From IMG/VR virus record IMGVR_UViG_3300028392_000067, positions 1-64,000 of that record: 64,000 nucleotides of DNA. The stretch is one strand, 5' to 3'. This DNA comes from a virus. The translations under genes were made by a program, and so were the position numbers. Within the stretch, counting starts at the first letter, position 1; every line of letters starts with the position of its first letter. Of this stretch, positions 1 to 64,000 are shown piece after piece. A model generated the notes under the pieces. That model had not been told where the DNA came from. It was given only the letters and a program-made list of their open reading frames with translations, and searched no databases.

Positions 1-76
1 TGGTTTCGTTTTGTTTTGTTTGTGGTGGTCGCTTCTCTTTATTTCTTTGTATGTTGGGGGGATTAGGGGGGGGATT
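1..76 (+). repeat. Left arm of 76-bp inverted repeat
   Basis: This stretch is the reverse complement of 63113-63188 with a single mismatch (position 6 against 63183). It is almost free of A for its first 50 bases and ends in a G6 run (56-61), ATTA, and a G8 run (66-73). Both arms have the same orientation relative to the genes that follow them inward, so the repeat behaves like a shared upstream element. Because it begins at base 1 of the window, it may extend further left or mark a break in the assembly. Confidence 0.9.
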
Positions 77-91
77 ATTATATTTATACAT

Positions 92-145
92 CAACCAGGG
101 ATCAACCAGGATCATCATTAAAGAGTCAACCAGGTGCCAACCAGG
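92..145 (+). repeat. Four CAACCAGG direct repeats
   Basis: CAACCAGG occurs at 92-99, 103-110, 127-134 and 138-145. The copies form two pairs, each with 11-bp spacing (one helical turn), and the pairs are 35 bp apart. The core AACCAGG recurs in reverse orientation twice near 2646-2662. Spacing by one turn suggests a protein binding array in front of the first operon; no function can be assigned. Confidence 0.7.
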
Positions 146-175
146 GACGGGAATAAATTACATATATATATGGTA

Positions 176-257
176 TTTGTTTGCTCAATGTGTAAATGTT
201 AAATTTATGTTAAACAGTATTTTGTTTGCTCAAAGTTAAAAAAAAATCCTATATTTG
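176..257 (+). promoter_or_regulatory. Promoter region of the left early operon
   Basis: A 13-base direct repeat, TTTGTTTGCTCAA, lies at 176-188 and 221-233. A TATATTTG box at 250-257 fits the Bacteroidota -7 consensus TAnnTTTG. The TTTG at 225-228 is 21 nt upstream of it and could be the -33 element. The first gene starts at 290. Related TTTGTTTGC or TTTTGCTC strings precede the genes at 2810 and 4490. Confidence 0.55.
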
Positions 258-289
258 AGGTATTAAATAACAAAACAAAAAAAAACAAA

Positions 290-574
290 ATGAAATCAAA
301 TTACATTTTACCGCTTGACAGGTCGGAATTTAATTCCGAAAATATTTTAGAATTAGAAAATATTTTAAAAGATTATATAGGTAGCGAGGGATATAATTTT
401 ACAAAAACGTCCATTGTTCCCGTTAGTGATTTAAATAATGAACAAAAAGAGGAATTATATATTGATTTTAATAACAATTACGAATATACATTCGGCACGC
501 AAGAAATTAAAAACGTACATTTTTACAATGAATATTTTTATATTTTAGAAACAATTATAAACAATAAAAAATAA
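290..574 (+). CDS. Hypothetical protein, early operon
   Basis: I do not recognise this 94-aa acidic protein. It has no signal peptide, membrane segment or cysteines, and it is rich in Asn, Glu and Tyr. It is the first gene after the promoter region at 176-257, and an A-rich leader precedes its ATG, as usual in Bacteroidota. Position alone suggests an early-expressed gene. Confidence 0.7.
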   Translation: MKSNYILPLDRSEFNSENILELENILKDYIGSEGYNFTKTSIVPVSDLNNEQKEELYIDFNNNYEYTFGTQEIKNVHFYNEYFYILETIINNKK

Positions 575-578
575 AAAA

Positions 579-689
579 ATGATTTCAATTTTAACCGCTT
601 CTTTAATTGCTTTCTTTACTGTTGTAGCAATTGCACTTTTTAAAACAATATTTCCAAAAACATCAAAAAAAATCAATAACACATTTTAA
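579..689 (+). CDS. Small single-span membrane protein
   Basis: A 36-aa open frame begins four bases after the previous stop. Residues 3-22 are a continuous hydrophobic helix (Ile, Leu, Ala, Phe, Val), followed by a short basic tail with five Lys. That is the layout of a small inner-membrane protein. Tight spacing to both neighbours supports it as a gene, but it is short and unrecognised. Confidence 0.5.
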   Translation: MISILTASLIAFFTVVAIALFKTIFPKTSKKINNTF

Positions 690-708
690 AACCTTTAATT
701 TTTATCTT

Positions 709-909
709 ATGCAAAATTTAATCAATTCCCTAACTATTTTCGACATCGTTTTATTTAGTACCTTTTTTATTGGTATGAATGTAATTTTTTACAAGCTTAT
801 TAAAGACGTATTAAACAGCAACAAAGCAAAGTTTTTAGGCGTTTTAAGTATTTTAGCTCTTGATGTTTTGGCCGTTGCTATCCTTTACGCTAATTTTTTA
901 AATATTTAA
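709..909 (+). CDS. Small two-span membrane protein
   Basis: The 66-aa product has two hydrophobic stretches, roughly residues 8-26 and 43-62, separated by a basic loop. A longer frame opens at 631 but overlaps the previous gene; the ATG at 709 after an A/T leader fits better. It forms a membrane-protein pair with the preceding microgene. Function unknown. Confidence 0.6.
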   Translation: MQNLINSLTIFDIVLFSTFFIGMNVIFYKLIKDVLNSNKAKFLGVLSILALDVLAVAILYANFLNI

Positions 910-934
910 TAAAAACCTTTTAAACCTTAACACA

Positions 935-1777
935 ATGAAAAAAGTATTTTCAAATGCTGATTTGGCACACACTTACGCCCAACAAACACAAAACGAGGGG
1001 CGAAATTCAAACGGTTCATTCAAATTTTATGGCCGTACCTTGTATTCATACGGCTCTCACTTTGCCATTTGTAATTTTGTAACCAACGAACAAGCCGAAA
1101 CAAAACTTTTGTTCACTTTACGCACTTATTCAAATACAACGGCAAAGCAAATAAGATTGGCCGAAAATGCGACTAGTCAATATCAAAAAATTTATTGCCA
1201 CTATCCAACGGGGACACATTCCGAAAATTTCAACGCCCTATTAAGAGAGGCGGAGCAATCAGCAACAAAGCTACAAAAGGCCAAAAAACCCGAAATTTAT
1301 CTAAATGAATTGGGACGAGTGGCAAACCTTGCGACAAAATACGCCCAATTTTTTGGAATTGAAATACCCGAAACTTTGCAAAAGGTGGTTAGTATTAAAG
1401 ATAAGGCCGAAAATATCGCATATTTAGCCGACAAAAACGCCCTTTTATTAATAGAGAATAAAAGAGAGGCAAAAGAGGCTAAAATTAAATTTAAAGAGAA
1501 CTTTAAAAAGTGGCTTTCATTCGAAACGCCCTATTTATATGGCCGTTTAAATTTTGACTTTTTGAGATTAAACAGCGAACGAATAGACACCACGCAAGGC
1601 GTACAAATTCCCACCGAATTAGGCAAAAGATTGTATCAAAAAATAAAAACCGATAATTTAAAAGTGGGGGATAAAGTTTTGAATTTTGAGGTTAACGAGG
1701 TAGGCGAAAAAATTAAAATAGGTTGCCACACCTTTACAAAGCGTTATTTGTTACAATTCGGGGCAAAATTAGCTTAA
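935..1777 (+). CDS. Conserved phage protein of unknown function
   Basis: The 280-aa protein begins with a compact module (residues 1-75) containing a Gly-Ser-Phe strand and a Tyr-Gly-Ser-His-Phe segment near residue 40. I recall this pattern from unnamed proteins in many phages, with no assigned activity. The middle is helical and charged (Lys/Glu/Ala, residues 100-185). No catalytic motif is evident. It is the largest gene of the left early block and is followed by the first copy of the structured leader at 1788-1853. Confidence 0.8.
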   Translation: MKKVFSNADLAHTYAQQTQNEGRNSNGSFKFYGRTLYSYGSHFAICNFVTNEQAETKLLFTLRTYSNTTAKQIRLAENATSQYQKIYCHYPTGTHSENFNALLREAEQSATKLQKAKKPEIYLNELGRVANLATKYAQFFGIEIPETLQKVVSIKDKAENIAYLADKNALLLIENKREAKEAKIKFKENFKKWLSFETPYLYGRLNFDFLRLNSERIDTTQGVQIPTELGKRLYQKIKTDNLKVGDKVLNFEVNEVGEKIKIGCHTFTKRYLLQFGAKLA

Positions 1778-1787
1778 TTTTTAAATT

Positions 1788-1853
1788 AATTTTTACCCCT
1801 CTCCCATCGTTCAAGACGTGGCATTCAATTGCAAATGGGAGCTAATTTTTTTT
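1788..1853 (+). promoter_or_regulatory. Structured RNA leader, copy 1
   Basis: CTCCCAT (1801-1807) pairs perfectly with ATGGGAG (1835-1841). Inside, CGT (1808-1810) pairs with ACG (1816-1818), and GC/GC closes the loop ATTCAATT (1823-1830). A U-rich tail follows (TTTTTTTT ending 1853). A second copy at 2315-2378 keeps the fold with compensatory changes. Each copy ends exactly 20 nt before a start codon (1873 and 2398), so a role in expressing the downstream gene is likely. It could also act as a terminator or attenuator. Confidence 0.65.
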
Positions 1854-1872
1854 AACCATAAAACCTAACAAA

Positions 1873-2316
1873 ATGAAACGAAGCACAAAGCAAATAATTT
1901 GCACAATTGAAAACAGCTATTACAAATTAAACGTAGGCAAAAAAGCCATATTAAAAAAAGATTATTTTTATAATGGAGAGGGGTGGTATCGTGGAACATG
2001 GGAGGACGGCTCAAAATTTGAGGCTCCCTCTATTTTTTTTGATGATGTTGAGCAATATGACAATAAAATGATTTTAACAAGCAAAGAGGCTTCAAATGAT
2101 GGCAATATTTATACATACGAAACGGAGGGAAAAGATTATTTAGTGAGCTTTAAAATGCACCCTAAAAAGGCTTTTTGCTTTGCTGTTATTGATAACCCGC
2201 AATCCTTAAAAAACACAATTTTAAACGATATTTTTGACGCTTTTATAAAGCAAGGTATAAAACAAAAAGATTACAAAGGCGGTTTTAATGAAGCCGTAAG
2301 CGTTCTAAATTTTTAA
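1873..2316 (+). CDS. Hypothetical protein, early operon
   Basis: A 147-aa soluble protein of mixed alpha/beta character. The first half has Trp-Tyr-Arg-Gly-Thr-Trp and several Gly/Asp turns, suggesting a small beta-barrel; the second half is helical. It is not a family I recognise. It starts 20 nt after structured leader copy 1, and its stop overlaps the first bases of leader copy 2, so it sits between the two RNA elements. Confidence 0.75.
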   Translation: MKRSTKQIICTIENSYYKLNVGKKAILKKDYFYNGEGWYRGTWEDGSKFEAPSIFFDDVEQYDNKMILTSKEASNDGNIYTYETEGKDYLVSFKMHPKKAFCFAVIDNPQSLKNTILNDIFDAFIKQGIKQKDYKGGFNEAVSVLNF

Positions 2317-2378
2317 TTTTTACCCTCCGCCCATCGGTTAGGCCGTTGCATTCAATTGCGAATGGGTGCCAATTTTTT
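2315..2378 (+). promoter_or_regulatory. Structured RNA leader, copy 2
   Basis: The fold matches copy 1. CGCCCAT (2328-2334) pairs with ATGGGTG (2362-2368) and CGG (2335-2337) with CCG (2343-2345), around the identical loop GC-ATTCAATT-GC, with a T6 tail. Relative to copy 1, the inner helix changes T-A to G-C and the outer helix T-A to G-T, so pairing is kept while sequence changes. The next start codon (2398) is 20 nt downstream, as in copy 1. Confidence 0.65.
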
Positions 2379-2397
2379 AAACCTTTAACCCCTTTTT

Positions 2398-2622
2398 ATG
2401 TATTTAATTACATGGGAAACGGCAAATTTTCAATTTTGCTATGTTTCACAATCTCAAAGCCTTGCACCATTGCGCAAAGCATGGGCAAAACATTGCCAAC
2501 AAACGCAAGCCGAAAAAAACTATTTAAACCAACACAAAGACGCTGTTAAGATCCTAAAAATTGAATTTAACAGGGTTTACCGAGATTATGAACAAACCGC
2601 CTTTTTTAATCCTGTTATTTAA
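2398..2622 (+). CDS. Hypothetical small protein
   Basis: A 74-aa basic, helical protein rich in Gln, Lys and aromatics. An overlapping frame at 2346-2549 was rejected: this start lies after leader copy 2 at the same 20-nt spacing as the gene at 1873. Function unknown. It ends the first early transcription unit; the next 187 bases carry a new promoter. Confidence 0.6.
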   Translation: MYLITWETANFQFCYVSQSQSLAPLRKAWAKHCQQTQAEKNYLNQHKDAVKILKIEFNRVYRDYEQTAFFNPVI

Positions 2623-2645
2623 AATGATCACCTTTTGCGCTTGTC

Positions 2646-2767
2646 CTGGTTTGTCCTGGTTAAATAAAAAAATACAAAAAAAATAATATTTTAACACTTT
2701 TTTAAGGATCATCTATTTATTTTTGTTTGCCAAATGTAAACCAACATAAAACTATGTCGCACATTAA
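2646..2767 (+). promoter_or_regulatory. Intergenic promoter with repeated motifs
   Basis: This gap holds two reverse-orientation AACCAGG cores (CCTGGTT at 2646 and 2656), a TATTTTTG box at 2718-2725 that fits TAnnTTTG, the string TTTGTTTGC just after it, and a copy of the leader motif ACTA-N3-CGCACATTAA at 2751-2767. The gene at 2810 follows. Box matches are by eye. Confidence 0.45.
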
Positions 2768-2809
2768 AAAATTTATTTTTATTTATAAAACCAAAAACAA
2801 AAAACACTT

Positions 2810-2977
2810 ATGAAAAAAATCAACCAACTAAAAAGCCAAATCAAAGCTTTAAACACCCGAATTAAGACGGGTAAAGTAAAAAACTTGTACGCTGTCCAGA
2901 ACAAGGTTAAAACCCTTAAAATGACGCTACAAATTGAGATTGATAACTATAATTGGGAAAACTACCTTTCAAACTAA
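2810..2977 (+). CDS. Small basic coiled-coil protein
   Basis: A 55-aa, Lys-rich protein with regularly spaced Leu/Ile/Val over residues 4-42, which predicts one or two amphipathic helices. It is short but has a good A-rich leader and the repeated ACTA-N3-CGCACATTAA motif upstream. A small nucleic-acid-binding or antirepressor protein would fit, but nothing specific is visible. Confidence 0.55.
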   Translation: MKKINQLKSQIKALNTRIKTGKVKNLYAVQNKVKTLKMTLQIEIDNYNWENYLSN

Positions 2978-3037
2978 AAACAGTTTTAAACTAGAACGCA
3001 CATTTATAAATTAAAAAACTTTTTAAAATTAAATTTT

Positions 3038-3220
3038 ATGCAACAAAAAATTAAAGTGGGTACAAAAGTATATGTATTATTAGATGGTTTTAAACTATTA
3101 CGAACTATTAACTATTCAAGTAATAACATATTTGAATGGAAAAAAGGATGGGCCTATATTAAGGACATTAAAATAAACCCTGATACAAAAAGTAAAGTAA
3201 AATATATTATAAACAATTAA
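3038..3220 (+). CDS. Hypothetical small protein
   Basis: A 60-aa basic protein with a likely small beta-barrel start (KVGTKVYVLLDG at residues 5-16). The repeated leader motif lies at 2990-3006, and the string AATTAAATTTTATG spans the start codon. The same string precedes the genes at 3231 and 3575, so these three genes share a start-site sequence. Function unknown. Confidence 0.6.
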   Translation: MQQKIKVGTKVYVLLDGFKLLRTINYSSNNIFEWKKGWAYIKDIKINPDTKSKVKYIINN

Positions 3221-3230
3221 ATTAAATTTT

Positions 3231-3554
3231 ATGCAAAACAAAAAAAACACAATTAGCTACATTAAAAAACTTATCAAAGAAAATGGTAGTTTTTCAATTT
3301 CCGAATTTGATGGTATTGCTTGTTTACCTGCAGTAAACGAAATGGGTAAATTAGTAGCATTGGCCGAATATTTTTATCCTGATCGTGTAATGGTGAATAT
3401 TTACGATCCTAATAGCTTTTCAGGCGATCCAATTGGCGATCCTTACTATTTACCTTATGAAGAATTAAGCCCTGATCTATTGGCCGAAATTGAACTTTTA
3501 TGCGACAATATGGATGCCGATAATTGGCAAACTCAAAAAAGAATTTCAAACTAA
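3231..3554 (+). CDS. Hypothetical acidic protein
   Basis: A 107-aa acidic protein. The middle has a Pro/Asp-rich run (YDPNSFSGDPIGDPYYLPYE, residues 63-82), then an Asp/Glu helical tail. No domain recognised. It sits 10 bases after the previous gene, and the start of the methyltransferase-like gene follows 20 bases after its stop. It may travel with that enzyme, but nothing shows a functional link. Confidence 0.65.
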   Translation: MQNKKNTISYIKKLIKENGSFSISEFDGIACLPAVNEMGKLVALAEYFYPDRVMVNIYDPNSFSGDPIGDPYYLPYEELSPDLLAEIELLCDNMDADNWQTQKRISN

Positions 3555-3574
3555 AAACAATTAAATTAAATTTT

Positions 3575-4204
3575 ATGAAAATTTTAGTAGCCTGTGAAGA
3601 ATCACAAGCAATTACAAAAGAATTTAGGGCATTAGGTCATGAGGCTTATTCTTGTGATATTTTGCCTTGTAGTGGTGGTCATCCCGAATGGCATTTACAA
3701 GGGGATGTATTTAACTTTGTTAATCAAGGGTGGGATCTTATGGTGGCTCATCCTCCTTGTACTTATTTGTCTGTTAGCGGGGCTAGGCACATGTATAACA
3801 AGGATGGAAGCGTAAACCAGGATAGGGCTAAAAATCAATTAGAAGCCCTAAATTTTGTTCAAAAATTGATGGAAGTGAATATACCTAGGATTGCTATTGA
3901 AAACCCTGTTTCGGTCATATCTAGCAAGATAAAAAAACCCGATCAAATAATACAGCCTTGGATGTTTGGGGATGAAGCCACAAAAACAACTTGCTTATGG
4001 CTCAAAAATTTGCCACACTTAACACCTACCAATATAGTAGGTAAAGGGGAGAGAACAATTTTTAAAAGTGGTAAAAGTCATCCTAAATGGTATGCGGACG
4101 CACTTGCAAATGCAAAGACTCCCGAAGAAAGGCGTACATTGAGAAGCAAAACATTTAATGGGATTGCCAAAGCTATTGCTCATCAATGGACAAATATAAA
4201 CTAG
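3575..4204 (+). CDS. Orphan cytosine methyltransferase-like protein
   Basis: The 209-aa protein begins with a Rossmann-like strand (KILVACEES). It has a His-Pro-Pro-Cys loop at residues 59-62, the place of the catalytic Pro-Cys of cytosine-5 methyltransferases, and an Ile-Glu-Asn-Pro segment that resembles motif VI. It lacks a clear FxGxG motif I and a target-recognition domain, so it is shorter than a classical enzyme. Proteins of this type are usually annotated as DNA cytosine methyltransferase in phages; activity is unproven. I chose the ATG at 3575 over 3524 because the longer start would overlap the previous gene and this one follows the shared AATTAAATTTT leader. Confidence 0.7.
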   Translation: MKILVACEESQAITKEFRALGHEAYSCDILPCSGGHPEWHLQGDVFNFVNQGWDLMVAHPPCTYLSVSGARHMYNKDGSVNQDRAKNQLEALNFVQKLMEVNIPRIAIENPVSVISSKIKKPDQIIQPWMFGDEATKTTCLWLKNLPHLTPTNIVGKGERTIFKSGKSHPKWYADALANAKTPEERRTLRSKTFNGIAKAIAHQWTNIN

Positions 4205-4244
4205 GTCGCACATTAACAAACTTAAACCTTTTAAAAATTACTTT

Positions 4245-4421
4245 ATGACAACTTTAAACTTATACCCCGATGACTTTGCAAAATGGCATGATTGGACAGC
4301 CGTTTGCGATCAATTGAATATTCCGCATAACTCAACCTCAGTGGAACTAAAAATTAGTAAAATACATTACGAGGAGGAGGGTAATTCCCTAGACTTTTAC
4401 GGGGATAAAGAGGATAATTAG
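4245..4421 (+). CDS. Hypothetical small acidic protein
   Basis: A 58-aa acidic protein (ends in a Glu/Asp-rich tail) with two Trp near residues 14-17. It follows leader-motif copy 3 (4200-4216), which overlaps the stop of the previous gene. Unrecognised. Confidence 0.55.
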   Translation: MTTLNLYPDDFAKWHDWTAVCDQLNIPHNSTSVELKISKIHYEEEGNSLDFYGDKEDN

Positions 4422-4469
4422 TTAATTTAATTAATTATTTTGCTCAAAACAAAATTAATATTACCTTTG
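4422..4469 (+). promoter_or_regulatory. Promoter with AT palindrome
   Basis: TTTG at 4439-4442 and TACCTTTG at 4462-4469 are 19 nt apart, a close match to the Bacteroidota -33/-7 arrangement. The string TTAATTTAATTAATTA (4422-4437), one of eight related palindromic elements in this phage, abuts the -33 box. It drives the genes from 4490 onward. Confidence 0.7.
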
Positions 4470-4489
4470 TTTTTCTAAACCAAAACACT

Positions 4490-4621
4490 ATGAAAAAAAT
4501 TCTTTTTCGGGGATTAGGCTTTGCGTACTTCTTTTTTGTATGCGTCCCCCTTGCTTGTACCTTATTGTTAATCGGGCAGACTGCCTATGAAATTACAAGA
4601 CTATGGAAAAAAACATTATAA
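4490..4621 (+). CDS. Small membrane protein
   Basis: A 43-aa protein with a Lys-Arg start and an uninterrupted hydrophobic core (residues 9-31, with two Cys), then a short basic tail. Its last 19 bases overlap the next gene in another frame, implying translational coupling. It could be a single-span membrane peptide or a prelipoprotein-like sequence; Cys-23 lacks a good lipobox. Confidence 0.5.
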   Translation: MKKILFRGLGFAYFFFVCVPLACTLLLIGQTAYEITRLWKKTL

Positions 4622-4851
4622 CACTATGCGATGACAATGGCTTTGAGATTGTGGCCCAGTACATAATTGGGCACACTGAATCACAAATCGAACAAGGACA
4701 TGGCCTACATCAAGTAGGGGATTGTGATTATATCGAACTCATTAGTTTGGAAGTTTATTTTTGCCAACAAGGGATTGATATTGCCCATAGATTGAGTGAA
4801 AAACAATTTACCGACATAGAAAAACTTATTTTAGAATCAATTAAAAACTAA
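4603..4851 (+). CDS. Hypothetical protein
   Basis: An 82-aa acidic protein with three His (HTESQIEQGHGLHQVGDCDY, residues 24-43) and three Cys. A metal site is possible but not demonstrable. It overlaps the membrane microgene upstream and lies five bases before the next gene, so it is part of the operon from the 4439-4469 promoter. Confidence 0.65.
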   Translation: MEKNIITLCDDNGFEIVAQYIIGHTESQIEQGHGLHQVGDCDYIELISLEVYFCQQGIDIAHRLSEKQFTDIEKLILESIKN

Positions 4852-4855
4852 ACAA

Positions 4856-5131
4856 ATGGAAACACCAATTTCGAGGCTTATAAATGCCTTTGAGAGAGCA
4901 ATTGAGGGTATGTCTAGTACCCCCGACAATATAGTTAGAAACACGACCATTGAATGCATGGAATTATCAAAAGTATTTTTATATTATGAGGAAAAAGCAA
5001 TTGAGCAGGCTTTTACCGATGGAGAACAAAATGTATGTGATAGGGATAGAGATGAACATTATTTTGAATACGAAGGAGGAAAAGATTATTTTAATAAAAA
5101 CTATAAAACCAACAATTATGGCAAAGTATGA
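4856..5131 (+). CDS. Member of a three-copy small protein family
   Basis: The C-terminal half (EKAIEQAFTDGEQN, then a Tyr-Phe-Asn box near residue 77) matches the pattern in the proteins at 6656 and 6960: Glu-Lys, an alternating helix, Ala-Phe-x-Asp-Gly, and a final (Glu/Asp)-Tyr-Tyr/Phe-Asn. The family is common in Bacteroidota phages but of unknown function. Its stop overlaps the next gene's start in another frame. Confidence 0.65.
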   Translation: METPISRLINAFERAIEGMSSTPDNIVRNTTIECMELSKVFLYYEEKAIEQAFTDGEQNVCDRDRDEHYFEYEGGKDYFNKNYKTNNYGKV

Positions 5132-5318
5132 ATTAGTAAAAGAAACAGAAATCAATGGGAAAGTATGGTATCACATTACAAAAGATGAACTACATGTCAA
5201 CGAATCATGGACAAGAAGTTTAGAAGAAGCAAGTGAATTACTTAATGAGCTTGCGAAAGGGAAACCTAGTGAAAAAATTATTGAAATCATTAAAACAATT
5301 GAAACAGATGAAAACTAA
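5118..5318 (+). CDS. Hypothetical small protein
   Basis: A 66-aa protein: a short beta-rich start (YELVKETEINGKVWYHI) then an acidic helix. A much longer frame opens at 4950, but the ATG at 5118 avoids most of the overlap with the previous gene. The 14-base overlap upstream and 11-base overlap downstream suggest coupled translation. Unknown function. Confidence 0.55.
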   Translation: MAKYELVKETEINGKVWYHITKDELHVNESWTRSLEEASELLNELAKGKPSEKIIEIIKTIETDEN

Positions 5319-5511
5319 ACAGATTAGTATTAGGGAATACGTAGCTACAATTGATCCTAATTACTTTAGAATATCAAACAAACATCCCGACTCACCCGTA
5401 ACAAGGCAAGCAATTAAGTATCGTATTAAAAAAAATATGAAATTACCAGAAGTCGTAAAGTATGATAAAATTGGTAAAGTTCATGTTCTTACTGTAACAG
5501 CAGATTTTTAA
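5308..5511 (+). CDS. Putative small DNA-binding protein
   Basis: A 67-aa basic protein. The segment with PVTRQAIKYRIKK (residues 30-42) looks like the recognition part of a helix-turn-helix, and many phage excisionase- or MerR-like small proteins share this shape. The start at 5308 was chosen because the longer frame (5233) would be buried in the upstream gene. The assignment is tentative. Confidence 0.45.
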   Translation: MKTKQISIREYVATIDPNYFRISNKHPDSPVTRQAIKYRIKKNMKLPEVVKYDKIGKVHVLTVTADF

Positions 5512-5546
5512 CTTTAAACTATAACGCACATTAAAAAAATTAAATT

Positions 5547-5786
5547 ATGACAAAACAATCAATTAGCGAACAAGTATTGGGAACCCCAATTGAACCTCAA
5601 AATTTTACCACATTTGCTGAATTTACACCTTATGAAAGGCAAATGATTATAGCTGAATTATATCATAATGCATGGTATGATCAGGAAAGATTTGAGGAAA
5701 TGTATGATTTATATAATAAGTGGGCCAATAACCCAATAACAAATAGAAAATTTATATTACCATTAACTGAAAATCAAAATGACTAA
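5547..5786 (+). CDS. Hypothetical protein
   Basis: A 79-aa protein rich in aromatics, with a helical centre (residues 28-58). It follows leader-motif copy 4 (5518-5534) and overlaps the next start by 8 bases. Unrecognised. Confidence 0.6.
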   Translation: MTKQSISEQVLGTPIEPQNFTTFAEFTPYERQMIIAELYHNAWYDQERFEEMYDLYNKWANNPITNRKFILPLTENQND

Positions 5787-5961
5787 AAATAAATATGAAA
5801 TGGGGCAAAATTATATTCTTAATTTAGAAAATGAAACTTTGCGAGAAAAGGTTAAAAAATTAATTGCAGATTATAAAGAATTAAAAAATGAGTATGATAA
5901 AAGGGAAGCCGAAAGGTTGGTACAACTTGAAGGGGAAAATGCAATTATTCAAGAGCGGTAA
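5779..5961 (+). CDS. Short coiled-coil protein
   Basis: 60 aa, almost entirely one charged helix with heptad-like Leu/Ile/Val spacing (residues 14-58). Likely to form a coiled-coil dimer. It overlaps both neighbours by a few bases. Nothing more can be said. Confidence 0.5.
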   Translation: MTKNKYEMGQNYILNLENETLREKVKKLIADYKELKNEYDKREAERLVQLEGENAIIQER

Positions 5962-6082
5962 GCTAATTAGGGAATACACGTTTCATAATGTATATCATAG
6001 GAGAATAATATTAAATATATGGAACGCAGAAGTAAAACCAAATGGGATTGATACTTATGAATTAATTATTAAACTAGATTAA
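5939..6082 (+). CDS. Small conserved phage protein
   Basis: 47 aa, basic, with the pattern FKSGKLIREYTF followed by Asn-Val-Tyr-His-Arg-Arg. Short proteins of this form recur in phages of Flavobacteria and relatives as I recall; function unknown. I chose the ATG at 5939 over 5888 to reduce overlap with the coiled-coil gene. Confidence 0.5.
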   Translation: MQLFKSGKLIREYTFHNVYHRRIILNIWNAEVKPNGIDTYELIIKLD

Positions 6083-6107
6083 AAAATCAGTATAAATACT
6101 TATAATT

Positions 6108-6154
6108 ATTAATTTAATTAAATTAATTTTACATTATTAAACCAAAACAAATAA
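6108..6154 (+). promoter_or_regulatory. AT palindrome and leader of the 6158 gene
   Basis: ATTAATTTAATTAAATTAAT and two more T (6108-6130) match the palindromic element seen in eight promoter regions. TTTACATTATT just after it is a weak -7 candidate. The leader ACCAAAACAAATAA (6141-6154) is identical at 6639 and 13368. Confidence 0.55.
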
Positions 6155-6157
6155 ACT

Positions 6158-6652
6158 ATGAAAACATTTAAAGAACTATTTGCTGGTACTGGAATAGAAC
6201 CAACAACAGATGAAAATGGTGGTGTGCATTACAATTTTAATGCTACATTAAAAACAAACGCAGAAGCTTCTGACAAAGCTGTTCTATTAACACCAAAAGG
6301 TACATTAACAATAGGAGAAGAGTATTCAAGTCCTTCTATATCATTCTATAAAAATAATGAAGTTGAAGATGTGATTACTATTAAATACACTAAGTTTATG
6401 TATAAGGGTAAAGAAGTAAAAGATTTGCAGACCATTTATGATATAATTAAATCATTAACCTCAATAGAACTACCAAGTGATTTAAAAGATTTTCACAAAT
6501 GGATAGAAGATAATGAGTGGTACTTTAATCCAATATCTTTCAATGGTGTTATTCAATATAGATGGGTTAAAGAATTTTGGATTGGTCAAGAAACTACTGA
6601 TAAATTGTATGAAATTTATATTGAAGAACAAATACTTAACCAAAACAAATAA
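6158..6652 (+). CDS. Hypothetical protein
   Basis: A 164-aa acidic protein with a beta-rich first half and three Trp in the last third. No known domain. Its last four codons (Asn-Gln-Asn-Lys-stop) are spelled by the CCAAAACAAATAA leader of the next gene, so the stop is embedded in that leader. Confidence 0.7.
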   Translation: MKTFKELFAGTGIEPTTDENGGVHYNFNATLKTNAEASDKAVLLTPKGTLTIGEEYSSPSISFYKNNEVEDVITIKYTKFMYKGKEVKDLQTIYDIIKSLTSIELPSDLKDFHKWIEDNEWYFNPISFNGVIQYRWVKEFWIGQETTDKLYEIYIEEQILNQNK

Positions 6653-6655
6653 CTT

Positions 6656-6853
6656 ATGAAAACAGCAATGCAAGAATTAATTGAATATTTACAAGAAGAA
6701 TTTACTAAACATAAAATTCCTTTAGTAATTGATGCAAAGTACTTTTTGGATAAAGAAAAAGTTCAGACAATTAGAGATTTTAAAAGTGGGTGCAAGTCTG
6801 AGCCATTTTTATGTGAAGCCTACTACAACAAAACTTATACCCAAAACAAATAA
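6656..6853 (+). CDS. MKTAMQELIE-family protein, copy A
   Basis: 65 aa. Its first 30 bases (ATGAAAACAGC to ATTGAA) are identical to those of the gene at 6960, and the C-terminus ends in the Tyr-Tyr-Asn-Lys box. Compared with copy B, it lacks the Ala-Phe-x-Asp-Gly box. It also ends with the Gln-Asn-Lys-stop junction of the repeated leader. A tandem paralogue of unknown function. Confidence 0.65.
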   Translation: MKTAMQELIEYLQEEFTKHKIPLVIDAKYFLDKEKVQTIRDFKSGCKSEPFLCEAYYNKTYTQNK

Positions 6854-6859
6854 TTAAGA

Positions 6860-6950
6860 GGAGATAAAAATCGGAGGATGATATTCGTATCAGTTTAGTA
6901 AGTCAGAGTTGGCAAGGACTTCCGATAATGCAACACCTCACTTTTAAACA
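6860..6950 (+). promoter_or_regulatory. Structured insert between two paralogues
   Basis: GAGG and CCTC pair at the ends, and ATCGGA (near 6869) pairs with TCCGAT (near 6919), leaving a long inner loop. Base composition differs from the neighbours (more G). It encodes no frame. It separates copy A from copy B of the MKTAMQELIE family, where other gene junctions have only a few bases. It may be a small structured RNA or an inserted element. Confidence 0.4.
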
Positions 6951-6959
6951 AAAAAACCT

Positions 6960-7199
6960 ATGAAAACAGCAATGCAAGAATTAATTGAAGAAATGGAATA
7001 TTGTTATAAAGATCATAATATTTTTTTAAAATCTGCTATTGGAAAAGCTAAAAAACTACTTGAAATAGAAAAAGAGCAGATACAAAAAGCCTTTTCAGAT
7101 GGTCAAGAAATACCAATAAACCATCCTACTTTACCACATTATAGTAGAGAGGAATATTATAATGACAAATTTATAGTAGAAAATCGTTTTCAAGATTAA
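6960..7199 (+). CDS. MKTAMQELIE-family protein, copy B
   Basis: 79 aa. Identical first ten residues to copy A, then EKEQIQKAFSDGQE and the Glu-Glu-Tyr-Tyr-Asn box near residue 68, as in the 4856 protein. It is the last gene of the left early block; its stop overlaps the stop of the convergent gene at 7196. Confidence 0.7.
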   Translation: MKTAMQELIEEMEYCYKDHNIFLKSAIGKAKKLLEIEKEQIQKAFSDGQEIPINHPTLPHYSREEYYNDKFIVENRFQD

Positions 7200-7366
7200 T
7201 TCAAAGAAATAACATCAACATCGCCATCCGGCAACATATCTACTTCATGAACCATTACAACCTCAATTCCTTTGAATTGATTAAGTACTTCCAATAAAGA
7301 TTCGGCATAGACCAATTTAGTTAGGTTTATGCCGTTTTTTTTAAAATATACTCGGTATGCTTTCAT
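7196..7366 (-). CDS. Hypothetical small protein
   Basis: 56 aa beginning MKAYRVYFKKNG, with a likely beta-hairpin and an acidic, Val-rich tail. The ATG at 7366 overlaps the upstream gene's end by 26 bases; a longer start at 7417 would overlap much more. It is the last gene of the leftward operon that begins near 13299. Confidence 0.55.
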   Translation of the reverse strand: MKAYRVYFKKNGINLTKLVYAESLLEVLNQFKGIEVVMVHEVDMLPDGDVDVISLN

Positions 7367-7763
7367 CAGTAGGTTTTTGAGAACTTGATATAAATTTAGC
7401 GAATTTCTTTTTAGCATCCTCGCACTTGCTATAAAGATACTGAACTAGGTATGCTTCATTCTCATCATTATCTACATCTAGTTTAATGCCTCTTTTTGAG
7501 TATATAAAGTTTTTGGCATGGATTATTTCATGGAACATAAATTCAGTGGCAAAATTGCCCTCTGTTGGCAGGCAAATGTAAATATCATCTTTGTATATTA
7601 AACATAAGGCAGCAGCCGTTTTTGCATAGTTATCTTTGTTATCATCTAACTCAAATATCTTATCGGAAACCATGTCGGACATTTTAGGCGCAACCATTAT
7701 TTTAATAGTAACGTAAAACGTTGGTATCTTATAAGTATAAGTCTTATATGGCTTATGCTTCAT
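7341..7763 (-). CDS. Zinc metallopeptidase-like protein
   Basis: A 140-aa protein with HEIIH at about residues 78-82 preceded by Phe-Met-Phe, and an Asn-Glu-Ala-Tyr segment about 24 residues later that could supply the third metal ligand (Glu). This is the gluzincin pattern (HExxH plus downstream Glu). Short HExxH proteins of this kind are common in phages and their substrates are unknown; some are annotated as putative metallopeptidases. No secretion signal is seen. Confidence 0.65.
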   Translation of the reverse strand: MKHKPYKTYTYKIPTFYVTIKIMVAPKMSDMVSDKIFELDDNKDNYAKTAAALCLIYKDDIYICLPTEGNFATEFMFHEIIHAKNFIYSKRGIKLDVDNDENEAYLVQYLYSKCEDAKKKFAKFISSSQKPTDESIPSIF

Positions 7764-8349
7764 GGCTTATTCTTTTGAATTTATAACCACCCGTATGATT
7801 TCTTCTTCCATTTAAAACTGCCGATACTCTAGTTGCAGTTACATTTAATTTTTCAGCGCAATCTCTAATACCTTCATATTGCCCCAAATAAACCCCATCC
7901 TTGAATACTTGGATGTAACCCTTAAAGTTCTTACATCTTACCCCAGTAATGCCAAAAGCGGGGTTCTTTTGCCCTTTTCTGTTCATTAATAGCTCCATTA
8001 AGGCATCACTATTCTTTCTTCCTTTGTTAACCTTGCTAATCTTATCTCTTGCTTCTTGGCTTGGGTTTATGGTTCCATCCCCTCCATTAGTCAAATTAGC
8101 TAAAGTACCATTACCTAAATCAATTCTACCATACAATTTTATAAACTCAATTTCTTTTAATTTTGCTTCATCATAAGTAATATCATCAAATAGTATTTCA
8201 ATTTCATAATCAGATTTGGCAACTATTTTTTTCCAAATATTGTTTCTTCTGGCTTTTTCATTTGCTCTTTTATTAGTCATATCGCTTCCTATACCTATGT
8301 AAAATGGTTCGTTTTTATCAAGTCTAATATGTCTATAAACGTAAGCCAT
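7753..8349 (-). CDS. GIY-YIG homing endonuclease
   Basis: 198 aa. The first 90 residues form a GIY-YIG nuclease: the paired strands YVYRH (residues 3-7) and FYIGIG (16-21), a basic helix, and Glu-67 in EIEFIKLYG. A Gly/Asn linker and a region with 'GQKNPAFG' follow. The C-terminus is a DNA-binding NUMOD/IENR1-type repeat (Gly-Gln-Tyr-Glu-Gly-Ile-Arg to GGYKF). It is free-standing between the metallopeptidase and phosphoesterase genes, with a 1-base overlap upstream. It is probably selfish DNA and not a phage function. Confidence 0.85.
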   Translation of the reverse strand: MAYVYRHIRLDKNEPFYIGIGSDMTNKRANEKARRNNIWKKIVAKSDYEIEILFDDITYDEAKLKEIEFIKLYGRIDLGNGTLANLTNGGDGTINPSQEARDKISKVNKGRKNSDALMELLMNRKGQKNPAFGITGVRCKNFKGYIQVFKDGVYLGQYEGIRDCAEKLNVTATRVSAVLNGRRNHTGGYKFKRISHEA

Positions 8350-9356
8350 TATAATATTTTACCATTAAATATACGATAATTATGAAATTCAAAATCTTCG
8401 CCATTTTGATCTAAATCAACTTCTCCAAAGCCATGATTCCATTTGTTTAAAGGCATATATTGAGGATGCAATTCCGAAAGACAGCCTAAAGACCAAGTTG
8501 TAACTAATTTACCAGTTAATGTTGGTTCAGAATGTTGAGACGTGTTGTGATTATGACCTTGAAAACAACTTACCTTGGCTTTTAAAAATAAGCCTCTAGC
8601 GGGGTTAACAGGGGCAGAAATACCACCTACGTATTCGTGGCCATGAATTCCCCATAAATTATTTAATTTCATAGGTCTTTTATCACCTATAATTTCTATG
8701 CCTCTTGCCCTAGCCTTGATGATATTTTCAAACTCAAATTCTTCTATGCCTACTAATTCGCCAGCTTTCTCATAAAGAAAATGCTCATATCTTTCCTCAT
8801 GGTTTCCTATCTTAAAATAAATTTTGCACTTTAACTCTTTTTCAAACACATCAAACAAAGCCTTGAATGTATCTAATTCTAGTTTAAAATTACGTTTCTT
8901 TGGATCTTTTATAAATCGGCTTAAACGATGGCAATCTATGGTATCTCCATTCAAAAGTAAAGCATCAGGTTTACTTTTCTTGGCATATTGTAAAGCTGCG
9001 GTTATACTATCTATGTTATGATATGGAACATGAATATCAGAAAGAATTAAAACTCTCTTGTGGCCTTTAAATATAAATGGTTCAAAAGCTGTTTCATCTG
9101 ATTTTGGTAAATTATATGGATTGTAAGGTCTAGCTTCTTCTTTAAAGAATTCATTATTTTTTTCTAAAATTTTTTTTCTGTGGATTTCTCCATTTTTACC
9201 TTCTATATATCTCAATGAGCTTCTAGCCGATTCTAAATTTGGGAAATCTAAATTGTTATCATTATACATTATCCTTGCCAATTTTAGTGTAGGCATTTCA
9301 GGATATTCTTTACGATATTTTCTTGCAATTGTTGAGTTACCGTTGCTTGATGACAT
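8349..9356 (-). CDS. Calcineurin-like metallophosphoesterase
   Basis: 335 aa. All two-metal phosphoesterase motifs are present: SDIH (residues 106-109), NGD (136-138), GNHE (184-187), GHGH-like H238/H240 and GHNH (267-270). The first 90 residues are basic and helical and may bind nucleic acid. Family members hydrolyse phosphomonoesters or diesters, including nucleic acid ends; the substrate is unknown here. It lies directly upstream (on the minus strand, after) the endolysin gene. Confidence 0.85.
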   Translation of the reverse strand: MSSSNGNSTIARKYRKEYPEMPTLKLARIMYNDNNLDFPNLESARSSLRYIEGKNGEIHRKKILEKNNEFFKEEARPYNPYNLPKSDETAFEPFIFKGHKRVLILSDIHVPYHNIDSITAALQYAKKSKPDALLLNGDTIDCHRLSRFIKDPKKRNFKLELDTFKALFDVFEKELKCKIYFKIGNHEERYEHFLYEKAGELVGIEEFEFENIIKARARGIEIIGDKRPMKLNNLWGIHGHEYVGGISAPVNPARGLFLKAKVSCFQGHNHNTSQHSEPTLTGKLVTTWSLGCLSELHPQYMPLNKWNHGFGEVDLDQNGEDFEFHNYRIFNGKIL

Positions 9357-9370
9357 ATATTATGTTTTGT

Positions 9371-9898
9371 TTATGCAGTATAATTAATAGCATTTACCCT
9401 ATTCATCCATCCTTTAATAAATTTAGATTGAGAAGGGTTATTTGCTACGATGGAATTGTATTTATCTATTCTTCTTTGTTTTAATTTGGTATATAAATCT
9501 AACCCATCATGAGAATTAACTGCATCTAACGATTTACTACCAAATATTCCATCTTCTACTAGACCTAATATGTGTTGTATGTATTTAGTAATCGTTCCAA
9601 CTCCTTGATTTATTGCCCCATCTACTATGTATTCTGCTAATGACTGGTTTTTAATTTCATCTGCTTTAAACTTGTCCCAATACAATTTTTTATAAATAAT
9701 TTTGGCATCATCTTTTGTTAATGCTTTTACATCTTCACATGTATATTTGCCATCATTGTTTTTATCTATATGGAATAATTTTAAATCATCTAATATTATG
9801 CCAAAATGAGTACACCCTCCTGTATCAGTAGGATCATTTTCATAAGTTTTTCCCTCAAATTGTAAAATCTTTGGGAAATATGATTCAAAATTTGCCAT
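9371..9898 (-). CDS. Endolysin, GH108-like N-acetylmuramidase
   Basis: A 175-aa lysozyme of the GH108/secretion-activator type. The catalytic Glu is E15 in FEGKTYENDPTDTGG; the loop then reads Thr-His-Phe-Gly-Ile. A second domain (about residues 95-170, with an EDGIFG segment) is peptidoglycan-binding-like. An EF-hand-like loop (DKNNDGKYT, near residue 48) interrupts the family fold. There is no signal peptide, so release depends on the holin-like proteins upstream. I chose the ATG at 9898 because a start at 9934 would overlap the holin gene. Confidence 0.85.
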   Translation of the reverse strand: MANFESYFPKILQFEGKTYENDPTDTGGCTHFGIILDDLKLFHIDKNNDGKYTCEDVKALTKDDAKIIYKKLYWDKFKADEIKNQSLAEYIVDGAINQGVGTITKYIQHILGLVEDGIFGSKSLDAVNSHDGLDLYTKLKQRRIDKYNSIVANNPSQSKFIKGWMNRVNAINYTA

Positions 9899-9908
9899 TA
9901 CAAATAAA

Positions 9909-10112
9909 TTATTTTTGTTCAGGTTCGTCAGCAAATAAATTAGATATGAATTTACCTACAAAAGCACATGCTAAAACTATATAAGCCACCACCTTATAAT
10001 CAGACATGAATGTATAAGCTGATACGGCCAATGATGCTGCACTTAAACTATCTGCAAATTTTCTAACTTGCTTAGGAGTAGGACTCCAGTAATGTTTTAA
10101 TCCGAATTTCAT
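9909..10112 (-). CDS. Holin-like membrane protein
   Basis: 67 aa. Two hydrophobic segments (about residues 24-36 and 41-58) separated by a short turn, with a charged N-terminus and an acidic tail. Directly upstream of the endolysin in the same operon. Size, topology and neighbourhood fit a class II or III holin, although sequence alone cannot prove this. Confidence 0.6.
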   Translation of the reverse strand: MKFGLKHYWSPTPKQVRKFADSLSAASLAVSAYTFMSDYKVVAYIVLACAFVGKFISNLFADEPEQK

Positions 10113-10114
10113 TT

Positions 10115-10684
10115 TTAAAATATTTTTTTATACAAACCAAAACTTATTTGATTTGTGGTATAATTAATAATATAAGATTCATTTTGTTTTTTATAATTCA
10201 AACCCACTCCAAAACCTAATTTATTGTCAACACGATTTACATCACCAATCAAACCAATAAACAATTCATTCTTTGGTTTGTGATAAATATCATTGGTAAC
10301 AACGATGGTTTTTTGGGTTAAATTAGCCTTATAATTTCTGCCAATAATTTTGTTTTGAGTAATTGTGTCTTGAATATATACGCTATTATCCGTATTTATA
10401 CGTAAAGTATCTGAATATACTTTTACCTTGTTGTAATCATTTACTATGTAAGTAGTATCATGAATATGTACCTCATCAATTTGGTATATTGTATCTAAAA
10501 CAGCAAAAGGGATTCTATCCCCCTTTTTATATTCTTTTATTGTATCAACTTTGTAAAGTGTATCTATCTTGGTAACTATGGTGGTGGAAGTGCCTGTCCC
10601 AATATATTTAGGATCACTAAAAATAAAAAAACCAATAACTATTAATAATAAAACTATTAATAAATTTTTAATGCTTGGCATCAT
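10115..10684 (-). CDS. Spanin-like envelope protein
   Basis: 189 aa. An N-terminal membrane anchor (residues 7-24) is followed by a long Thr/Asp/Ile-rich periplasmic stretch and a C-terminal segment with alternating hydrophobic/polar residues ending in Phe (FIGLIGDVN to LYKKIF), typical of outer-membrane beta strands. One protein linking inner and outer membranes in a lysis cassette recalls a unimolecular spanin, but those are normally lipoproteins. The role is inferred from position. It overlaps the next membrane gene by 17 bases. Confidence 0.5.
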   Translation of the reverse strand: MMPSIKNLLIVLLLIVIGFFIFSDPKYIGTGTSTTIVTKIDTLYKVDTIKEYKKGDRIPFAVLDTIYQIDEVHIHDTTYIVNDYNKVKVYSDTLRINTDNSVYIQDTITQNKIIGRNYKANLTQKTIVVTNDIYHKPKNELFIGLIGDVNRVDNKLGFGVGLNYKKQNESYIINYTTNQISFGLYKKIF

Positions 10685-10850
10685 TCATATGTTTAGTTTT
10701 CCAATAATAATATCTTATTGCAAAAATACCTGAAACTATTGCTACCAACCCAGCAAACAAACTCACAAAAGGCTGTATGCTACTTACTGTAACTACGGCA
10801 CTTAAAATACTAACTGTTGCAGATATACCAGCATGAGTCGGATGTGTCAT
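10668..10850 (-). CDS. Second holin-like membrane protein
   Basis: 60 aa with two membrane spans (about residues 9-23 and 27-47) and a basic C-terminal tail. First gene of the lysis set, following a 60-base gap. It may be a holin, an antiholin or a pinholin partner to the protein at 9909. Confidence 0.55.
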   Translation of the reverse strand: MTHPTHAGISATVSILSAVVTVSSIQPFVSLFAGLVAIVSGIFAIRYYYWKTKHMNDAKH

Positions 10851-10910
10851 GTCAATTTTTTCCCAAATATAAGATTAATTTATTTATATTATGTTAAATT
10901 AAACATTTTT

Positions 10911-11129
10911 TTACTCTGCCCATTTATGAGCAGGGCAAGCATCAGCACCTCTAGGGGTAAAAACTTTACCTTTTGTAAGGCAACCACATAAACCACATCT
11001 TGCTGGATTCTGTACCCAATGCTCACATTCAACACATGTTTGCAGTCTTTTTTCAGCCAACTCTTTTTGCTCCTCTGTTGGATTTAAAGCTGTCATGTAA
11101 GATATTAAAATTTCTTTTACTTTGTTCAT
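10911..11129 (-). CDS. Small zinc-binding-like protein
   Basis: 72 aa with six Cys in the pattern C-x2-C, then C-x2-C-x-C, then a lone Cys-Pro-Ala-His near the C-terminus. This resembles a rubredoxin-like or zinc-ribbon fold and is a frequent small protein in Bacteroidota phages. It probably binds one metal. It overlaps the 5-prime neighbour by 4 bases (ATGA-type junction). Confidence 0.65.
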   Translation of the reverse strand: MNKVKEILISYMTALNPTEEQKELAEKRLQTCVECEHWVQNPARCGLCGCLTKGKVFTPRGADACPAHKWAE

Positions 11130-11989
11130 ATAAATAAATTTTTATAATCATTAATATTGCCCCAGTAAGGATGGATTTCTGTTAAATTATTTTTATCATA
11201 AATAGAATTATGACTAGTAAAATGAATTCCATGATTAATATGAACTGGTTCATTTTGGCACTCCCATTGAATTCTTTTTAGCTTCTGTGTTTCAATCATT
11301 CCGCTATTAGTAACTAAAGCATTTGGCAATATTGACAAGCAATGCTCAATTGCATCATCAAATCTCATAGTCATTTGATGAAATGGTTCATCATTTTGTT
11401 TTCTTTTTTGCCATCCATCCTTACAAACGCCACCATAATTCATATTAGTCAAAACTTGACCTGATTCAAAATTGGGGTAATCAAAGTAACCTTTAGGGTA
11501 CATCACATCATGTTCCAAAAATGAAACATAATCATAATCACCCATAGTTTTAGCATTATAAAGACATTGCATTATTTGTAACAATTGATTTAAATGAGAT
11601 TGGCTTTGATACCAACTATTTATTTGATAAAATGGTACATTTGGCATATTTTCCCATGTGCATATTACTATATCTGCTACCCCTATGCTTGCATCTTTAA
11701 TAGTATCAAGAGATTTGTATATAGCTGGCCAAATTGCATGATTATTATTATTTGAATAAAAAATGCCCAATTTTCGGTTTTTAGATTCTGGATATACAAA
11801 TGTATCACCTTCTTTTACTTTGGCTTTAAAACCATCCTCAAATTCAATTTCAAGGTACTTTGTCTGACCTACTAATGGATCACCAATAATATCATTAGAA
11901 GCTCTAACAACTAATTTATCACTTACTACCATTTTTTGTATCTTATTAGTACAATTTGCCCCACCATAAGTGGCTTTTGATATTATCAT
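11126..11989 (-). CDS. Putative glycosyltransferase
   Basis: 287 aa in two parts. Residues 1-70 form a beta-rich module (IISKATYGG start) like the tandem sugar-binding repeats seen in viral and fungal proteins. Residues 72-287 resemble a GT-A sugar transferase, with an Asp-like metal site Glu-His-Asp (159-161) after the strand YDYVSFL, and a late HPYWG. Donor and acceptor are unknown. It overlaps both neighbours by 4 bases, so it is made with the following transferase. Confidence 0.6.
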   Translation of the reverse strand: MIISKATYGGANCTNKIQKMVVSDKLVVRASNDIIGDPLVGQTKYLEIEFEDGFKAKVKEGDTFVYPESKNRKLGIFYSNNNNHAIWPAIYKSLDTIKDASIGVADIVICTWENMPNVPFYQINSWYQSQSHLNQLLQIMQCLYNAKTMGDYDYVSFLEHDVMYPKGYFDYPNFESGQVLTNMNYGGVCKDGWQKRKQNDEPFHQMTMRFDDAIEHCLSILPNALVTNSGMIETQKLKRIQWECQNEPVHINHGIHFTSHNSIYDKNNLTEIHPYWGNINDYKNLFI

Positions 11990-12918
11990 AACAATACTGA
12001 TTTTTTTTCTACTCGCTGAATATATTCATAATACTTTTTGGATGCTGTTCCATCTTTTATTTTCAAATTTTGATTGTAAGGCAATCTATTCATAAATTCT
12101 GCTTTATAGAATAATCCATCAGAAGATGTAGTTACACCTGCATTATGCAATATGTTTAATCTATCATAATCGTTTTCAGAACTAGTCCCCCATGCAAACT
12201 CTAAATCTGGATGACAAACTGTTTCTTTGCCTAATTTCCAACCATTCCAAAGAACGGCCCACATATCTGCGCACCATATTTGTAATTCGTGGTATTGGTT
12301 ATCTCTAGCTTTTTTTGTGTTGCTTAGTTCAGTAATATCTTTGTATAACTTTTCGCAATCCCTTTCTACATTATACCAAAATTCTGCATTAATACCTTTC
12401 ATTAAATACTGGGCTCCGATTGAATTAAGTTCATTATCTTTTATAATTGACTCGTCTATGCCTACTATTTCACACATCTTATCCATTATGTCTTGGCCTT
12501 TGCTTAAAATATAGCTATGGGCAATATACCATCTTGTATCTGATCCATACCATTTATCATCTGTCAAGAATTGTTTCCAATCAATTGGTTTAGTGAATAT
12601 TATGTCGCAATCATGGTAAAATATTGCTTCATTTTCTAATTCTGGATTCGCCTCAAAATGTTGTTTTAATATGTTTGGGCGAATGGATGATATGTAATGT
12701 TTAATGGCCCTTGTATCATCATAAAAAAAGAATCTTGCAGGATATTTTTGAGTTAATTTTACCCACTCTACAGGTATTACATTATTTATTTTCCAACATA
12801 CTATATCAATATTATTGGGATTTATACCCATATCCATAAAGTTGTTGACTAACACTTCTACTTGCCAAGCATAAAATAAAGATGTTGGCTGTGCACAGAT
12901 AAATCTGAGATTTTTCAT
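11986..12918 (-). CDS. Putative glycosyltransferase (DxD type)
   Basis: 310 aa. The strand IFYHDCDIIF places a DxD motif (Asp103-Cys-Asp105), the usual metal and nucleotide-sugar site of GT-A enzymes. A Trp- and Tyr-rich acceptor half follows. No membrane segment. It is one of four sugar-transfer genes split across the strand switch at 13300, which suggests modification of a phage structural protein or of the host surface. Confidence 0.65.
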   Translation of the reverse strand: MKNLRFICAQPTSLFYAWQVEVLVNNFMDMGINPNNIDIVCWKINNVIPVEWVKLTQKYPARFFFYDDTRAIKHYISSIRPNILKQHFEANPELENEAIFYHDCDIIFTKPIDWKQFLTDDKWYGSDTRWYIAHSYILSKGQDIMDKMCEIVGIDESIIKDNELNSIGAQYLMKGINAEFWYNVERDCEKLYKDITELSNTKKARDNQYHELQIWCADMWAVLWNGWKLGKETVCHPDLEFAWGTSSENDYDRLNILHNAGVTTSSDGLFYKAEFMNRLPYNQNLKIKDGTASKKYYEYIQRVEKKSVLL

Positions 12919-12921
12919 AAA

Positions 12922-13299
12922 TTAATGGTGTTTATACGATTTTTCTTCTATTAGTTCTGAACCATACTTTTGGTTAATTTGCTTTTTAACTATGGCTCTG
13001 ACATCATTTAATTGGTAAACTTCTCTAGCCAATTCAACAAACTTTTCGCCAAAATAACTTTTATGCTCACAATCTCTTATGTCATCCTCTACTTTCCATA
13101 ATTTTTTGTTAATATCATAAAGTTCTTGAGTGAATGGATCTGTTAATGTTTCAGGGTGTTTTCTGTTTAAAGCATTTTTAATTATTTTCCATTCTTTTTC
13201 AATGTTTACAAGCTTTTCAGCATCATGTATAAAAAGCTTTTTTATGGTTAGGATAGTATATTTATCTACCACTTCACCTATACTTACTTCTATTTTCAT
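12922..13299 (-). CDS. DUF6165-like protein
   Basis: 125 aa, largely helical. The start IEVSIGEVVDKYTILTIK matches the conserved beginning of DUF6165 proteins, which occur in phages and in lipopolysaccharide gene clusters. The role is unknown, but the association with sugar-transfer genes is repeated here. First gene of the leftward operon, divergent from the gene at 13385. Confidence 0.7.
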   Translation of the reverse strand: MKIEVSIGEVVDKYTILTIKKLFIHDAEKLVNIEKEWKIIKNALNRKHPETLTDPFTQELYDINKKLWKVEDDIRDCEHKSYFGEKFVELAREVYQLNDVRAIVKKQINQKYGSELIEEKSYKHH

Positions 13300-13331
13300 A
13301 TGGTAAAGGTAATAATTTTATTAATATTTAT

Positions 13332-13362
13332 TTAATTTAATTAAATTAATTATATAGCTTTG
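13332..13362 (+). promoter_or_regulatory. Promoter of the rightward sugar operon
   Basis: TTAATTTAATTAAATTAATTA (13332-13352) is a copy of the repeated AT palindrome. It is followed at once by TAGCTTTG (13355-13362), a perfect TAnnTTTG box. The leader ACCAAAACAAATAA (13368-13381) precedes the ATG at 13385. The palindrome occupies the space upstream of the -7 box, so a bound protein would affect the core promoter. Confidence 0.7.
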
Positions 13363-13384
13363 TGGAAACCAAAACAAATAACCT

Positions 13385-13579
13385 ATGAACTCACTTGAAT
13401 TTGCCTATTGGCTACAAGGTTTTTTTGAAATATCAAAAATATCTAATTTACAATCACTAGATGAAACACAGGTACAAATCATTAAAGAACACTTAGATTT
13501 AGTTTTTGAAAAGAAAACATACACTTCTATGGGATATAGTGGTACTTGTGGCATATTTGTAAATCCAAACAATAAATAA
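13385..13579 (+). CDS. Small conserved phage protein
   Basis: 64 aa. The N-terminus (EFAYWLQGFFEIS) and the later VQIIKEHL helix are a recurring pattern in small proteins of Bacteroidota phages; function unknown. Its stop shares one base with the next start (TAATG), so translation is coupled. Confidence 0.7.
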   Translation: MNSLEFAYWLQGFFEISKISNLQSLDETQVQIIKEHLDLVFEKKTYTSMGYSGTCGIFVNPNNK

Positions 13580-14949
13580 TGCCGACAAGTTATCCGTTAT
13601 ATAAAGATTCAATTAGAAATTGGGTTTTACAAAATATACCATTAGATGCTAAAATACTAGATATTGGTGCTGGATGTGGCACTTATTCAGATTTATTGCG
13701 TGGTTATGGTTATAAAATAGATGCAGTAGAAATATGGAAACCATATATAGATAAATATGAATTAAAGAAAAAATATGACGTAGTTTATCATAAAAACATA
13801 CTTGCGATAGATTTTGTTATACTTGACAAGTATGATTTTTTTATTTTAGGAGATGTATTAGAGCATTTGACAGCAGAGGAAGGGAAATCATTAATATTAT
13901 TTCTAAAACAAAATAACAAAAAATACATTGTTGCAGTACCATACCAAATGGAACAAGGTGAGCATGAGGGGAATACACATGAAACCCATTTACAGCCAGA
14001 CTTAACGCCAGATATAATGAAGCAAAGATACCCTGAACTTGAGCTTTTATATGGTAATGAGTTTTATGGTTATTATACAAATAAAAAAGTAAAACATGAA
14101 AAAGCCTATGTACTTTATGCTGATGAGTCTTATTTGGATCTTGTGGTTAGTTGTTGTAATTCCATTAGAAATTATAGTGATATTCCTATTTGGATTTATT
14201 TACTTAATTCTAAAATTAAAATAAGTGTAAGAAATACGCAAACTATAAATTGGGAATGTGATGTAAGACATTTAAAAAATAGGAATGAATATATTAACCG
14301 ACAGGATAAACAAATCTATAAGTTACTTATTGAAAGGCCTAAAATAGTAGCTCATGCACTAGAAAATTATGCAGAAACGGTTGCATATATTGATACAGAT
14401 AGTATAGCAACAAAATATGTTGATAGCATTTTTGATTATTTTAATCCCGATTCTGACCATCCTTATTTTGTAGAAGGTATTTATGACTATTTGCATTTAA
14501 ATGGCAGAGGTGGAGCTGAAACAAGGGAAGATATGTCAACTACATTAGAAGCACCAATATGTGATTTATTTGGTATTAACCAATATGTTAGGCAAAGGTA
14601 CAGGCAAACAGGTTATTTTGTAGCAGGACAAAAATGTATTGATTGGTTACAGGAATGGGCATGGATGTGTCAAAATCCAAAAGTAATTAATAACCATTCT
14701 TGGTATGCTCCATTCCATGAAGAAACAATAGCAAACGCATTATTATGGAAATATAACCAACAAAATGGATTGCCATACTGTTATATTAATGGGTTGCATG
14801 ATAAACTAGAATATAAAAAACATGAATATTTTATTAAAGATTGGCAAAGGGTGCCATTAGAAAAAAACCATTTATTTTATCATGGAGAAAAAAATATAAA
14901 TAAACTAAATCAATTTAATGAAAATATTATTTTTAGCCCCACATCTTAG
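13579..14949 (+). CDS. Methyltransferase-glycosyltransferase fusion
   Basis: 456 aa with two enzymes. Residues 1-165 are a class I S-adenosylmethionine methyltransferase: motif I ILDIGAGCG (26-34), an acidic motif II near Glu51, and the segment FILGDVLEHL (88-97). Residues 175-456 are a glycosyltransferase with the strand AYIDTDS (Asp272-Thr-Asp274 as the DxD metal site) and many aromatics. Such fusions usually methylate and extend a surface glycan. Substrate unknown. The end overlaps the next gene by 32 bases. Confidence 0.7.
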   Translation: MPTSYPLYKDSIRNWVLQNIPLDAKILDIGAGCGTYSDLLRGYGYKIDAVEIWKPYIDKYELKKKYDVVYHKNILAIDFVILDKYDFFILGDVLEHLTAEEGKSLILFLKQNNKKYIVAVPYQMEQGEHEGNTHETHLQPDLTPDIMKQRYPELELLYGNEFYGYYTNKKVKHEKAYVLYADESYLDLVVSCCNSIRNYSDIPIWIYLLNSKIKISVRNTQTINWECDVRHLKNRNEYINRQDKQIYKLLIERPKIVAHALENYAETVAYIDTDSIATKYVDSIFDYFNPDSDHPYFVEGIYDYLHLNGRGGAETREDMSTTLEAPICDLFGINQYVRQRYRQTGYFVAGQKCIDWLQEWAWMCQNPKVINNHSWYAPFHEETIANALLWKYNQQNGLPYCYINGLHDKLEYKKHEYFIKDWQRVPLEKNHLFYHGEKNINKLNQFNENIIFSPTS

Positions 14950-16933
14950 TACAGGTGGTTGCCCTCAATTTATACTTAAAAGAATTCAAGCCCTAGGTGA
15001 ATATACCGATAATGAATATTATGTAGTTGAATATCAATGTCATAGTTTAGATTTTGTAGTTCAGCGCAATGCCATAAAAAGTTTACTAGTAGAAAACTTT
15101 ACTACTTTGTATGAAGATAAAATGGAATTATTTAAGATAATTGAAACGTGGAAACCAGATATTATTCATATAGATGAACCATCAGAAAGATTAGATAGGG
15201 AAATGGTAACTAAGCTATATTCTAATAATAGAAAATATAGAATAGTTGAGACCTGTCATGATGTGTCATTTAATCCTGATAATGATAAATTATTCCACCC
15301 TGATTTATACATGTTTTGTAGTCCATATCATGAACAAACATTTGCTAATATGGAATCTAAATTTGTAACAATACAATATCCTATAGATAAACAAGAATTT
15401 AATGCAGAAAAAACTGGCAACCATGTTGTTAATGTAGGATTGTGGACTCCAGGAAAAAATCAAGCCGAGGGGATAGAAATTGCTCGCAAGTACCCTAATT
15501 TTATATTTCATTTTATTGGTAACCAAGCTGGGAACTTTAAAGAATATTGGGAACCTTTGATGAAAGATTTACCTAAAAATGTAAAAGTATGGGGAGAGAG
15601 AAAAGATGTAGATACTTTTATGAAAGGAGCTGATATATTTATGTTTAATTCTACGTGGGAGTGCAATCCTTTAGTTTTGCGCGAAGCCATAAGCTATGGT
15701 TTGCCTATTATAGCTCGTAATTTGCCTCAATATGGTGATATGTTTACTAAATATTTACAGCCAATAGATACTGATCTAAATACTATAGAAGCTAATTATG
15801 AAATACCTACAGATAATACCACACCAATATTTTCTTTTAAACATGAAACAGCTTATAAAAAGTTATTAGAATTGCCAATTCATAAACAATCTGTAAAAAT
15901 TACACAGCATTTTGTGGATGGCCCATTCTTAGAAATCAAAGGTGTTTCTGATAGTAATTTTAAAGTTCAATTTTTAGATGAAAAAGGTAGTATTGCTTAT
16001 GAAAATACAATAAAATCAAACCATTGGGTAAGATTAGATAGAAAATGGTTTACAAAATGGACTACAAAGGTTTGGCAGGATGGTTATTTAATTTATAAAA
16101 ACACCCTAAATTTGACAAATAAAAGGGTTTTAATAGTTTTGGATAGTAAATCCCTGGGAGATACAATTGCATGGTCAGGATATGCCTTAGAATTCCAAAA
16201 AAAGCATAATTGCAATGTAGTATTGTCCACTTTTTGGAATAAAATACTGGACTATCCTGAATTAGAATTAATAGAGCCAGGCACATCTATTGATTGTTAT
16301 GCTTTATATCGTATTGGATGGTTTTGGGATGATAATAAAGAGCCTGTAAAATGCAATATAATACCATTACAACAAGCTGCTAGTAATATACTTGGTTTAG
16401 AATTTAAAGAAGTTAAACCTAGGCTTAAAACCAATAATGAAATACTTGGCAATAAAGTTCCTGATTATATTGCAATTGCTACAAATTCAACAATGGAATG
16501 TAAGTTTTGGACTAGAGAAGGATGGCAACAAGTTATAAATTATCTATATGATTTAGGATATAAAAATATAGTTAATGTGTCTAAAGAAGATAACCCCTTT
16601 GACAATTGTTATAAAATAAGTGATACGTCTATAGAAAACACAATGAAAGTAATTAAAGGAGCTAAATTGTTTATTGGTTTATCTAGTGGCTTATCTTGGT
16701 TATCATGGGCTTTGAATCAGAAGGTAGTTATGATTTCTAACTTTACTGAATCTGACCATGAATTTGATTGTTATAGAGTTACCAAGCCTGATGTATGTAA
16801 TAGCTGTTGGAATGATCCTAATATTAAGTTAGATCCATATTGGAACTGGTGTCCTAGGAATAAAAACTTTGAATGTCAAAAATCAATAACAGCAGATATG
16901 GTAATAGAACAGATAAAAAAAGCTAGTATTTAA
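14918..16933 (+). CDS. GT4-heptosyltransferase fusion
   Basis: 671 aa. Residues 1-320 are a GT-B family 4 transferase (start KILFLAPHLSTGG; the donor-site region FNSTWECNPLVLREAISYG at 243-261, with the typical E-x7-E spacing approximated). A beta-rich linker spans about 325-395. Residues 402-671 closely follow the autotransporter strand-loop-strand O-heptosyltransferase family (TIGR04414 type): KSLGDTIAW (411-419), a Ser-Gly-Leu-Ser-Trp run, and a Cys cluster with WNWCPRNK. The fusion could add two sugars in series. Target unknown; the repetitive Ser/Thr-rich tail proteins encoded nearby are candidates. Confidence 0.75.
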   Translation: MKILFLAPHLSTGGCPQFILKRIQALGEYTDNEYYVVEYQCHSLDFVVQRNAIKSLLVENFTTLYEDKMELFKIIETWKPDIIHIDEPSERLDREMVTKLYSNNRKYRIVETCHDVSFNPDNDKLFHPDLYMFCSPYHEQTFANMESKFVTIQYPIDKQEFNAEKTGNHVVNVGLWTPGKNQAEGIEIARKYPNFIFHFIGNQAGNFKEYWEPLMKDLPKNVKVWGERKDVDTFMKGADIFMFNSTWECNPLVLREAISYGLPIIARNLPQYGDMFTKYLQPIDTDLNTIEANYEIPTDNTTPIFSFKHETAYKKLLELPIHKQSVKITQHFVDGPFLEIKGVSDSNFKVQFLDEKGSIAYENTIKSNHWVRLDRKWFTKWTTKVWQDGYLIYKNTLNLTNKRVLIVLDSKSLGDTIAWSGYALEFQKKHNCNVVLSTFWNKILDYPELELIEPGTSIDCYALYRIGWFWDDNKEPVKCNIIPLQQAASNILGLEFKEVKPRLKTNNEILGNKVPDYIAIATNSTMECKFWTREGWQQVINYLYDLGYKNIVNVSKEDNPFDNCYKISDTSIENTMKVIKGAKLFIGLSSGLSWLSWALNQKVVMISNFTESDHEFDCYRVTKPDVCNSCWNDPNIKLDPYWNWCPRNKNFECQKSITADMVIEQIKKASI

Positions 16934-17109
16934 CTAGCTTCTTCTTCTGTTTGTTTAGCTTTTTCAATTTCTAAAGCTGCATTTTCAATAAATAATAAAA
17001 TATCCTTACCATACTTCATTGGTATTTGTTCATTAGCATAATTCATTAATGCTTGAACTTGTTCAGGATTTAATGATGGTACTGGTAATTGCTTTGGTTC
17101 TTGATTCAT
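16930..17109 (-). CDS. Small acidic helical protein
   Basis: 59 aa, with a Pro-rich start (residues 5-15) and a Glu/Ala/Lys helix at the C-terminus. The stop overlaps the convergent glycosyltransferase by 4 bases. It has its own promoter box (17125-17132). A small fibre-associated or chaperone-like protein would fit the position, but there is no direct evidence. Confidence 0.6.
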   Translation of the reverse strand: MNQEPKQLPVPSLNPEQVQALMNYANEQIPMKYGKDILLFIENAALEIEKAKQTEEEAS

Positions 17110-17124
17110 AAAATTTTATTTTTA

Positions 17125-17153
17125 CAAATTTAGTATAATTAATTTAATTAAAA
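17125..17153 (-). promoter_or_regulatory. Leftward promoter with AT palindrome
   Basis: On the minus strand, TTAATTAAATTAATT (17137-17151) is followed after four bases by TAAATTTG (17132-17125), matching TAnnTTTG. The same arrangement is seen on the plus strand at 13332-13362. It would drive the gene at 16930-17109 only. Confidence 0.6.
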
Positions 17154-17159
17154 AAAATA

Positions 17160-17483
17160 TTATACTTCTTGTGTAATAGGCCCATCTACAAAAACAATGT
17201 TTAATTTACTTGCTGCCCAATTGTAAGCCCAAGCATTTGAGTTAGGGTCGCTTCCCCAAGAATCATAATCTGCTCCTGAAATATCTAGGTTTGCAGTGAT
17301 AATGTTTTGGAAGGTTTCTCCCCCTTGCTCGTCTGTTACTACTGATTGTAACTCGTAGTAAAAAGTAGCTATACCTTCTAATGGTACTAATGAAAGATTA
17401 TCTCCAATAGACCTTAATGTAAAGTTGGTAGCTTGTTTTGTTTCTCCGTTAATCCACAATGTAAGTGGTTGAATTTTTGCCAT
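17160..17483 (-). CDS. Putative tail-fibre accessory protein
   Basis: 107 aa, beta-rich, with many Thr, Ala and Trp and no charged clusters. Proteins of this size after a fibre gene are often caps or chaperones; position is the main evidence. The Trp-Ala-Tyr-Asn-Trp-Ala run near residue 85 is distinctive but not a motif I know. Confidence 0.55.
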   Translation of the reverse strand: MAKIQPLTLWINGETKQATNFTLRSIGDNLSLVPLEGIATFYYELQSVVTDEQGGETFQNIITANLDISGADYDSWGSDPNSNAWAYNWAASKLNIVFVDGPITQEV

Positions 17484-17493
17484 TTTATTTATT

Positions 17494-20400
17494 TTATTTA
17501 TTTTTTAATTGTTCTATTTCTTCTTTTAATTCTTTAATTGCATTTACTAATGCTGCATATATAGCATCTTTTTCTAATCCTAGATATTTAACATCAGTTC
17601 CAAATTCTTTTATAGCATCAGGCATAATTTCTTGTACTTCCTGAGCTATAAATCCAAATTGAACACCTTGGTTTATTTTATCATCTTTCCAATGGTAGCT
17701 TACAGGTCTAAGTTGTAGTATTTCTTTTAAGCCATAAGAAAGAGAAGTGATATTATCTTTTAATCTATTATCTGATGGGTTTGTGCTTGTCAATACCCCT
17801 GCGTTAGAATAAACTAATCCTGTTCCTAAAACTCCTGAAGTTATTTGACCTGTTGTTAAACCTGCACCATTTGAAATATTACCTGAAAAATACCCTGCAC
17901 CAACTACGTTTAATGCATAGTTAACTACTCCTGTAAATGCACCATTCGTAAAGGTTGGGTTTATATATAAAGCACTTAATACATCACTGTTTGCTGCTGC
18001 TACTAAAGTAGATGAAACTACCATTCCCCTTGCTATCGCAGAAGCAGCGGTTGTAGAACCAGATACCTCTAGTTTAGCTGACGGTGCAGTTAATCCAATA
18101 CCTACGTTTCCTGCATTTGATTGCATAGCGATATTACCACCGTATGAAACGTTACTTTCACTTGTTTGTAATAAGAAATATCTATTAGCAAGAGTGGCAG
18201 CTCCAACATAAGATATATCAAATTTTTGTGGTTGTGTGTTTTCATTTGATGCTACTGCAAATATGCTAATTGAAGTAGTTGAAGTTTTTGCCGAAGATGC
18301 TTGGGCAACTATTGCAGGATTTGTTCCATTGGCTAATACTGTTAATGCAGAACTAAATGTAGATGTTGTAGTCCCAATATTAACGTTTCCACTTACCGCT
18401 AATCCATTAGTAGGTGCTGCCGTTGATGCTGAATATCCAATAGCAGCATTTCCGTTTACTTGTAACTTACTACCCACAGTAAGAGTACCTAGTCCTGTAT
18501 TTCCACTACCATTTACATACAAAGCGTTTGCACCACTTAATGTCTTAAATACAATACCACCTGAACTACTATTATAAACAGTTGCATCTAAACTACCTGA
18601 TGTAAATTGGAATTGTAAGTTTGCACTACCACCTGTGCAGGTTAAAGCGGTTTGTGTACCTGTACCGCTCCCAAACGTTCCGCCATTTGCAGATAGGTTT
18701 GTTGCAAAAGTAACTCCATCATCACGAACATATAAAGTATTAGTACCAGCACTATTTGTTAAGTATAATTGATATGTTGATGAAGTCGTTCCTGAACCTT
18801 TAATCTGCAATTTACCGCTACCATCGGTTGTAGTACCAATTAATACGTTGCCACCTTGTGTAATAGACATTTTAACAGTAGATCCACCTGATTCAATGAA
18901 TGTTAATTGTTTATCATCTACGGCAACAGCATCTACTGCAATTCTCCAAGTTTGTGTTGAGTTTCTATTTGTTAAAGCTAAAGCACTACTTAATGTAGCT
19001 GATTCTTGCAATGATAAAACTGTACCTGATGTAGTTGTTGTTGAATTAAATACTCCTGCTCCAGCTACCGCCAAACCATTTGTAGGAGCAGCAGTAGAAG
19101 CTGAGTAACCTATTGCAGCGTTTCCGTTTACTTGTAAGGTTGAGCCTACTGTTGTTGTTCCTAATCCTAATGTTCCTGATGTTGTAAGAAGCATTTGCAA
19201 TGTTGAACCATTATTTGCAGAAAAAGCTAATCTTCCACTATTTGCTCTTATACAATAATCATTTATTGCACTATTTGTAATTAAGTCTCCTGCTGCTGCT
19301 GCAATACCTATTGAACCATAGTCAGTACCATTTCTTCTAAATAATGAATAACTTAAACCACTTGTAGGATTTATAACAACTACGTTACCATTGAATATTG
19401 CACTACCTACTGTATTAATTGCCCAATTTGTAACTCCCGTGAAAGAACCGTTTGTGAAAGTTGGACTAATATATAAAGCACTTAATACATCACCATTAGC
19501 AGCAGCAGTTAATGTAGGAGTGAAACTTAATCCTCTAGCAATTGCACCTGATGCTGTAACACTATTATTTACTAATACACCTGTTGTTAAATCTTGTATA
19601 GAACTATTACCTATGGTAGTTGAACTTGTGAATTTAACCACTGTATTTGTTGTACCACTCACTGATACTGAGGTACCAGATGTTCCACTTGTTCCTGTGG
19701 TACCACTAGTTCCAGTTGTACCTGATGTACCACTAGTTCCAGTTGTACCTGATGTACCACTAGTTCCAGTAGTTCCACTAGTACCTGTAGTTCCTGATGT
19801 TCCAGAAGAACCGCTTGTTCCTGTGGTTCCACTAGTCCCTGATGTTCCTGAAGCACCACTAGAACCAGATGTTCCTGAAGTACCTGATACACCAGATGTT
19901 CCACTTGTTCCACCTGTACCATCAGTTCCAGAGGTTCCTTGATTTACATAAGATATTGACCAATATTGACCATTAGCAAGTGTATAAGAAGCATTACCAT
20001 TAAGAAAATTTATTGTTATTGAATATACACCAAGACCAGGAACAGCAGTGCTAGTGGCTAGATATGTTGCATATACATTAGTTCCACTAGAACCAGATGT
20101 ACCAGCTGAATAATATAATATTTGAATAATTGAACCTACGCTAATATTATTTACCCAATTTGAAATATCATTACCATTTAAATCATTTTGATATAATTGT
20201 AAAAGAGTTCCATATTGTAATGTACTAGATGATGAAACATTAAAATTACCATTTACAAAATAAATAGGAGCATTATTCCTAATAAACAATATACTATTAC
20301 CACCTAAACCAGTAGTTCCTGATGTACCAGAGGTTCCTGATGTACCTGTAGTTCCTGATGTACCTGATACTCCACTTGTTCCACTAGTGCCTCTAGTTCC

Positions 20401-21771
20401 GCTTGTTCCACTAGTACCACCTGTACCATTGGTACCGCTAGTTCCTGATGTACCACTAGATCCACTTGAACCAGTAGTTCCAGAGCTTCCAGATGTAGCA
20501 CTTGTTCCACTAGTACCTGTCGTACCACTTGTTGCAGATGTTCCTGATGTACCAGAAGAACCACTTGTTCCACTATTACCACTTGTTCCACTAGTACCTG
20601 AAGGAGCTGTGAAAGTGGTTTGTGCATATGAATAAAATGTATTACCTTCTGTATAAAAAGTAGCTGTTTTGCTACCTGTACCATTGTTTTTACCAATAAC
20701 TTTAAAATATAATCTATCAGTTACATTTACAGCTCCTCCAATCCAAAATGCATCAACATAAACTTGTTGAGGGAATGAATCATCTAAAATTAAAACTCTA
20801 TTAGTAGTAAATAATAATGTGGAAGTACCACCATTAGAATATTTATACATTTCTACATAAATATCCCAACCATTTGTTGTATTTAAGTTTTCAATATGTA
20901 CTATAAATGCCCAGTTACCAGCAGGTATTGTTGTAAGTCCAGGCACCCCAGTATCAGTTGCAAATGTATCAAAAGTACCTGTAGCCCCCGCTGCTAATGT
21001 TAATGCTTGAGTTGTTTGTCCTGTAATTGTAGGAATAGGACTCCATTGTTTATATGTAGGTGAACCAATTGCACTATTTGTATTTAATGATTGATTCATC
21101 CAATATATCTGACCACCACTAACACCATTTAAACCAGATGTACCACTAGTGCCACTTGTTCCACTTGTCCCACTAGTTCCACTGCTTCCACTTGTTCCTG
21201 TAGTTCCTGATGAACCACTAGTACCTGTACTACCACTAGTTCCAGATGTTCCACTTGTAGCAGAAGTACCACTTGTTCCACTTGTCCCACCTGTTCCATT
21301 AGTACCACTTGTTCCTGAACTACCACTAGTTGCTGAAGTACCAGAAGTACCACTAGATCCGCTAGTACCTGTAGTCCCACTAGTCCCATCTGTTCCACTA
21401 GTTCCAGAAGAACCTGCTGAACCAGAAGAACCAGTTCCACCACTTGTACCTGATGAACCTGAAGTTGCTGAAGTACCAGAAGAACCAGAAGTTCCACTTG
21501 TACTAGAACTACCAGAGCTACCTGAACTACCACTAGTTCCAAAAGTTCCATTTATTCCTGAAGTACCAGACGTACCTGTTGTACCTGAAGTACCTGTTGT
21601 TCCGCTTGTGCCATTTGTACCACTTGTTCCATTAATACCACTTGTACCGCTAGTACCAGAAGTTCCTATAGTTCCAGAAGTATCTGCCGCCACTATTCCA
21701 TTTACGGCAACAAGAACTCCATTCTCATTTCTAAGCTTTAAATCTCCGCTAATTAAATTCTGAATTGCCAA
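17494..21771 (-). CDS. GTSG-repeat tail fibre with S74 chaperone domain
   Basis: 1425 aa. The N-terminal 30 residues probably attach to the tail. Three collagen-like blocks of Gly-Thr-Ser-Gly repeats (about residues 31-215, 395-490 and 620-705) alternate with beta-rich globular parts. From about residue 720 onward it carries repeated NGN-Ala-Ala-Ile-Gly-Tyr modules like other bacterial and phage fibre shafts. The C-terminal 95 residues (SDNRLKDN start) are an intramolecular chaperone of the peptidase S74 type, which trimerises the fibre and then cuts itself off at the Ser. This is the receptor-binding fibre. Long open frames on the other strand are by-products of the repeats. Confidence 0.9.
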   Translation of the reverse strand: MAIQNLISGDLKLRNENGVLVAVNGIVAADTSGTIGTSGTSGTSGINGTSGTNGTSGTTGTSGTTGTSGTSGINGTFGTSGSSGSSGSSSTSGTSGSSGTSATSGSSGTSGGTGSSGSAGSSGTSGTDGTSGTTGTSGSSGTSGTSATSGSSGTSGTNGTGGTSGTSGTSATSGTSGTSGSTGTSGSSGTTGTSGSSGTSGTSGTSGTSGTSGLNGVSGGQIYWMNQSLNTNSAIGSPTYKQWSPIPTITGQTTQALTLAAGATGTFDTFATDTGVPGLTTIPAGNWAFIVHIENLNTTNGWDIYVEMYKYSNGGTSTLLFTTNRVLILDDSFPQQVYVDAFWIGGAVNVTDRLYFKVIGKNNGTGSKTATFYTEGNTFYSYAQTTFTAPSGTSGTSGNSGTSGSSGTSGTSATSGTTGTSGTSATSGSSGTTGSSGSSGTSGTSGTNGTGGTSGTSGTRGTSGTSGVSGTSGTTGTSGTSGTSGTTGLGGNSILFIRNNAPIYFVNGNFNVSSSSTLQYGTLLQLYQNDLNGNDISNWVNNISVGSIIQILYYSAGTSGSSGTNVYATYLATSTAVPGLGVYSITINFLNGNASYTLANGQYWSISYVNQGTSGTDGTGGTSGTSGVSGTSGTSGSSGASGTSGTSGTTGTSGSSGTSGTTGTSGTTGTSGTSGTTGTSGTSGTTGTSGTTGTSGTSGTSVSVSGTTNTVVKFTSSTTIGNSSIQDLTTGVLVNNSVTASGAIARGLSFTPTLTAAANGDVLSALYISPTFTNGSFTGVTNWAINTVGSAIFNGNVVVINPTSGLSYSLFRRNGTDYGSIGIAAAAGDLITNSAINDYCIRANSGRLAFSANNGSTLQMLLTTSGTLGLGTTTVGSTLQVNGNAAIGYSASTAAPTNGLAVAGAGVFNSTTTTSGTVLSLQESATLSSALALTNRNSTQTWRIAVDAVAVDDKQLTFIESGGSTVKMSITQGGNVLIGTTTDGSGKLQIKGSGTTSSTYQLYLTNSAGTNTLYVRDDGVTFATNLSANGGTFGSGTGTQTALTCTGGSANLQFQFTSGSLDATVYNSSSGGIVFKTLSGANALYVNGSGNTGLGTLTVGSKLQVNGNAAIGYSASTAAPTNGLAVSGNVNIGTTTSTFSSALTVLANGTNPAIVAQASSAKTSTTSISIFAVASNENTQPQKFDISYVGAATLANRYFLLQTSESNVSYGGNIAMQSNAGNVGIGLTAPSAKLEVSGSTTAASAIARGMVVSSTLVAAANSDVLSALYINPTFTNGAFTGVVNYALNVVGAGYFSGNISNGAGLTTGQITSGVLGTGLVYSNAGVLTSTNPSDNRLKDNITSLSYGLKEILQLRPVSYHWKDDKINQGVQFGFIAQEVQEIMPDAIKEFGTDVKYLGLEKDAIYAALVNAIKELKEEIEQLKNK

Positions 21772-21772
21772 T

Positions 21773-22315
21773 TTAAACGTATTTAAATGTTGTTAAATTT
21801 TTATTTTGACCATTTAATTTAGCTTTTAATGTAGTAGGCTTTAACCCCATTACAAAGGCAGCTTCATTAATACCAGTATAGTAAATACCAGTCGCTTCGT
21901 TTAAAACAATTTTAGATGTTTTTAATCTAGCTTTTCTTCCATTTTCAGCCCCACACATTTTTCCAGCATATCTGCCTCTTTCTCTCATTGCGTCATCAAC
22001 TTTTCTTAATCCTGTATCAGAACAATGTTTTTGATTTTCTGAGGCTGTCATCCACTCCAAATTGCATCTTAAATTATTCAATTTATTTCCATCCATATGA
22101 TTAACTTGAGGTTTATTTTCAGTATTTGATATATATGCATCAGCAACTAATCTATGAATTGAAAAATACTTATAATCACCTTTACCACAAAATAATTGGA
22201 TTTGTTCATAACCAGCATTGGTTACCTTAGATTTAAGAAACTTCATGGTTATAAGGCTAAAAACCCTTCCATCAAGTGTAATTAAATAGTTTTCAAACCC
22301 TTTTATCTGTTTCAT
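21773..22315 (-). CDS. HNH homing endonuclease
   Basis: 180 aa: a NUMOD4-like N-terminus (FENYLITLDGRVFS), an HNH core (HRLVADAY, then VNHMDGNKLNN with the two metal-site His/Asn) at about residues 54-95, and a C-terminal IENR-type DNA-binding helix (GINEAAFVMGLK). It is inserted between fibre genes with one base from the fibre start. Probably a selfish element near a conserved target. Confidence 0.85.
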   Translation of the reverse strand: MKQIKGFENYLITLDGRVFSLITMKFLKSKVTNAGYEQIQLFCGKGDYKYFSIHRLVADAYISNTENKPQVNHMDGNKLNNLRCNLEWMTASENQKHCSDTGLRKVDDAMRERGRYAGKMCGAENGRKARLKTSKIVLNEATGIYYTGINEAAFVMGLKPTTLKAKLNGQNKNLTTFKYV

Positions 22316-22320
22316 ATACT

Positions 22321-22854
22321 TTATTGTTGAACAATCACTCTCACAAACTCATTATCATAAAAAGGAACATCTGCTGCCACAGTTAATGAAGCTGCTGCTG
22401 AATTCCAAACAACCTGATTACCAGTTGGTGTTCCTGATGTTAATATTGTTCCAATGTTATTACCTTGTCTAAATGCGTTTATGCAACGCTTATTTACTGC
22501 ATCTGGGAAATGTACTACGATTGAGCCACCTACAGCATTAATTGTATATTCATATACACTAAAGTTTCCACCACCACCAGGGATAACACCACCACCGCCT
22601 GTTCCTGTTCCTAATATTTCTATTGCTAATTGTAGTTTTGCACCACATAAAGCATAAACATAATTTGATGTGCCCGGCAATCCACTTAAATCTTGGTCAA
22701 TGCCATATTGTAATGCTTTTCTTTCCATATAAAGCTGTTGAGCTTTACGTGGATCAATGCTTCCATTAAAGAAAACATTTTGCTTTGGAATAGCATCATT
22801 CCATAAGTATTGAGAAATTTCTGCTATTGATACTACTGTTTGTGGATCTAACAT
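22321..22854 (-). CDS. Putative tail or fibre protein
   Basis: 177 aa. A helical first half (to residue 88) is joined by a Gly-rich hinge (TGTGGGGVIPGGGG) to a beta-rich second half. This is a typical layout for baseplate or fibre adaptor proteins. It is cotranscribed with structural genes. Not a recognised family. Confidence 0.6.
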   Translation of the reverse strand: MLDPQTVVSIAEISQYLWNDAIPKQNVFFNGSIDPRKAQQLYMERKALQYGIDQDLSGLPGTSNYVYALCGAKLQLAIEILGTGTGGGGVIPGGGGNFSVYEYTINAVGGSIVVHFPDAVNKRCINAFRQGNNIGTILTSGTPTGNQVVWNSAAASLTVAADVPFYDNEFVRVIVQQ

Positions 22855-22856
22855 GA

Positions 22857-23375
22857 TTAGAAGAATAAAGCTTGGTTAGTAGATATATATGTTGCTCTGT
22901 TTAGTGCAGCTTGTGCTGAATAAATATCAGATGCAAATGTAATTGCTTGGTCTGCTGAATCTAATTCAACCCTTAATACTAATTTAGTTTGATACCAGTT
23001 TGTACTAGCACTTAAATTTGAATTAGCTACTTGGCTTTCAGTAAGACCATAGTAGAAAGTTTCATTATATGCAGTAAATGCAAATGAAATTGTTTTTGAT
23101 GTAACGACTGCATTTGCTGAAGTTAACCATTGAACAGTAATACTTAATGCACTATCTTGTGTTAATACATCTAAAGTAATTTCTGAATCCGCAATAGACC
23201 AGTTAATATAATCTGTAGTTGTACCTTGTGGCACTAAAAAAGTACCATTAGCTTGTAATAAATACACTCTTCTTTTAGTAATAGTTACATCACTTCCTGT
23301 AGAAGTATCTATTAATGTAATATTTGAAGGCGTTCCACTATATTGTTTAGCCTCAAAATTTGGTATAAAGCTCAT
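22857..23375 (-). CDS. Putative tail or baseplate protein
   Basis: 172 aa, beta-rich, Thr/Ser/Ala-rich, no Cys. It resembles small structural proteins placed before fibre genes. A two-base gap separates it from the next gene. Function inferred from place only. Confidence 0.6.
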   Translation of the reverse strand: MSFIPNFEAKQYSGTPSNITLIDTSTGSDVTITKRRVYLLQANGTFLVPQGTTTDYINWSIADSEITLDVLTQDSALSITVQWLTSANAVVTSKTISFAFTAYNETFYYGLTESQVANSNLSASTNWYQTKLVLRVELDSADQAITFASDIYSAQAALNRATYISTNQALFF

Positions 23376-23417
23376 CTTGCTTGAATTTTACCCAAATATA
23401 AGAAAAATATGGCTATA

Positions 23418-23582
23418 TTAGCTCATTTTATTTTTCTTCATGGACTTCATTTTGCTGACTTTGGCAGGCAAAGCCATCCCTTTACTAGCTTTATTCCATT
23501 CCTCTACATTTACCCCCTTTTTTTCTAGTTCTTTTTTGTGGATATTGAAGTAAGCCTCTTGCGCTGTGCTTTTATATGGCAT
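23418..23582 (-). CDS. Small basic protein
   Basis: 54 aa, Lys-rich, beginning MPYKSTAQEAYFNIHKKELEK. It resembles short basic proteins near phage structural genes, probably DNA-associated. No transmembrane segment. Spacing to both neighbours is short, in keeping with the operon. Confidence 0.55.
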   Translation of the reverse strand: MPYKSTAQEAYFNIHKKELEKKGVNVEEWNKASKGMALPAKVSKMKSMKKNKMS

Positions 23583-23601
23583 TTTTTTTAAATTTTATTA
23601 A

Positions 23602-26600
23602 TTATTTATTATTTTCTTCATTTTGGTCATTTTCATTATTACTTTCGCTTCCAGGTTGCTCTCCTGTAAGTAATCTTTTTCTTATTCCTCTTTGTATTTT
23701 TATAATTTTTTCATTAATAGTTCTACTTACATTTGGATTTTTAGATTTTGTACCAAATAATAATTTTTTAGCTAATAAAGCTGCTTCTTCCTTAGCTCTA
23801 TTAATTTCCTTATATTTTTCTTCTTTTGTAGCGACAGGCAATAAATTACCATTTTCATCTTTAACTCCCTTATTATATGATTTTAACAAAGCTGAATCAC
23901 CTTCCATAACCCAAAAACCTTCATTTTTATTTATACTATCTATTTTATTGTATAACTCTTCAGATTTAGCCTCTAATGTTTTTCTTTCTTGAGGTGTAAT
24001 AGGTCTTCCTCCTTCATTAAAATTCATTACTTTTTCTTGTTCTACCAATGGTTCTCCCATATCATCTTTTACTTCTTTTGTTTTAATACCTGTAGCACCA
24101 GAAATAAGAGCAGTTTCTAATCCTTTCATATAATCATTAAATTGCCCCTTAGTAACACCATTTTCTTCAGCTGATTTTTGCATTGTTCTAAATCCTTCAG
24201 CCAATGGCAATGGTAATACATGACCTGCAAGGTATTCACCCCAACCTAATTGCCTTTTTTCTCCTTTAGGTTTATCACTAGACCATGGAACAACATTTTC
24301 ATTAAAATCTTTTCCAGTAGCAGCTTCTATAGCAATAGCTGTAGCAGGGTTTAATTTACCCCTTAAATAACTACCAACAGCTCCCCATTCAGCTTCTCCT
24401 CTTGATTTACCTCTAGGCAAATTCTTTTCATTTGTAACCGCATATTTACCAATTCTAGATAATAAACCAACAGTAGATAATAATCCACCACTTAAATCAA
24501 CTGTTACATCATGATTACCAAATTTAGGTAATAAAAAATCTGATTTAGTTGGATCTGTTAAATTAACTTTCCTATCTGGATGCAACGCTGCCTGAACAGC
24601 TGCATTAGCTCCTAATAATGTTCCATATGTAGCTAATTGCCTACCAGCTCTTTTGAACCATGCTTTTGCAAATGCTTTTTCATCAGGAGTGCCATTACCC
24701 GTTAATCCTTTTAAAAGATAACTAACTGCTTTAGGCCCAGACCCTAGTCTTTCCCATCTAGAAGCTTCCATATTAGCAGAAAATGCCGCATCTTGAACTG
24801 CACTTGGTAACTTAACATTTGTAGCACCTGTCCAATTATTAACTAATTTAGCTATTCTTTCTACCGATTTAGGGTCTTGTTTTTGTTCATCAGTTAAATT
24901 TTCATATTCATTATTGAATATTTGCTGTCTTAATACTTTAATAGCATTAAATCCTCTTTTACCAGTTTCCCCAACTCTTTTTATAAAAGAGTCATAATTA
25001 TCTTGGTCATCAAAATGTAATACATCTGGATCATTAGCTAAACCTGCTTCTCTAGCAATACTATAAAGAGGATGATTTTTTAATGCCTCCATATCCCTTT
25101 CATAATTACCTCTATTACCATAAGCGTATTTATATGAATTAACCATTGCTTTCAATGTTTTAGCAGTATGTACAGGATCTACAATATTTGTAATACCATG
25201 AGTTCCAACAAATACGTGACCATGCCCAAATGTCATTGCTGCTTTAGGGAATCCAAATATCTTTCTAAAAATTTGCGTACTTTTAGATTGATTTTTTTCT
25301 TCAACCCATCTTTTAGTAGCTTCTCTATTTTTATTTGCTGTTGACCTTTTTACAAAATATTCACCAGCTGCTTTTTTTGTTCTAGGTGTAACTACTGAAT
25401 TAGCAACTTGTTCATATGTCATTCCTAAATCTTCTCCTGTTTTCTTTAATGCTTCATTATATTCTACTCCATTGTCAATATATTTTTTCTTCATATATCT
25501 CCATATAGACTTAGCCTCATCAGTAGTAAATTTATTATCTTTCTTATTTACAAATTGGGCTTGAAGATTACTTAATTCTTCTTCTTCAGTTAATGGAGTT
25601 TTTGTTTTACTATTAATTAAACCTAATTTTTCTTTTTCAGCTTTTATTTGAGCTTTTAATTCTTTTTCTCTATCTGACAATTCTCTTGGAGTAGTTTTTT
25701 CCTTATATTTTCCATTCTGTAAATCATCTAATTGCTTTTCAAGTCGTGCTATATTTTTAGATTCAGGTGTTTCTTCAATAGGGATTTCAAAATGACTAGT
25801 TAATTGGTCTTCAAAATTAGCTTTATCTCTTTTAGATAAATTCTTATACCAATCTTTATCTTTTACTTCATCAATAATTGCTTTTACTCCATCTGCGACT
25901 TCTCCTGTTGCTTCAATTGCTTTTGCTCCTATTTCAATTATATCATTCCATGCTAATCCCATTTTATGAATAGGAATATCATTTCCATTTTCATCCTTAA
26001 AAGTAAATTCTTTTGTTTTTAATTTTCTAAATTTATCAGCAGCTACTTTAGCTTTTTCTTTATATAATTTAGCACCTTCAGTTGGTTTAGCTCCTTCACC
26101 TAAATCATTTTCATGAGCTGCTACTAAAGCTGATTCAGAATCTTTTTGAGCTTGAGTTGAAGCTTTATTTTGATCAGCCTTTTTTTGTATTATTGCTTCT
26201 TCTTCTGGAGTCAAATCTCTTCCTAAATTATCTTTTAACTTTCTTGCCACAGATGAAAATGAACCTGTATCTAAATCAGTAACACCCTGCATAGCAGTAC
26301 CTCTTTCACCAAATGTTGTATTTTGAATTTTAACTACATTTCTTGCCCAATCATCTACTTTATTTACTGCATCTTTATATTCAGGACTATCTGCACCAAA
26401 TTCTTGTTTTGCCTTATCCGCAAGATTATCTAAATCAATTAAATGAGCTCTAGCTATTGATATTTCATCAGGAGTAGGGTTACTTACATTATCTCTTACA
26501 GATTCTGGGTCAACACCACCATCTACAAGTCTTCTACCTCTTGCAGCATATTCTTCTGGTTTTAATACTGTTCCTCTTTCTATTTTTGGCAAACCTAATC

Positions 26601-29517
26601 TTTCTGCAAGATTTTCTAATGCCGCATGAGATACTCCAGAAGTTCTTTGAGGACCTTCTGCTGCAGGTACTTCTTGATTTATTTCTTTTTTATTTTTTGT
26701 ATTTACTACTGGTTTTTCATTTTTTTCTTCAACCAATGGTTGATTATCTTCTTCAGAAACAGGAATTTCAGCAGTTGGAACTACTTGTTCAGTTTGTTGT
26801 TGACTTTCAGCTTTTTCTGAATTAATATAATTTTCCTTTAATTTTTCAAAAGTTTTAACAAGCTTAGGGTTATTTTCATTTTTAGAATTTTCAATAACAT
26901 TATTTATTACTTCAATAGGATTATTTTGAATATATTGTATTCTAGCTTTATCATTTTCAGTAAGTTCATAATCTGGATTATTAACATCTGGAACATATTG
27001 TTCTACAATTTTATTTAAAATTTCATCTTTTGATAAAGGCTCTTCTTTACCTGTTATAAGTTCTTTAACTTTACCATAAGCTTTAGAACCAAAATCAGTT
27101 ACCCCTTTTATCATATTTTTAATATCCTTACCAGATATACCAGCTGTTTGAACAATTGGATTTCCTAATTTGTCAGTTTCATGCATATATGGATCATCTC
27201 CATGATATATATCGTTAATTTTTTTATCATAATCTGCTATTTCTGCTTCTATATCTTTTTTTCTAGCCTCTACAGGTGTGGTTTCTAATTCTGCTTTTAA
27301 TTTTTCAATTTTTTGAATCATCCCAGCCATAGAAATTGCAGCTTCTGGATTAGTTATATTTTTAGGAACTAAAGATTTTGCTTTTTTATAATCTTCTATA
27401 TTTTGAATAATTTGATCTCCTTCACCAGGTTTTAAAATTCCATCTTGTTCTGCTTTAGCAAATATGTCTTTAAGATTTTGAGTTGGAAGCTCTGCAGCAA
27501 CATTATATGCTCTATTGGTGATAACTTTTGATGGTACTTGATCTTTACCAGCCATTAATACTGAAAGTGCATGTGGAACAACGGCTTGAACAAGATGTAA
27601 TCCAGAAAATCCAAGAGCCATTCCTGCATTTGATTTACCTGCTTCATTCGCATTACTTAATATATCAGTATGCGATTCTCCAGAACCATATGCCTTAGCT
27701 ATTTCACCTCTACCTAATTCACCAGCAAATGATGCCCCATACATTTGAGGTACTGTTGTTTTTGCATTTTTACCAACTTCAACAACTTTATTAAGAAGAT
27801 TATTTTCAGCTACAGGAGCAGCTTTTCTAACTGTTTGAATAGCATTTTCATAATTTTTTGCTGCCTTGTTTAATCCTGGAGTAAGTTTTCCAAATGGCAT
27901 ACTCATTAGTACGCCTTCAGCTTGACTAGCTAATTTTGAATAATTTGCTGATTCTGTAGCAATTTTAGCTGCAGCTAATTTTTGTGCTTCTGTTGGATTT
28001 GGTATATTTGCTAACTGACCATAATAACTTTTATCCCAACCAGAATTATATCCCCTACTACCTAAGTTTTCTGCCCATCCTAATGCAGTACCAAAATTCT
28101 TTGCGCCTTCAACTACTTCTGGCAAAGAAGCTGCTGCTACACCTAATTCTGCTGCTAACCCAGTCCCTGTTATAGCTCCTATACCATATATTATAGGTTT
28201 TTCAACTGCACGTTGTAAACCAGCGGCAAAACTTCCAGCATTACCAAAAAAACCACTTGGTACTTGTGGCATTGATTGATTTATAGAATTTCCATATGCC
28301 TCATTTTCTTTATATTTTATTTTATCTTCATCAGATAAACCTTCAAAATAATTATCATATGCATCTTGTGCTACTGCTTTTTTATAAGTTTCATCATATT
28401 GATTAAAAAAATTATTATCAGCTAATCCAAGAATAGGATATCCAGAATCATCTTGAGTAATAACATATTCTCCATTATTTAATCCATTCACAAGCATTGT
28501 TGAATCACTAGCTCTATTGCTATTTGGGCCAGATTTTATATAAGCTTTTCTATTAAGAGTATTTTGTATAGCAGCTTTTTTTGTTTCTTCTGCTATTACA
28601 CCAGCTTTATAATTTTGGAAATCTGATTTGTTTATTGCGCCTGCTACTATTGTTGCATTAGGACGTCCGCCTGTTAATGAATTTATATAACCAGGATAAT
28701 ATGGATCATTTTCGTCTAACTGAACAAAACCATGATTACTACTTTGTCTATTAAGTTTATTAATATATTGTTCTAATTGTCTTTGTTCTTTTTCTCTAGC
28801 TTGATTCTCAGCGTATATTCTAAACCCTGCAGATTCTTCATCTTCACCTGGTCTAATTTGATCTTTAGTAACTATAAGTTGTTTAGCAGGTGCAACTCTA
28901 GGTAAAGATATATTTGAACTATTTAACTTATTTATTACTGCAGGATTAATATCCATATCACCAATAACTTTTTGGCCATTTTTTGCCATATAAGCTAATA
29001 CCTTAGCTTTTAATTCACCTGTTATTAGCTTCCCATCACTAGTTAAATTAAACTCTGTTGTTTTCTTTTTCTTTTTACCTGGGCCTTCTCCGTCACCTAA
29101 ATTTTCAATGTTTTCTAAATCTTGTGATAAATTTTCTGAACCAACTCCAGTAGTAGCGAAGTCTTTTTTTTTTAAACCATTATTATATGGGTTTAAAAAT
29201 TGATTATAAAAATCATCAAATTTTAATGTTGTTAATGGATTACCTTCTCCATCTTTAGTTGAAGTCATATAATCATGAATATCTTTAGCATTTTCTTTTG
29301 TAGAATAATTTTTAATAAAATTACTCTCATCTAAATCTGTAAGTCCATGCTTTTTCATATAATCATAAATAGGATGGCCCATTTGTGGCATTTCTGTTAT
29401 TGGTTGACTAATTACATCTTCTCTAACAACAGGTATTTCTACAGGATTTTTATATGCAGGTGCATTTTTTATATAATCAGGTAAATCGTCAAAAGAATAT
29501 TTTAATTGGTTTGCCAT
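23602..29517 (-). CDS. Giant internal virion (ejection) protein
   Basis: 1971 aa, by far the largest product here. The first 450 residues are charged and low-complexity, a hydrophobic Gly/Ala-rich section lies near 430-460 (TGTGLAAELGVAAAS), coiled-coil stretches span about 700-1350, and a partly membrane-active tail section near 1640-1760 resembles large polyvalent phage proteins (LPD38-like). Podovirus ejection proteins of this length enter the cell with the DNA. Also possible is a polyprotein or head-cargo function as in crAss-like phages. No polymerase or lysozyme motif is visible. Confidence 0.7.
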   Translation of the reverse strand: MANQLKYSFDDLPDYIKNAPAYKNPVEIPVVREDVISQPITEMPQMGHPIYDYMKKHGLTDLDESNFIKNYSTKENAKDIHDYMTSTKDGEGNPLTTLKFDDFYNQFLNPYNNGLKKKDFATTGVGSENLSQDLENIENLGDGEGPGKKKKKTTEFNLTSDGKLITGELKAKVLAYMAKNGQKVIGDMDINPAVINKLNSSNISLPRVAPAKQLIVTKDQIRPGEDEESAGFRIYAENQAREKEQRQLEQYINKLNRQSSNHGFVQLDENDPYYPGYINSLTGGRPNATIVAGAINKSDFQNYKAGVIAEETKKAAIQNTLNRKAYIKSGPNSNRASDSTMLVNGLNNGEYVITQDDSGYPILGLADNNFFNQYDETYKKAVAQDAYDNYFEGLSDEDKIKYKENEAYGNSINQSMPQVPSGFFGNAGSFAAGLQRAVEKPIIYGIGAITGTGLAAELGVAAASLPEVVEGAKNFGTALGWAENLGSRGYNSGWDKSYYGQLANIPNPTEAQKLAAAKIATESANYSKLASQAEGVLMSMPFGKLTPGLNKAAKNYENAIQTVRKAAPVAENNLLNKVVEVGKNAKTTVPQMYGASFAGELGRGEIAKAYGSGESHTDILSNANEAGKSNAGMALGFSGLHLVQAVVPHALSVLMAGKDQVPSKVITNRAYNVAAELPTQNLKDIFAKAEQDGILKPGEGDQIIQNIEDYKKAKSLVPKNITNPEAAISMAGMIQKIEKLKAELETTPVEARKKDIEAEIADYDKKINDIYHGDDPYMHETDKLGNPIVQTAGISGKDIKNMIKGVTDFGSKAYGKVKELITGKEEPLSKDEILNKIVEQYVPDVNNPDYELTENDKARIQYIQNNPIEVINNVIENSKNENNPKLVKTFEKLKENYINSEKAESQQQTEQVVPTAEIPVSEEDNQPLVEEKNEKPVVNTKNKKEINQEVPAAEGPQRTSGVSHAALENLAERLGLPKIERGTVLKPEEYAARGRRLVDGGVDPESVRDNVSNPTPDEISIARAHLIDLDNLADKAKQEFGADSPEYKDAVNKVDDWARNVVKIQNTTFGERGTAMQGVTDLDTGSFSSVARKLKDNLGRDLTPEEEAIIQKKADQNKASTQAQKDSESALVAAHENDLGEGAKPTEGAKLYKEKAKVAADKFRKLKTKEFTFKDENGNDIPIHKMGLAWNDIIEIGAKAIEATGEVADGVKAIIDEVKDKDWYKNLSKRDKANFEDQLTSHFEIPIEETPESKNIARLEKQLDDLQNGKYKEKTTPRELSDREKELKAQIKAEKEKLGLINSKTKTPLTEEEELSNLQAQFVNKKDNKFTTDEAKSIWRYMKKKYIDNGVEYNEALKKTGEDLGMTYEQVANSVVTPRTKKAAGEYFVKRSTANKNREATKRWVEEKNQSKSTQIFRKIFGFPKAAMTFGHGHVFVGTHGITNIVDPVHTAKTLKAMVNSYKYAYGNRGNYERDMEALKNHPLYSIAREAGLANDPDVLHFDDQDNYDSFIKRVGETGKRGFNAIKVLRQQIFNNEYENLTDEQKQDPKSVERIAKLVNNWTGATNVKLPSAVQDAAFSANMEASRWERLGSGPKAVSYLLKGLTGNGTPDEKAFAKAWFKRAGRQLATYGTLLGANAAVQAALHPDRKVNLTDPTKSDFLLPKFGNHDVTVDLSGGLLSTVGLLSRIGKYAVTNEKNLPRGKSRGEAEWGAVGSYLRGKLNPATAIAIEAATGKDFNENVVPWSSDKPKGEKRQLGWGEYLAGHVLPLPLAEGFRTMQKSAEENGVTKGQFNDYMKGLETALISGATGIKTKEVKDDMGEPLVEQEKVMNFNEGGRPITPQERKTLEAKSEELYNKIDSINKNEGFWVMEGDSALLKSYNKGVKDENGNLLPVATKEEKYKEINRAKEEAALLAKKLLFGTKSKNPNVSRTINEKIIKIQRGIRKRLLTGEQPGSESNNENDQNEENNK

Positions 29518-29530
29518 TGCTAATTATTTT

Positions 29531-30838
29531 TTATTTTTTACCAAATTGGGAATCAGGTATAATAGGACCATTATGTGTAGTTATTAAACTTTCTTTATTA
29601 TTATTTAATAATCTATTTTTTAATATATTAGGTGAAACATATTCATCTTTTATACGATATTCTGGTGGGAATACTAATCTCCATTTACCACTAGATTTAT
29701 TATATAAATATTGTTTTGGAATTATTAATGTACCATCAATTTTATCAGTAGCTAAACCACCTAAATAATCTGTAGCATCTAATTGATTAACATCATTTGT
29801 TGGTGTAAAATAATTTCTATTACCAGCTACAACAGCAGCAATTATATCATTAGGATGAGGTGGGTTATTTAGATTTTCTTTTAATTTATCAGCTATTTTA
29901 ATATTTGTAACACTTCTATTAGCTGCAGCTATTTTCATAGCCCTTTCAAATGCTTTTTCATCTTGCCAAACTTTATCAACTTCATTTTTATTTATTATTT
30001 TACCATGTCCAGTCAATCCTAATCCTACAGCTGCTGCTACTTGTCCCCCTTGAGCTTGTGTAATATCTTCTCCAGGAAATAAATCATTAAATTGTTGTTT
30101 AAAATTCAAATATTCACCACTTTTAATTAATTGATTAACTTTATTAGTAACACCAGGAACTGTTGCATAAAGCATTGATGCCCTATTAGCTAATGATTGT
30201 TTTGATGGATTGCTATAATCATATGATTTAGTTACTAATACATTACCTTTATTGTCTGGTACCTGACTTATAATATTTTCATCTTGCTGTAACCCCCTTG
30301 TTATTGATTTTACAAAATCATCTTCATTAAATGGTTTTGTAAAATTCCAATGAAAAGGATCTAATGTTTGATGTTCTGGATGACCTAATGGTAAATCAGC
30401 TTTTCTTCTAGCTTCCATATATCCATCTGGTATATCTAAACCTTGTACAGTAGCTTGATAAAAATGGTCTGCATCTGTTTTTGCATTAGCAGCCTCTTGT
30501 TTTGATTGATTAATTAAAGATTGTGCTTCTTTAAGTCTCCCCATATAATCAGATTGATATTGAGCACCATATTTAGATGGGTTTAATATTTTATCTTGAT
30601 TTTGCAAATAAAATAATTTTGCATCATTCATTTTTTGTAAAAAAACATTTTGATCTTGGTCTCTCATTCCTGCAGAATTTATAGATTTTTCATAATCTTT
30701 AAAATATCTGTCAAGAGCATCTTTTTTAGCTTGTTCTTTTTGCTCTAATTGAATAGCTGCATTTGTAGCCCTAGTAGAAAAATCTAAAGGTACTACTTTA
30801 CCATATGCATTAGAACTTAATAAACCTGTTGCTGCCAT
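29531..30838 (-). CDS. Internal virion protein
   Basis: 435 aa, mostly helical, Gln/Asn/Ala-rich, with coiled-coil character in residues 30-120. No catalytic signature. It lies between the two other likely ejection proteins, so an internal virion role is inferred. Crass-like phages carry comparable cargo proteins next to the tail genes. Confidence 0.6.
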   Translation of the reverse strand: MAATGLLSSNAYGKVVPLDFSTRATNAAIQLEQKEQAKKDALDRYFKDYEKSINSAGMRDQDQNVFLQKMNDAKLFYLQNQDKILNPSKYGAQYQSDYMGRLKEAQSLINQSKQEAANAKTDADHFYQATVQGLDIPDGYMEARRKADLPLGHPEHQTLDPFHWNFTKPFNEDDFVKSITRGLQQDENIISQVPDNKGNVLVTKSYDYSNPSKQSLANRASMLYATVPGVTNKVNQLIKSGEYLNFKQQFNDLFPGEDITQAQGGQVAAAVGLGLTGHGKIINKNEVDKVWQDEKAFERAMKIAAANRSVTNIKIADKLKENLNNPPHPNDIIAAVVAGNRNYFTPTNDVNQLDATDYLGGLATDKIDGTLIIPKQYLYNKSSGKWRLVFPPEYRIKDEYVSPNILKNRLLNNNKESLITTHNGPIIPDSQFGKK

Positions 30839-30860
30839 TTTTATATTTTTTTAATACTAA

Positions 30861-31697
30861 TTAAGGGGTAGTATATGTTCCAGTATATGGATTCCATCTA
30901 GGAAGTTTAGGTGACCAAGATGTTAATGGTGGTAATGCATTACTACCTGACAATGATTGATAACTTGGAGAATAATTTGGGTATCTACTACTATTAGAAA
31001 CACCATAATTCATTCTTGTTTGTGGATTTACACCTAAATTAAAACCACTATTAGCACTATCTGTAGAACCTAATTTACCACTATAATAATCTCTTTGCAA
31101 ATCTAATCCTTGTTTTGATAAATCATTTGATTGTTTAGCATTATATAAAGAAGCTGCATTTCCTATACCTTGAGCTGCCATTTGTAATCCTGCATTATAT
31201 TGGTCATTTGCATGCTGAGATGCCATTTGAGTTAAACCAAACTTACGATTAAAAGGAGTCATTTCATTTACATCAAATAAATATTTATTTTGAGCATCTT
31301 GCATTTGCGCTGCTCTCCCCATATTTGCAAATTGTCTTTCTTTGTAATTTTCAGCTTGAACACCTGCATTAGCTAAAGCATTATTTTCTACAATACCCAA
31401 TTTAGGCATTCCTCCTATTGCAGACCTTCTATCATTTAATGCATTTAATCCAGATGCGGTAGCTCTTCTTGCATTTTGAGCTGCCATTTGATAAAAAGCA
31501 GATTGATATGGATTTTCATTATATCTATTTGCTGCTTCTTGTGCATAATTATCAATTAATGGATTTCTTTTTGCTAAAGGACTATTAGCAGCTAATTTTT
31601 CCATCTTTTTTTGATAATCAGATGCATTTTTACTTGCATTTACTGCCTGCAAACCACCATAAATTCCTTGTCCTAATGCTAAAAATGTTACTGGCAT
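30861..31697 (-). CDS. Internal virion or cargo protein
   Basis: 278 aa, Asn/Gln/Ala-rich, no membrane anchor except a short hydrophobic start. Many Met/Ala-rich helices in residues 60-180 and a Tyr/Pro/Ser-rich tail (SSRYPNYSPSYQSL). This composition is typical of ejection proteins. It overlaps the next gene upstream by 10 bases. Confidence 0.6.
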   Translation of the reverse strand: MPVTFLALGQGIYGGLQAVNASKNASDYQKKMEKLAANSPLAKRNPLIDNYAQEAANRYNENPYQSAFYQMAAQNARRATASGLNALNDRRSAIGGMPKLGIVENNALANAGVQAENYKERQFANMGRAAQMQDAQNKYLFDVNEMTPFNRKFGLTQMASQHANDQYNAGLQMAAQGIGNAASLYNAKQSNDLSKQGLDLQRDYYSGKLGSTDSANSGFNLGVNPQTRMNYGVSNSSRYPNYSPSYQSLSGSNALPPLTSWSPKLPRWNPYTGTYTTP

Positions 31698-32116
31698 ATA
31701 TATATTAATTTAGTTACGTTATTAATTTTACTTTTTACTTCTATCATACCACATTTTTTTAACCAATTTATGGCTCTAGTATTTCTAGTCCACATATATG
31801 ATTCAAAATTACCATCAAAACTATTTTTTATAATATTAAAAACTTTAAATAATTTTTCAGGTGTTCTATATTTTTTATTTACCCCAAAACTAACTAAAAG
31901 ATTTTTATAATTAAACCCATACCCAACTAATTCATTATCAACAATTAAATCATAAAAATTACAATTACCTAATTTATTATATTCTTCAATTTTTTCATAT
32001 ACACTATAAACCAATTTTTTTCTTTCTTTATTCTCATAATCTGGATCACAATATTTATTTATTTCATCATCATCATGAAAAACGTATAAAATAGTTTTAT
32101 ATTTTACTTTACTCAT
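31688..32116 (-). CDS. GNAT-like protein in the virion operon
   Basis: 142 aa. The C-terminal part has a GNAT signature: an Arg-Asn-Thr-Arg-Ala-Ile-Asn-Trp-Leu-Lys-Lys run ending in Cys-Gly-Met, the usual last alpha-helix and strand of acetyl-CoA transferases. T7-like phages also have a GNAT-fold protein in their internal-core set. Either an enzyme or a structural GNAT fold is possible. It overlaps both neighbours by 4-10 bases. Confidence 0.6.
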   Translation of the reverse strand: MSKVKYKTILYVFHDDDEINKYCDPDYENKERKKLVYSVYEKIEEYNKLGNCNFYDLIVDNELVGYGFNYKNLLVSFGVNKKYRTPEKLFKVFNIIKNSFDGNFESYMWTRNTRAINWLKKCGMIEVKSKINNVTKLIYICQ

Positions 32117-32661
32117 CGGTTATTCAACGGAGAATCAATATATTTAATTCCTACGTTGTTCAAATATACGAAAGAATTTGCATTAGATTTCTTTAATTTT
32201 ATTACAATATACCCTCCTTTTAAAGAATCTCCATTCAAAATGCCACCCTGGCTATAAATATCCTTTAAAAATGAAGCATTATATGTAGATTCTAAAACTG
32301 AAAAATCAGACTCTACAAGTGAACTTTCTTGCCTTTGGCTTCCATAACTCATCATTTGAGTATAAATTAATGGGCATTCCCATATAACATTACCTGTTTC
32401 AGCTATAGAAATCCATGTTTTTTTGTTAATATTTACTTGATTAAATACCGTAGTTATTGATGCATCATATTGATTACCATAAAAATTACAAAAATTAGTG
32501 CTTGTATGAGCCCAAATTTGTCCATTTTTGAAAGTAAATAAAGTATTAGTGAGATCACCCATCATTTCTGGGAAATACGAGTAAAATGACTCAAAAGCAT
32601 TACCAACCTCATCAAAAGAGATAGTATATGGATCTTGATGGAATTGTAAAGTATTTGCCAT
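32113..32661 (-). CDS. Hypothetical structural protein
   Basis: 182 aa, beta-rich with many aromatics, no charged repeats, no membrane segment. Cotranslated with the GNAT-like gene (4-base overlap). It may be a tail or connector component. Unrecognised. Confidence 0.55.
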   Translation of the reverse strand: MANTLQFHQDPYTISFDEVGNAFESFYSYFPEMMGDLTNTLFTFKNGQIWAHTSTNFCNFYGNQYDASITTVFNQVNINKKTWISIAETGNVIWECPLIYTQMMSYGSQRQESSLVESDFSVLESTYNASFLKDIYSQGGILNGDSLKGGYIVIKLKKSNANSFVYLNNVGIKYIDSPLNNR

Positions 32662-32672
32662 TTAATTAAATT

Positions 32673-32933
32673 TTATGGTGCTGTGGTTGTTGTAGTTGTT
32701 GTAGTTGGAACATTTATATCTAAATAATTAACACAATAAATAGTAGATTTTACTCTTACAATAGTAGTCATTATTGGTAATGTAGGTAAATTATAAGTTA
32801 AATAACCTGCTAATATTTGGTCTCTTGTTACGCCTGTGGCAAATGGTGTAGTAAATCCATCAGAATCTGAATACAAATCAAATGGGCCAGTTGCTATTCC
32901 TGCTGTTGTTAATTTTATTGTTGCTATTGCCAT
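32673..32933 (-). CDS. Small virion protein with poly-Thr tail
   Basis: 86 aa. A compact beta-rich body (residues 1-75) ends in an eight-Thr run and Ala-Pro. The same Thr-rich strings occur in the proteins at 32950, 33534 and 43646, suggesting a shared flexible or glycosylated linker. Function unknown. Confidence 0.6.
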   Translation of the reverse strand: MAIATIKLTTAGIATGPFDLYSDSDGFTTPFATGVTRDQILAGYLTYNLPTLPIMTTIVRVKSTIYCVNYLDINVPTTTTTTTTAP

Positions 32934-32949
32934 TTTTATTATTTTTAAT

Positions 32950-33519
32950 TTAACCTAAACATGATCCTGAAGCAGAACCTACAGCTCCTGTTGAACTATT
33001 ATAATTATATACACTATTAGCACCACCTGTAGGGAACACAATATCTAATACATAAGTATTAGGGAATGTAGTTGTTCCATATGGATCTGCATATAAATTT
33101 GGAGGAGGAGTAAATATATAACCAGGTAACCCATAAGCGGGTACTGATGGTAAAATACATATATCAGTAGCTCCTGTATTGCTAAAAACAAATCTATTAG
33201 AATAAAGAACATATGGAGATACTGTTACAGTTCCTCCAGATAATAAACATTCTACATTTGTGGTTGTAGTAGTAGTTGAAGTTGTTGATGTAGTAGTAGT
33301 TGTAGCAGGCAATATATTAAGAGTTAATGTATTAGTACATATACCTTGAGAAGTTACAAATATTTGAGTAGCTGCATCATTAGCGAAAACTGTCACTCCG
33401 ACCAATAATTCATTTAATGTTGCAACAGCAGGTGCTAATGTCCCAATATCTGCAGTTAATACAAAATCAGGGCCTAAATCTGCACCTTGGGATGGGTTTA
33501 ATTTAACTAATATATACAT
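32950..33519 (-). CDS. Virion protein with central poly-Thr linker
   Basis: 189 aa. Two beta-rich domains (1-70 and 95-189) are joined by a Thr/Ser linker (TTTTTSTTSTTTTTT-like). The second domain holds Cys pairs near residues 96 and 120. Likely a surface-exposed head or tail decoration with a linker like its neighbours. No known family. Confidence 0.6.
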   Translation of the reverse strand: MYILVKLNPSQGADLGPDFVLTADIGTLAPAVATLNELLVGVTVFANDAATQIFVTSQGICTNTLTLNILPATTTTTSTTSTTTTTTNVECLLSGGTVTVSPYVLYSNRFVFSNTGATDICILPSVPAYGLPGYIFTPPPNLYADPYGTTTFPNTYVLDIVFPTGGANSVYNYNSSTGAVGSASGSCLG

Positions 33520-33533
33520 ATTTATTTAATATT

Positions 33534-36500
33534 TTAACACTGAGTTGGGTTAATTGTCAAATTGCCAATTGTTGATTTAAATGTTGTAGTTGAGCAACTT
33601 CCACCATAATATACAAAATAAAATGTTCCTGATATTGCTGAACCATCACTATTTCTAATTACTGAAACAGTATTAGTTCCACCATCTGATAAACAACCAC
33701 CATTTGCTACAAATTTAGCATAATCAATTGAATTCAAGAAAATTTCAGGTGTACTACCTATATTTGTACAATTAGATGAACCTGCTATTTGAATTCCTGT
33801 ACCAATAGATACGAATGGATTAGTTGTCGTAGTTGTAATTGGAGCTAATGTAGTTGTTGTAGTAGTAGATGTTGTGGTAGTTGTAGTCGGAGCTAATGTG
33901 GTTGTAGATGTAGTTGTAGATGTAGTTGTAATTGGAGATGATGTAGTTGTAGTTGTGCTTGTTGGATAATAAACAATTGCAATGCCACCATTATATGTAC
34001 AATCAGAATATCTATTAATTTCTTCCATTGCAATTATATACTTATTTGTATAAGAGTCAAATACACCATAAATACAAGGATTTCCATTATAAATTTGACC
34101 ATCTGCTGCAGCACCATTATTCAATTGTTGTCTATAAGCATTTAATTTAGCTACAAAAAAAGCATTTGTATGATAAATAATACTTAATGGTTCAATACCA
34201 TTTTGGCTTAATCTACATACAACGCCCCTGTAATCATCTACAAAATAATCAGAGAAATTATTCCAAGCTAAACTAGTAGCTGCATCTCCTATACCATAAT
34301 TACCTTCATAATATTGAATCTTATTAATTAATTTATCTGTATTAGCTTGTAATGGGTTATTTGCACTATCCTTAATAATTTGAGTTAAAATAGGAACATT
34401 ACCTACCTTAAATTTTTGAAAAACTTTCAAATATCTATCTCGAACATGCAATCTCATTACATCACCAAAACTTCTATCATATTCATCAAAGTTTTCAAAA
34501 TAAAAACTATTTGTACCATTTATATTAGTGTCAACTTGATAAGATTGACTAAATCTAATTAATGTAGGGAAATATACGTTTCTTGCATTTACATCAATAA
34601 CAGACTGTCTTCCATTGCTATTCATCGTTAAATTATATGCATCATTAAAACTACTTTCAATAATTGAAATAGTCTGAGTTTGTAATATATTAACCTTCAT
34701 TTTAAATATAGAATAATAAACACTTTGTCCATCTACTGCAACCCATGCTTTTGTATGAGCAGGTATAGTAATTTTTGTAGAACATACTAAAGTATCAGAA
34801 TCTGTACCTTCTGTTCTTACAGTTGATAAAGTTTTAAATGTCTTTGTTGTAGAATCTACATAAACAATATAAAAATTAGGAATAACACTAGAAGTGGTTT
34901 TATCATAAGTAGCTCTAACACTAAAATCAATACTTAATAAAATAGTTCCAGATGTTTTATTCCAAAAAAATCCATTATCTGAAAAAGTAGGATAAGAAGC
35001 AGTATCTAATGGATATATTACATTATCTGTTTGACCAGTTATTAAATAATTATCATTACCATATGCGTAAGAATAATTTAAATTATCAGGATTCATTATT
35101 AATGAATGAAAAAGAAAAGAACTTATAGGTATTGTAACATTTTGATTACCAGCATTATAATCCCATAATGTTTGATAAAGTACATTTCTTTGTCTCCAAA
35201 ATAAATCACCATTTGTACCGCTAATAATAGCAGGAACACCAATTGGATCTGATGCAGATTGTGATTGTTCAAGTCCTATATGATATGCATTTTGAGTACC
35301 AGGATTACCAATACCAAAACATTTATTAAATTCATAAAAAAACTTTTGACTAGCATCGGAATTTATAGAATAATTATATAAAAATATCTCATAATGCCTA
35401 AACCCAACATCATTACTAAAATTAAAATTTGTTGGGTCTGCATCTACAGCATCCTGTGGATATTTAATTTTAATAAAATTACCTTGTCTTTGCCCAACTG
35501 TTGTTTCTACTAATCCTTCTGTACCTAATATTTCAAAATCAACTACATTTATAGAGGTAGGATTACCTAATGCATCATATCTTTTTAAAAATGTAATTCT
35601 ATCTCCAGGCGTAAAAGCATAAGATACAACACTTGTAGATGAACTAAATTGTTTGTTATATTCAGCAATATTAGATATATCTATATATGCAAAAGATTCT
35701 AAATTATATGTAGAAGTAACATCATTTAATGATAAAGGACTTCTAAATGCATTATTACATATCCAAAACAATCTTTTATTATAAGTAGTATTATTTGATC
35801 TTACTACTTGAAAATATCTAGCTTCTAATGGAGGTCTATTTTTAATTTGCAAAAATGTTTGAGTAAATCTAGTTCCATTATTTTTATTAGTAGTAAATGT
35901 TGCTAATTTATTTGTTTGTGTACCAATTGTTCTTCCTTGCCCATCAAAATATTGTATTCCATATTGATAACCAGAATCCCATGAATTAGCATAAACAGTA
36001 TTATTTTCAGCATTTGTTGCATAACTAATATATTTTACACCACTTGAATATAATGTAAAATCATTCGTATTTGACATTGTCAATATATTTCCAACCAATG
36101 ATACTTGACTCCAATTATGACCATTCCCAACTAATCCAGCAGATATATCTGTTAAAATAGAAGAAACAGTTTTAGGACTTGTTAAATTTTGATATGTGTA
36201 ACCAATATTAGTATAACTAGAATCTACTGCATTTATAACATATTGTCCAACAGGATTATTTAATGTAGTAACTTCACCATTAGTATTTGTACCAGTACCA
36301 TATAAGTATATTTTCAATATTTTACCAGTAGAACCACTATCTATACCATTACATGTAGCAAAAAATAAAAGTCCACAATAATCTTGAAAGAATGTTATTG
36401 GAACTGGTATATTTAATGCTGGATTAGGAGTATATGATAATAAATTCATATTTGTTTTATTATACCCTTCAGTTATTCCTGAATATAATAAAGTATTACC

Positions 36501-37472
36501 ATTAGCTAATTCAGCTGCATTTGCTTTTTGTGGAACCCAATCCTGTAATTGTGCTGTTTCTATAACATCAATCTGACCATAAATACTATCATTATAAAAC
36601 TTATAAGTATATATATCATTATCTAATATTTGATTATCAAATTTATTTAATTGTTTAATTAAATAAAAATCAGATATTACATTATTATTATCTTCTCTAA
36701 AAGCTAATTCTATTGCTTTTACATCTTTATCACCAGTTGAAAATGAAATAGAAATCCTTGCATTTAAACTTAAATCAGGATTTGTTAAACTCAATGTATT
36801 TTGTTGAGGTAAGGGAACAATACTTCTAGAGCTCCATACAGATTTTTCATTATTTTGATAAACGAATCTATAACAAAATTGGTATAATGAATTTCTTAAA
36901 TTATTTACAGTTACAATGGTATCATTTTCAAATGTAACTTTAGGTGGCATTACAGGAGGAGCTTTGGCTATTAGCAAATATTCCAACTTCCATGATGTAC
37001 CATATGTATTAAGTAAATTTATACTTTTAGGTGGATTTAATCCATCATTAAAATATAAAATATCACCCTCATCATCCCTATAAAATATATTAACTGATAA
37101 TACTTTATAAGATGGATTAAAATTCAAAATATCAACACCATTACTATCTGTTTTGCTTTGTAAAACTTTAGTAATTTTATTTGTATTTAAATCTAAATAT
37201 AAAATATTATCATAACCATTGCTATTCCAAACAAAATAATATGCTCTATTTCTTATTTTATCAGGATAAAAACCAATAACTTTATTTGTACCAGATGGTA
37301 GAGTATAAGCAACATTTGTATTACCCAATATATTAGATACTACTCTATCTTGACCTACTCCTTGAGCATCTTTAGTTATGTTTAAAGCATCAATATAGTC
37401 ATTGTTATCAATTCTATAATCTGCTACATCTAAATTTAATTTACCATTAAATGGGTTGTTTATTATTGGCAT
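33534..37472 (-). CDS. Large tail (muzzle/stabilisation-like) protein
   Basis: 1312 aa. The N-terminus (NPFNGKLNLDVADYRI, then DALNI) resembles the opening of the tail stabilisation or muzzle proteins of crAss-like podoviruses, in which a GKLNLD string is common. A long beta-rich body follows. Between about residues 1180 and 1235 is a Thr/Pro-rich linker, then a small Cys-containing C-terminal domain. It probably forms the tail tip or ring that contacts the fibres. Assignment is inference from sequence style and gene order. Confidence 0.6.
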   Translation of the reverse strand: MPIINNPFNGKLNLDVADYRIDNNDYIDALNITKDAQGVGQDRVVSNILGNTNVAYTLPSGTNKVIGFYPDKIRNRAYYFVWNSNGYDNILYLDLNTNKITKVLQSKTDSNGVDILNFNPSYKVLSVNIFYRDDEGDILYFNDGLNPPKSINLLNTYGTSWKLEYLLIAKAPPVMPPKVTFENDTIVTVNNLRNSLYQFCYRFVYQNNEKSVWSSRSIVPLPQQNTLSLTNPDLSLNARISISFSTGDKDVKAIELAFREDNNNVISDFYLIKQLNKFDNQILDNDIYTYKFYNDSIYGQIDVIETAQLQDWVPQKANAAELANGNTLLYSGITEGYNKTNMNLLSYTPNPALNIPVPITFFQDYCGLLFFATCNGIDSGSTGKILKIYLYGTGTNTNGEVTTLNNPVGQYVINAVDSSYTNIGYTYQNLTSPKTVSSILTDISAGLVGNGHNWSQVSLVGNILTMSNTNDFTLYSSGVKYISYATNAENNTVYANSWDSGYQYGIQYFDGQGRTIGTQTNKLATFTTNKNNGTRFTQTFLQIKNRPPLEARYFQVVRSNNTTYNKRLFWICNNAFRSPLSLNDVTSTYNLESFAYIDISNIAEYNKQFSSSTSVVSYAFTPGDRITFLKRYDALGNPTSINVVDFEILGTEGLVETTVGQRQGNFIKIKYPQDAVDADPTNFNFSNDVGFRHYEIFLYNYSINSDASQKFFYEFNKCFGIGNPGTQNAYHIGLEQSQSASDPIGVPAIISGTNGDLFWRQRNVLYQTLWDYNAGNQNVTIPISSFLFHSLIMNPDNLNYSYAYGNDNYLITGQTDNVIYPLDTASYPTFSDNGFFWNKTSGTILLSIDFSVRATYDKTTSSVIPNFYIVYVDSTTKTFKTLSTVRTEGTDSDTLVCSTKITIPAHTKAWVAVDGQSVYYSIFKMKVNILQTQTISIIESSFNDAYNLTMNSNGRQSVIDVNARNVYFPTLIRFSQSYQVDTNINGTNSFYFENFDEYDRSFGDVMRLHVRDRYLKVFQKFKVGNVPILTQIIKDSANNPLQANTDKLINKIQYYEGNYGIGDAATSLAWNNFSDYFVDDYRGVVCRLSQNGIEPLSIIYHTNAFFVAKLNAYRQQLNNGAAADGQIYNGNPCIYGVFDSYTNKYIIAMEEINRYSDCTYNGGIAIVYYPTSTTTTTSSPITTTSTTTSTTTLAPTTTTTTSTTTTTTLAPITTTTTNPFVSIGTGIQIAGSSNCTNIGSTPEIFLNSIDYAKFVANGGCLSDGGTNTVSVIRNSDGSAISGTFYFVYYGGSCSTTTFKSTIGNLTINPTQC

Positions 37473-37475
37473 ATG

Positions 37476-38249
37476 TTATCCCTTAACTGTCATTCTTTGA
37501 TTAGCTAAATTCCATTCGTATGTTTCATCTAAATAAAGAGGTTTAAACCTAGCATTTGCTAGTCTTCTCTCATTAAAATAGTTGTTTTTTCTATCACGTT
37601 TATCTCCTAAATTACCTTTTCTTGATGTTGGTAAATAAGCAATATCTTGCCATGCTAACCATGCAATCATAGCTTCTCTAAATTGCAATGGTATCATATA
37701 TTTTTCATCAGGATTTGGACTTGCCAAATACTCAATCATTAAATAATCATAGTAAAAATTTTGATTTAAAAGGATTACTCCATTTGAATCATCTATGCTA
37801 AATTCACCTACAAATGGGGAACCACTTGGATAACCATATACATTAGTGAAACCATATCCATCCCAATAATTATAAAATAATGGGTAATTTTGATTATACC
37901 AATCAACTAAAGTATTATCTTGAGTTAAAGCTAATCTATTTGGTTGCTGATCAGCATAATTAGTAAGTTTTCTATTAAATGTCAAAGGAATAATTTCTCC
38001 TCTTGAATTTAATACTCCTATTTTAGTATAATTTACATAATCATTAGGCAATTGAGCTGTATAATTAGTTGTATCAATTGGTACTTTAACTGTTCTTATT
38101 TTATAAAAAAAGTCTAACCCAAGCTCTTCCATACCTCTATATGCTATATTATACAATTTTGCATATTTATGTACAGATTGCTCTGATGCATCAATATAAT
38201 CGTTGATTACAGAGTCTAATGTTATATAATTTCTTTCTTGTGATGACAT
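37476..38249 (-). CDS. Putative tail or ring protein
   Basis: 257 aa with mixed helix and strand; a run of LMIEYLASPNPDEKYMIP lies near residue 175. It starts close to the GroES gene. In related podoviruses, one or two proteins of this size form the neck rings. Assigned by gene order. Confidence 0.5.
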   Translation of the reverse strand: MSSQERNYITLDSVINDYIDASEQSVHKYAKLYNIAYRGMEELGLDFFYKIRTVKVPIDTTNYTAQLPNDYVNYTKIGVLNSRGEIIPLTFNRKLTNYADQQPNRLALTQDNTLVDWYNQNYPLFYNYWDGYGFTNVYGYPSGSPFVGEFSIDDSNGVILLNQNFYYDYLMIEYLASPNPDEKYMIPLQFREAMIAWLAWQDIAYLPTSRKGNLGDKRDRKNNYFNERRLANARFKPLYLDETYEWNLANQRMTVKG

Positions 38250-38251
38250 CT

Positions 38252-38524
38252 TTAGTTATTTGAAACGTAAGATAATATATCTGATTGACGAATCAAATAA
38301 TATGGTTCGTCATTTATTAAAATTTCTTCCCCTGCGCCCTTTATGTGAAATACAATATCACCTTTTTTTGTTTCCATTTTAATATCTTTAGTCCCTTTTC
38401 CAACTTCAATAACTTCTGCTTTTGAACTTCTTTCTTGAGCAGAAGAAGGTATAAATAATCCACCTTCAGTTATTGAATCTGCAGCACATGGTTTAATTAA
38501 TACTAAATCTCTTAATGGTTTCAT
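38252..38524 (-). CDS. groES: GroES-like co-chaperonin
   Basis: 90 aa. The chaperonin-10 fold is clear: MKPLRDLVLIK start, the mobile loop with Gly-Gly-Leu-Phe-Ile-Pro (21-27 region), KGDIVFH, and a final IRQSDIL that matches the family ending (roughly, ...E-x-D-I-L-A). Typical length is about 95 aa. It would pair with host GroEL to fold a phage protein, as T4 gp31 does for the capsid protein. It is cotranscribed with ring and tail genes, not with a groEL. Confidence 0.85.
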   Translation of the reverse strand: MKPLRDLVLIKPCAADSITEGGLFIPSSAQERSSKAEVIEVGKGTKDIKMETKKGDIVFHIKGAGEEILINDEPYYLIRQSDILSYVSNN

Positions 38525-38535
38525 AATTTTATATT

Positions 38536-39168
38536 TTAATTTACATTGTCAACTCCATCATTACTTTGATCTATTACTCTAGATCTTTCAAAAGCTAATT
38601 GGGTTTTTATATATTCTACTATTGCAGGAACATAATCATCAGGCACAATTAAAGTAGATGACAAGTCAGATGAATTACCTCCGCTTATCATTCTTAAAGT
38701 AGCCTTATAATTAGATAAAGGTATAGTTGTTCTAACATATATATGCTCTCCCTCTATCCAATATAATATCTTATTCTGAATTGGCCTTATTTGTTCAATA
38801 TAAGGCACTTGATTTATACTTAAAGGAATAGCTGTTTGAGAAGTTTTCTTGTCACCAACGAACTGTAAAGTGGCAACACCTTCATTTCTACCAAGTGAGT
38901 AAGGTATTACAGGCAATAAAAGACTATAAGTAAGATTATCTACTGACTCAGGCTTTATATCTAAATTTGTAAATGTTGTATAAAAGGAGTTATTTATATA
39001 TGCAACTCCGTCCATTTGAACATTTTCTGTATAATTCTTTTTAACAACTAAACCAATAGCATCATTTAACCATTGATTAACTAGATTAAAGGTAATACTA
39101 GAATCATCAGTAGGCTGACCATTATAAATTTGCCTTAATATTCTTTCTATAAATATTTTTCTTGTCAT
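38536..39168 (-). CDS. Putative ring or connector protein
   Basis: 210 aa, with an N-terminal helix pair and a beta-rich body; the last third is helical. It shares operon and size with head-tail connector proteins. Separated by 11 bases from the GroES gene and by 1 base from the next gene. Function by neighbourhood. Confidence 0.55.
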   Translation of the reverse strand: MTRKIFIERILRQIYNGQPTDDSSITFNLVNQWLNDAIGLVVKKNYTENVQMDGVAYINNSFYTTFTNLDIKPESVDNLTYSLLLPVIPYSLGRNEGVATLQFVGDKKTSQTAIPLSINQVPYIEQIRPIQNKILYWIEGEHIYVRTTIPLSNYKATLRMISGGNSSDLSSTLIVPDDYVPAIVEYIKTQLAFERSRVIDQSNDGVDNVN

Positions 39169-39169
39169 T

Positions 39170-39880
39170 TTATTGTCCTTGTGTTGTTACCATATTAGCG
39201 TATTGTTCAACTTGAGAATTCTGTAAACTTACTCCTACTAATTTTAATATTCTAGAAATAATTTCTAATTTATCTACATCATACCACAATGGTTGTACGC
39301 TGCCAGTTGGTTGAGTAATTGGATTATATGGAATAGGATTATAAACAGGTCTTCCATTAGCATCTAAATTATATCCCCATATCACAGTAGGAGGATTACT
39401 TATATAAGTATATTTTAAATTAGTTAATGCAACAGAATTATCTGTTGTATTTGGATAAATTTTATAACCAGTATCATTTATTAAATAAATAGGATTTGTT
39501 GCTATAGGATCAATTTCACTTCTTAAATAAGAATATAAACTATCTTGTTGAACAAATCTTACTCTTTCATTAGCAGAAGTTCTAATTGAATCTGTTTGTA
39601 AATAATCAATTGGATATAAATAAATGCCTGCTGCATCTGGAGTAAAAGTTACATTTTTAATAAAAGGTGCAACTCTTTGTCTAGTATCTTCATTTTGGCT
39701 ATAACTTATTCTTGCCTGTGGTCTTCCTGGTTGATATTGTTGAAATTCTCCCAATAAATAATCCATATAGCTTATCTGAGCTTGATTAGCTAATAAATTG
39801 AACTGTGAAGGAGTCAAATAGCCATTTTGCGCTTTATTTATCGCATATTGGCATACTTGGTACATATCATTAATGTTCAT
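39170..39880 (-). CDS. Putative ring or tail-adaptor protein
   Basis: 236 aa, with an N-terminal helical region containing NINDMYQVCQYAIN and a C-terminal Gln-rich helix. Phage adaptors between portal and tail tube have this layout. Its ATG is the first after the terminator-like hairpin at 39923-39950, so it may open a new transcription unit. Confidence 0.55.
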   Translation of the reverse strand: MNINDMYQVCQYAINKAQNGYLTPSQFNLLANQAQISYMDYLLGEFQQYQPGRPQARISYSQNEDTRQRVAPFIKNVTFTPDAAGIYLYPIDYLQTDSIRTSANERVRFVQQDSLYSYLRSEIDPIATNPIYLINDTGYKIYPNTTDNSVALTNLKYTYISNPPTVIWGYNLDANGRPVYNPIPYNPITQPTGSVQPLWYDVDKLEIISRILKLVGVSLQNSQVEQYANMVTTQGQ

Positions 39881-39922
39881 GTAAAAAAATTATACCCAAA
39901 TATACAAAAATAAAAAATAAAA

Positions 39923-39950
39923 AAGCCCGTAATTTTTAGATTACAGGCTT
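39923..39950 (-). terminator. Leftward terminator
   Basis: On the minus strand, AAGCCTGTAA (39950-39941) pairs with TTACGGGCTT (39932-39923) with one mismatch, followed by an uninterrupted T/A run (TTTTTTATTTTTTATTT-like). It lies just after the stop of the gene at 39974 and before the tail genes, and so separates head genes from tail genes. Confidence 0.7.
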
Positions 39951-39973
39951 ATTTTAGATGGAAAGTAACAAAT

Positions 39974-40858
39974 TTATTGCATCTTTTTTAATTGATTCAA
40001 GAAATTAACACTATCGTCATTAGGCATTAATGCAAAATCAACTAAATATGCATTTGGAGGCGTAGCTGGAGGTATCTTACAGATAAATCCACCATCAGAA
40101 GCCCAATATGCAGATCCTGGTTTAATACCTAAGTCAATTTTACCTGAAATAATTGCATTTTTAACGATATAAGCAACTTCAACTTCTTTACTTCCAGCAC
40201 TTTGCATAAATTTTGCTGGTTGTGCTTCAGCATAAAACTCATAGTCATTTCTAAGAGCTTCAGTAGTTTTAGGTATGCTTAATTCATCAAAGAACGGAAT
40301 TCCAAGATATGTAGCATGTTTCTTCATATCCTCATCTGACTGCATAGAAGCGAACTTAATAGCCTCAATTCTAGCTATACGCTTGCTTCTTTCAAGTTCA
40401 GCCTGACGAACTGGATTCCATTCAAAAAAGGTTAATTTTCTTGTTCCTCTTTTGTTTGGATTATCAACATTAGCATTACATTTTTCTAAGAATTCAAGTG
40501 CTACAGTATCATAACTAGGAACTCTAAGTACACGATTATCAAAAATAAGAGTTCTTCTATTTGAAGAAACATAACTAGGTTCTAAACCTTTTTGATCTCT
40601 TTGATAAATAGTATCTACACCTCTAAGCAATCTGATTCTTATCATTTTTTTCTCTTGAGGGTCCCATACATCATCTGTAGCTTCCATATGATATTTACCT
40701 TTTTTGGTAGTATCACTAAGCTTAAAAATTCTAAATGATTCAGCAGAAGCCTGGTCTGGCATTCTATTTCCTGCATCTACAGATTCCTCTATTTGTCTTG
40801 TTTCTCTTGAAACATCTTCTCCTGATAAGGAGTAGTTTAAATCCTTTAAACGTGCCAT
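39974..40858 (-). CDS. Putative head protein after the capsid gene
   Basis: 294 aa, charged and helical. The first 60 residues are highly basic/acidic; Trp/Asp/Gly in the centre. It is the only gene between the capsid gene and the terminator. Equivalent slots hold head-associated or adaptor proteins. Not recognised. Confidence 0.6.
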   Translation of the reverse strand: MARLKDLNYSLSGEDVSRETRQIEESVDAGNRMPDQASAESFRIFKLSDTTKKGKYHMEATDDVWDPQEKKMIRIRLLRGVDTIYQRDQKGLEPSYVSSNRRTLIFDNRVLRVPSYDTVALEFLEKCNANVDNPNKRGTRKLTFFEWNPVRQAELERSKRIARIEAIKFASMQSDEDMKKHATYLGIPFFDELSIPKTTEALRNDYEFYAEAQPAKFMQSAGSKEVEVAYIVKNAIISGKIDLGIKPGSAYWASDGGFICKIPPATPPNAYLVDFALMPNDDSVNFLNQLKKMQ

Positions 40859-40881
40859 AAAATGGTTTTAAATGTTTAAAA

Positions 40882-40912
40882 TAAGGCAGCGACAACAATT
40901 AAGTTGCCGCCA
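40882..40912 (-). other. Hairpin downstream of the capsid gene
   Basis: GCGACAAC (40888-40895) and GTTGCCGC (near 40902-40909) pair with one mismatch around AATTAA. On the minus strand it follows the capsid stop by about 25 bases and precedes a modest T run, so it may stabilise the mRNA end or act as a partial terminator, letting the capsid be made in excess. Confidence 0.4.
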
Positions 40913-40933
40913 CCGATATTATTTTTGGTCTAA

Positions 40934-42343
40934 TTATTGACCTTGAACAATGATGAATTGGTTTGCTGCACAAACACGAGTTGAACGGTAAGTAATCATT
41001 GCGATTTGATTAGTCATTGTACCGTCAGTTGGGTTTGGAGATCCACCACCATATTGCCATACACGAATACCATTACCAACAGTTCCGCCTTTAGGTGGCT
41101 CTTGGTACATAACTGTGATATTCTTGTAAACTTGAGCTGTTTTAGCATCTTTAGTTTCACCCATTGGGTAGATTAAACCGAAATTACGGAAATAATCAAC
41201 TTGAGGAGTTAAACCAGTAGTAACTTCAGAGTTAAATTGAGGATATTTCTTAACAGATAATAAATAACCATCAATGAAAATTTCTTGGAAACCATAAGCT
41301 ACAGAAGCTTCTTTTGATTTTTCGCCTTGTCCGTAAACAAAAGCACCAGCAGGGTAAGCAGCGAAGATACCATCACTGAAGTCTTGTCTTTGGAAGATGT
41401 CAGTTAACCATGCAGATTGCTTTGCACAACCGTTAACGTCCATGATACGAGTGATTTCATGTAATTTAGCAATATCTAAAGAACCTGGAGTATAACCTAC
41501 AGTTTCACCATTTGCTACTACTTTAGGAATGATACCTTGAGCACCTGGAGAATTAGATAAACCACTGTTATTTTGGATATTACCACGCATTAATTTTGCT
41601 TCTACGTTGTTTTTAAAACGAACAAGAGTCTTATACATACCTTTGTAAGTAAACGCAGTTACACCGTTTGCAGCCATATCAGCAGAAACAGGATATTCGT
41701 AGTATGTATCAGCCATTTGAGCCAAGTCAGTATTGCTCCAACCATCACGAATTTCAGTGATATTATTGTTATACTTTTGGTCTAAATGGATTAAAGGATT
41801 GATTTGTTGAGAAGCTTCACCAGCATCTACATCACCTCCAAATAATAAAACCTCACCTGCTAATAAAGAGCCAGAACCTGCTGAAGCAAATCCTTGAGTA
41901 GATATTTTTGGACGAACTGTGAATGTGAAAGCATAAGGAGTAGTTGTGTCAATTGACAAAATCACACCCTCAATGTTGCTTGAAGCAACACGTAAAGTTT
42001 CATTAACTCTTAATGGAGATTCAGTACCACTAGCGTAGTAAGCTTCAGATCCTAAAGTTAAAGTAACAGTTGCACCTGCTGCTGCTGTAACTGTACTTGC
42101 GTTAGTTACACCTGGCATTAATTTACCTCTGTTTTCAAACCAGAAGAAATTTTGGTTTTTTACTTCTTCCATTCCACTATGAGCAGCTAACCACCAAGTA
42201 AAATCTTCGTTACCATACTTTTCAGTATAGTATTTGTAATACTGAGGAGTTAATAATTGTAAATCTACCATTAACTGGCGATTCTGGGATTGCAACGACA
42301 CTGCACCTGGTTGCAAAATATTTGAGGTTGGTATTCCAGCCAT
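40934..42343 (-). CDS. Major capsid protein
   Basis: 469 aa. Size, place (after the scaffold gene), strong codon regularity and composition (Ala/Gly/Thr-rich, few Cys) fit an HK97-fold major capsid protein. The N-terminal arm and E-loop region contain the helix LTPQYYKYYTEKYGNEDF near residues 30-50; the C-terminus ends with the strand VCAANQFIIVQGQ typical of the P-domain. It assembles with the scaffold (42387) and portal (44565). Confidence 0.75.
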   Translation of the reverse strand: MAGIPTSNILQPGAVSLQSQNRQLMVDLQLLTPQYYKYYTEKYGNEDFTWWLAAHSGMEEVKNQNFFWFENRGKLMPGVTNASTVTAAAGATVTLTLGSEAYYASGTESPLRVNETLRVASSNIEGVILSIDTTTPYAFTFTVRPKISTQGFASAGSGSLLAGEVLLFGGDVDAGEASQQINPLIHLDQKYNNNITEIRDGWSNTDLAQMADTYYEYPVSADMAANGVTAFTYKGMYKTLVRFKNNVEAKLMRGNIQNNSGLSNSPGAQGIIPKVVANGETVGYTPGSLDIAKLHEITRIMDVNGCAKQSAWLTDIFQRQDFSDGIFAAYPAGAFVYGQGEKSKEASVAYGFQEIFIDGYLLSVKKYPQFNSEVTTGLTPQVDYFRNFGLIYPMGETKDAKTAQVYKNITVMYQEPPKGGTVGNGIRVWQYGGGSPNPTDGTMTNQIAMITYRSTRVCAANQFIIVQGQ

Positions 42344-42386
42344 TTTTTTTAATTTTTAAAATAATGCTCTTGCCAAGAGCAAATAA

Positions 42387-43574
42387 TCAAGATCTAAACG
42401 CCCACATTGCCAAATCATCCATTTGCGCATTTGGACTAGGCTGTGGTGTTCCTTGAGGCGTTTTTTGATTTATAGTAACATTACCCGAATTCTTGATATA
42501 AGCTAACTTAACTTGAGATGCTGCCTCATTCACTAGTTTTTTAGAGATTTTATCAAAATTTTCTAACAAGTATATGTCTTGCATAGCTTGTTTTACATTT
42601 GGAGTTCCATCTTTGTTAAACCAACGATTTTCATAATAAGCATCTGAATCAAAATCTGAAAGCCTATTTTTTAAATCTAATTTTTCTTCTTCAGAAATAT
42701 TGAAATTAACAGGCATTTCGACATCCTCGTCCTTTACTGTTACTTCAAAACCATTGAAGTTTTTAAAATCAGATTCAAGTGTTCGTTCATAAACTTGTCT
42801 AGCTTGCATAGCCATTTCGAATGCTTCTCTACTTTGTTCTTCTTGCTGTTCAAGTCCATAAACGTCAGGTAATCTTATATCACTTTTTAATTTCTCTAAT
42901 TCTGGTCTGATAACTTTCGCATCAATAATCATTCTTTTTTCTATGAAATCTATTTCATTTTGCCAATTGCTTAACTTTTGATCATAGTCTTCATCTGTGT
43001 CTTCAAATGACTTTTCAGGTCTTTGTGGGAAATTATAATTCTGATAAAATAAAAGATCTACTTCATCATTCGTTAAATCCTGATATTTATTTTGGATATT
43101 AGTTCGAATGATATCTGCAGCTAAGTTACCATTAATTTCTGAAGTTGTCAACTTTTCAAGCTTCTTTTGTTTGTTTAAAACATCATAAATTTCATCAATT
43201 TTTCCTTCTTGAATTGCATTAAACAAGTTTCTACTTGTTTCATTTTCAAAATTAAATCCAGAATTTTTTGATTCTTTTATTTTTTTAAACTCTTGCTCTG
43301 CTTGCTCTACATTATCAAAACCAAATTTTTCTTTAACAAATTGGTTAGGATCAAATGTAGATTGTCCTGTTTCCTGAACTTGAGCCTTTTCAGGGGATGC
43401 TTCTTGTGAAGAAGTATTTTGTTGTTCTACAGGAGCACTTTGTGTTGGCTCTTGTACTTGTTGAGTAGGGGCCTCTTCTACTCTTTGTTGTGTTTGCACT
43501 TGTTGTGCATCATCCGAAAATGGATTGAAGCCTTCCGCTAGCTCAATTGGAGCTGCTCCGTTATTCTCTGGCAT
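42387..43574 (-). CDS. Scaffold-like head assembly protein
   Basis: 395 aa, strongly acidic, Gln/Glu/Asp-rich and mostly helical, with a Pro/Gln/Glu-rich start (residues 20-85) and a small C-terminal helix. This composition and the position just upstream of the capsid gene are those of a phage scaffold. It is likely removed or cut during head maturation; no protease is evident close by. Confidence 0.65.
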   Translation of the reverse strand: MPENNGAAPIELAEGFNPFSDDAQQVQTQQRVEEAPTQQVQEPTQSAPVEQQNTSSQEASPEKAQVQETGQSTFDPNQFVKEKFGFDNVEQAEQEFKKIKESKNSGFNFENETSRNLFNAIQEGKIDEIYDVLNKQKKLEKLTTSEINGNLAADIIRTNIQNKYQDLTNDEVDLLFYQNYNFPQRPEKSFEDTDEDYDQKLSNWQNEIDFIEKRMIIDAKVIRPELEKLKSDIRLPDVYGLEQQEEQSREAFEMAMQARQVYERTLESDFKNFNGFEVTVKDEDVEMPVNFNISEEEKLDLKNRLSDFDSDAYYENRWFNKDGTPNVKQAMQDIYLLENFDKISKKLVNEAASQVKLAYIKNSGNVTINQKTPQGTPQPSPNAQMDDLAMWAFRS

Positions 43575-43645
43575 AAAATGCTGATTTGGTTTCTATTTTA
43601 TATTAAAGCACACCTATATTTATATGCTCTATTTTACTTAATTAA

Positions 43646-44191
43646 TTATACACAAGGTGAACAAGAACTTGTTACTGTAGCAACACTAGTTCCATTAGTT
43701 AATACAGAATAATATTGTCCTCCAAATGAAATATAACCAGTACCTATTGGTGCAAATGAAAAGTCTATACTTGTTAACTGAGTAGAACTACAGAAGGTAG
43801 CACTATTACCTGTTACGGAAAAAGTACCAAAAGCAGGAGAACCTGAACAAGCATCAGCTCCACTATTACCATATTTTATAGTGTCTGAAAATGGAATAAT
43901 TGTTGTTGTAGTTGTTGTAGTAGGTATATAAAAACTTATAGCTCCTGTTGAACTAAAAGTAATAACATATTTTACACTTTTATTTGTCAATAATTGAACT
44001 GAATAATAATTATTTGCTAAACCAAATACTGGTTGTGTTAATCTACTATCACCATATAATAAATTACTAGTAGATAAAGTATCAGTTGTAGCATAAACCA
44101 CTCTTCCGCCTTGAGATACACCTTCAGCAGTTGCTTCTGCACCTGTTGAATAAGGATTAAGGGATAATAAATATCCTATTGAATTTGCCAT
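43646..44191 (-). CDS. Head-region protein with poly-Thr linker
   Basis: 181 aa. Two small beta-rich domains are joined by a run of six Thr (TTTTTTIIP near residue 92). Four Cys lie in the C-terminal domain. The Thr run repeats the theme of the proteins at 32673, 32950 and 33534, so it is probably a decoration or head-fibre protein. Unknown family. Confidence 0.6.
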   Translation of the reverse strand: MANSIGYLLSLNPYSTGAEATAEGVSQGGRVVYATTDTLSTSNLLYGDSRLTQPVFGLANNYYSVQLLTNKSVKYVITFSSTGAISFYIPTTTTTTTIIPFSDTIKYGNSGADACSGSPAFGTFSVTGNSATFCSSTQLTSIDFSFAPIGTGYISFGGQYYSVLTNGTSVATVTSSCSPCV

Positions 44192-44192
44192 T

Positions 44193-44540
44193 TTATTGTA
44201 ATTTTAAATATTTACCAATAATACCGAACTCAACAATACCACTAGTAGCAATAGATGAAATATCGGTTTTTGTAGTTAAATTTACTCCAAGAACTGTTAT
44301 CCAGTTGATTGGTACTTCTGGTGCAGGTAATAACTGACCTGTAATTGCGCCATCATCGTTAGTAGTAGTAAATGCAATTGAAGCAGATGGGCTTACAAAT
44401 TGAACTACTGCAGAATCCCATCCTGATAAATCTTGAAAATAACTACCATTAGCATTAAAAGAATCAGTTGCATCTACAACTGTACTAATTTTAGAACTAA
44501 ATTTTTGAAGTCTTATTAAAAGCTTACTTACCGTTGCCAT
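44193..44540 (-). CDS. Small structural protein
   Basis: 115 aa, beta-rich, Ser/Thr/Ala-rich with few charges, like capsid decoration proteins. Directly followed by the Thr-linker gene with one base between. Assignment by location. Confidence 0.55.
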   Translation of the reverse strand: MATVSKLLIRLQKFSSKISTVVDATDSFNANGSYFQDLSGWDSAVVQFVSPSASIAFTTTNDDGAITGQLLPAPEVPINWITVLGVNLTTKTDISSIATSGIVEFGIIGKYLKLQ

Positions 44541-44564
44541 TTTTATTAATTTTTATATTTTTAT

Positions 44565-47042
44565 TTATTGTTGTTGCATTTGCATTTGTTGTGCCATCAT
44601 TTGTTGATCTTCTGGTGACATTTCTTGTTGTTCTTGTTCTTGAGGTTCTTGTTGTGGTTCCATTTGTTCTTCTTGTGGTCCCTGTTGCTGTTCTTGTCCT
44701 TCACCTTGCTGTTGTTGCATAGCTTGTTGTTGTTGCATAGCTGCTTGTTGAAGTTGCTGAACTTGTTGATTTAATTGATAATTATCAATAGATAGTGGCA
44801 TTTCAATATTTTGCAACATCTCCTGAATCAAAGGTTGTAATTGAGCTGGTACAGGCAAATTAGCTTTAGCTAAATCAAACATACCTTGAATAATAATTTC
44901 CCTTTCTTTTGCTTGAGTTTGCTTATCTAATAAAGCCTCATCACCTTGTGCTTTAGCTTGTTGACTAGCTTGCTGTATTTGAGCATTTTGTTGACTATTA
45001 TTTTGTGCTTGCTCTTGTTCACCCTGAATCATTCTTTTTTGAGCTTGTCTAAAATATAATTCACCTAATTCTGCATTTTCTCTTGCTATTCTCATTACTT
45101 TAAATGGATCTAAATAAAGAACCATTGTTGGATTAGAAGCAATAGCATTATTCATCATTGCTTCTAGTTTTGCTAAATCAATATCAGTAGGCAACATTTT
45201 AACTTTAGCAATAAAATTTCTATTTTGAACTTCTTCTTGTTTTAATAATTCTCTGTATTTTTTAGCACCAAATGCAACACTTTTATTTAAAAGCGCAGCA
45301 ACTTTTTTACCTGTTTCTTCCATTACTTGAGTAAATGCATCATACATATAATCTGTAGCATTATTTGCTAATGTTTGAGATGCAGCTACATTTTGAGATG
45401 TAACTCTTGGCTGTGCAGCTTGCATAGCTAAATTAGGATCATCACCTAATTCATCTTTTAATATTTTATAATGGAAATCATATAAATTAATCAAAGCTTG
45501 TAATTGTGGAGCAAATCCAGTATTAGCTAATTCGGTAATTGGTACTGGTATTCTATTACCTTCAGCATCTCTACCACGATAATAAAGTTTACCTGTTTGC
45601 TCCCATATTTTTTGTACATCTAAAGGTTTAACTGAATCACCTAAACCTAAATCCAATTCCTGCATAGCATCAACATCAATAGAAGCTCCTGCAGGTACCA
45701 TTTTAGCAACTAATTGCTGTATTTTTAATCTTGACAAAATCATTTGTTCAAGAGGCTCTTCAATTTTTTCAGGAACAGCTACGTTTCTCATATCATATGT
45801 CTGATACATATAAAAACTATAAGAAAATTCCGCATCACCAACTTGTTTTGGATCTTGTGGACGTATCATGTTCTTTTTAATATTCCACTTTAAAATTTGT
45901 TGAGTAATTGGGCAATATACACCTTCATATATATTCCATTTTTTCTCTTCTAAATATTCTTGATTTTCATCTAATTTTTCTGGTTTACCCTTTTTTATAA
46001 TGGTACTACCATTCTTTTTTGTTTTTGTAATAGTATATCCAGTAGAATCTAATGTTTTAATTTCAAAATTCATTAAATCAATATTCCACTCATCATATGG
46101 ACGTAAATAAGCTACGTTCCAATCTTGCATCCATTTTATCTTATCTGTTAATTGATATTCTTTTGCAAACTGTGCTATTTTAAATATTTCTTCTTCAGTT
46201 AAAGTTCCACCATTTTCTTTACCAAACTTAGCCCTTATATCACTTATTTTCATTGATAAAATATGACCACGATACGTAGTATCTCTAAAATCTGGAAAAT
46301 CAGAATATGAATAAATAGCATTTTCAGGTCTTATCCAATCTACATGTATTTCACCTTCATCATCCATCCATGTGTAAGTACATACCAATCCAACTTCTGC
46401 TGAATCGTGTAATATTCTTTCTTTTAATACATCATTCCAACCATTAGCTTCAAATACATTATTTATACCTATACTATATTTTATTTCTTCAGGCAAATGA
46501 TTGAATTCAGAAACCCATAAATCTAAATCATCTTGGTCTTCTGCAACAAATTGATTTTGAGGAATTAAAGTAACACCTGATTCTTGTTGTAATTGGGCAA
46601 GAGCTTCTTTATTTTGATAAATATAAGAAGCATCATCAATAGCATTTTTCTTTTCTTTAATAGAAATTGGATCTACAGCTGTAGCTGAAATCTTTTCTCT
46701 TCTATTCATCCATGAACCAACTAATCTTGCAACAATAGTATTACCAATAATAATTGATTTCCAATTAATATTTACATAATTTGCCTTACCATTCATTTCT
46801 AGTCTATCTAGAAATACACTCATATCCATTTTACCATTCGCAATCTGCCTATTTTTTCTAAATCTATTATTTCTAATCCAAAAATAAGATTGATTACCAT
46901 AAATGGTAGAATATATATTTTGTGCGACTTTTTTTCCATATGTCATATCTGACTTGGACTTAACATCAGTAGTAAGCTGAAAATCTTTCAGAGCTTGACC
47001 ACTAGCATTATTCGGGCTTATATATAAAGGACTATCTGACAA
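44565..47042 (-). CDS. Portal protein
   Basis: 825 aa. Located between terminase and scaffold/capsid genes, which is the canonical portal slot, and of the size of crAss-like portals. The N-terminal half has the charged wing with many Trp/Tyr/Asp. The last 80 residues are almost pure Gln/Met/Glu, an unstructured crown or tunnel extension. The first residues (ISPNNASGQALK) are basic. It forms the dodecameric DNA gate. Identification is by synteny plus composition. Confidence 0.75.
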   Translation of the reverse strand: MSDSPLYISPNNASGQALKDFQLTTDVKSKSDMTYGKKVAQNIYSTIYGNQSYFWIRNNRFRKNRQIANGKMDMSVFLDRLEMNGKANYVNINWKSIIIGNTIVARLVGSWMNRREKISATAVDPISIKEKKNAIDDASYIYQNKEALAQLQQESGVTLIPQNQFVAEDQDDLDLWVSEFNHLPEEIKYSIGINNVFEANGWNDVLKERILHDSAEVGLVCTYTWMDDEGEIHVDWIRPENAIYSYSDFPDFRDTTYRGHILSMKISDIRAKFGKENGGTLTEEEIFKIAQFAKEYQLTDKIKWMQDWNVAYLRPYDEWNIDLMNFEIKTLDSTGYTITKTKKNGSTIIKKGKPEKLDENQEYLEEKKWNIYEGVYCPITQQILKWNIKKNMIRPQDPKQVGDAEFSYSFYMYQTYDMRNVAVPEKIEEPLEQMILSRLKIQQLVAKMVPAGASIDVDAMQELDLGLGDSVKPLDVQKIWEQTGKLYYRGRDAEGNRIPVPITELANTGFAPQLQALINLYDFHYKILKDELGDDPNLAMQAAQPRVTSQNVAASQTLANNATDYMYDAFTQVMEETGKKVAALLNKSVAFGAKKYRELLKQEEVQNRNFIAKVKMLPTDIDLAKLEAMMNNAIASNPTMVLYLDPFKVMRIARENAELGELYFRQAQKRMIQGEQEQAQNNSQQNAQIQQASQQAKAQGDEALLDKQTQAKEREIIIQGMFDLAKANLPVPAQLQPLIQEMLQNIEMPLSIDNYQLNQQVQQLQQAAMQQQQAMQQQQGEGQEQQQGPQEEQMEPQQEPQEQEQQEMSPEDQQMMAQQMQMQQQ

Positions 47043-47103
47043 CTTGAGTTGATTTTATAATGTCAAATATAACAAATATCTAGAAATTATTTAAAAAAAA
47101 TAA

Positions 47104-49152
47104 TTATTGAAGGGATATTGGGTAACTTTTTACTAATGGTTCCTTTTTAATTTGCATAGGTACTGGTTCCATTAAACATACTAAAAGCATCAAAAAAGAT
47201 ACAGTTTGGTCAAAATCTGTTCTATTATTTGGATCAAATTTCTTAGCATCTTCTAATAAATTCTCAAAATCTATAGCATCTATATGGTTTTCAAAATACA
47301 TTATACCAGTATCAGCCTGTTTTGTCAAACTAAAAGGAGTTGTTGGGAACCCTTTATATCTTTCTTGCGTATCTCTTTTTGATGGGTCTATAGCCGTAAG
47401 TGGATAACTTCCCAAATAACCAACACGCCCCCTATCTCTAAAATAAGATAAATAATCATCTGAGTTATGCTCATACCAAACCTTATACCCATAATATTCT
47501 GCAGCTAAAAGGACTTGTTCATGTAATGTTTCTTTAACTTGTGGTCTGCCATAAAGATGCCCAATAGCTCTACCAGTCTTATCTGGCTCCAACATATTAT
47601 ATCTTCTTCCAATCCAAGCAGACGCTTTTGAACCATATTTACCACCTTGACTATTACTATATCCATCTATTGCAATAGCTCCATCATTAATTCTTTTTGG
47701 AATTCTATGTTTTATATCAATAACATGCTTATTTTCTTCACCAGGTGGTGGAAATTGTGTAATTTTCCAATGAAAATCCTGCTCTTTATCTGTAATTTCT
47801 CTCCATCTTACTTTTTGATCTATATCTCTATAAAACCATACACATCTTTTCAAAACAGGATTTTCTTTTAAATAAGCTTCTCTAGATGCTATATTAAGTA
47901 CATTAAAAATACATTTATCAGAATCTGTACTAAATGCTTCATCAATAGTTAAAGGTTCTTTCCTAATACGTGCAGAAAGAGCTCTAGAATTGTTTTTTAC
48001 TGTTTCTCTATCAGCCTGTATCTGTGCTTCAGTTAAATTTTCATCAGGGAAACCAAAATCATCAAAATTTCTTGTGCGTTTTGCAGACATAAAAAATCTA
48101 TACAATCCACTAGAAGTTGTACCATTTTCCTGTCTTTTACCTTGGTCTGACTCATCCCATAGCAATTTAAATGCATCTTGGATTCCATCTTTTTCTGTAC
48201 CTAATTTTTCTACAGTTGTAGTATAAAGTGCTTTACCAATAATTTTACCTTCATCATCTAGCATACAATAACGAACAACCTCGTGTCTGTCATAAACATT
48301 AACTTCTGTTGTTTTACCACACTCATCAGCTACATATCTATGTAATTTTTGACCATCATAAGCTACTGTTTCGGCAGATTGAAAGTCAATTACAGATCCT
48401 AATTCATCTTTATCGATGTTTTCTTCAGCTTTTTTACCTCTTACATTGGTTTTTTGGAATCTCATTTCTGACTTTGGATTAACACCCAAAGACATATCAT
48501 ATTCAGGTCTAAAAAACTTAGGAAGTCTTCTAAATGGATTAACTACCGTCTTAGCAAAAAACTTCTTAGCATCTGAACCTGTTTTAGATTGAATTCCACC
48601 ATTTGTCATTTTAGTACGTGTGGTATATTCTGTAACAAATAAACCAGCTACAAATGATTTACCAAAACGTCTTTTAGTAACTTCTAACATTCCCATACAA
48701 TATGGGTCTTCTATGCAATATTGCATAAAATAAAATTTCTCCAAATCAGGAATCCTAAACTTAGGATAACCAATATCTATAGACCACCATTGTAAATATA
48801 AATAATGCAAACCTGTTAAATAAGTTGGAATACCATTATTCATGTACCAAAAACCATTTAATCTTCTATCCCACTCTTGTTTTTTATATTCTTCTAGCTT
48901 TTCATCATAAAATTCAGAATCTTCATCTTTCTTTTTTTTGTCAAATTCATCCCATTTTTTCATTGTATCTGCATACCAAATAGGCAATGGAATTCTTTTC
49001 CAATATTGTTCTTCTTGTTTTTTTGATTTTTCATAAATACCTCTATATTCTAATTTTTTAGTAAGAATATTATAAACATAACCTTCAGGGGGCAGATTAC
49101 AAATAATGCCTTGAATATCAATACTTTTACCACCTTCAATTTTTTCGTACAT
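47104..49152 (-). CDS. terL: Terminase large subunit
   Basis: 682 aa. The ATPase P-loop is degenerate: TKRRFGKS (residues 159-166), the same deviation seen in crAss-like terminases. A Walker-B-like RYVADECGK follows near residue 282. The pattern YLTGLHYLYLQWW, then GGIQSKTGSDAKK, is characteristic of crAss-like and related TerL. The nuclease part begins with AIAIDGY near residue 500 (RNase H fold Asp). It packages DNA into the head, with the next gene as candidate small subunit. Confidence 0.85.
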   Translation of the reverse strand: MYEKIEGGKSIDIQGIICNLPPEGYVYNILTKKLEYRGIYEKSKKQEEQYWKRIPLPIWYADTMKKWDEFDKKKKDEDSEFYDEKLEEYKKQEWDRRLNGFWYMNNGIPTYLTGLHYLYLQWWSIDIGYPKFRIPDLEKFYFMQYCIEDPYCMGMLEVTKRRFGKSFVAGLFVTEYTTRTKMTNGGIQSKTGSDAKKFFAKTVVNPFRRLPKFFRPEYDMSLGVNPKSEMRFQKTNVRGKKAEENIDKDELGSVIDFQSAETVAYDGQKLHRYVADECGKTTEVNVYDRHEVVRYCMLDDEGKIIGKALYTTTVEKLGTEKDGIQDAFKLLWDESDQGKRQENGTTSSGLYRFFMSAKRTRNFDDFGFPDENLTEAQIQADRETVKNNSRALSARIRKEPLTIDEAFSTDSDKCIFNVLNIASREAYLKENPVLKRCVWFYRDIDQKVRWREITDKEQDFHWKITQFPPPGEENKHVIDIKHRIPKRINDGAIAIDGYSNSQGGKYGSKASAWIGRRYNMLEPDKTGRAIGHLYGRPQVKETLHEQVLLAAEYYGYKVWYEHNSDDYLSYFRDRGRVGYLGSYPLTAIDPSKRDTQERYKGFPTTPFSLTKQADTGIMYFENHIDAIDFENLLEDAKKFDPNNRTDFDQTVSFLMLLVCLMEPVPMQIKKEPLVKSYPISLQ

Positions 49153-49154
49153 AT

Positions 49155-49556
49155 TTATTTTTTACTTCCTGCAATTTCACCTACTGCATCAGCTACACTT
49201 TCTGGTGTAAATGGTTTATTTTGAACAATAGGTTCTTTTTTTTCTTTATCTTCCCTTGTTTGTGCTTCTAAATTGTTAACGCCAGAAAGAACTCCAAGAG
49301 CCTTAATTGCAATAGAAATACTTTCTGCATCAGACCAAATCTTTTGAAGTCTATCAAAAGTTTTCACTTTAGGATCATCAATATCAATGGCTAATAAACT
49401 AGTTCTATTTAATAATTCTGCCATTTCATTAGCTTTTCTATTAAGAGAATGGTATAATTTACCAACTCCATCTTGTTCATAATAAGCTAATTGTGCTCTT
49501 AATTGAGCCTCTTTATTTTCTAAAAAATTTATTCTTTGCTCTAGCTCTAATGACAT
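49155..49556 (-). CDS. Candidate terminase small subunit
   Basis: 133 aa: an N-terminal coiled coil (LEQRINFLENKEAQLRAQL) and a helical middle, with an acidic, Lys-rich linker near 105. Directly upstream of TerL by two bases. Small subunits are poorly conserved; position and helix content are the evidence. It lacks a clear helix-turn-helix. Confidence 0.5.
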   Translation of the reverse strand: MSLELEQRINFLENKEAQLRAQLAYYEQDGVGKLYHSLNRKANEMAELLNRTSLLAIDIDDPKVKTFDRLQKIWSDAESISIAIKALGVLSGVNNLEAQTREDKEKKEPIVQNKPFTPESVADAVGEIAGSKK

Positions 49557-49557
49557 A

Positions 49558-50223
49558 TTAATTTATTTTTTTTGCGTCTAAGTCAGAAAATCCAACTAAA
49601 ATTTCACCATTTTTTACTTTTTCTGTAAGCTCAAAATCTATTCCAATAACTTCATTTCTTTCATGCCAGTCTAGATAATATCTAAGTCTTATAATTTTAT
49701 CTTCAATACCATCTTCATTTTGATATATAATTTCATAATCACAAGCTTTTAAAGTTATAACAACTTTTCCCTTTAAATCACCACTTGTAATATACAATCT
49801 ATCAATTATTTTTTCAGGTGATATACCCTGGAATGTCCCAAGGTAAGGCTTAAATAATCTTAATGCTGTTATAAAGTTAGGCAAAGTTTTCCATTCATCT
49901 TGTTGATCTTTTCTCCATAAATAACAATCTCCTTCTGGAACTGAGTAAAATTTAACATCAGATGATGCATCTGTAGTTGGTGGTAAATAGTTAAATAACC
50001 TGTAAGTATCATGAGTAGCATTATGATGAATAAGTATCTCGCTTTCTTCTGGAATGTTTTTAGCATTTACAACTATAGCATTTACAGGCTTTACTTGCCT
50101 CATATTAAAATTATCGTACCCTCTTGCTAATTTTATTGTTGTTCCATCAGCAAATTTGTGACTATTCTTACTTTCTAAATCAACTTTAATTATTACTCTG
50201 TTAGATGGTGCTATTAATTTCAT
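49558..50223 (-). CDS. Hypothetical protein before terminase
   Basis: 221 aa, beta-rich start (residues 1-50, mostly strands) and a later helical part. First gene of the virion operon; its ATG is 30-60 bases from the divergent promoter with the repeated palindrome at 50246. Unrecognised; may be a head protein. Confidence 0.65.
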   Translation of the reverse strand: MKLIAPSNRVIIKVDLESKNSHKFADGTTIKLARGYDNFNMRQVKPVNAIVVNAKNIPEESEILIHHNATHDTYRLFNYLPPTTDASSDVKFYSVPEGDCYLWRKDQQDEWKTLPNFITALRLFKPYLGTFQGISPEKIIDRLYITSGDLKGKVVITLKACDYEIIYQNEDGIEDKIIRLRYYLDWHERNEVIGIDFELTEKVKNGEILVGFSDLDAKKIN

Positions 50224-50245
50224 TTACTATTTTTTTTCAAAGATA

Positions 50246-50310
50246 AATTTAATTTAATTAAATTAACAAAATTATTATAACTCAATTTTGCTTTTTTATT
50301 TTTATATTTG
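50246..50310 (+). promoter_or_regulatory. Divergent promoter region with AT palindrome
   Basis: AATTTAATTTAATTAAATTAA (50246-50266) is the repeated palindrome, between the start of the leftward virion operon (50223) and the rightward gene at 50354. TATATTTG (50303-50310) is a good -7 box for the rightward gene; a TTTTG 12 nt upstream is too close to be a normal -33. Binding here could govern the whole virion operon. Confidence 0.6.
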
Positions 50311-50353
50311 TTAAGCCAAACAACTATTATATAACAATTAAAATCAAAAAAGA

Positions 50354-50599
50354 ATGGCAAATTTAATCGCAGTTACGGTTCTTCAAAAGAATCAATACTC
50401 ATTAGCAACAGGCGGAGTTGTATGGGCTATCCCATCAGCAGGCCTTGTGGTTGTTCCTTACACAGGTACAGTAAACGGAGTTACAGCTAACTCTTTAATT
50501 ACAGTTCCTCCAACAGGATTAAACCAAAGAAGTACACAATTAATTGTTACTTCAACGGTTGCACAAGTTATTACTGCAGCAAATGCTGCACTAGCTTAG
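50354..50599 (+). CDS. Small hydrophobic/beta-rich structural protein
   Basis: 81 aa, rich in Val, Ala, Thr and Leu with almost no charge (Lys-12 and Arg-63 only). No signal peptide. Its own promoter and a strong terminator give a monocistronic gene, as expected for a protein made in high amount, such as a decoration protein. Function is not known. Confidence 0.7.
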   Translation: MANLIAVTVLQKNQYSLATGGVVWAIPSAGLVVVPYTGTVNGVTANSLITVPPTGLNQRSTQLIVTSTVAQVITAANAALA

Positions 50600-50605
50600 T
50601 AAATT

Positions 50606-50630
50606 AGCCCCTTATTTAGGGGCTTTTTTA
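50606..50630 (+). terminator. Rho-independent terminator
   Basis: AGCCCC (50606-50611) and GGGGCT (50619-50624) form a perfect six-pair stem with a TTATTTA loop, followed by TTTTTTA. It ends the gene at 50354-50599. The leftward gene at 50612 ends inside the same hairpin. Confidence 0.9.
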
Positions 50631-50752
50631 TTTTCTTTATAAACCGTTTTAAGGTTTTTATAAATTCTTTCAGCATCATCAATTGTTTTACCCGCACTAG
50701 CAGCCATAATAACTGATAATCTTCTTAATTTTTTAGCAGCTTTATTATTCAT
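50612..50752 (-). CDS. Small basic protein
   Basis: 46 aa, Lys/Arg-rich, helical (AAKKLRRLSVIMAASAGK start). Its stop codon lies inside the terminator of the convergent gene. It is the last gene of the replication operon as drawn. Possibly a nucleic-acid-associated peptide; unrecognised. Confidence 0.5.
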   Translation of the reverse strand: MNNKAAKKLRRLSVIMAASAGKTIDDAERIYKNLKTVYKENKKAPK

Positions 50753-50763
50753 TTAAATAAATT

Positions 50764-50886
50764 TTAACGTCCTTGACCTCTATATTTTTTTGGTCTTGGA
50801 GAGTGTTTGTTATAAGATTTCTTAGCATTACCTGTTTTTTTAGAACCAAAACTAATTTTTTTTGAATCTCCTGTTATTTTTGCCAT
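50764..50886 (-). CDS. Small basic protein
   Basis: 40 aa; Gly/Ser/Lys-rich, probably disordered, with a basic RPKKYRGQGR end. It has a good ATG and close spacing to both neighbours. Similar short Lys-rich proteins occur beside phage SSB genes. Low certainty. Confidence 0.45.
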   Translation of the reverse strand: MAKITGDSKKISFGSKKTGNAKKSYNKHSPRPKKYRGQGR

Positions 50887-50892
50887 TATTCT

Positions 50893-51114
50893 TTATTTTT
50901 TTGTAAAATAATCTTTGTTGATATTCCCCCCATCCATGTAATTTGGATGTACGAGTATGTCATCATCGTAAAAGTTTCTGACCATGCCACTGTCGTATAA
51001 TACGACTTTCCAAACAGTGTTTGTTTGACTTCCATAGTCAATCCATGCGATTGCTTTTCCATATCCAAGTGGAGTTTCGACATCAATTATATTATTAAGT
51101 TCGTGAATATACAT
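50893..51114 (-). CDS. Hypothetical protein beside SSB
   Basis: 73 aa, acidic, with a small beta-rich fold (TPLGYGKAIAWIDYG, residues 14-28). Its ATG shares a base with the SSB stop, so the two are coupled. A role in replication is inferred from coupling. Confidence 0.6.
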   Translation of the reverse strand: MYIHELNNIIDVETPLGYGKAIAWIDYGSQTNTVWKVVLYDSGMVRNFYDDDILVHPNYMDGGNINKDYFTKK

Positions 51115-51482
51115 TAAAATGGAGTTTCTATTGTTTCAAAATCATTATTATCTTGTTGATTCAATTTATTCGAAAGTAACTGAATATTAGTTACACGCAA
51201 AGATAATTGAGGAACAATTTCATTTGTAGTTTGATTTCTATATGTTTTTGCTTCTGGAACACCTTCTGCATAAATTTGAGTTCCTTTTTTTAAATACAAA
51301 GATACATTAGTTTTATCAGTCCAATAAGCACAACTTACCCATACTGATTTGTTTACTTCTGCTCCTTCTTTGTTTTTAAATTTTTCGGAATGTGCAACAG
51401 AAAAATTAATTACTGTTTTGCCATTTACATTGTTTACTGTAGCATCCTGGCCTAAATGACCGATAACTTGTAATTTAATCAT
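51114..51482 (-). CDS. ssb: Single-stranded DNA-binding protein
   Basis: 122 aa. OB-fold SSB: KLQVIGHLGQDATV start, the strand pair with INFSVAHSE and WVSCAYW (residues 26-56), QIYAEGVPE. The acidic tail is short (DNNDFETIETPF), the usual partner-binding end of SSBs but less acidic. It coats single-stranded DNA at the phage fork and works with the helicase-primase next to it. Confidence 0.9.
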   Translation of the reverse strand: MIKLQVIGHLGQDATVNNVNGKTVINFSVAHSEKFKNKEGAEVNKSVWVSCAYWTDKTNVSLYLKKGTQIYAEGVPEAKTYRNQTTNEIVPQLSLRVTNIQLLSNKLNQQDNNDFETIETPF

Positions 51483-51501
51483 TGTTTTGTTTTTTTAATT
51501 A

Positions 51502-53364
51502 TTAAAATATTACTTCTTCTCCGTTTTCATCTTTGTATGGAAGCCAAGATTGACTAGCTTCTTTGCGTTTCCAAAAATCCATTTTTTTAGAATTCAACAA
51601 ATCCTGCAATATATCCCTTCCTTCTATAAAAAATCTTCTTCTTTCCCAAACATAATCAAGCATCATAAATCCTTTCCTACCAACACTTTTCTTTTTAATC
51701 TTTTTAGAATGAAATTCTGCCAATGGATTGTTTGGATCTGTCTGAGCAAATGGTCTATGATAAACTAAAATATTATCCATTTTATTTGACCACATAGCAC
51801 CATCATTAATATCAAAAACATCAGGGCATTTATAGTTACCAGTTCTATCTCTTTCCATTAATTTAGGGTGAGCAATAATCCAAAAATAAACATCATTTTT
51901 TCTAGCAAACCTTGAAAAATCAGCTAATAATGTTTCAAGATATTTATCAGTTCTACCACCATAACCTTTATAATCATTTGTCATTTGATTAAAAGGATCA
52001 ATACAACAGTAATCAACTTTTTCTTGTACTATCAATTCTAAAAATTTTTCTTTGATATATTGCGGAGTTGGAGATAGCATTTCGGCACTTATATAAAAAA
52101 TATGTTTAGAAACAAAATCATATGCTGCCTCATATATATCATCAGATGGTCTATTAGGATTATAAGGTGTACATTCGCAACCTAATAGCATCTCAACATA
52201 ATCATGAAAATATTCTTCAGCAGGTACATCCTCTGGTGAAAATGTAGCAATTTTTTCTCCAAACATTACCATTCTCATTAGTAATTGAGCTTTTTGCCAT
52301 GCTGTTTTTCCATAGTTTCCTATACCAGTAAGTAATGTAATTTCACCTCTTTTTGGTTTAAATAAATAATCTATTTGTGGAATTCCAATTCCTAATACTT
52401 TATCAAAACCATTTTGATTGATATATAATGCTCTATCTTTTACATCAATTCCATATACCACATCTTCAACTCTATAACTCTCTCCAACCTCTTCGGTAAA
52501 TTCTTTTTTAACATCAATTTCGTAATTGGTAGTTTTACTTACAAGCTTCTCCTTTTGAATTGAAGCAGTACCAAAATTATTCTTATTTGCTCTATATCCA
52601 CTCTTAACAGCACTCCTCATTTCAGACATTGTAAAATCATTGCTAACAGTATATTCTGTAGATATTAAACCTAATGCTGATTCTTCTCCAATACCAAATC
52701 TACAACAAGCTGAGGCTAACTTAAAAATATAAGTGTTTCTCTCACCAGTAACAAATGCATCGTTCTTGTTTGTCAACCATTTCAAAATCCTACGAAAGTT
52801 CTCTGAATCATCTAAATTCTCATTTTCAGAAACTATTACCTTTTCAATTTTCTTTGCTTTTGTAAAAACATCAGCATTTTCGTTTATGTAAATATCAGGA
52901 TCAAAACTCTCATAGCAAACCCTACTTACATTAATTCCACTTCGGTCAATTTCAGGGAAAACATCCTGAAGCGACTGAAAATGTTCTCTATGTTTTTTAC
53001 CATCCGCAATTTTAACTAATGCTTTTAAACCATTACCAGATGGACTAACCCAACAAGCATAAACAAATTTATTAGAAATTATTTCAGTTTGCTTATCTCT
53101 TAATTCAGAAATATCATCAAAATCAAGCACAATAAAACCACTATGCTCAATAAGCTGTTCATCTTTCCTATCTGCTCCAAATTTACCACTAAAGCATATT
53201 GATGGCAGATTTAACTTCAATTTGTTAGCTTTTTCTTTATCCAAAGCCAATCTAATATCCATTACCAACTGCTTACTTGCACCTAATTTTATCCTTTCAA
53301 GTGCCTTTTCAACGGTTATAAAATGCGGTTCTTTGCTAAAAATGTTTTTAAAAATTGTAATCAT
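51502..53364 (-). CDS. Primase-helicase (VirE-N/BT4734 plus DnaB-like)
   Basis: 620 aa. Residues 50-165 resemble the BT4734/VirE-N domain with a metal-site FIVLDFDD (Asp81, Asp83, Asp84) and a downstream SPSGNGLK, seen in archaeo-eukaryotic-type primases. Residues 335-560 are a RecA-type hexameric helicase: Walker A GIGNYGKT (347-354), a B-like strand DYCCIDPF, and a final WIIAHP. Such fusions unwind and prime at the fork. No separate polymerase is seen in this window. Confidence 0.85.
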   Translation of the reverse strand: MITIFKNIFSKEPHFITVEKALERIKLGASKQLVMDIRLALDKEKANKLKLNLPSICFSGKFGADRKDEQLIEHSGFIVLDFDDISELRDKQTEIISNKFVYACWVSPSGNGLKALVKIADGKKHREHFQSLQDVFPEIDRSGINVSRVCYESFDPDIYINENADVFTKAKKIEKVIVSENENLDDSENFRRILKWLTNKNDAFVTGERNTYIFKLASACCRFGIGEESALGLISTEYTVSNDFTMSEMRSAVKSGYRANKNNFGTASIQKEKLVSKTTNYEIDVKKEFTEEVGESYRVEDVVYGIDVKDRALYINQNGFDKVLGIGIPQIDYLFKPKRGEITLLTGIGNYGKTAWQKAQLLMRMVMFGEKIATFSPEDVPAEEYFHDYVEMLLGCECTPYNPNRPSDDIYEAAYDFVSKHIFYISAEMLSPTPQYIKEKFLELIVQEKVDYCCIDPFNQMTNDYKGYGGRTDKYLETLLADFSRFARKNDVYFWIIAHPKLMERDRTGNYKCPDVFDINDGAMWSNKMDNILVYHRPFAQTDPNNPLAEFHSKKIKKKSVGRKGFMMLDYVWERRRFFIEGRDILQDLLNSKKMDFWKRKEASQSWLPYKDENGEEVIF

Positions 53365-54059
53365 TATTCAGAAATTGGTTTATAAGCCATTCTAGCGGCC
53401 TCTAATTGTTGTTGGTAAGGGTTATTATTATTTTGCTGAGAAACTGTCTTATTTGGCTTCCTAATGGCATCTAACACCCATCTTCGTATGGTTAGGTAAT
53501 CAGATTTTGTAGAATACGATTTTTCAACCTTATAAGATGATAAAAATTCATAAGCTTTTTCAATCGTATCTTTTCCAAATTCAGAAACAAGTTTTTGATT
53601 TTCATCTTCAGTCAAAAGAACATTATCTTTATATTTTATTTTCTTTTCCTTTACTTTTATTTCCTTTCCTTTCCTTTCCTTTTTAGCATTGCCTTCGGAT
53701 AGCGTTTGCAATGCGTTCGCATTTTCCCATCTATAACTAGCTGATTTTCTTGCACTTTCACTTTTGTTATTTCTTTGATCTAATCTTTCTTGAACAGAAT
53801 TACTACCAAAAAAATCACCATTAAAAATAAACAAATCAAAATCATTTACTACGGATGCAACAATTTCGCAATCCGACCTTAAATCATACGCAATACCTTC
53901 GTAATCCGTTCGCAATGCGTTCGCATTATTATATAAATCTTCAACTATAGACCAAAATATACCATAGCCAATCATGCCATGTTTTCTTATTAGCCTTTTT
54001 ATCTTCTCATCATTACGAGCATTATAGTCGTGTGAGAAGTAGAATGTATCTTTTGGCAT
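53364..54059 (-). CDS. DUF4373-type replication protein
   Basis: 231 aa. The first 55 residues (FYFSHDYNARNDEKIKRLIRK) are the DUF4373 (Lin1244/Lin1753-type) N-terminal domain, a winged helix found in phage replication proteins. The middle is low complexity: two Ala-Asn-Ala-Leu segments and a Lys/Glu stretch encoded by tandem TTTCC repeats. The C-terminal part is a Lys-rich helix. It may load the helicase. The ATG overlaps the helicase stop by one base (53364). Confidence 0.75.
   Translation of the reverse strand: MPKDTFYFSHDYNARNDEKIKRLIRKHGMIGYGIFWSIVEDLYNNANALRTDYEGIAYDLRSDCEIVASVVNDFDLFIFNGDFFGSNSVQERLDQRNNKSESARKSASYRWENANALQTLSEGNAKKERKGKEIKVKEKKIKYKDNVLLTEDENQKLVSEFGKDTIEKAYEFLSSYKVEKSYSTKSDYLTIRRWVLDAIRKPNKTVSQQNNNNPYQQQLEAARMAYKPISE
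53693..53927 (-). repeat. 31-bp imperfect direct repeats in the DUF4373 gene
   Basis: The strings at 53693-53723 and 53897-53927 both read CTTCGG/T...GCAATGCGTTCGCATT, 204 bp apart, and encode two Asn-Ala-Asn-Ala-Leu segments. Another repeat in the same gene, TTTCC tandemly (about 53654-53680), encodes the Lys/Glu/Gly stretch. The TTCGGA..AATGCG cassette is a known low-complexity protein-insert type in this family. Confidence 0.7.
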
Positions 54060-54068
54060 TTGATTATC

Positions 54069-54263
54069 TTAATCGTTAACTAAATCGGTTTTCAAAGCTT
54101 CGTTAATACGAGCAATTTCTGCATCTGTAAATAATAATTTACCCTGCATCTTACGAGATAATTCCGATTCTGGTATCTTTGCATTTAATGAAAGCCAACG
54201 CTGCGTGCGACCATCAAGAGCTTCCTTTATCTGCTGATGGATTTTCAAAGTCTTAAATTCCAT
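54069..54263 (-). CDS. Cro/CI-like helix-turn-helix repressor
   Basis: 64 aa: QRWLSLNAKIPESELSRKMQGK spans the helix-turn-helix, followed by a short helix (FTDAEIARINEAL). Cro-sized with no C-terminal dimerisation domain. I chose the ATG at 54263 since the 54287 frame adds a non-homologous start. It is divergent from the winged-helix gene at 54389, so the pair may form a switch. Confidence 0.75.
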   Translation of the reverse strand: MEFKTLKIHQQIKEALDGRTQRWLSLNAKIPESELSRKMQGKLLFTDAEIARINEALKTDLVND

Positions 54264-54339
54264 ATAAATTTTATTGATGAACCACAAAAATAGTTGTTAA
54301 ATTAATACAACCAAATAATTTTTAACTTTTTTTTAAAAT

Positions 54340-54374
54340 AATTTTGTGATTTAATTAATTTAATTAATTTTGTG
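54340..54374 (+). promoter_or_regulatory. Rightward promoter with operator-like palindrome
   Basis: TTTG at 54343-54346 and TAATTTTG at 54365-54372 are 18 nt apart, a good -33/-7 pair. The nonamer AATTTTGTG occurs at 54340 and 54366, and the palindrome TTAATTAATTTAATTAA fills the spacer between the two boxes. It serves the winged-helix gene (ATG 54389). The Cro-like repressor starts at 54263 in the other direction. Confidence 0.75.
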
Positions 54375-54388
54375 TAAATATTATAAAA

Positions 54389-54805
54389 ATGGATGTAAGA
54401 CCTACAACTAAAGATGCTTACGAAATAATTAAACAAAATGGTCTTTTAAGCAATACTAGGTTTATTGTTTATGAAATATTATGTAAATATGGTCCATTAA
54501 CAGCAAATGAAATGAGAATGTATGCATCTAAAGATGTTAATTCTGGAGTTTTTTCAACCAGGTTAAGTGAGTTAGAAAGAATGGGAGTTATAAATACTAT
54601 TGGGAAAAGAATATGTAAAACAAGTGGTTATAATGCTTTGCTTTGGGATGTAAATAATAACATGCCAATTAAATTAGAAAAAGAATTAACTAAAAATGAA
54701 AAAAAGAAAAAAATTCTTAATCTAATAAAAGAATTAGGTATTATTATTGATATTAAATGGAAAGAACCATTACGTAATATTTATAAAGAGATTGAAAAAT
54801 TATAA
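54389..54805 (+). CDS. Winged-helix DNA-binding protein
   Basis: 138 aa. Residues 10-65 fit a winged helix (TRFIVYEILCKYGPLTANEMR, then a recognition helix FSTRLSELERMG). A Lys-rich helical tail follows. It opens the rightward early operon and lies under the palindrome-bearing promoter. Probably a regulator of early transcription. Confidence 0.7.
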   Translation: MDVRPTTKDAYEIIKQNGLLSNTRFIVYEILCKYGPLTANEMRMYASKDVNSGVFSTRLSELERMGVINTIGKRICKTSGYNALLWDVNNNMPIKLEKELTKNEKKKKILNLIKELGIIIDIKWKEPLRNIYKEIEKL

Positions 54806-54825
54806 TAATTAAAATATATAAAAAT

Positions 54826-54918
54826 ATGAATTTTATTTTAGGAATTTTATGTGTAATTGGTTTTGCTGCTATTAGCAGTTATATTTATGTTTATAATGAT
54901 ACAAATGAAGAAAAATGA
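54826..54918 (+). CDS. Single-span membrane microprotein
   Basis: 30 aa; a hydrophobic helix (residues 3-21, Phe/Ile/Leu/Val/Ala) with a short acidic tail. It overlaps the next microgene by 4 bases (ATGA). Such overlap supports translation. Unrecognised. Confidence 0.5.
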   Translation: MNFILGILCVIGFAAISSYIYVYNDTNEEK

Positions 54919-54992
54919 ATATAATATTAATAATATTAGCTTGGGAAATTTTAAAAGTAATTATAAATAAAATAATAAAAAGCCAATTATAA
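54915..54992 (+). CDS. Membrane-associated microprotein
   Basis: 25 aa; Ile/Leu-rich, with a single Trp (residue 10) and a Lys/Asn end. Its stop overlaps the next start (TAATG). Supported mainly by overlaps with neighbours on both sides. Confidence 0.4.
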   Translation: MNIILIILAWEILKVIINKIIKSQL

Positions 54993-55123
54993 TGGAAAAT
55001 AAAGAATTAATATACGACATGGCTAGAAGATTAGATATGATTATTGAAGTATGGAAACAAGGTAAGTATATTGGTAAATTTAGATTTATTAATGACAAAT
55101 TGCACAAATTAAAAGAAGAATAA
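54992..55123 (+). CDS. Hypothetical small basic protein
   Basis: 43 aa, amphipathic helix (residues 3-24) and a basic tail with two Gly-Lys turns. It ends one base before the next ATG. Unknown. Confidence 0.5.
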   Translation: MENKELIYDMARRLDMIIEVWKQGKYIGKFRFINDKLHKLKEE

Positions 55124-55336
55124 ATGGATTGTTATAAAGATAAAGCTGTTGGAGTTATAACTAAATTTTATATGGCTTACACAAAAGTACCATATGAAGA
55201 AAGATTTAAAATTGCTAAAAGAAGGTCATTAGAATATTTGCATAAAATGCATGATCAAAGTAATAATGATATAGAAAAAAAATATTACGAAAGTATATTA
55301 TTTTATGTAAAGAAAATTAAAATTAAAAATGCGTAA
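55124..55336 (+). CDS. Hypothetical basic protein
   Basis: 70 aa, Tyr/Lys-rich and helical; no known domain. It overlaps the NinG gene by 8 bases. Perhaps a partner of NinG, but this is position only. Confidence 0.6.
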   Translation: MDCYKDKAVGVITKFYMAYTKVPYEERFKIAKRRSLEYLHKMHDQSNNDIEKKYYESILFYVKKIKIKNA

Positions 55337-55874
55337 TAGTACAATTATTGTAAAGAAAAAAAGATGTGTTAATTGTGGTAAAATAGATTATCATTTTTCA
55401 AAAAAAATGTGTAAACAATGCGCTACAATACATTCAACACAAAAAAGGATTGATGAATTTGAAGATGATACAGAAAGTTTTCAAAACCTTGTCCAGGATT
55501 TAGATGCAATATTTAGCCAATACATTCGTTGTAAGTATGCGGATAAAGAAGGTATGGTTGAATGTTTCACATCAGGTAAAAAATACCATTGGACTAAAAT
55601 ACAAAATGGTCATTTCATACCAAGAGCAAATTTAGGCACAAGATGGATGGAAGCAAATTGCAGACCACAATCAGAACATGATAATTGTTTACTATCAGGC
55701 AATTTAGAAGTATTTGAAAAAAATCTTGAAAAAGAACATAAAGGCATAGTTGATTATTTACAAGAAACAGCAAGACAAATAGCTAAACCAACTAGAGAAG
55801 AATTAAAACATTTGATTATTGAATATAGATCAAAGTTATCTTTAATTAAAAGTAAATTTATTAATAAAAATTAG
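55329..55874 (+). CDS. ninG: NinG/Rap-like recombination protein
   Basis: 181 aa. A zinc-binding N-terminus (CVNCGK, CKQC) is followed by the NinG core: QNGHFIPRANLGTRW and NCRPQ...HDNCLLSGN near residues 90-125, and a final Lys-rich helix. The family (lambda Rap) is a structure-specific nuclease that aids phage recombination at branched DNA. It has its expected partners here: a PD-(D/E)XK nuclease (56727) and SSB. Confidence 0.85.
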   Translation: MRNSTIIVKKKRCVNCGKIDYHFSKKMCKQCATIHSTQKRIDEFEDDTESFQNLVQDLDAIFSQYIRCKYADKEGMVECFTSGKKYHWTKIQNGHFIPRANLGTRWMEANCRPQSEHDNCLLSGNLEVFEKNLEKEHKGIVDYLQETARQIAKPTREELKHLIIEYRSKLSLIKSKFINKN

Positions 55875-55920
55875 TTTGTTTATAATTAATATTTTAAAAT
55901 TATGTAATAAAATTATAATG

Positions 55921-56003
55921 AATTCGGTAAAATTCCGAATTGTTCACAAAAATGTGAACTTTTAAATAAAATTAATAAAAAGCCCCTCGTAGAAACGAAG
56001 GGC
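55921..56003. other. Three adjacent hairpins
   Basis: AATTCGG/CCGAATT (55921-55927 with 55935-55941) and GTTCAC/GTGAAC (55942-55947 with 55954-55959) are perfect stems, back to back. A third, GCCC-CTCGT/ACGA-AGGGC, occupies 55982-56002. On the minus strand the third is followed by TTTTTATT (a terminator); on the plus strand the second is followed by TTTTAAAT. The gap from 55875 to 56114 has no gene. It may end transcription in both directions. Confidence 0.6.
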
Positions 56004-56070
56004 GAGATTAAACCGTTAACACTTATTGCAAATGAAAAACAAATATACAAAAAATACTTAAATATATTTT

Positions 56071-56098
56071 TTTAATTAAATTAATTAAATTAATTTTG
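56071..56098 (+). promoter_or_regulatory. Rightward promoter with AT palindrome
   Basis: The string TTAATTAAATTAATTAAATTAATTTTG holds two overlapping copies of the palindromic element and ends in TAATTTTG (56091-56098), a TAnnTTTG box. The ATG at 56115 lies 17 bases downstream. No TTTG is present at -33, so a bound activator or a different sigma contact may be needed. Confidence 0.6.
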
Positions 56099-56114
56099 AC
56101 AAAAAATAAAACAC

Positions 56115-56312
56115 ATGGCAAGAGACATTAGCCCAGATTCAGTAAGCAGTAAAGTGGGCAAATTAGAAATTAATGAAACTGCATCATTTAGTAACCCATA
56201 TACATCTGTTACTGTAATGGTTTCGATGTTAAAACGTAAGAAAGACCATAAAGACAAGATTTTTAAAATAAGAATAAAAGATGATGTAACTACTGTGATT
56301 AGAATTAAATAA
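56115..56312 (+). CDS. Hypothetical small protein
   Basis: 65 aa, Lys/Ser/Val-rich, beta strands at both ends (SVTVMVSML, VTTVIRIK). First gene of the recombination operon. Unrecognised. Confidence 0.65.
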   Translation: MARDISPDSVSSKVGKLEINETASFSNPYTSVTVMVSMLKRKKDHKDKIFKIRIKDDVTTVIRIK

Positions 56313-56322
56313 AACAATATAT

Positions 56323-56724
56323 ATGCACATTCAAACCGTTAACTACACTAGAACATTTAATTTGGGAAATTATTCATCTGAAAAAATTGGTGTTGAATTT
56401 TCCCTTAATGAAGGAGAATCTGCTACTAAAGCTCTTGATTATGCAAGAGAGTTAGTTGAAGAATACCATGCTGAAAATGTAAAAAGACAAAAAGAACTTT
56501 ATGATGAAAATGTTGGAGAATCATTGTATAAGATTTTAGGTAGTTCTGGCACTTCAGATAAAAATGAAGTAATCCCAACTCAATCAAAGCAGACATTAGC
56601 TGAAAAAACAAAATCATTTATTGATTTATGTAAAAACAAAGAAGAATTAAAAGCCTGGGAATTAATGAGTAGAAGCAATCCAGATTTACTAGAACACTAT
56701 AATAATAAACTTAAAACACTTTAA
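56323..56724 (+). CDS. Conserved hypothetical protein
   Basis: 133 aa: a beta-rich start (NYTRTFNLGNYSSEKIGVEF) that I recall from proteins beside phage recombination nucleases in Bacteroidota, then a helical half. It is two bases from the nuclease gene and may form a complex with it, as an inference. Confidence 0.6.
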   Translation: MHIQTVNYTRTFNLGNYSSEKIGVEFSLNEGESATKALDYARELVEEYHAENVKRQKELYDENVGESLYKILGSSGTSDKNEVIPTQSKQTLAEKTKSFIDLCKNKEELKAWELMSRSNPDLLEHYNNKLKTL

Positions 56725-56726
56725 CT

Positions 56727-57449
56727 ATGCAATGGGAAAACACACACATTAGATCAAGTTCTGTAGGTTATTTAATGACTGAACCTGTAACAAAAGCTGA
56801 TAAAGAAGCTGGATTATTATCTAAAACAGCTCAAAAACATTTATTAGATGTTTATATAGCTGAAAAGTATGGACGTAAAAAAGACATACAAACTAAACAA
56901 ATGAAAAAAGGTATAGAAGTAGAACAAGAGTCTATTGAATTACTTTCTATGTACTTAAAAATGCCATTTAGCAAAAATGACCAAAGGTTTACCAATGATT
57001 ATATAACTGGGTTTCCAGATATTATTGATAATGATAGAATAATAGATATTAAGTCTAGTTATGATCTTTGGACATTTATTGGTAATATACCAGATAAATT
57101 AGATAGTTTATACTATTGGCAAATGCAATCATATATGTGGTTAACTGGAGCAACTAGTGCTGTTATTGCTTATTGTTTAGTTAATACACCAGAAAGCATT
57201 ATTGAACAAGAAAAATATTATTTGCTTAAAAAAATGGATGTTATTTCAGAAGAAAGTCCTGAGTATGTAAAAGAAGCAATGAAAATAGAGTTTAACATGT
57301 CTTTTGATGATATTTCTATTAATGAAAGAGTATTAATGTTTAATGTTAAAAGAAATGAAGATGATATATTAAGAATTCAACAAAAAGTAGAAAAAGCAAG
57401 AGAGTTTTTAAGAGAATTAGAACAAACACATTTAAACTTTAATAAATAA
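56727..57449 (+). CDS. PD-(D/E)XK recombination nuclease
   Basis: 240 aa. YqaJ/lambda-exonuclease-like: an N-terminal RSSSVGYLM (Ser-rich start of the family), the Glu-containing KGIEVEQESIELL (near residue 62), and the metal motif GFPDIID...IIDIKSS (Asp94, Asp103, Lys105). It resects DNA ends for recombination with a single-strand-annealing protein that is not seen here. The stop shares one base with the methyltransferase start (57449). Confidence 0.8.
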   Translation: MQWENTHIRSSSVGYLMTEPVTKADKEAGLLSKTAQKHLLDVYIAEKYGRKKDIQTKQMKKGIEVEQESIELLSMYLKMPFSKNDQRFTNDYITGFPDIIDNDRIIDIKSSYDLWTFIGNIPDKLDSLYYWQMQSYMWLTGATSAVIAYCLVNTPESIIEQEKYYLLKKMDVISEESPEYVKEAMKIEFNMSFDDISINERVLMFNVKRNEDDILRIQQKVEKAREFLRELEQTHLNFNK

Positions 57450-58279
57450 TGACACATGGAAGTTTATTCAGTGGGATTGGTGGATTTGATTTGGCAGCAG
57501 AATGGATGGGATGGGAAAATATATTTCATTGTGAGTGGAATCCATTTGGACAAAAAGTTTTAAAACATCATTTCCCAAATTCAATAAGTTATAATGACAT
57601 TACTAAAACAGACTTCTCTATTCACAAAGGAAACATTGACATCATTACAGGAGGATTCCCATGCCAACCATACTCAACAGCAGGGAAACGAAAAGGGAAA
57701 GCCGATGAAAGACATCTCTTTCCTGAAATGCTACGAGTTATTAAAGAAATACAACCCAAATGGATTATTGGGGAAAACGTTCGTGGACTTGTTAGTTGGG
57801 GGGGGGATTGGTATTCGAAGAGGTGTGTGCTGACTTGGAAGGGCAAGATTATGAAGTACAATCGTTTATTATTCCTGCTGCAAGTGTCAACGCACCGCAC
57901 AGAAGGGATAGAATCTGGTTTATTGCTCACTCCAACAACAAGGGAAGAGGTGCAAGACTTAGAGAAGTTTCAAAAGAGAATGGAGAAATACCCGAATGGG
58001 ACAACAATGCCAAATCTAGCAACTCAAGTAATGAATTTACTACCAACTCCTTCAGCATTCGATTGGAACACAGCTCAAAGACAAGAGAAATACAAAATTC
58101 GGAAGGAAGTTCAGAAACAAAAAGGGATAAGCCTTCATTATCCACTAAAACAAATGGTAATGGATATAAATCCAAGTGGAAAAACTTCCCAACTATCTCC
58201 CCAATTTGTTCTGGAAATGATGGGATTCCCAAAAAACTGGACGGAATTACCTTTTCAAAATGGAGACAAGAATCAATAA
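57449..58279 (+). CDS. Cytosine-5 DNA methyltransferase, frame-0 form
   Basis: 276 aa. Residues 1-117 hold motifs I (FSGIGGF, 7-13), IV (GGFPCQPYS, 68-76, catalytic Cys72) and VI (GENV, 108-111). Reading the G9 run (57798-57806) in phase gives a C-terminus with YSKRCVLTWK (residues 121-130), two LL-x-TPT/LPTP blocks and SQLSPQFVLEMMGFPKNWTE near the end. I recognise that as the second half of many phage cytosine methyltransferases (a target-recognition region). But it lacks motif VIII and the GNA motif X, which lie in the -1 frame at 57796-58368. Both products look meaningful, so the gene seems to encode two enzymes. Alternatively one frame is an artefact of tract length. Confidence 0.75.
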   Translation: MTHGSLFSGIGGFDLAAEWMGWENIFHCEWNPFGQKVLKHHFPNSISYNDITKTDFSIHKGNIDIITGGFPCQPYSTAGKRKGKADERHLFPEMLRVIKEIQPKWIIGENVRGLVSWGGDWYSKRCVLTWKGKIMKYNRLLFLLQVSTHRTEGIESGLLLTPTTREEVQDLEKFQKRMEKYPNGTTMPNLATQVMNLLPTPSAFDWNTAQRQEKYKIRKEVQKQKGISLHYPLKQMVMDINPSGKTSQLSPQFVLEMMGFPKNWTELPFQNGDKNQ

Positions 58280-58368
58280 AAGCAGCAGGAAATGCAATAG
58301 TTCCACAAGTAGCTTATGAAATTTTTAAAACAATAAAAAAAATGGAACTAAATGAATCAAGAAGTTAA
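57796..58368 (+). CDS. Cytosine-5 methyltransferase, alternative C-terminus (-1 frame)
   Basis: This frame is open from the G tract; a TAG at 57793-57795 closes it just upstream, so entry must occur at the run. It reads GLVFEEVCADLEGQDYEV, then motif VIII (NAPHRRDRIWFIAH), and ends with motifs IX-X (SIKAAGNAIVPQVAYEIF). Joined to frame 0 by a -1 shift or one extra G, it gives about 306 aa with motifs I, IV, VI, VIII and X in order, a complete cytosine-5 methyltransferase. Internal start at TTG 57796 would give a fragment without the catalytic Cys. It overlaps frame 0 over about 480 bases and the next gene by 17. Confidence 0.75.
   Translation: MGGGLVFEEVCADLEGQDYEVQSFIIPAASVNAPHRRDRIWFIAHSNNKGRGARLREVSKENGEIPEWDNNAKSSNSSNEFTTNSFSIRLEHSSKTREIQNSEGSSETKRDKPSLSTKTNGNGYKSKWKNFPTISPICSGNDGIPKKLDGITFSKWRQESIKAAGNAIVPQVAYEIFKTIKKMELNESRS
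57798..57806 (+). repeat. G9 tract at the frame switch
   Basis: Nine consecutive G lie in codons TGG-GGG-GGG-GAT of frame 0. One added G or two lost join the first half to the -1 frame. The zero frame also contains G GGG GGG, a slippery heptamer that could allow -1 ribosomal frameshifting. In so AT-rich a genome, a run this long is unlikely without selection. Confidence 0.85.
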
Positions 58369-58714
58369 TAATGGTGCTAATATAATAAATGCCATACAAA
58401 ATATGAAAATGGCACAAGAACAATTTTTAGATTTTACAAGACAATATCCACACTCTGCTGGTTCTAGATTATTTAAAAAATATTCAGATAAAATAGATTG
58501 GATATTTTCTGATATTATAACGCACCCATTTTTAACAAAAGAAGTTAGAGAGGGAATTAAAACAGAAATAAAAAGTGATGTTTTTGCAGTACCAGCTATT
58601 ATAGAAAAAATAGCATTATTAACTCCAGATCAAAGAGAAATGATAGAAGATACTTTAGATGCTATTTTAAATGGAGAAGAAGTAAAAATAGTAGATATTA
58701 AAGAAATAAAATAA
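58352..58714 (+). CDS. Hypothetical protein
   Basis: 120 aa, helical and acidic toward the C-terminus. The start overlaps the alternative end of the methyltransferase by 17 bases. Not recognised. Its overlap with the -1 frame, but not frame 0, hints that translation may be coupled to that form. Confidence 0.65.
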   Translation: MNQEVNNGANIINAIQNMKMAQEQFLDFTRQYPHSAGSRLFKKYSDKIDWIFSDIITHPFLTKEVREGIKTEIKSDVFAVPAIIEKIALLTPDQREMIEDTLDAILNGEEVKIVDIKEIK

Positions 58715-58718
58715 AATT

Positions 58719-58982
58719 ATGGCAAAGAAAAAAGCAAATATACCACAAGAAGCTAAACCATATACAGAAGGTTGTGATTTCTGTATGCAATTTGATTATG
58801 ATGATATTCATGTAATAGGAGCAAGTCCTGATGAACATGCAGCAATTGAATTAATTATTAAAGCATATCAAGATGCAGGTGTAACATTTGTATGTCCAAA
58901 TACAGGTAAAAAATTAAGAATATTTGCTAGACCATTATCAGATGCAGGTAAAAAAATATTAGAAGATCAATCTAAAACATAA
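58719..58982 (+). CDS. Hypothetical small protein with Cys pair
   Basis: 87 aa. CDFCMQF (C-x2-C, residues 19-22) and a later CPNTGKK suggest a metal-bound site. Lys-rich start. It precedes the tRNA by 65 bases. Function unknown. Confidence 0.6.
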   Translation: MAKKKANIPQEAKPYTEGCDFCMQFDYDDIHVIGASPDEHAAIELIIKAYQDAGVTFVCPNTGKKLRIFARPLSDAGKKILEDQSKT

Positions 58983-59047
58983 GGTTTGTCCATTTAAAAC
59001 CATTTAGGTTATGCATAGCCAATGGTGTCCTTTAAAAATGGTCTCTA

Positions 59048-59119
59048 TGCTGGTTGGTGTAATTGGCAACACTACAGATTTTGATTCTGTCATTTAAGGT
59101 TCAAATCCTTAACCAGTAA
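59048..59119 (+). tRNA. tRNA-Gln (anticodon TTG)
   Basis: A full cloverleaf can be drawn: acceptor TGCTGGT/ACCAGTA (one G-T pair), D stem GTGT/ACAC, anticodon stem ACAGA/TCTGT with loop TTTTGAT (anticodon TTG, reads CAA), and T stem TAAGG/CCTTA with loop TTCAAAT. CCA is not encoded, as usual in many phages. The hairpin-rich gap just upstream (about 59001-59028, ACCATT/AATGGT) may be part of the transcript. Confidence 0.85.
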
Positions 59120-59136
59120 CAAAAAAAATAAAAAAT

Positions 59137-59229
59137 ATGATATATATAATAATACTTATACTAATGGCAATAGCAGCATGGATTGGATATGAAATGAATA
59201 ATTTCCCAATTGATGATGATGATGATTAA
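59137..59229 (+). CDS. Membrane microprotein
   Basis: 30 aa; hydrophobic residues 2-14 (Ile/Tyr/Leu), a Trp, and an acidic end of five Asp. The ATG follows an A-rich leader after the tRNA. Supported by composition only. Confidence 0.4.
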   Translation: MIYIIILILMAIAAWIGYEMNNFPIDDDDD

Positions 59230-59235
59230 ATAAAA

Positions 59236-59259
59236 ACCCCCAAGTAAAAACTTAGGGGT
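59236..59259 (-). terminator. Leftward terminator
   Basis: ACCCC-AAG (59236-59244, one bulge) pairs with CTT-GGGGT (59251-59259). On the minus strand the hairpin is followed by TTTTTATTTA, so it stops transcription coming from the 59295 gene. No T run follows on the plus strand. Confidence 0.75.
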
Positions 59260-59294
59260 ACAATTCTAACTAAAACTATATGAAAAAAACAAAC

Positions 59295-60275
59295 CTATGA
59301 GACGTAATCATTATTTTTCATTGATTGCAAATAATTTGTATCATTTTTTGCTAAATTATTCATTAAATATAATAAATCACTATCTTTAAATGTACTTCTT
59401 AATCTATCTATTATTAATCCAGGTTTTTTAGGAGGTGCTACATTTGGCAAATCTCCCTTTTTTAAACTTCTTTCACTTGGTAATGTTTGTTGTGTAGTAC
59501 CTGCTTGCCAACCACGCTGCCATCTTGGTGTATTTACTTCTCCTAACTTATATAATTTATCTAACATTTCAGGAGTAAATGATCCTGGTTTATTTTCAGC
59601 TGCATCCCAAATACCATATTTAGCAGCTAAATATCTTAAAGCCATTATATCAGCTCTTTGTTCTGTTACAAGATCATCATGTGCACCATTAACAGATCTA
59701 TGCGCTTCACGAGTTGTCCAATCCTTTAAATTAGATAATCTATAATCACCAGTAGTTGGGAAATTATACATTGGTGTCCCATCGGAATAACGAGGTATAT
59801 TTTCGCTTGCTCTTTCTATCATATATTTTGCATCATTCTTCCTATTAGGACCTGTACTTCTAGCATTGTTCCTATCAAGCATTATAAATAAATTCCTAGG
59901 TTGATGTGCAAGTATTTCTTGGTCATTATAATGACCTACTTCATGAGCTAATGCGGAAGATCTTGATTGATTTTCATAAAAGTTTGGATCACCCATATTA
60001 ATATTTCTATCAATTAATTGAGTTATTTTTTGTCTGCCTGATGGGTATTGATCATCAAAAGTATATGTTAAATTATTTATTCCTTCTAATGTTTGTTTAC
60101 TTACAGCATCTGATTGATTTGGGAAACCTCCATTACCTTGATCATATAATTGTTGTTTGAAAAAAGGAGATTTATAATATTTATTATACCAGTCAATTAT
60201 TTGCTGTTTATCAGGAGCTTGATTTCTTTTTTCTCTAGGGTCTGGTTTTGAAACTTTCATTTGAAACAATGCCAT
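59295..60275 (-). CDS. HExxH metallopeptidase-like protein
   Basis: 326 aa. ALAHEVGHYND contains HEVGH (about residues 110-114), and a later TEQRADIMALRYL (about residue 205) gives the second zinc ligand Glu/Asp. A gluzincin-type peptidase is likely. The N-terminal 60 residues are Lys/Tyr/Gln-rich and a disordered Pro/Lys tail follows. It may be a virion or ejected protease; the target is unknown. Confidence 0.7.
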   Translation of the reverse strand: MALFQMKVSKPDPREKRNQAPDKQQIIDWYNKYYKSPFFKQQLYDQGNGGFPNQSDAVSKQTLEGINNLTYTFDDQYPSGRQKITQLIDRNINMGDPNFYENQSRSSALAHEVGHYNDQEILAHQPRNLFIMLDRNNARSTGPNRKNDAKYMIERASENIPRYSDGTPMYNFPTTGDYRLSNLKDWTTREAHRSVNGAHDDLVTEQRADIMALRYLAAKYGIWDAAENKPGSFTPEMLDKLYKLGEVNTPRWQRGWQAGTTQQTLPSERSLKKGDLPNVAPPKKPGLIIDRLRSTFKDSDLLYLMNNLAKNDTNYLQSMKNNDYVS

Positions 60276-60281
60276 GATATA

Positions 60282-60653
60282 TTATTTTAAACTAAGTAAA
60301 AAAAGTGTTTCTGCATACAATTGAGATATTTCATCAATTTGATTTTGAATCCAAGTTTCTTGATAAACACTTTTTCTTTCTTTTTCAATAGTATTATAAA
60401 CAGTTTTAAAATATTTAATTACTTGTTCTACATTTTTATAATCTACTGGGCTATCAAGTTCATAATGAGTTGGTCTATCATAAATACCACTTACACTTTC
60501 TACTAAACCATCAGTTAATTCAACTATTTCATTATAAAAATTATTTAATGCTTCATGAACAGCACGAGAATCAGTTTGATGATGCCAAACCACTGATTGT
60601 TCAAAAGAATCTTTTAAATAAGATACTAAATAAGAAAATTTTTCACTAGACAT
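60282..60653 (-). CDS. DUF5856-like ferritin-type protein
   Basis: 123 aa, all helical. The pattern VVWHHQTDSRAVHEALNNFY (residues 20-39), then ELTDGLVESVSG, is close to DUF5856, which I recall as a Dps/ferritin-like phage family; the His/Glu could bind a di-iron site. I chose the ATG at 60653 because the longer start (60737) would overlap the upstream gene. A DNA-protection role is a guess. Confidence 0.6.
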   Translation of the reverse strand: MSSEKFSYLVSYLKDSFEQSVVWHHQTDSRAVHEALNNFYNEIVELTDGLVESVSGIYDRPTHYELDSPVDYKNVEQVIKYFKTVYNTIEKERKSVYQETWIQNQIDEISQLYAETLFLLSLK

Positions 60654-60673
60654 ATAATTTATTTTATTTTTAT

Positions 60674-61453
60674 TTAATATTCTATTACTGAACCTATTTT
60701 TGGTGCAGGCCCTGTATTGCCAGTTTGTTTCCACCATTTATAATATTGCTCATCAGTCATTGGTCCTCCGTATTTTGTTCCTCCAGGATTTTCTTTTTGA
60801 TACTTTTTTAACATTCTTCTATCTAATCCACGTTGTATTTGTCTTACTAAATTATACCAATGAGGAGCATGACCTTGTTCATCATATCCACCTAAACCAC
60901 CCCAAGCTTCTGGTGTTCCCCATGCACTCCATTCGGGTCTTTTAACTACATATCTGCCATGTTTTTCATTTTCATTTACTAATTTTTGTTCTAAAGGTGT
61001 AGTAATTGGAGTAACAACTGGATTTGGTTTTAATCTAACTTCATCATTACTTATATTTATTAATGGTTGTCTTGGAGTTAAATTTTCTTTTTCCAATAAA
61101 ATAGGTTCTCCCATAGGTAATTTTGGTCTAAACATCATCATGTCAAGTGTTCTTGCTCCAAGCATATTATCTGCATATGTTCCAGCTCTTGGTTTGCCAT
61201 ATTTAGCTTCCATTGCTTTTATAGCATCTCTTCCTTCTGGTGTTTTCATTAACATATCATATTGAGCTTGTTGGAATTCTCTATTTGATGTAGTTGGAAG
61301 ATTATATTTTCTAGCATACTCTATTAAATCATCTGGTGTTAAACCACCTGAAGAAAAAGAATTACTTAAACCAGTAGGAGTTTTTTCTTTACTTTCATAA
61401 AGAGTTAAACCTGTACCTGGTACTTTTCTCATTGAACGAATTCCTACTGGCAT
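60674..61453 (-). CDS. Hypothetical protein, Gly/Pro-rich
   Basis: 259 aa, Lys/Pro/Gly-rich with several aromatics at the C-terminus (ended by GPAPKIGSVIEY). Probably partly disordered. It may be a virion protein or a partner of the adjacent peptidase. Not recognised. Confidence 0.55.
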   Translation of the reverse strand: MPVGIRSMRKVPGTGLTLYESKEKTPTGLSNSFSSGGLTPDDLIEYARKYNLPTTSNREFQQAQYDMLMKTPEGRDAIKAMEAKYGKPRAGTYADNMLGARTLDMMMFRPKLPMGEPILLEKENLTPRQPLINISNDEVRLKPNPVVTPITTPLEQKLVNENEKHGRYVVKRPEWSAWGTPEAWGGLGGYDEQGHAPHWYNLVRQIQRGLDRRMLKKYQKENPGGTKYGGPMTDEQYYKWWKQTGNTGPAPKIGSVIEY

Positions 61454-61491
61454 ATTATTTGTTTTTTATGTTTATAATATTTTGTGCTAAT

Positions 61492-61776
61492 TTACGATTT
61501 TTTATGTGTATTGGCAAAATTTCTAGCGGCTTCAACACTACCAAATCCCCAGGCTTTAAGTGCTAATGCCTTACGAGTAGGTTCACCATTAGGTTTTTTC
61601 ATAGCTCCCATCATACCTGAGAATCTAGCTGCAAATGCAACTCTTCTAGGATTAGTACCTGATTTAACTGGTGCTTTAAGATGACCACCATGAGCATGAT
61701 TATAAGAATCACGACCTTTTTGGTTTAACCCACCTTCAGGATTTTTACCTTCTTTTTTCTGCCAAGCTTCTGACAT
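61492..61776 (-). CDS. DUF6321-like basic protein
   Basis: 94 aa. The start AWQKKEGKNPEGGLNQKGRDS and the later NPRRVAFAARFSGM match DUF6321, a small Gly/Lys/Arg-rich family from phages. Function unknown; the charge suggests nucleic acid or capsid contact. Confidence 0.75.
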   Translation of the reverse strand: MSEAWQKKEGKNPEGGLNQKGRDSYNHAHGGHLKAPVKSGTNPRRVAFAARFSGMMGAMKKPNGEPTRKALALKAWGFGSVEAARNFANTHKKS

Positions 61777-61778
61777 AA

Positions 61779-61934
61779 TTATTTTTTTTCTTGTGCTTTA
61801 ATTTTCTTTTCTTGTTTTAACATTTCTGCAGTAGGCTTTTTACCTGAGCCAGCAGCTGCACGAATATTATCCCATAAACCACGTGGAGAATACGAACCAT
61901 TAGCTCGCTTCATCATTTTTAATTTACTTTTCAT
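61779..61934 (-). CDS. Small basic protein
   Basis: 51 aa: GLWDNIRAAAGSGKKPTAEM and a Lys-rich tail. It resembles the DUF6321-associated proteins in style. It starts 2 bases upstream of the next stop region and keeps operon spacing. Unknown. Confidence 0.55.
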   Translation of the reverse strand: MKSKLKMMKRANGSYSPRGLWDNIRAAAGSGKKPTAEMLKQEKKIKAQEKK

Positions 61935-61949
61935 ACGCTAATTTACGAA

Positions 61950-62531
61950 TTATCTGTGGCAAAAAGCACCACAACTAGTATCTTTCTTTAAAGATTTATA
62001 TAATTTCTCTATATCTGGAAACATCATTTTCTCCCTTTCGCAATCTACCATTAAATCTCTAAGCCTTTTACCATTCCCCATTATAGAATAAAATTTCTTT
62101 CTTTTGTCTTGTATTTTCTCCTCAAATTCTACCATTTCCATAAATTCTGAATTATTTAAATGATACATAGCTTTATATTCTTTTTCAGACTTAAAAAAGC
62201 ACATTCTACATCCACCTCTTAACATATACACAGGGAAATTTGGGTGCATACCATTTTTTCTAAGTATTTCCTCACAATCATCTCGATCGTAACCATCTTC
62301 AATCAATGGATAGGTATATTTAACATTTGGCATTGCTTCTAAACTTCCAGTTCTACCTTGTTCATCATAATTAAAACCAATCATTAACTCACATTCTCCT
62401 TGTTCTTTTAAATACTTATCTATTGGTGCAGCTTTAAAGTAATTAGTACAAAATCTCATCTGTTGGCTAGGCATGACCTTACAAGCTACTATAAGATTCT
62501 CAAGACTAGTATATAATTGTTTTTTATACAA
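61950..62531 (-). CDS. PP-loop PAPS-reductase-like enzyme, C-terminal part
   Basis: 193 aa in the frame after the G8 run. It carries the substrate and Cys region: MRFCTNYFK, GFNYDEQGRTGSLE, the ERDDCEEIL-like YDRDDCEEIL and GGCRMCFFK. This matches the C-terminal half of phage PAPS-reductase/DndC-like proteins. It begins with a TTG next to the tract and a TAG closes the frame 4-6 bases above it, so it needs the N-terminal half at 62728-62489 to be functional. One extra G would fuse the two into about 259 aa. Confidence 0.75.
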   Translation of the reverse strand: MYKKQLYTSLENLIVACKVMPSQQMRFCTNYFKAAPIDKYLKEQGECELMIGFNYDEQGRTGSLEAMPNVKYTYPLIEDGYDRDDCEEILRKNGMHPNFPVYMLRGGCRMCFFKSEKEYKAMYHLNNSEFMEMVEFEEKIQDKRKKFYSIMGNGKRLRDLMVDCEREKMMFPDIEKLYKSLKKDTSCGAFCHR

Positions 62532-62728
62532 TTTCCCCCCCCTATTCTAACTAAGCTAAAATCGTTTTTATGGTACTCTTTTAGGTACTCTTCAACCTTA
62601 TTTATTCTGTTATACATTTCTTTATGCTCTGCACCTGTATCACACCAAATAGCTGTTGCACCTTTACCATAAAGTAAACACATAGTAGTAGATTCAACTC
62701 CTCCACTAAAACTTATAAATTTTTTCAT
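62489..62728 (-). CDS. PP-loop PAPS-reductase-like enzyme, N-terminal part
   Basis: 79 aa. The P-loop SFSGGVEST (residues 6-14) that binds ATP is intact and is followed by AIWCDTGAEH. The G8 run (62542-62535 on the minus strand) then encodes Gly-Gly-Gly and the frame ends after 14 further residues. Members of this superfamily use ATP to activate sulfate or sulfur transfer; phage copies are linked to DNA modification or sulfur metabolism. As it stands the product is cut short; a -1 shift would restore it. Confidence 0.75.
   Translation of the reverse strand: MKKFISFSGGVESTTMCLLYGKGATAIWCDTGAEHKEMYNRINKVEEYLKEYHKNDFSLVRIGGGNCIKNNYILVLRIL
62535..62542 (-). repeat. G8 tract splitting the PP-loop gene
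   Basis: Codons ATA-GGG-GGG-GGA surround eight G on the coding strand. One added G or two lost join the two parts. The zero frame also has G GGG GGA, a possible -1 slippery site. Same shift direction as the methyltransferase tract at 57798. Confidence 0.85.
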
Positions 62729-62739
62729 ATTTTATTAAT

Positions 62740-63027
62740 TTACGAATTTTTTAAAAACCAAGCTAAAGTTCCTTCTTTTGGCTCATTTTTGGCATCTTGT
62801 TTATTTGAAACTATTGACGCCTTTTGATTAATATCCTCTAATTTTGAGGCATTAATTTCATAAGGAGGCATATTTTTAAATGGTGCTCCTCTTTTTATTT
62901 CTCTAGAACCATAATTGTCCATTAAATAATTTACTACTTGCTGAACAGATGTCAAATTCTGCTCTTTTTGAATTATATCCAACTTATCTAAGTCAAATCT
63001 AACTCCAATTGGTTTGCTTTTTGCCAT
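62740..63027 (-). CDS. Ribbon-helix-helix-like DNA-binding protein
   Basis: 95 aa. The first 45 residues (PIGVRFDLDKLDIIQKEQ, then VQQVVNYLMDNY) fit a ribbon-helix-helix strand and two helices. A Lys/Asp-rich tail follows, likely disordered. Two perfect TGTAGCTACA sites lie immediately upstream, so it probably represses its own promoter. Confidence 0.7.
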   Translation of the reverse strand: MAKSKPIGVRFDLDKLDIIQKEQNLTSVQQVVNYLMDNYGSREIKRGAPFKNMPPYEINASKLEDINQKASIVSNKQDAKNEPKEGTLAWFLKNS

Positions 63028-63036
63028 AATTTTAAA

Positions 63037-63107
63037 TTGTAGCTACAAAATTAGGAAAAAATTTGAAATGTAGCTACAAAAATTAAATTAATTATTTCAA
63101 AATGTAG
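63037..63107 (-). promoter_or_regulatory. TGTAGCTACA operator pair and promoter
   Basis: The 10-bp palindrome TGTAGCTACA occurs at 63037-63046 and 63069-63078, 32 bp centre to centre (three turns). A half site, TGTAGC, lies at 63103-63108. On the minus strand TAATTTTG (63052-63045), a TAnnTTTG box, overlaps the first palindrome. AT-palindrome-like AATTAAATTAATTA is at 63081-63094. This is an operator arrangement for the gene starting at 63027. Confidence 0.7.
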
Positions 63108-63112
63108 CCCCC

Positions 63113-63188
63113 AATCCCCCCCCTAATCCCCCCAACATACAAAGAAATAAAGAGAAGCGACCACCACAAACAAAACAAAACGCAACCA
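63113..63188 (-). repeat. Right arm of 76-bp inverted repeat
   Basis: Reverse complement of 1-76 with one mismatch (63183). It carries C8 (63116-63123) and C6 (63128-63133) on this strand, which are G runs read leftward toward the ribbon-helix-helix gene. It lies 85 bp before that gene's start, as the left arm lies about 213 bp before the gene at 290. Confidence 0.9.
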
Positions 63189-63426
63189 ATTGCAAGAGAA
63201 AAACCACCAACCCAAAACCCCCGAAACCCTCACCACCACCACCACACAAAACAAAGGCAAGGGCAAAACCTAAAAACGAGGTACACAGTTAAGGGAATGC
63301 GAGACCCCGAAGAAGAAGCAACGGCCAACCGCGGGGGGTACCCTTAAGCAGGTATTGATGGAGTTGTTTTCAAAAAATAGGGTGTTATGGAATTAAAAAA
63401 TGTGGTATATTTGGTAAAAATTTGGT
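63189..63426. other. Gene-free A/C-rich region right of the repeat
   Basis: No frame is convincing. From about 63134 to 63265 the plus strand is nearly T-free, with CACCACCACCACCAC (63231-63245). A GC-richer island (63300-63345) pairs ACCCCG (63304-63309) with CGGGG-GGT (63332-63339). TATATTTG at 63406-63413 could be the -7 box for the gene at 63427. It may hold an origin or an untranslated RNA, both speculative. Confidence 0.45.
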
Positions 63427-63684
63427 ATGCAATTTATGTCATCTGGTAACGAAAGAATAGAAGAAGTACCAAACGAATCAAAATATAAGAATATGAAACC
63501 AAAATTAGGATCAGGAGAAAGATTTGCAGAAATCGAAAATAAGGCCTCAAAATCGTACGAAAAAAAAGGAATGAGCCCTGAACATGCCAAAGAAGTTGGA
63601 GCAGCAATAGCAGCCGCTATAGGCCGAAAAAAGTACGGTGCAAAGAAGTTTAGTAAGTTATCTGCAATGGCCCGAAAAAAATAG
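63427..63684 (+). CDS. Small basic phage protein
   Basis: 85 aa. The second half GMSPEHAKEVGAAIAAAIGR, then KKYGAKKFSKLSA, is a frequent pattern in small phage proteins with no known function. An ATG at 63436 is an alternative start. A clear terminator follows its stop at 63715-63740, so this is a monocistronic gene. Confidence 0.7.
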   Translation: MQFMSSGNERIEEVPNESKYKNMKPKLGSGERFAEIENKASKSYEKKGMSPEHAKEVGAAIAAAIGRKKYGAKKFSKLSAMARKK

Positions 63685-63714
63685 CCCATACATAGATACG
63701 GTTTAGTAAATAGG

Positions 63715-63740
63715 CCTCCCTTAAAAAAGGAGGTTTTTTT
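63715..63740 (+). terminator. Rho-independent terminator
   Basis: CCTCC (63715-63719) pairs with GGAGG (63729-63733) around a loop of nine, followed by seven T. It ends the gene at 63427-63684. Confidence 0.9.
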
Positions 63741-63756
63741 GTTGATTTCACCATTG

Positions 63757-63773
63757 TGATGTATATTGCATCA
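63757..63773 (+). promoter_or_regulatory. Operator-like inverted repeat
   Basis: TGATG-TATATTG-CATCA has perfect 5-bp arms and a 7-bp centre, directly upstream of the ribbon-helix-helix gene at 63785. A further CATCATCAC follows. It is a likely site for that small regulator, by analogy with 63037-63107. Confidence 0.5.
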
Positions 63774-63784
63774 AACATCATCAC

Positions 63785-63967
63785 ATGAAAAAAAGAATAA
63801 CAATTAGCCTTTCTGAAGAAAGTTACATCAAACTACAACTTTTAGCAGAAAAGAAAAAATGGTCATTAAGTAAAACGGTAGAAGATATTTTAGAAAGACA
63901 GTTAGCCAAACACAAAACAGAAATTAAAACCATAGCTGGCATAGCTTATGAAAAAAATAACTTTTAG
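63785..63967 (+). CDS. Ribbon-helix-helix regulator
   Basis: 60 aa. KRITISLSEESYIKLQLLAEK and the later SLSKTVEDILERQL form the Arc/CopG-type beta strand and two helices. It overlaps the next gene by 20 bases, so the two are translated together. It may control the operon that continues beyond the window. Confidence 0.75.
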   Translation: MKKRITISLSEESYIKLQLLAEKKKWSLSKTVEDILERQLAKHKTEIKTIAGIAYEKNNF

Positions 63968-64000
63968 TATAACACCTCAAACTCACGTAAGAGCAACACA
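63948..64000 (+). CDS. Start of a gene, possibly RusA-like (partial)
   Basis: The frame MKKITFSITPQTHVRAT runs to the window edge. Proteins with this start (KITFSI-Pro-x-T-x-VRAT) are, as I recall, RusA-type Holliday-junction resolvases in Bacteroidota phages. Only 17 residues are visible, so the call is tentative. It overlaps the 63785 gene by 20 bases. Confidence 0.4.
   Translation, partial: MKKITFSITPQTHVRAT

Follow-up and report, generated by a model that had tools for sequence, protein, structure and literature searches.

The window (64,000 nucleotides of a 64.5-kb virus record; GC 30.8%) carries a locus that appears to encode a phage C5-cytosine methyltransferase made of two polypeptides, alpha and beta, whose genes are nested in different reading frames. 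The alpha chain would provide the AdoMet-binding and catalytic domain (motifs I to VIII) together with motif X. The beta chain, whose translation presumably begins at an ATG inside alpha in the +1 frame, would contribute a variable target-recognition region and a segment resembling motif IX, and the two chains would assemble into one enzyme. In the window, a G9 tract that is one base short breaks alpha and beta at the same point. What remains in frame 0 is a chimera of the alpha N-terminus and the beta C-terminus from which motifs VIII and X are missing, and it is probably inactive. Slippage at this tract, as a hypermutable site, most likely turns both subunits off and on reversibly. We regard this account as a whole, comprising the nested two-subunit enzyme, the breakage of both genes at the G9 tract and a probable slippage switch, as likely to be correct. 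Among the relatives, the two genes are nested, both frames are constrained and one-base shifts at the tract recur.

Table 1. Features of the methyltransferase locus and its upstream neighbour, in window coordinates.
Feature	Position	Strand	Details
Exonuclease gene (phage), upstream neighbour	56727..57449	+	PHROG 5715 exonuclease, E 6e-47
Frame 0 ORF	57449-58279	+	ATG 57449; 276 aa
Alpha N-terminal half, frame 0	57449..57797	+	motifs I, IV, VI
Beta N-terminal part, +1 frame	57594..57806	+	start ATG 57594, MTLLKQTSLF...
Alpha motif IV GGFPCQ	57650-57667	+	frame 0
Alpha motif VI ENV	57773-57781	+	frame 0
-1 frame	open from G9 tract to 58368	+	TAG at 57793-57795 blocks upstream
G9 homopolymer at alpha/beta junction	57798..57806	+	both nested genes broken here
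Alpha C-terminal half, -1 frame	57805..58368	+	motif VIII, unconstrained linker, motif X
Beta C-terminal part, frame 0	57806..58279	+	WYSKRCxLTWK segment, LLxTP modules, motif-IX-like segment
Alpha motif VIII APHRRDR	57892-57912	+	-1 frame
Motif-IX-like QLSPQFVLEMMGFPKNW in beta C-terminal part	58190-58240	+	frame 0
Alpha motif X GNAIVPQ	58288-58308	+	-1 frame

The alpha start codon is overlapped by the final base of the upstream exonuclease gene. A single tRNA-Gln gene (TTG anticodon) lies at 59048-59120, a few hundred bases 3' of the methyltransferase locus. Elsewhere in the window, positions 63100-63260 are strongly C-rich and G-poor, with a C8 run and runs of C4-C6, in a phage whose remainder is 31% GC.

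By its motifs and profile matches, the alpha gene is a predicted C5-cytosine methyltransferase with motifs I-VIII and X. The Pfam profile PF00145 runs through frame 0 (profile positions 2-116 against residues 2-116, E 7e-36) and then through the -1 frame (profile positions 122-324, E 5e-10), which makes the -1 frame the genuine continuation of the enzyme. Motifs I, IV (PCQ), VI (ENV), VIII (HxRxR) and X (GN) occur in order, are distributed over two frames in the window, and form invariant columns of the alpha alignment. A PDB profile search matches the alpha N-terminal half to M.HhaI and M.HaeIII. The predicted structure of the alpha chain of one relative (L040) has a confident catalytic part that resembles M.HhaI over about 165 residues, and its residues 167-283, with pLDDT below 50, are predicted to form a disordered linker.

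A preliminary description of the locus had set out the two frames, the blocking TAG and the G9 tract, and the coordinates bear out this layout. It had further proposed that both endings are methyltransferase-like and not the product of a random shift. When each C-terminal half was searched separately, the -1 half matched PF00145, as noted above, and the frame-0 half matched PHROG 1008, which is called 'DNA methyltransferase' (E 6e-13); no Pfam family matched the frame-0 half. On these profile matches, both halves can be assigned to conserved families, far past chance. As had been suggested, the overlap is coding in two frames that both specify methyltransferase parts, and the G tract alters the relation between them. 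What had been missed is that the frame-0 C-terminal half has its own N-terminal part upstream of the tract, in the +1 frame, beginning at ATG 57594. To be in frame for alpha and beta alike, the G9 tract of the window would need one base more (or two fewer). Frame 0 is therefore the alpha N-terminus fused to the beta C-terminus, and the +1 frame of beta is sent into a stop at 57831-57833.

Alpha and the +1 beta frame each run unbroken across the junction in all of the 83 distinct intact loci that are close and in the majority of wider relatives, and the small chain lies inside the large one, in another frame, in 83 of these 83 close loci and in the wider set. The beta start ATG occupies one fixed place (-68) in 80 of the 83 and falls one codon earlier in the two other loci displayed (L014 and L057). 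These relatives bear directly on the earlier proposal that the locus is one gene with two alternative C-terminal halves picked at the tract, yielding two enzymes or a single on/off enzyme. Frame 0 does run into the beta C-terminus in -1 genotypes, and the fusion frame is common to 14 loci. However, the fusion is without motifs VIII and X and is kept in no clade, and the C-terminal half in question belongs to a separate +1 gene whose own start is conserved among the 83 intact loci. The alternative-endings model was dropped once the relatives showed two co-existing nested genes, each continuous over the junction, and we now consider it very improbable. The part of the proposal that stands is an on/off effect of the tract, extended to both subunits together; a choice between two enzymes does not, since the frame-0 protein is a chimera.

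Dual coding of the overlap is strongly supported. Across the 83 loci, beta runs for 178-411 codons free of stops, whereas the third frame has 12-46 stops. Synonymous-codon shuffles of alpha in the close loci place a median of 6.9 stops in the beta frame and leave it stop-free in at most 0.5% of cases. The alpha Asn codon beneath the beta ATG is AAT in 77 of 77 sequences, which are related and so do not represent 77 independent events, versus 51% AAT elsewhere in alpha.

Selection was examined by counting substitutions at codon positions in 37 independent pairs of close loci. In the N-terminus, where alpha alone is encoded, alpha positions 1/2/3 have.034/.025/.158 substitutions per site. The pattern is reversed in the variable region (.181/.051/.020) and returns to that of alpha in the tail past the beta stop (.079/.031/.218). 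Amino-acid identity in the variable region is.945 for beta,.794 for alpha and.805 for the unread third frame in these pairs, and the corresponding values are.817,.542 and.558 in a wider set of 57 nested loci with GC of 39-68% (22 pairs). Between motifs VIII and IX, the codon-position substitutions reveal constraint on beta only. Homologues therefore do not conserve a single frame, which the preliminary description had raised as the outcome that would count against two-frame coding; both frames are constrained after the tract.

One could still suppose that beta has no function and that its frame merely shadows alpha, held open by composition. Consistent with this idea, beta conservation 5' of the junction is no higher than that of the third frame, and thus only the start and the openness of beta are constrained there. 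However, the variable region constrains beta, with alpha behaving there as the unread third frame does, the beta ATG is conserved, and the shuffles rarely leave beta free of stops. The selection tests (shuffles, codon positions and the wider set) rule out a passive shadow, which we find scarcely credible. Because ordinary error cannot explain two conserved frames, we interpret them as a nested two-subunit enzyme. The natural reading of the substitution pattern is that alpha would be a mere open linker where the target-recognition region lies, with this region being read in the beta frame. This pattern indicates that the overprinted beta chain is the probable carrier of target recognition.

The division of motifs between the chains was examined with residues 269-327 of M.HhaI as the stretch for comparison, which was checked against the PDB and in which motifs IX and X lie next to each other. 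Residues 269-296, the motif IX part, align with the beta profile (pairwise E 7e-4 and 3e-4; hhalign probability 26-40%), and the alpha profile aligns weakly to the motif X part (E 0.037). With that weak alignment for motif X, the large chain has motifs I-VIII and X without IX and the small chain has motif IX, as in M.EcoHK31I. Sequence searches of beta against solved structures gave no match, and its predicted structure is of low confidence (pLDDT 53, pTM 0.24) and too weak to interpret. The beta chains of loci L002-L009 and L095-L174 contain one to four LPTP modules, spaced by a median of 39 residues, which are perhaps tandem target-recognition modules. In one beta (L029:3146-4348), about 100 extra residues lie between modules, like an inserted domain, and the alpha frame stays open.

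Viral contigs were pattern-scanned for the junction with at least nine Gs at spacings of -1, 0 and +1, which yielded 13, 43 and 1 methyltransferase contigs, respectively. A tract dataset for which the upstream half was also required, and to which the window was added, has 14 loci at -1, 41 in frame and 1 at +1 among those with at least nine Gs; these loci were fetched by the tract itself, such that the counts measure the in-frame fraction among long tracts and not the frequency of long tracts. All 52 short-tract loci are in frame and none is shifted. Intact relatives have G10 or an interrupted tract at the junction, and the nearest kin of the window (L011) is intact with G4AG5. Outside the methyltransferase gene, runs of at least nine G or C residues occur three times in 651 kb.

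On a tree of 107 loci, the -1 state requires 10 changes (at least nine of them forced), every one at the tips. The shifted loci have no other stops, and their alpha and beta are otherwise intact. Comparison of shifted loci with in-frame sisters gives alpha positions of.147/.055/.077, a selection signature that is unchanged, and identities of.884 for beta,.825 for alpha and.786 for the third frame. Thus, the lesion is recent and confined to the tract. A hypermutable repeat with recurrent frame changes among close relatives is what characterizes a phase-variable locus, and both are found here. Breaks in both genes recur at the G tract, which is probably a switch. If the claim of a reversible biological on/off switch is taken on its own, we lean only slightly in its favor. 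The heterodimer, the enzyme activity and a biological origin for the change in tract length are inferred.

The chief competitor to a biological switch is that the nested genes are real and in frame in the phage itself, and that sequencing or assembly wrongly dropped one base from a long G homopolymer. The contigs with a shift are assembly consensuses, and long runs of G are prone to error; one of these contigs (L182) bears a sample number in an older style and may date from earlier sequencing. Shifts are found only at tracts of at least nine Gs and are mostly deletions, near-identical sister species differ in tract state, and everything outside the tract is intact. The bias toward -1 (14:1) would also be expected from polymerase or PCR slippage. 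Nevertheless, 15 of 56 long-tract consensus contigs are shifted, which is high for majority-rule assemblies. In addition, six of six pairs of contigs that are at least 99.6% identical agree in tract state, four of them as -1/-1, though the members of a pair may share reads and their agreement is explicable by shared sample origin or re-assembly. On balance, we judge an error to be unlikely, while giving it appreciable weight.

A second competitor would make the -1 genotype functional, with both full-length proteins restored at the G tract by slippage during transcription or by programmed -1 ribosomal frameshifting. Frame 0 reads G GGG GGG, a slippery heptamer that the preliminary description had pointed out as a possible basis for translational choice. 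A single -1 slip would mend alpha and beta together, and both C-terminal halves are still under selection in -1 lineages. However, most relatives need no shift, and the RNA that follows the tract in the window is no more structured than expected by chance (z -0.25 and -0.5). A stable -1 clade that uses recoding was also sought, and the tree has the -1 state scattered at tips only. The heptamer is therefore present without the stimulatory structure or the stable lineage of a programmed frameshift, and translational choice seems to us quite improbable. We continue to favor slippage that alters the tract itself.

A tract of this kind was also noticed in a second, unrelated phage methyltransferase of the adenine type (...DWGGGLVWMNPPF...), where G10 or G11 lies just before the catalytic NPPF motif. 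The tract is in frame in L192 (minus strand, ~980) and one base short at L184:13523. Homopolymer tracts may thus be a recurring feature of methyltransferases in phages.

Bacteroides, Porphyromonas, Paenibacillus, deep-sea and other phages have an uninterrupted methyltransferase gene that contains PHROG 1008 as a long open frame at +1. Nested alpha/beta pairs are also present on plasmids or in genomes of an archaeon, alphaproteobacteria, lactobacilli, Acinetobacter, Acidobacteria and Ignavibacteria, and a scan of genomes with a narrow beta profile returned four loci, all nested. In most records examined, gene callers report only one nested gene or truncate the other, and thus the enzyme family is mis-annotated. 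For example, the public records L003, L007, L002, L004, L009 and L240 annotate the pair unevenly, and the variants seen are alpha alone, beta with a truncated alpha, or both, as in Paenibacillus phage Shelly, where the beta frame is annotated 'g55 internal gene'. We would give an even chance to the broader proposal that a contingency tract in the alpha/beta overlap of a phage switches both chains together, and that the recognition chain, with one to four LPTP modules, is an overprinted protein of widely differing phages and prophages. A real switch at the tract would mean that phages phase-vary the methylation of their own DNA, with consequences for how they escape restriction and methylation-dependent nucleases.

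PHROG 1008 and Shelly 'g55 internal gene' are the beta frame itself, and the nested two-subunit arrangement is not described for either in the records and papers searched. A C5 methyltransferase from a Bacillus anthracis prophage has been predicted to have its site in common with M.EaeI (PMC4722110); this is no more than a lead. M.AquI is a C5 methyltransferase of two chains with separate catalytic and recognition parts (PMC3404938). The phage enzyme would likewise place these parts on different chains, but M.AquI has motifs IX and X together on its small chain, whereas motif X goes with alpha in the phage locus and the genes are nested.

A C5 methyltransferase of two polypeptides is a known arrangement, exemplified by M.EcoHK31I, and by this comparison the phage locus would be a variant of it. 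Lee, Kam and Shaw reportedly described in 1995 that the beta chain of M.EcoHK31I is encoded within alpha in another frame. This two-polypeptide enzyme (YGGCCR) has motifs I-VIII and X on its larger chain and motif IX on its smaller chain, and its predicted target-recognition domain has been put in the larger chain (PMC3404938). M.EcoHK31I, which we compared by description, is the closest known enzyme to the phage alpha and beta, with the same motif division. However, codon-level selection locates the variable region of the phage family in the beta frame, and a recognition role for beta runs counter to where this domain is usually placed in M.EcoHK31I. No neighboring restriction enzyme was seen at the phage loci examined, and neither M.EcoHK31I nor a linked restriction enzyme was found in E. 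coli genomes and plasmids. The phage loci also differ from M.EcoHK31I in having a long G tract at the junction. In this respect they resemble bacterial phase-variable methyltransferases with homopolymer tracts, which likewise undergo slippage at a simple repeat inside a methyltransferase gene, but the present locus is phage-encoded and a single tract breaks two overlapping subunit genes.
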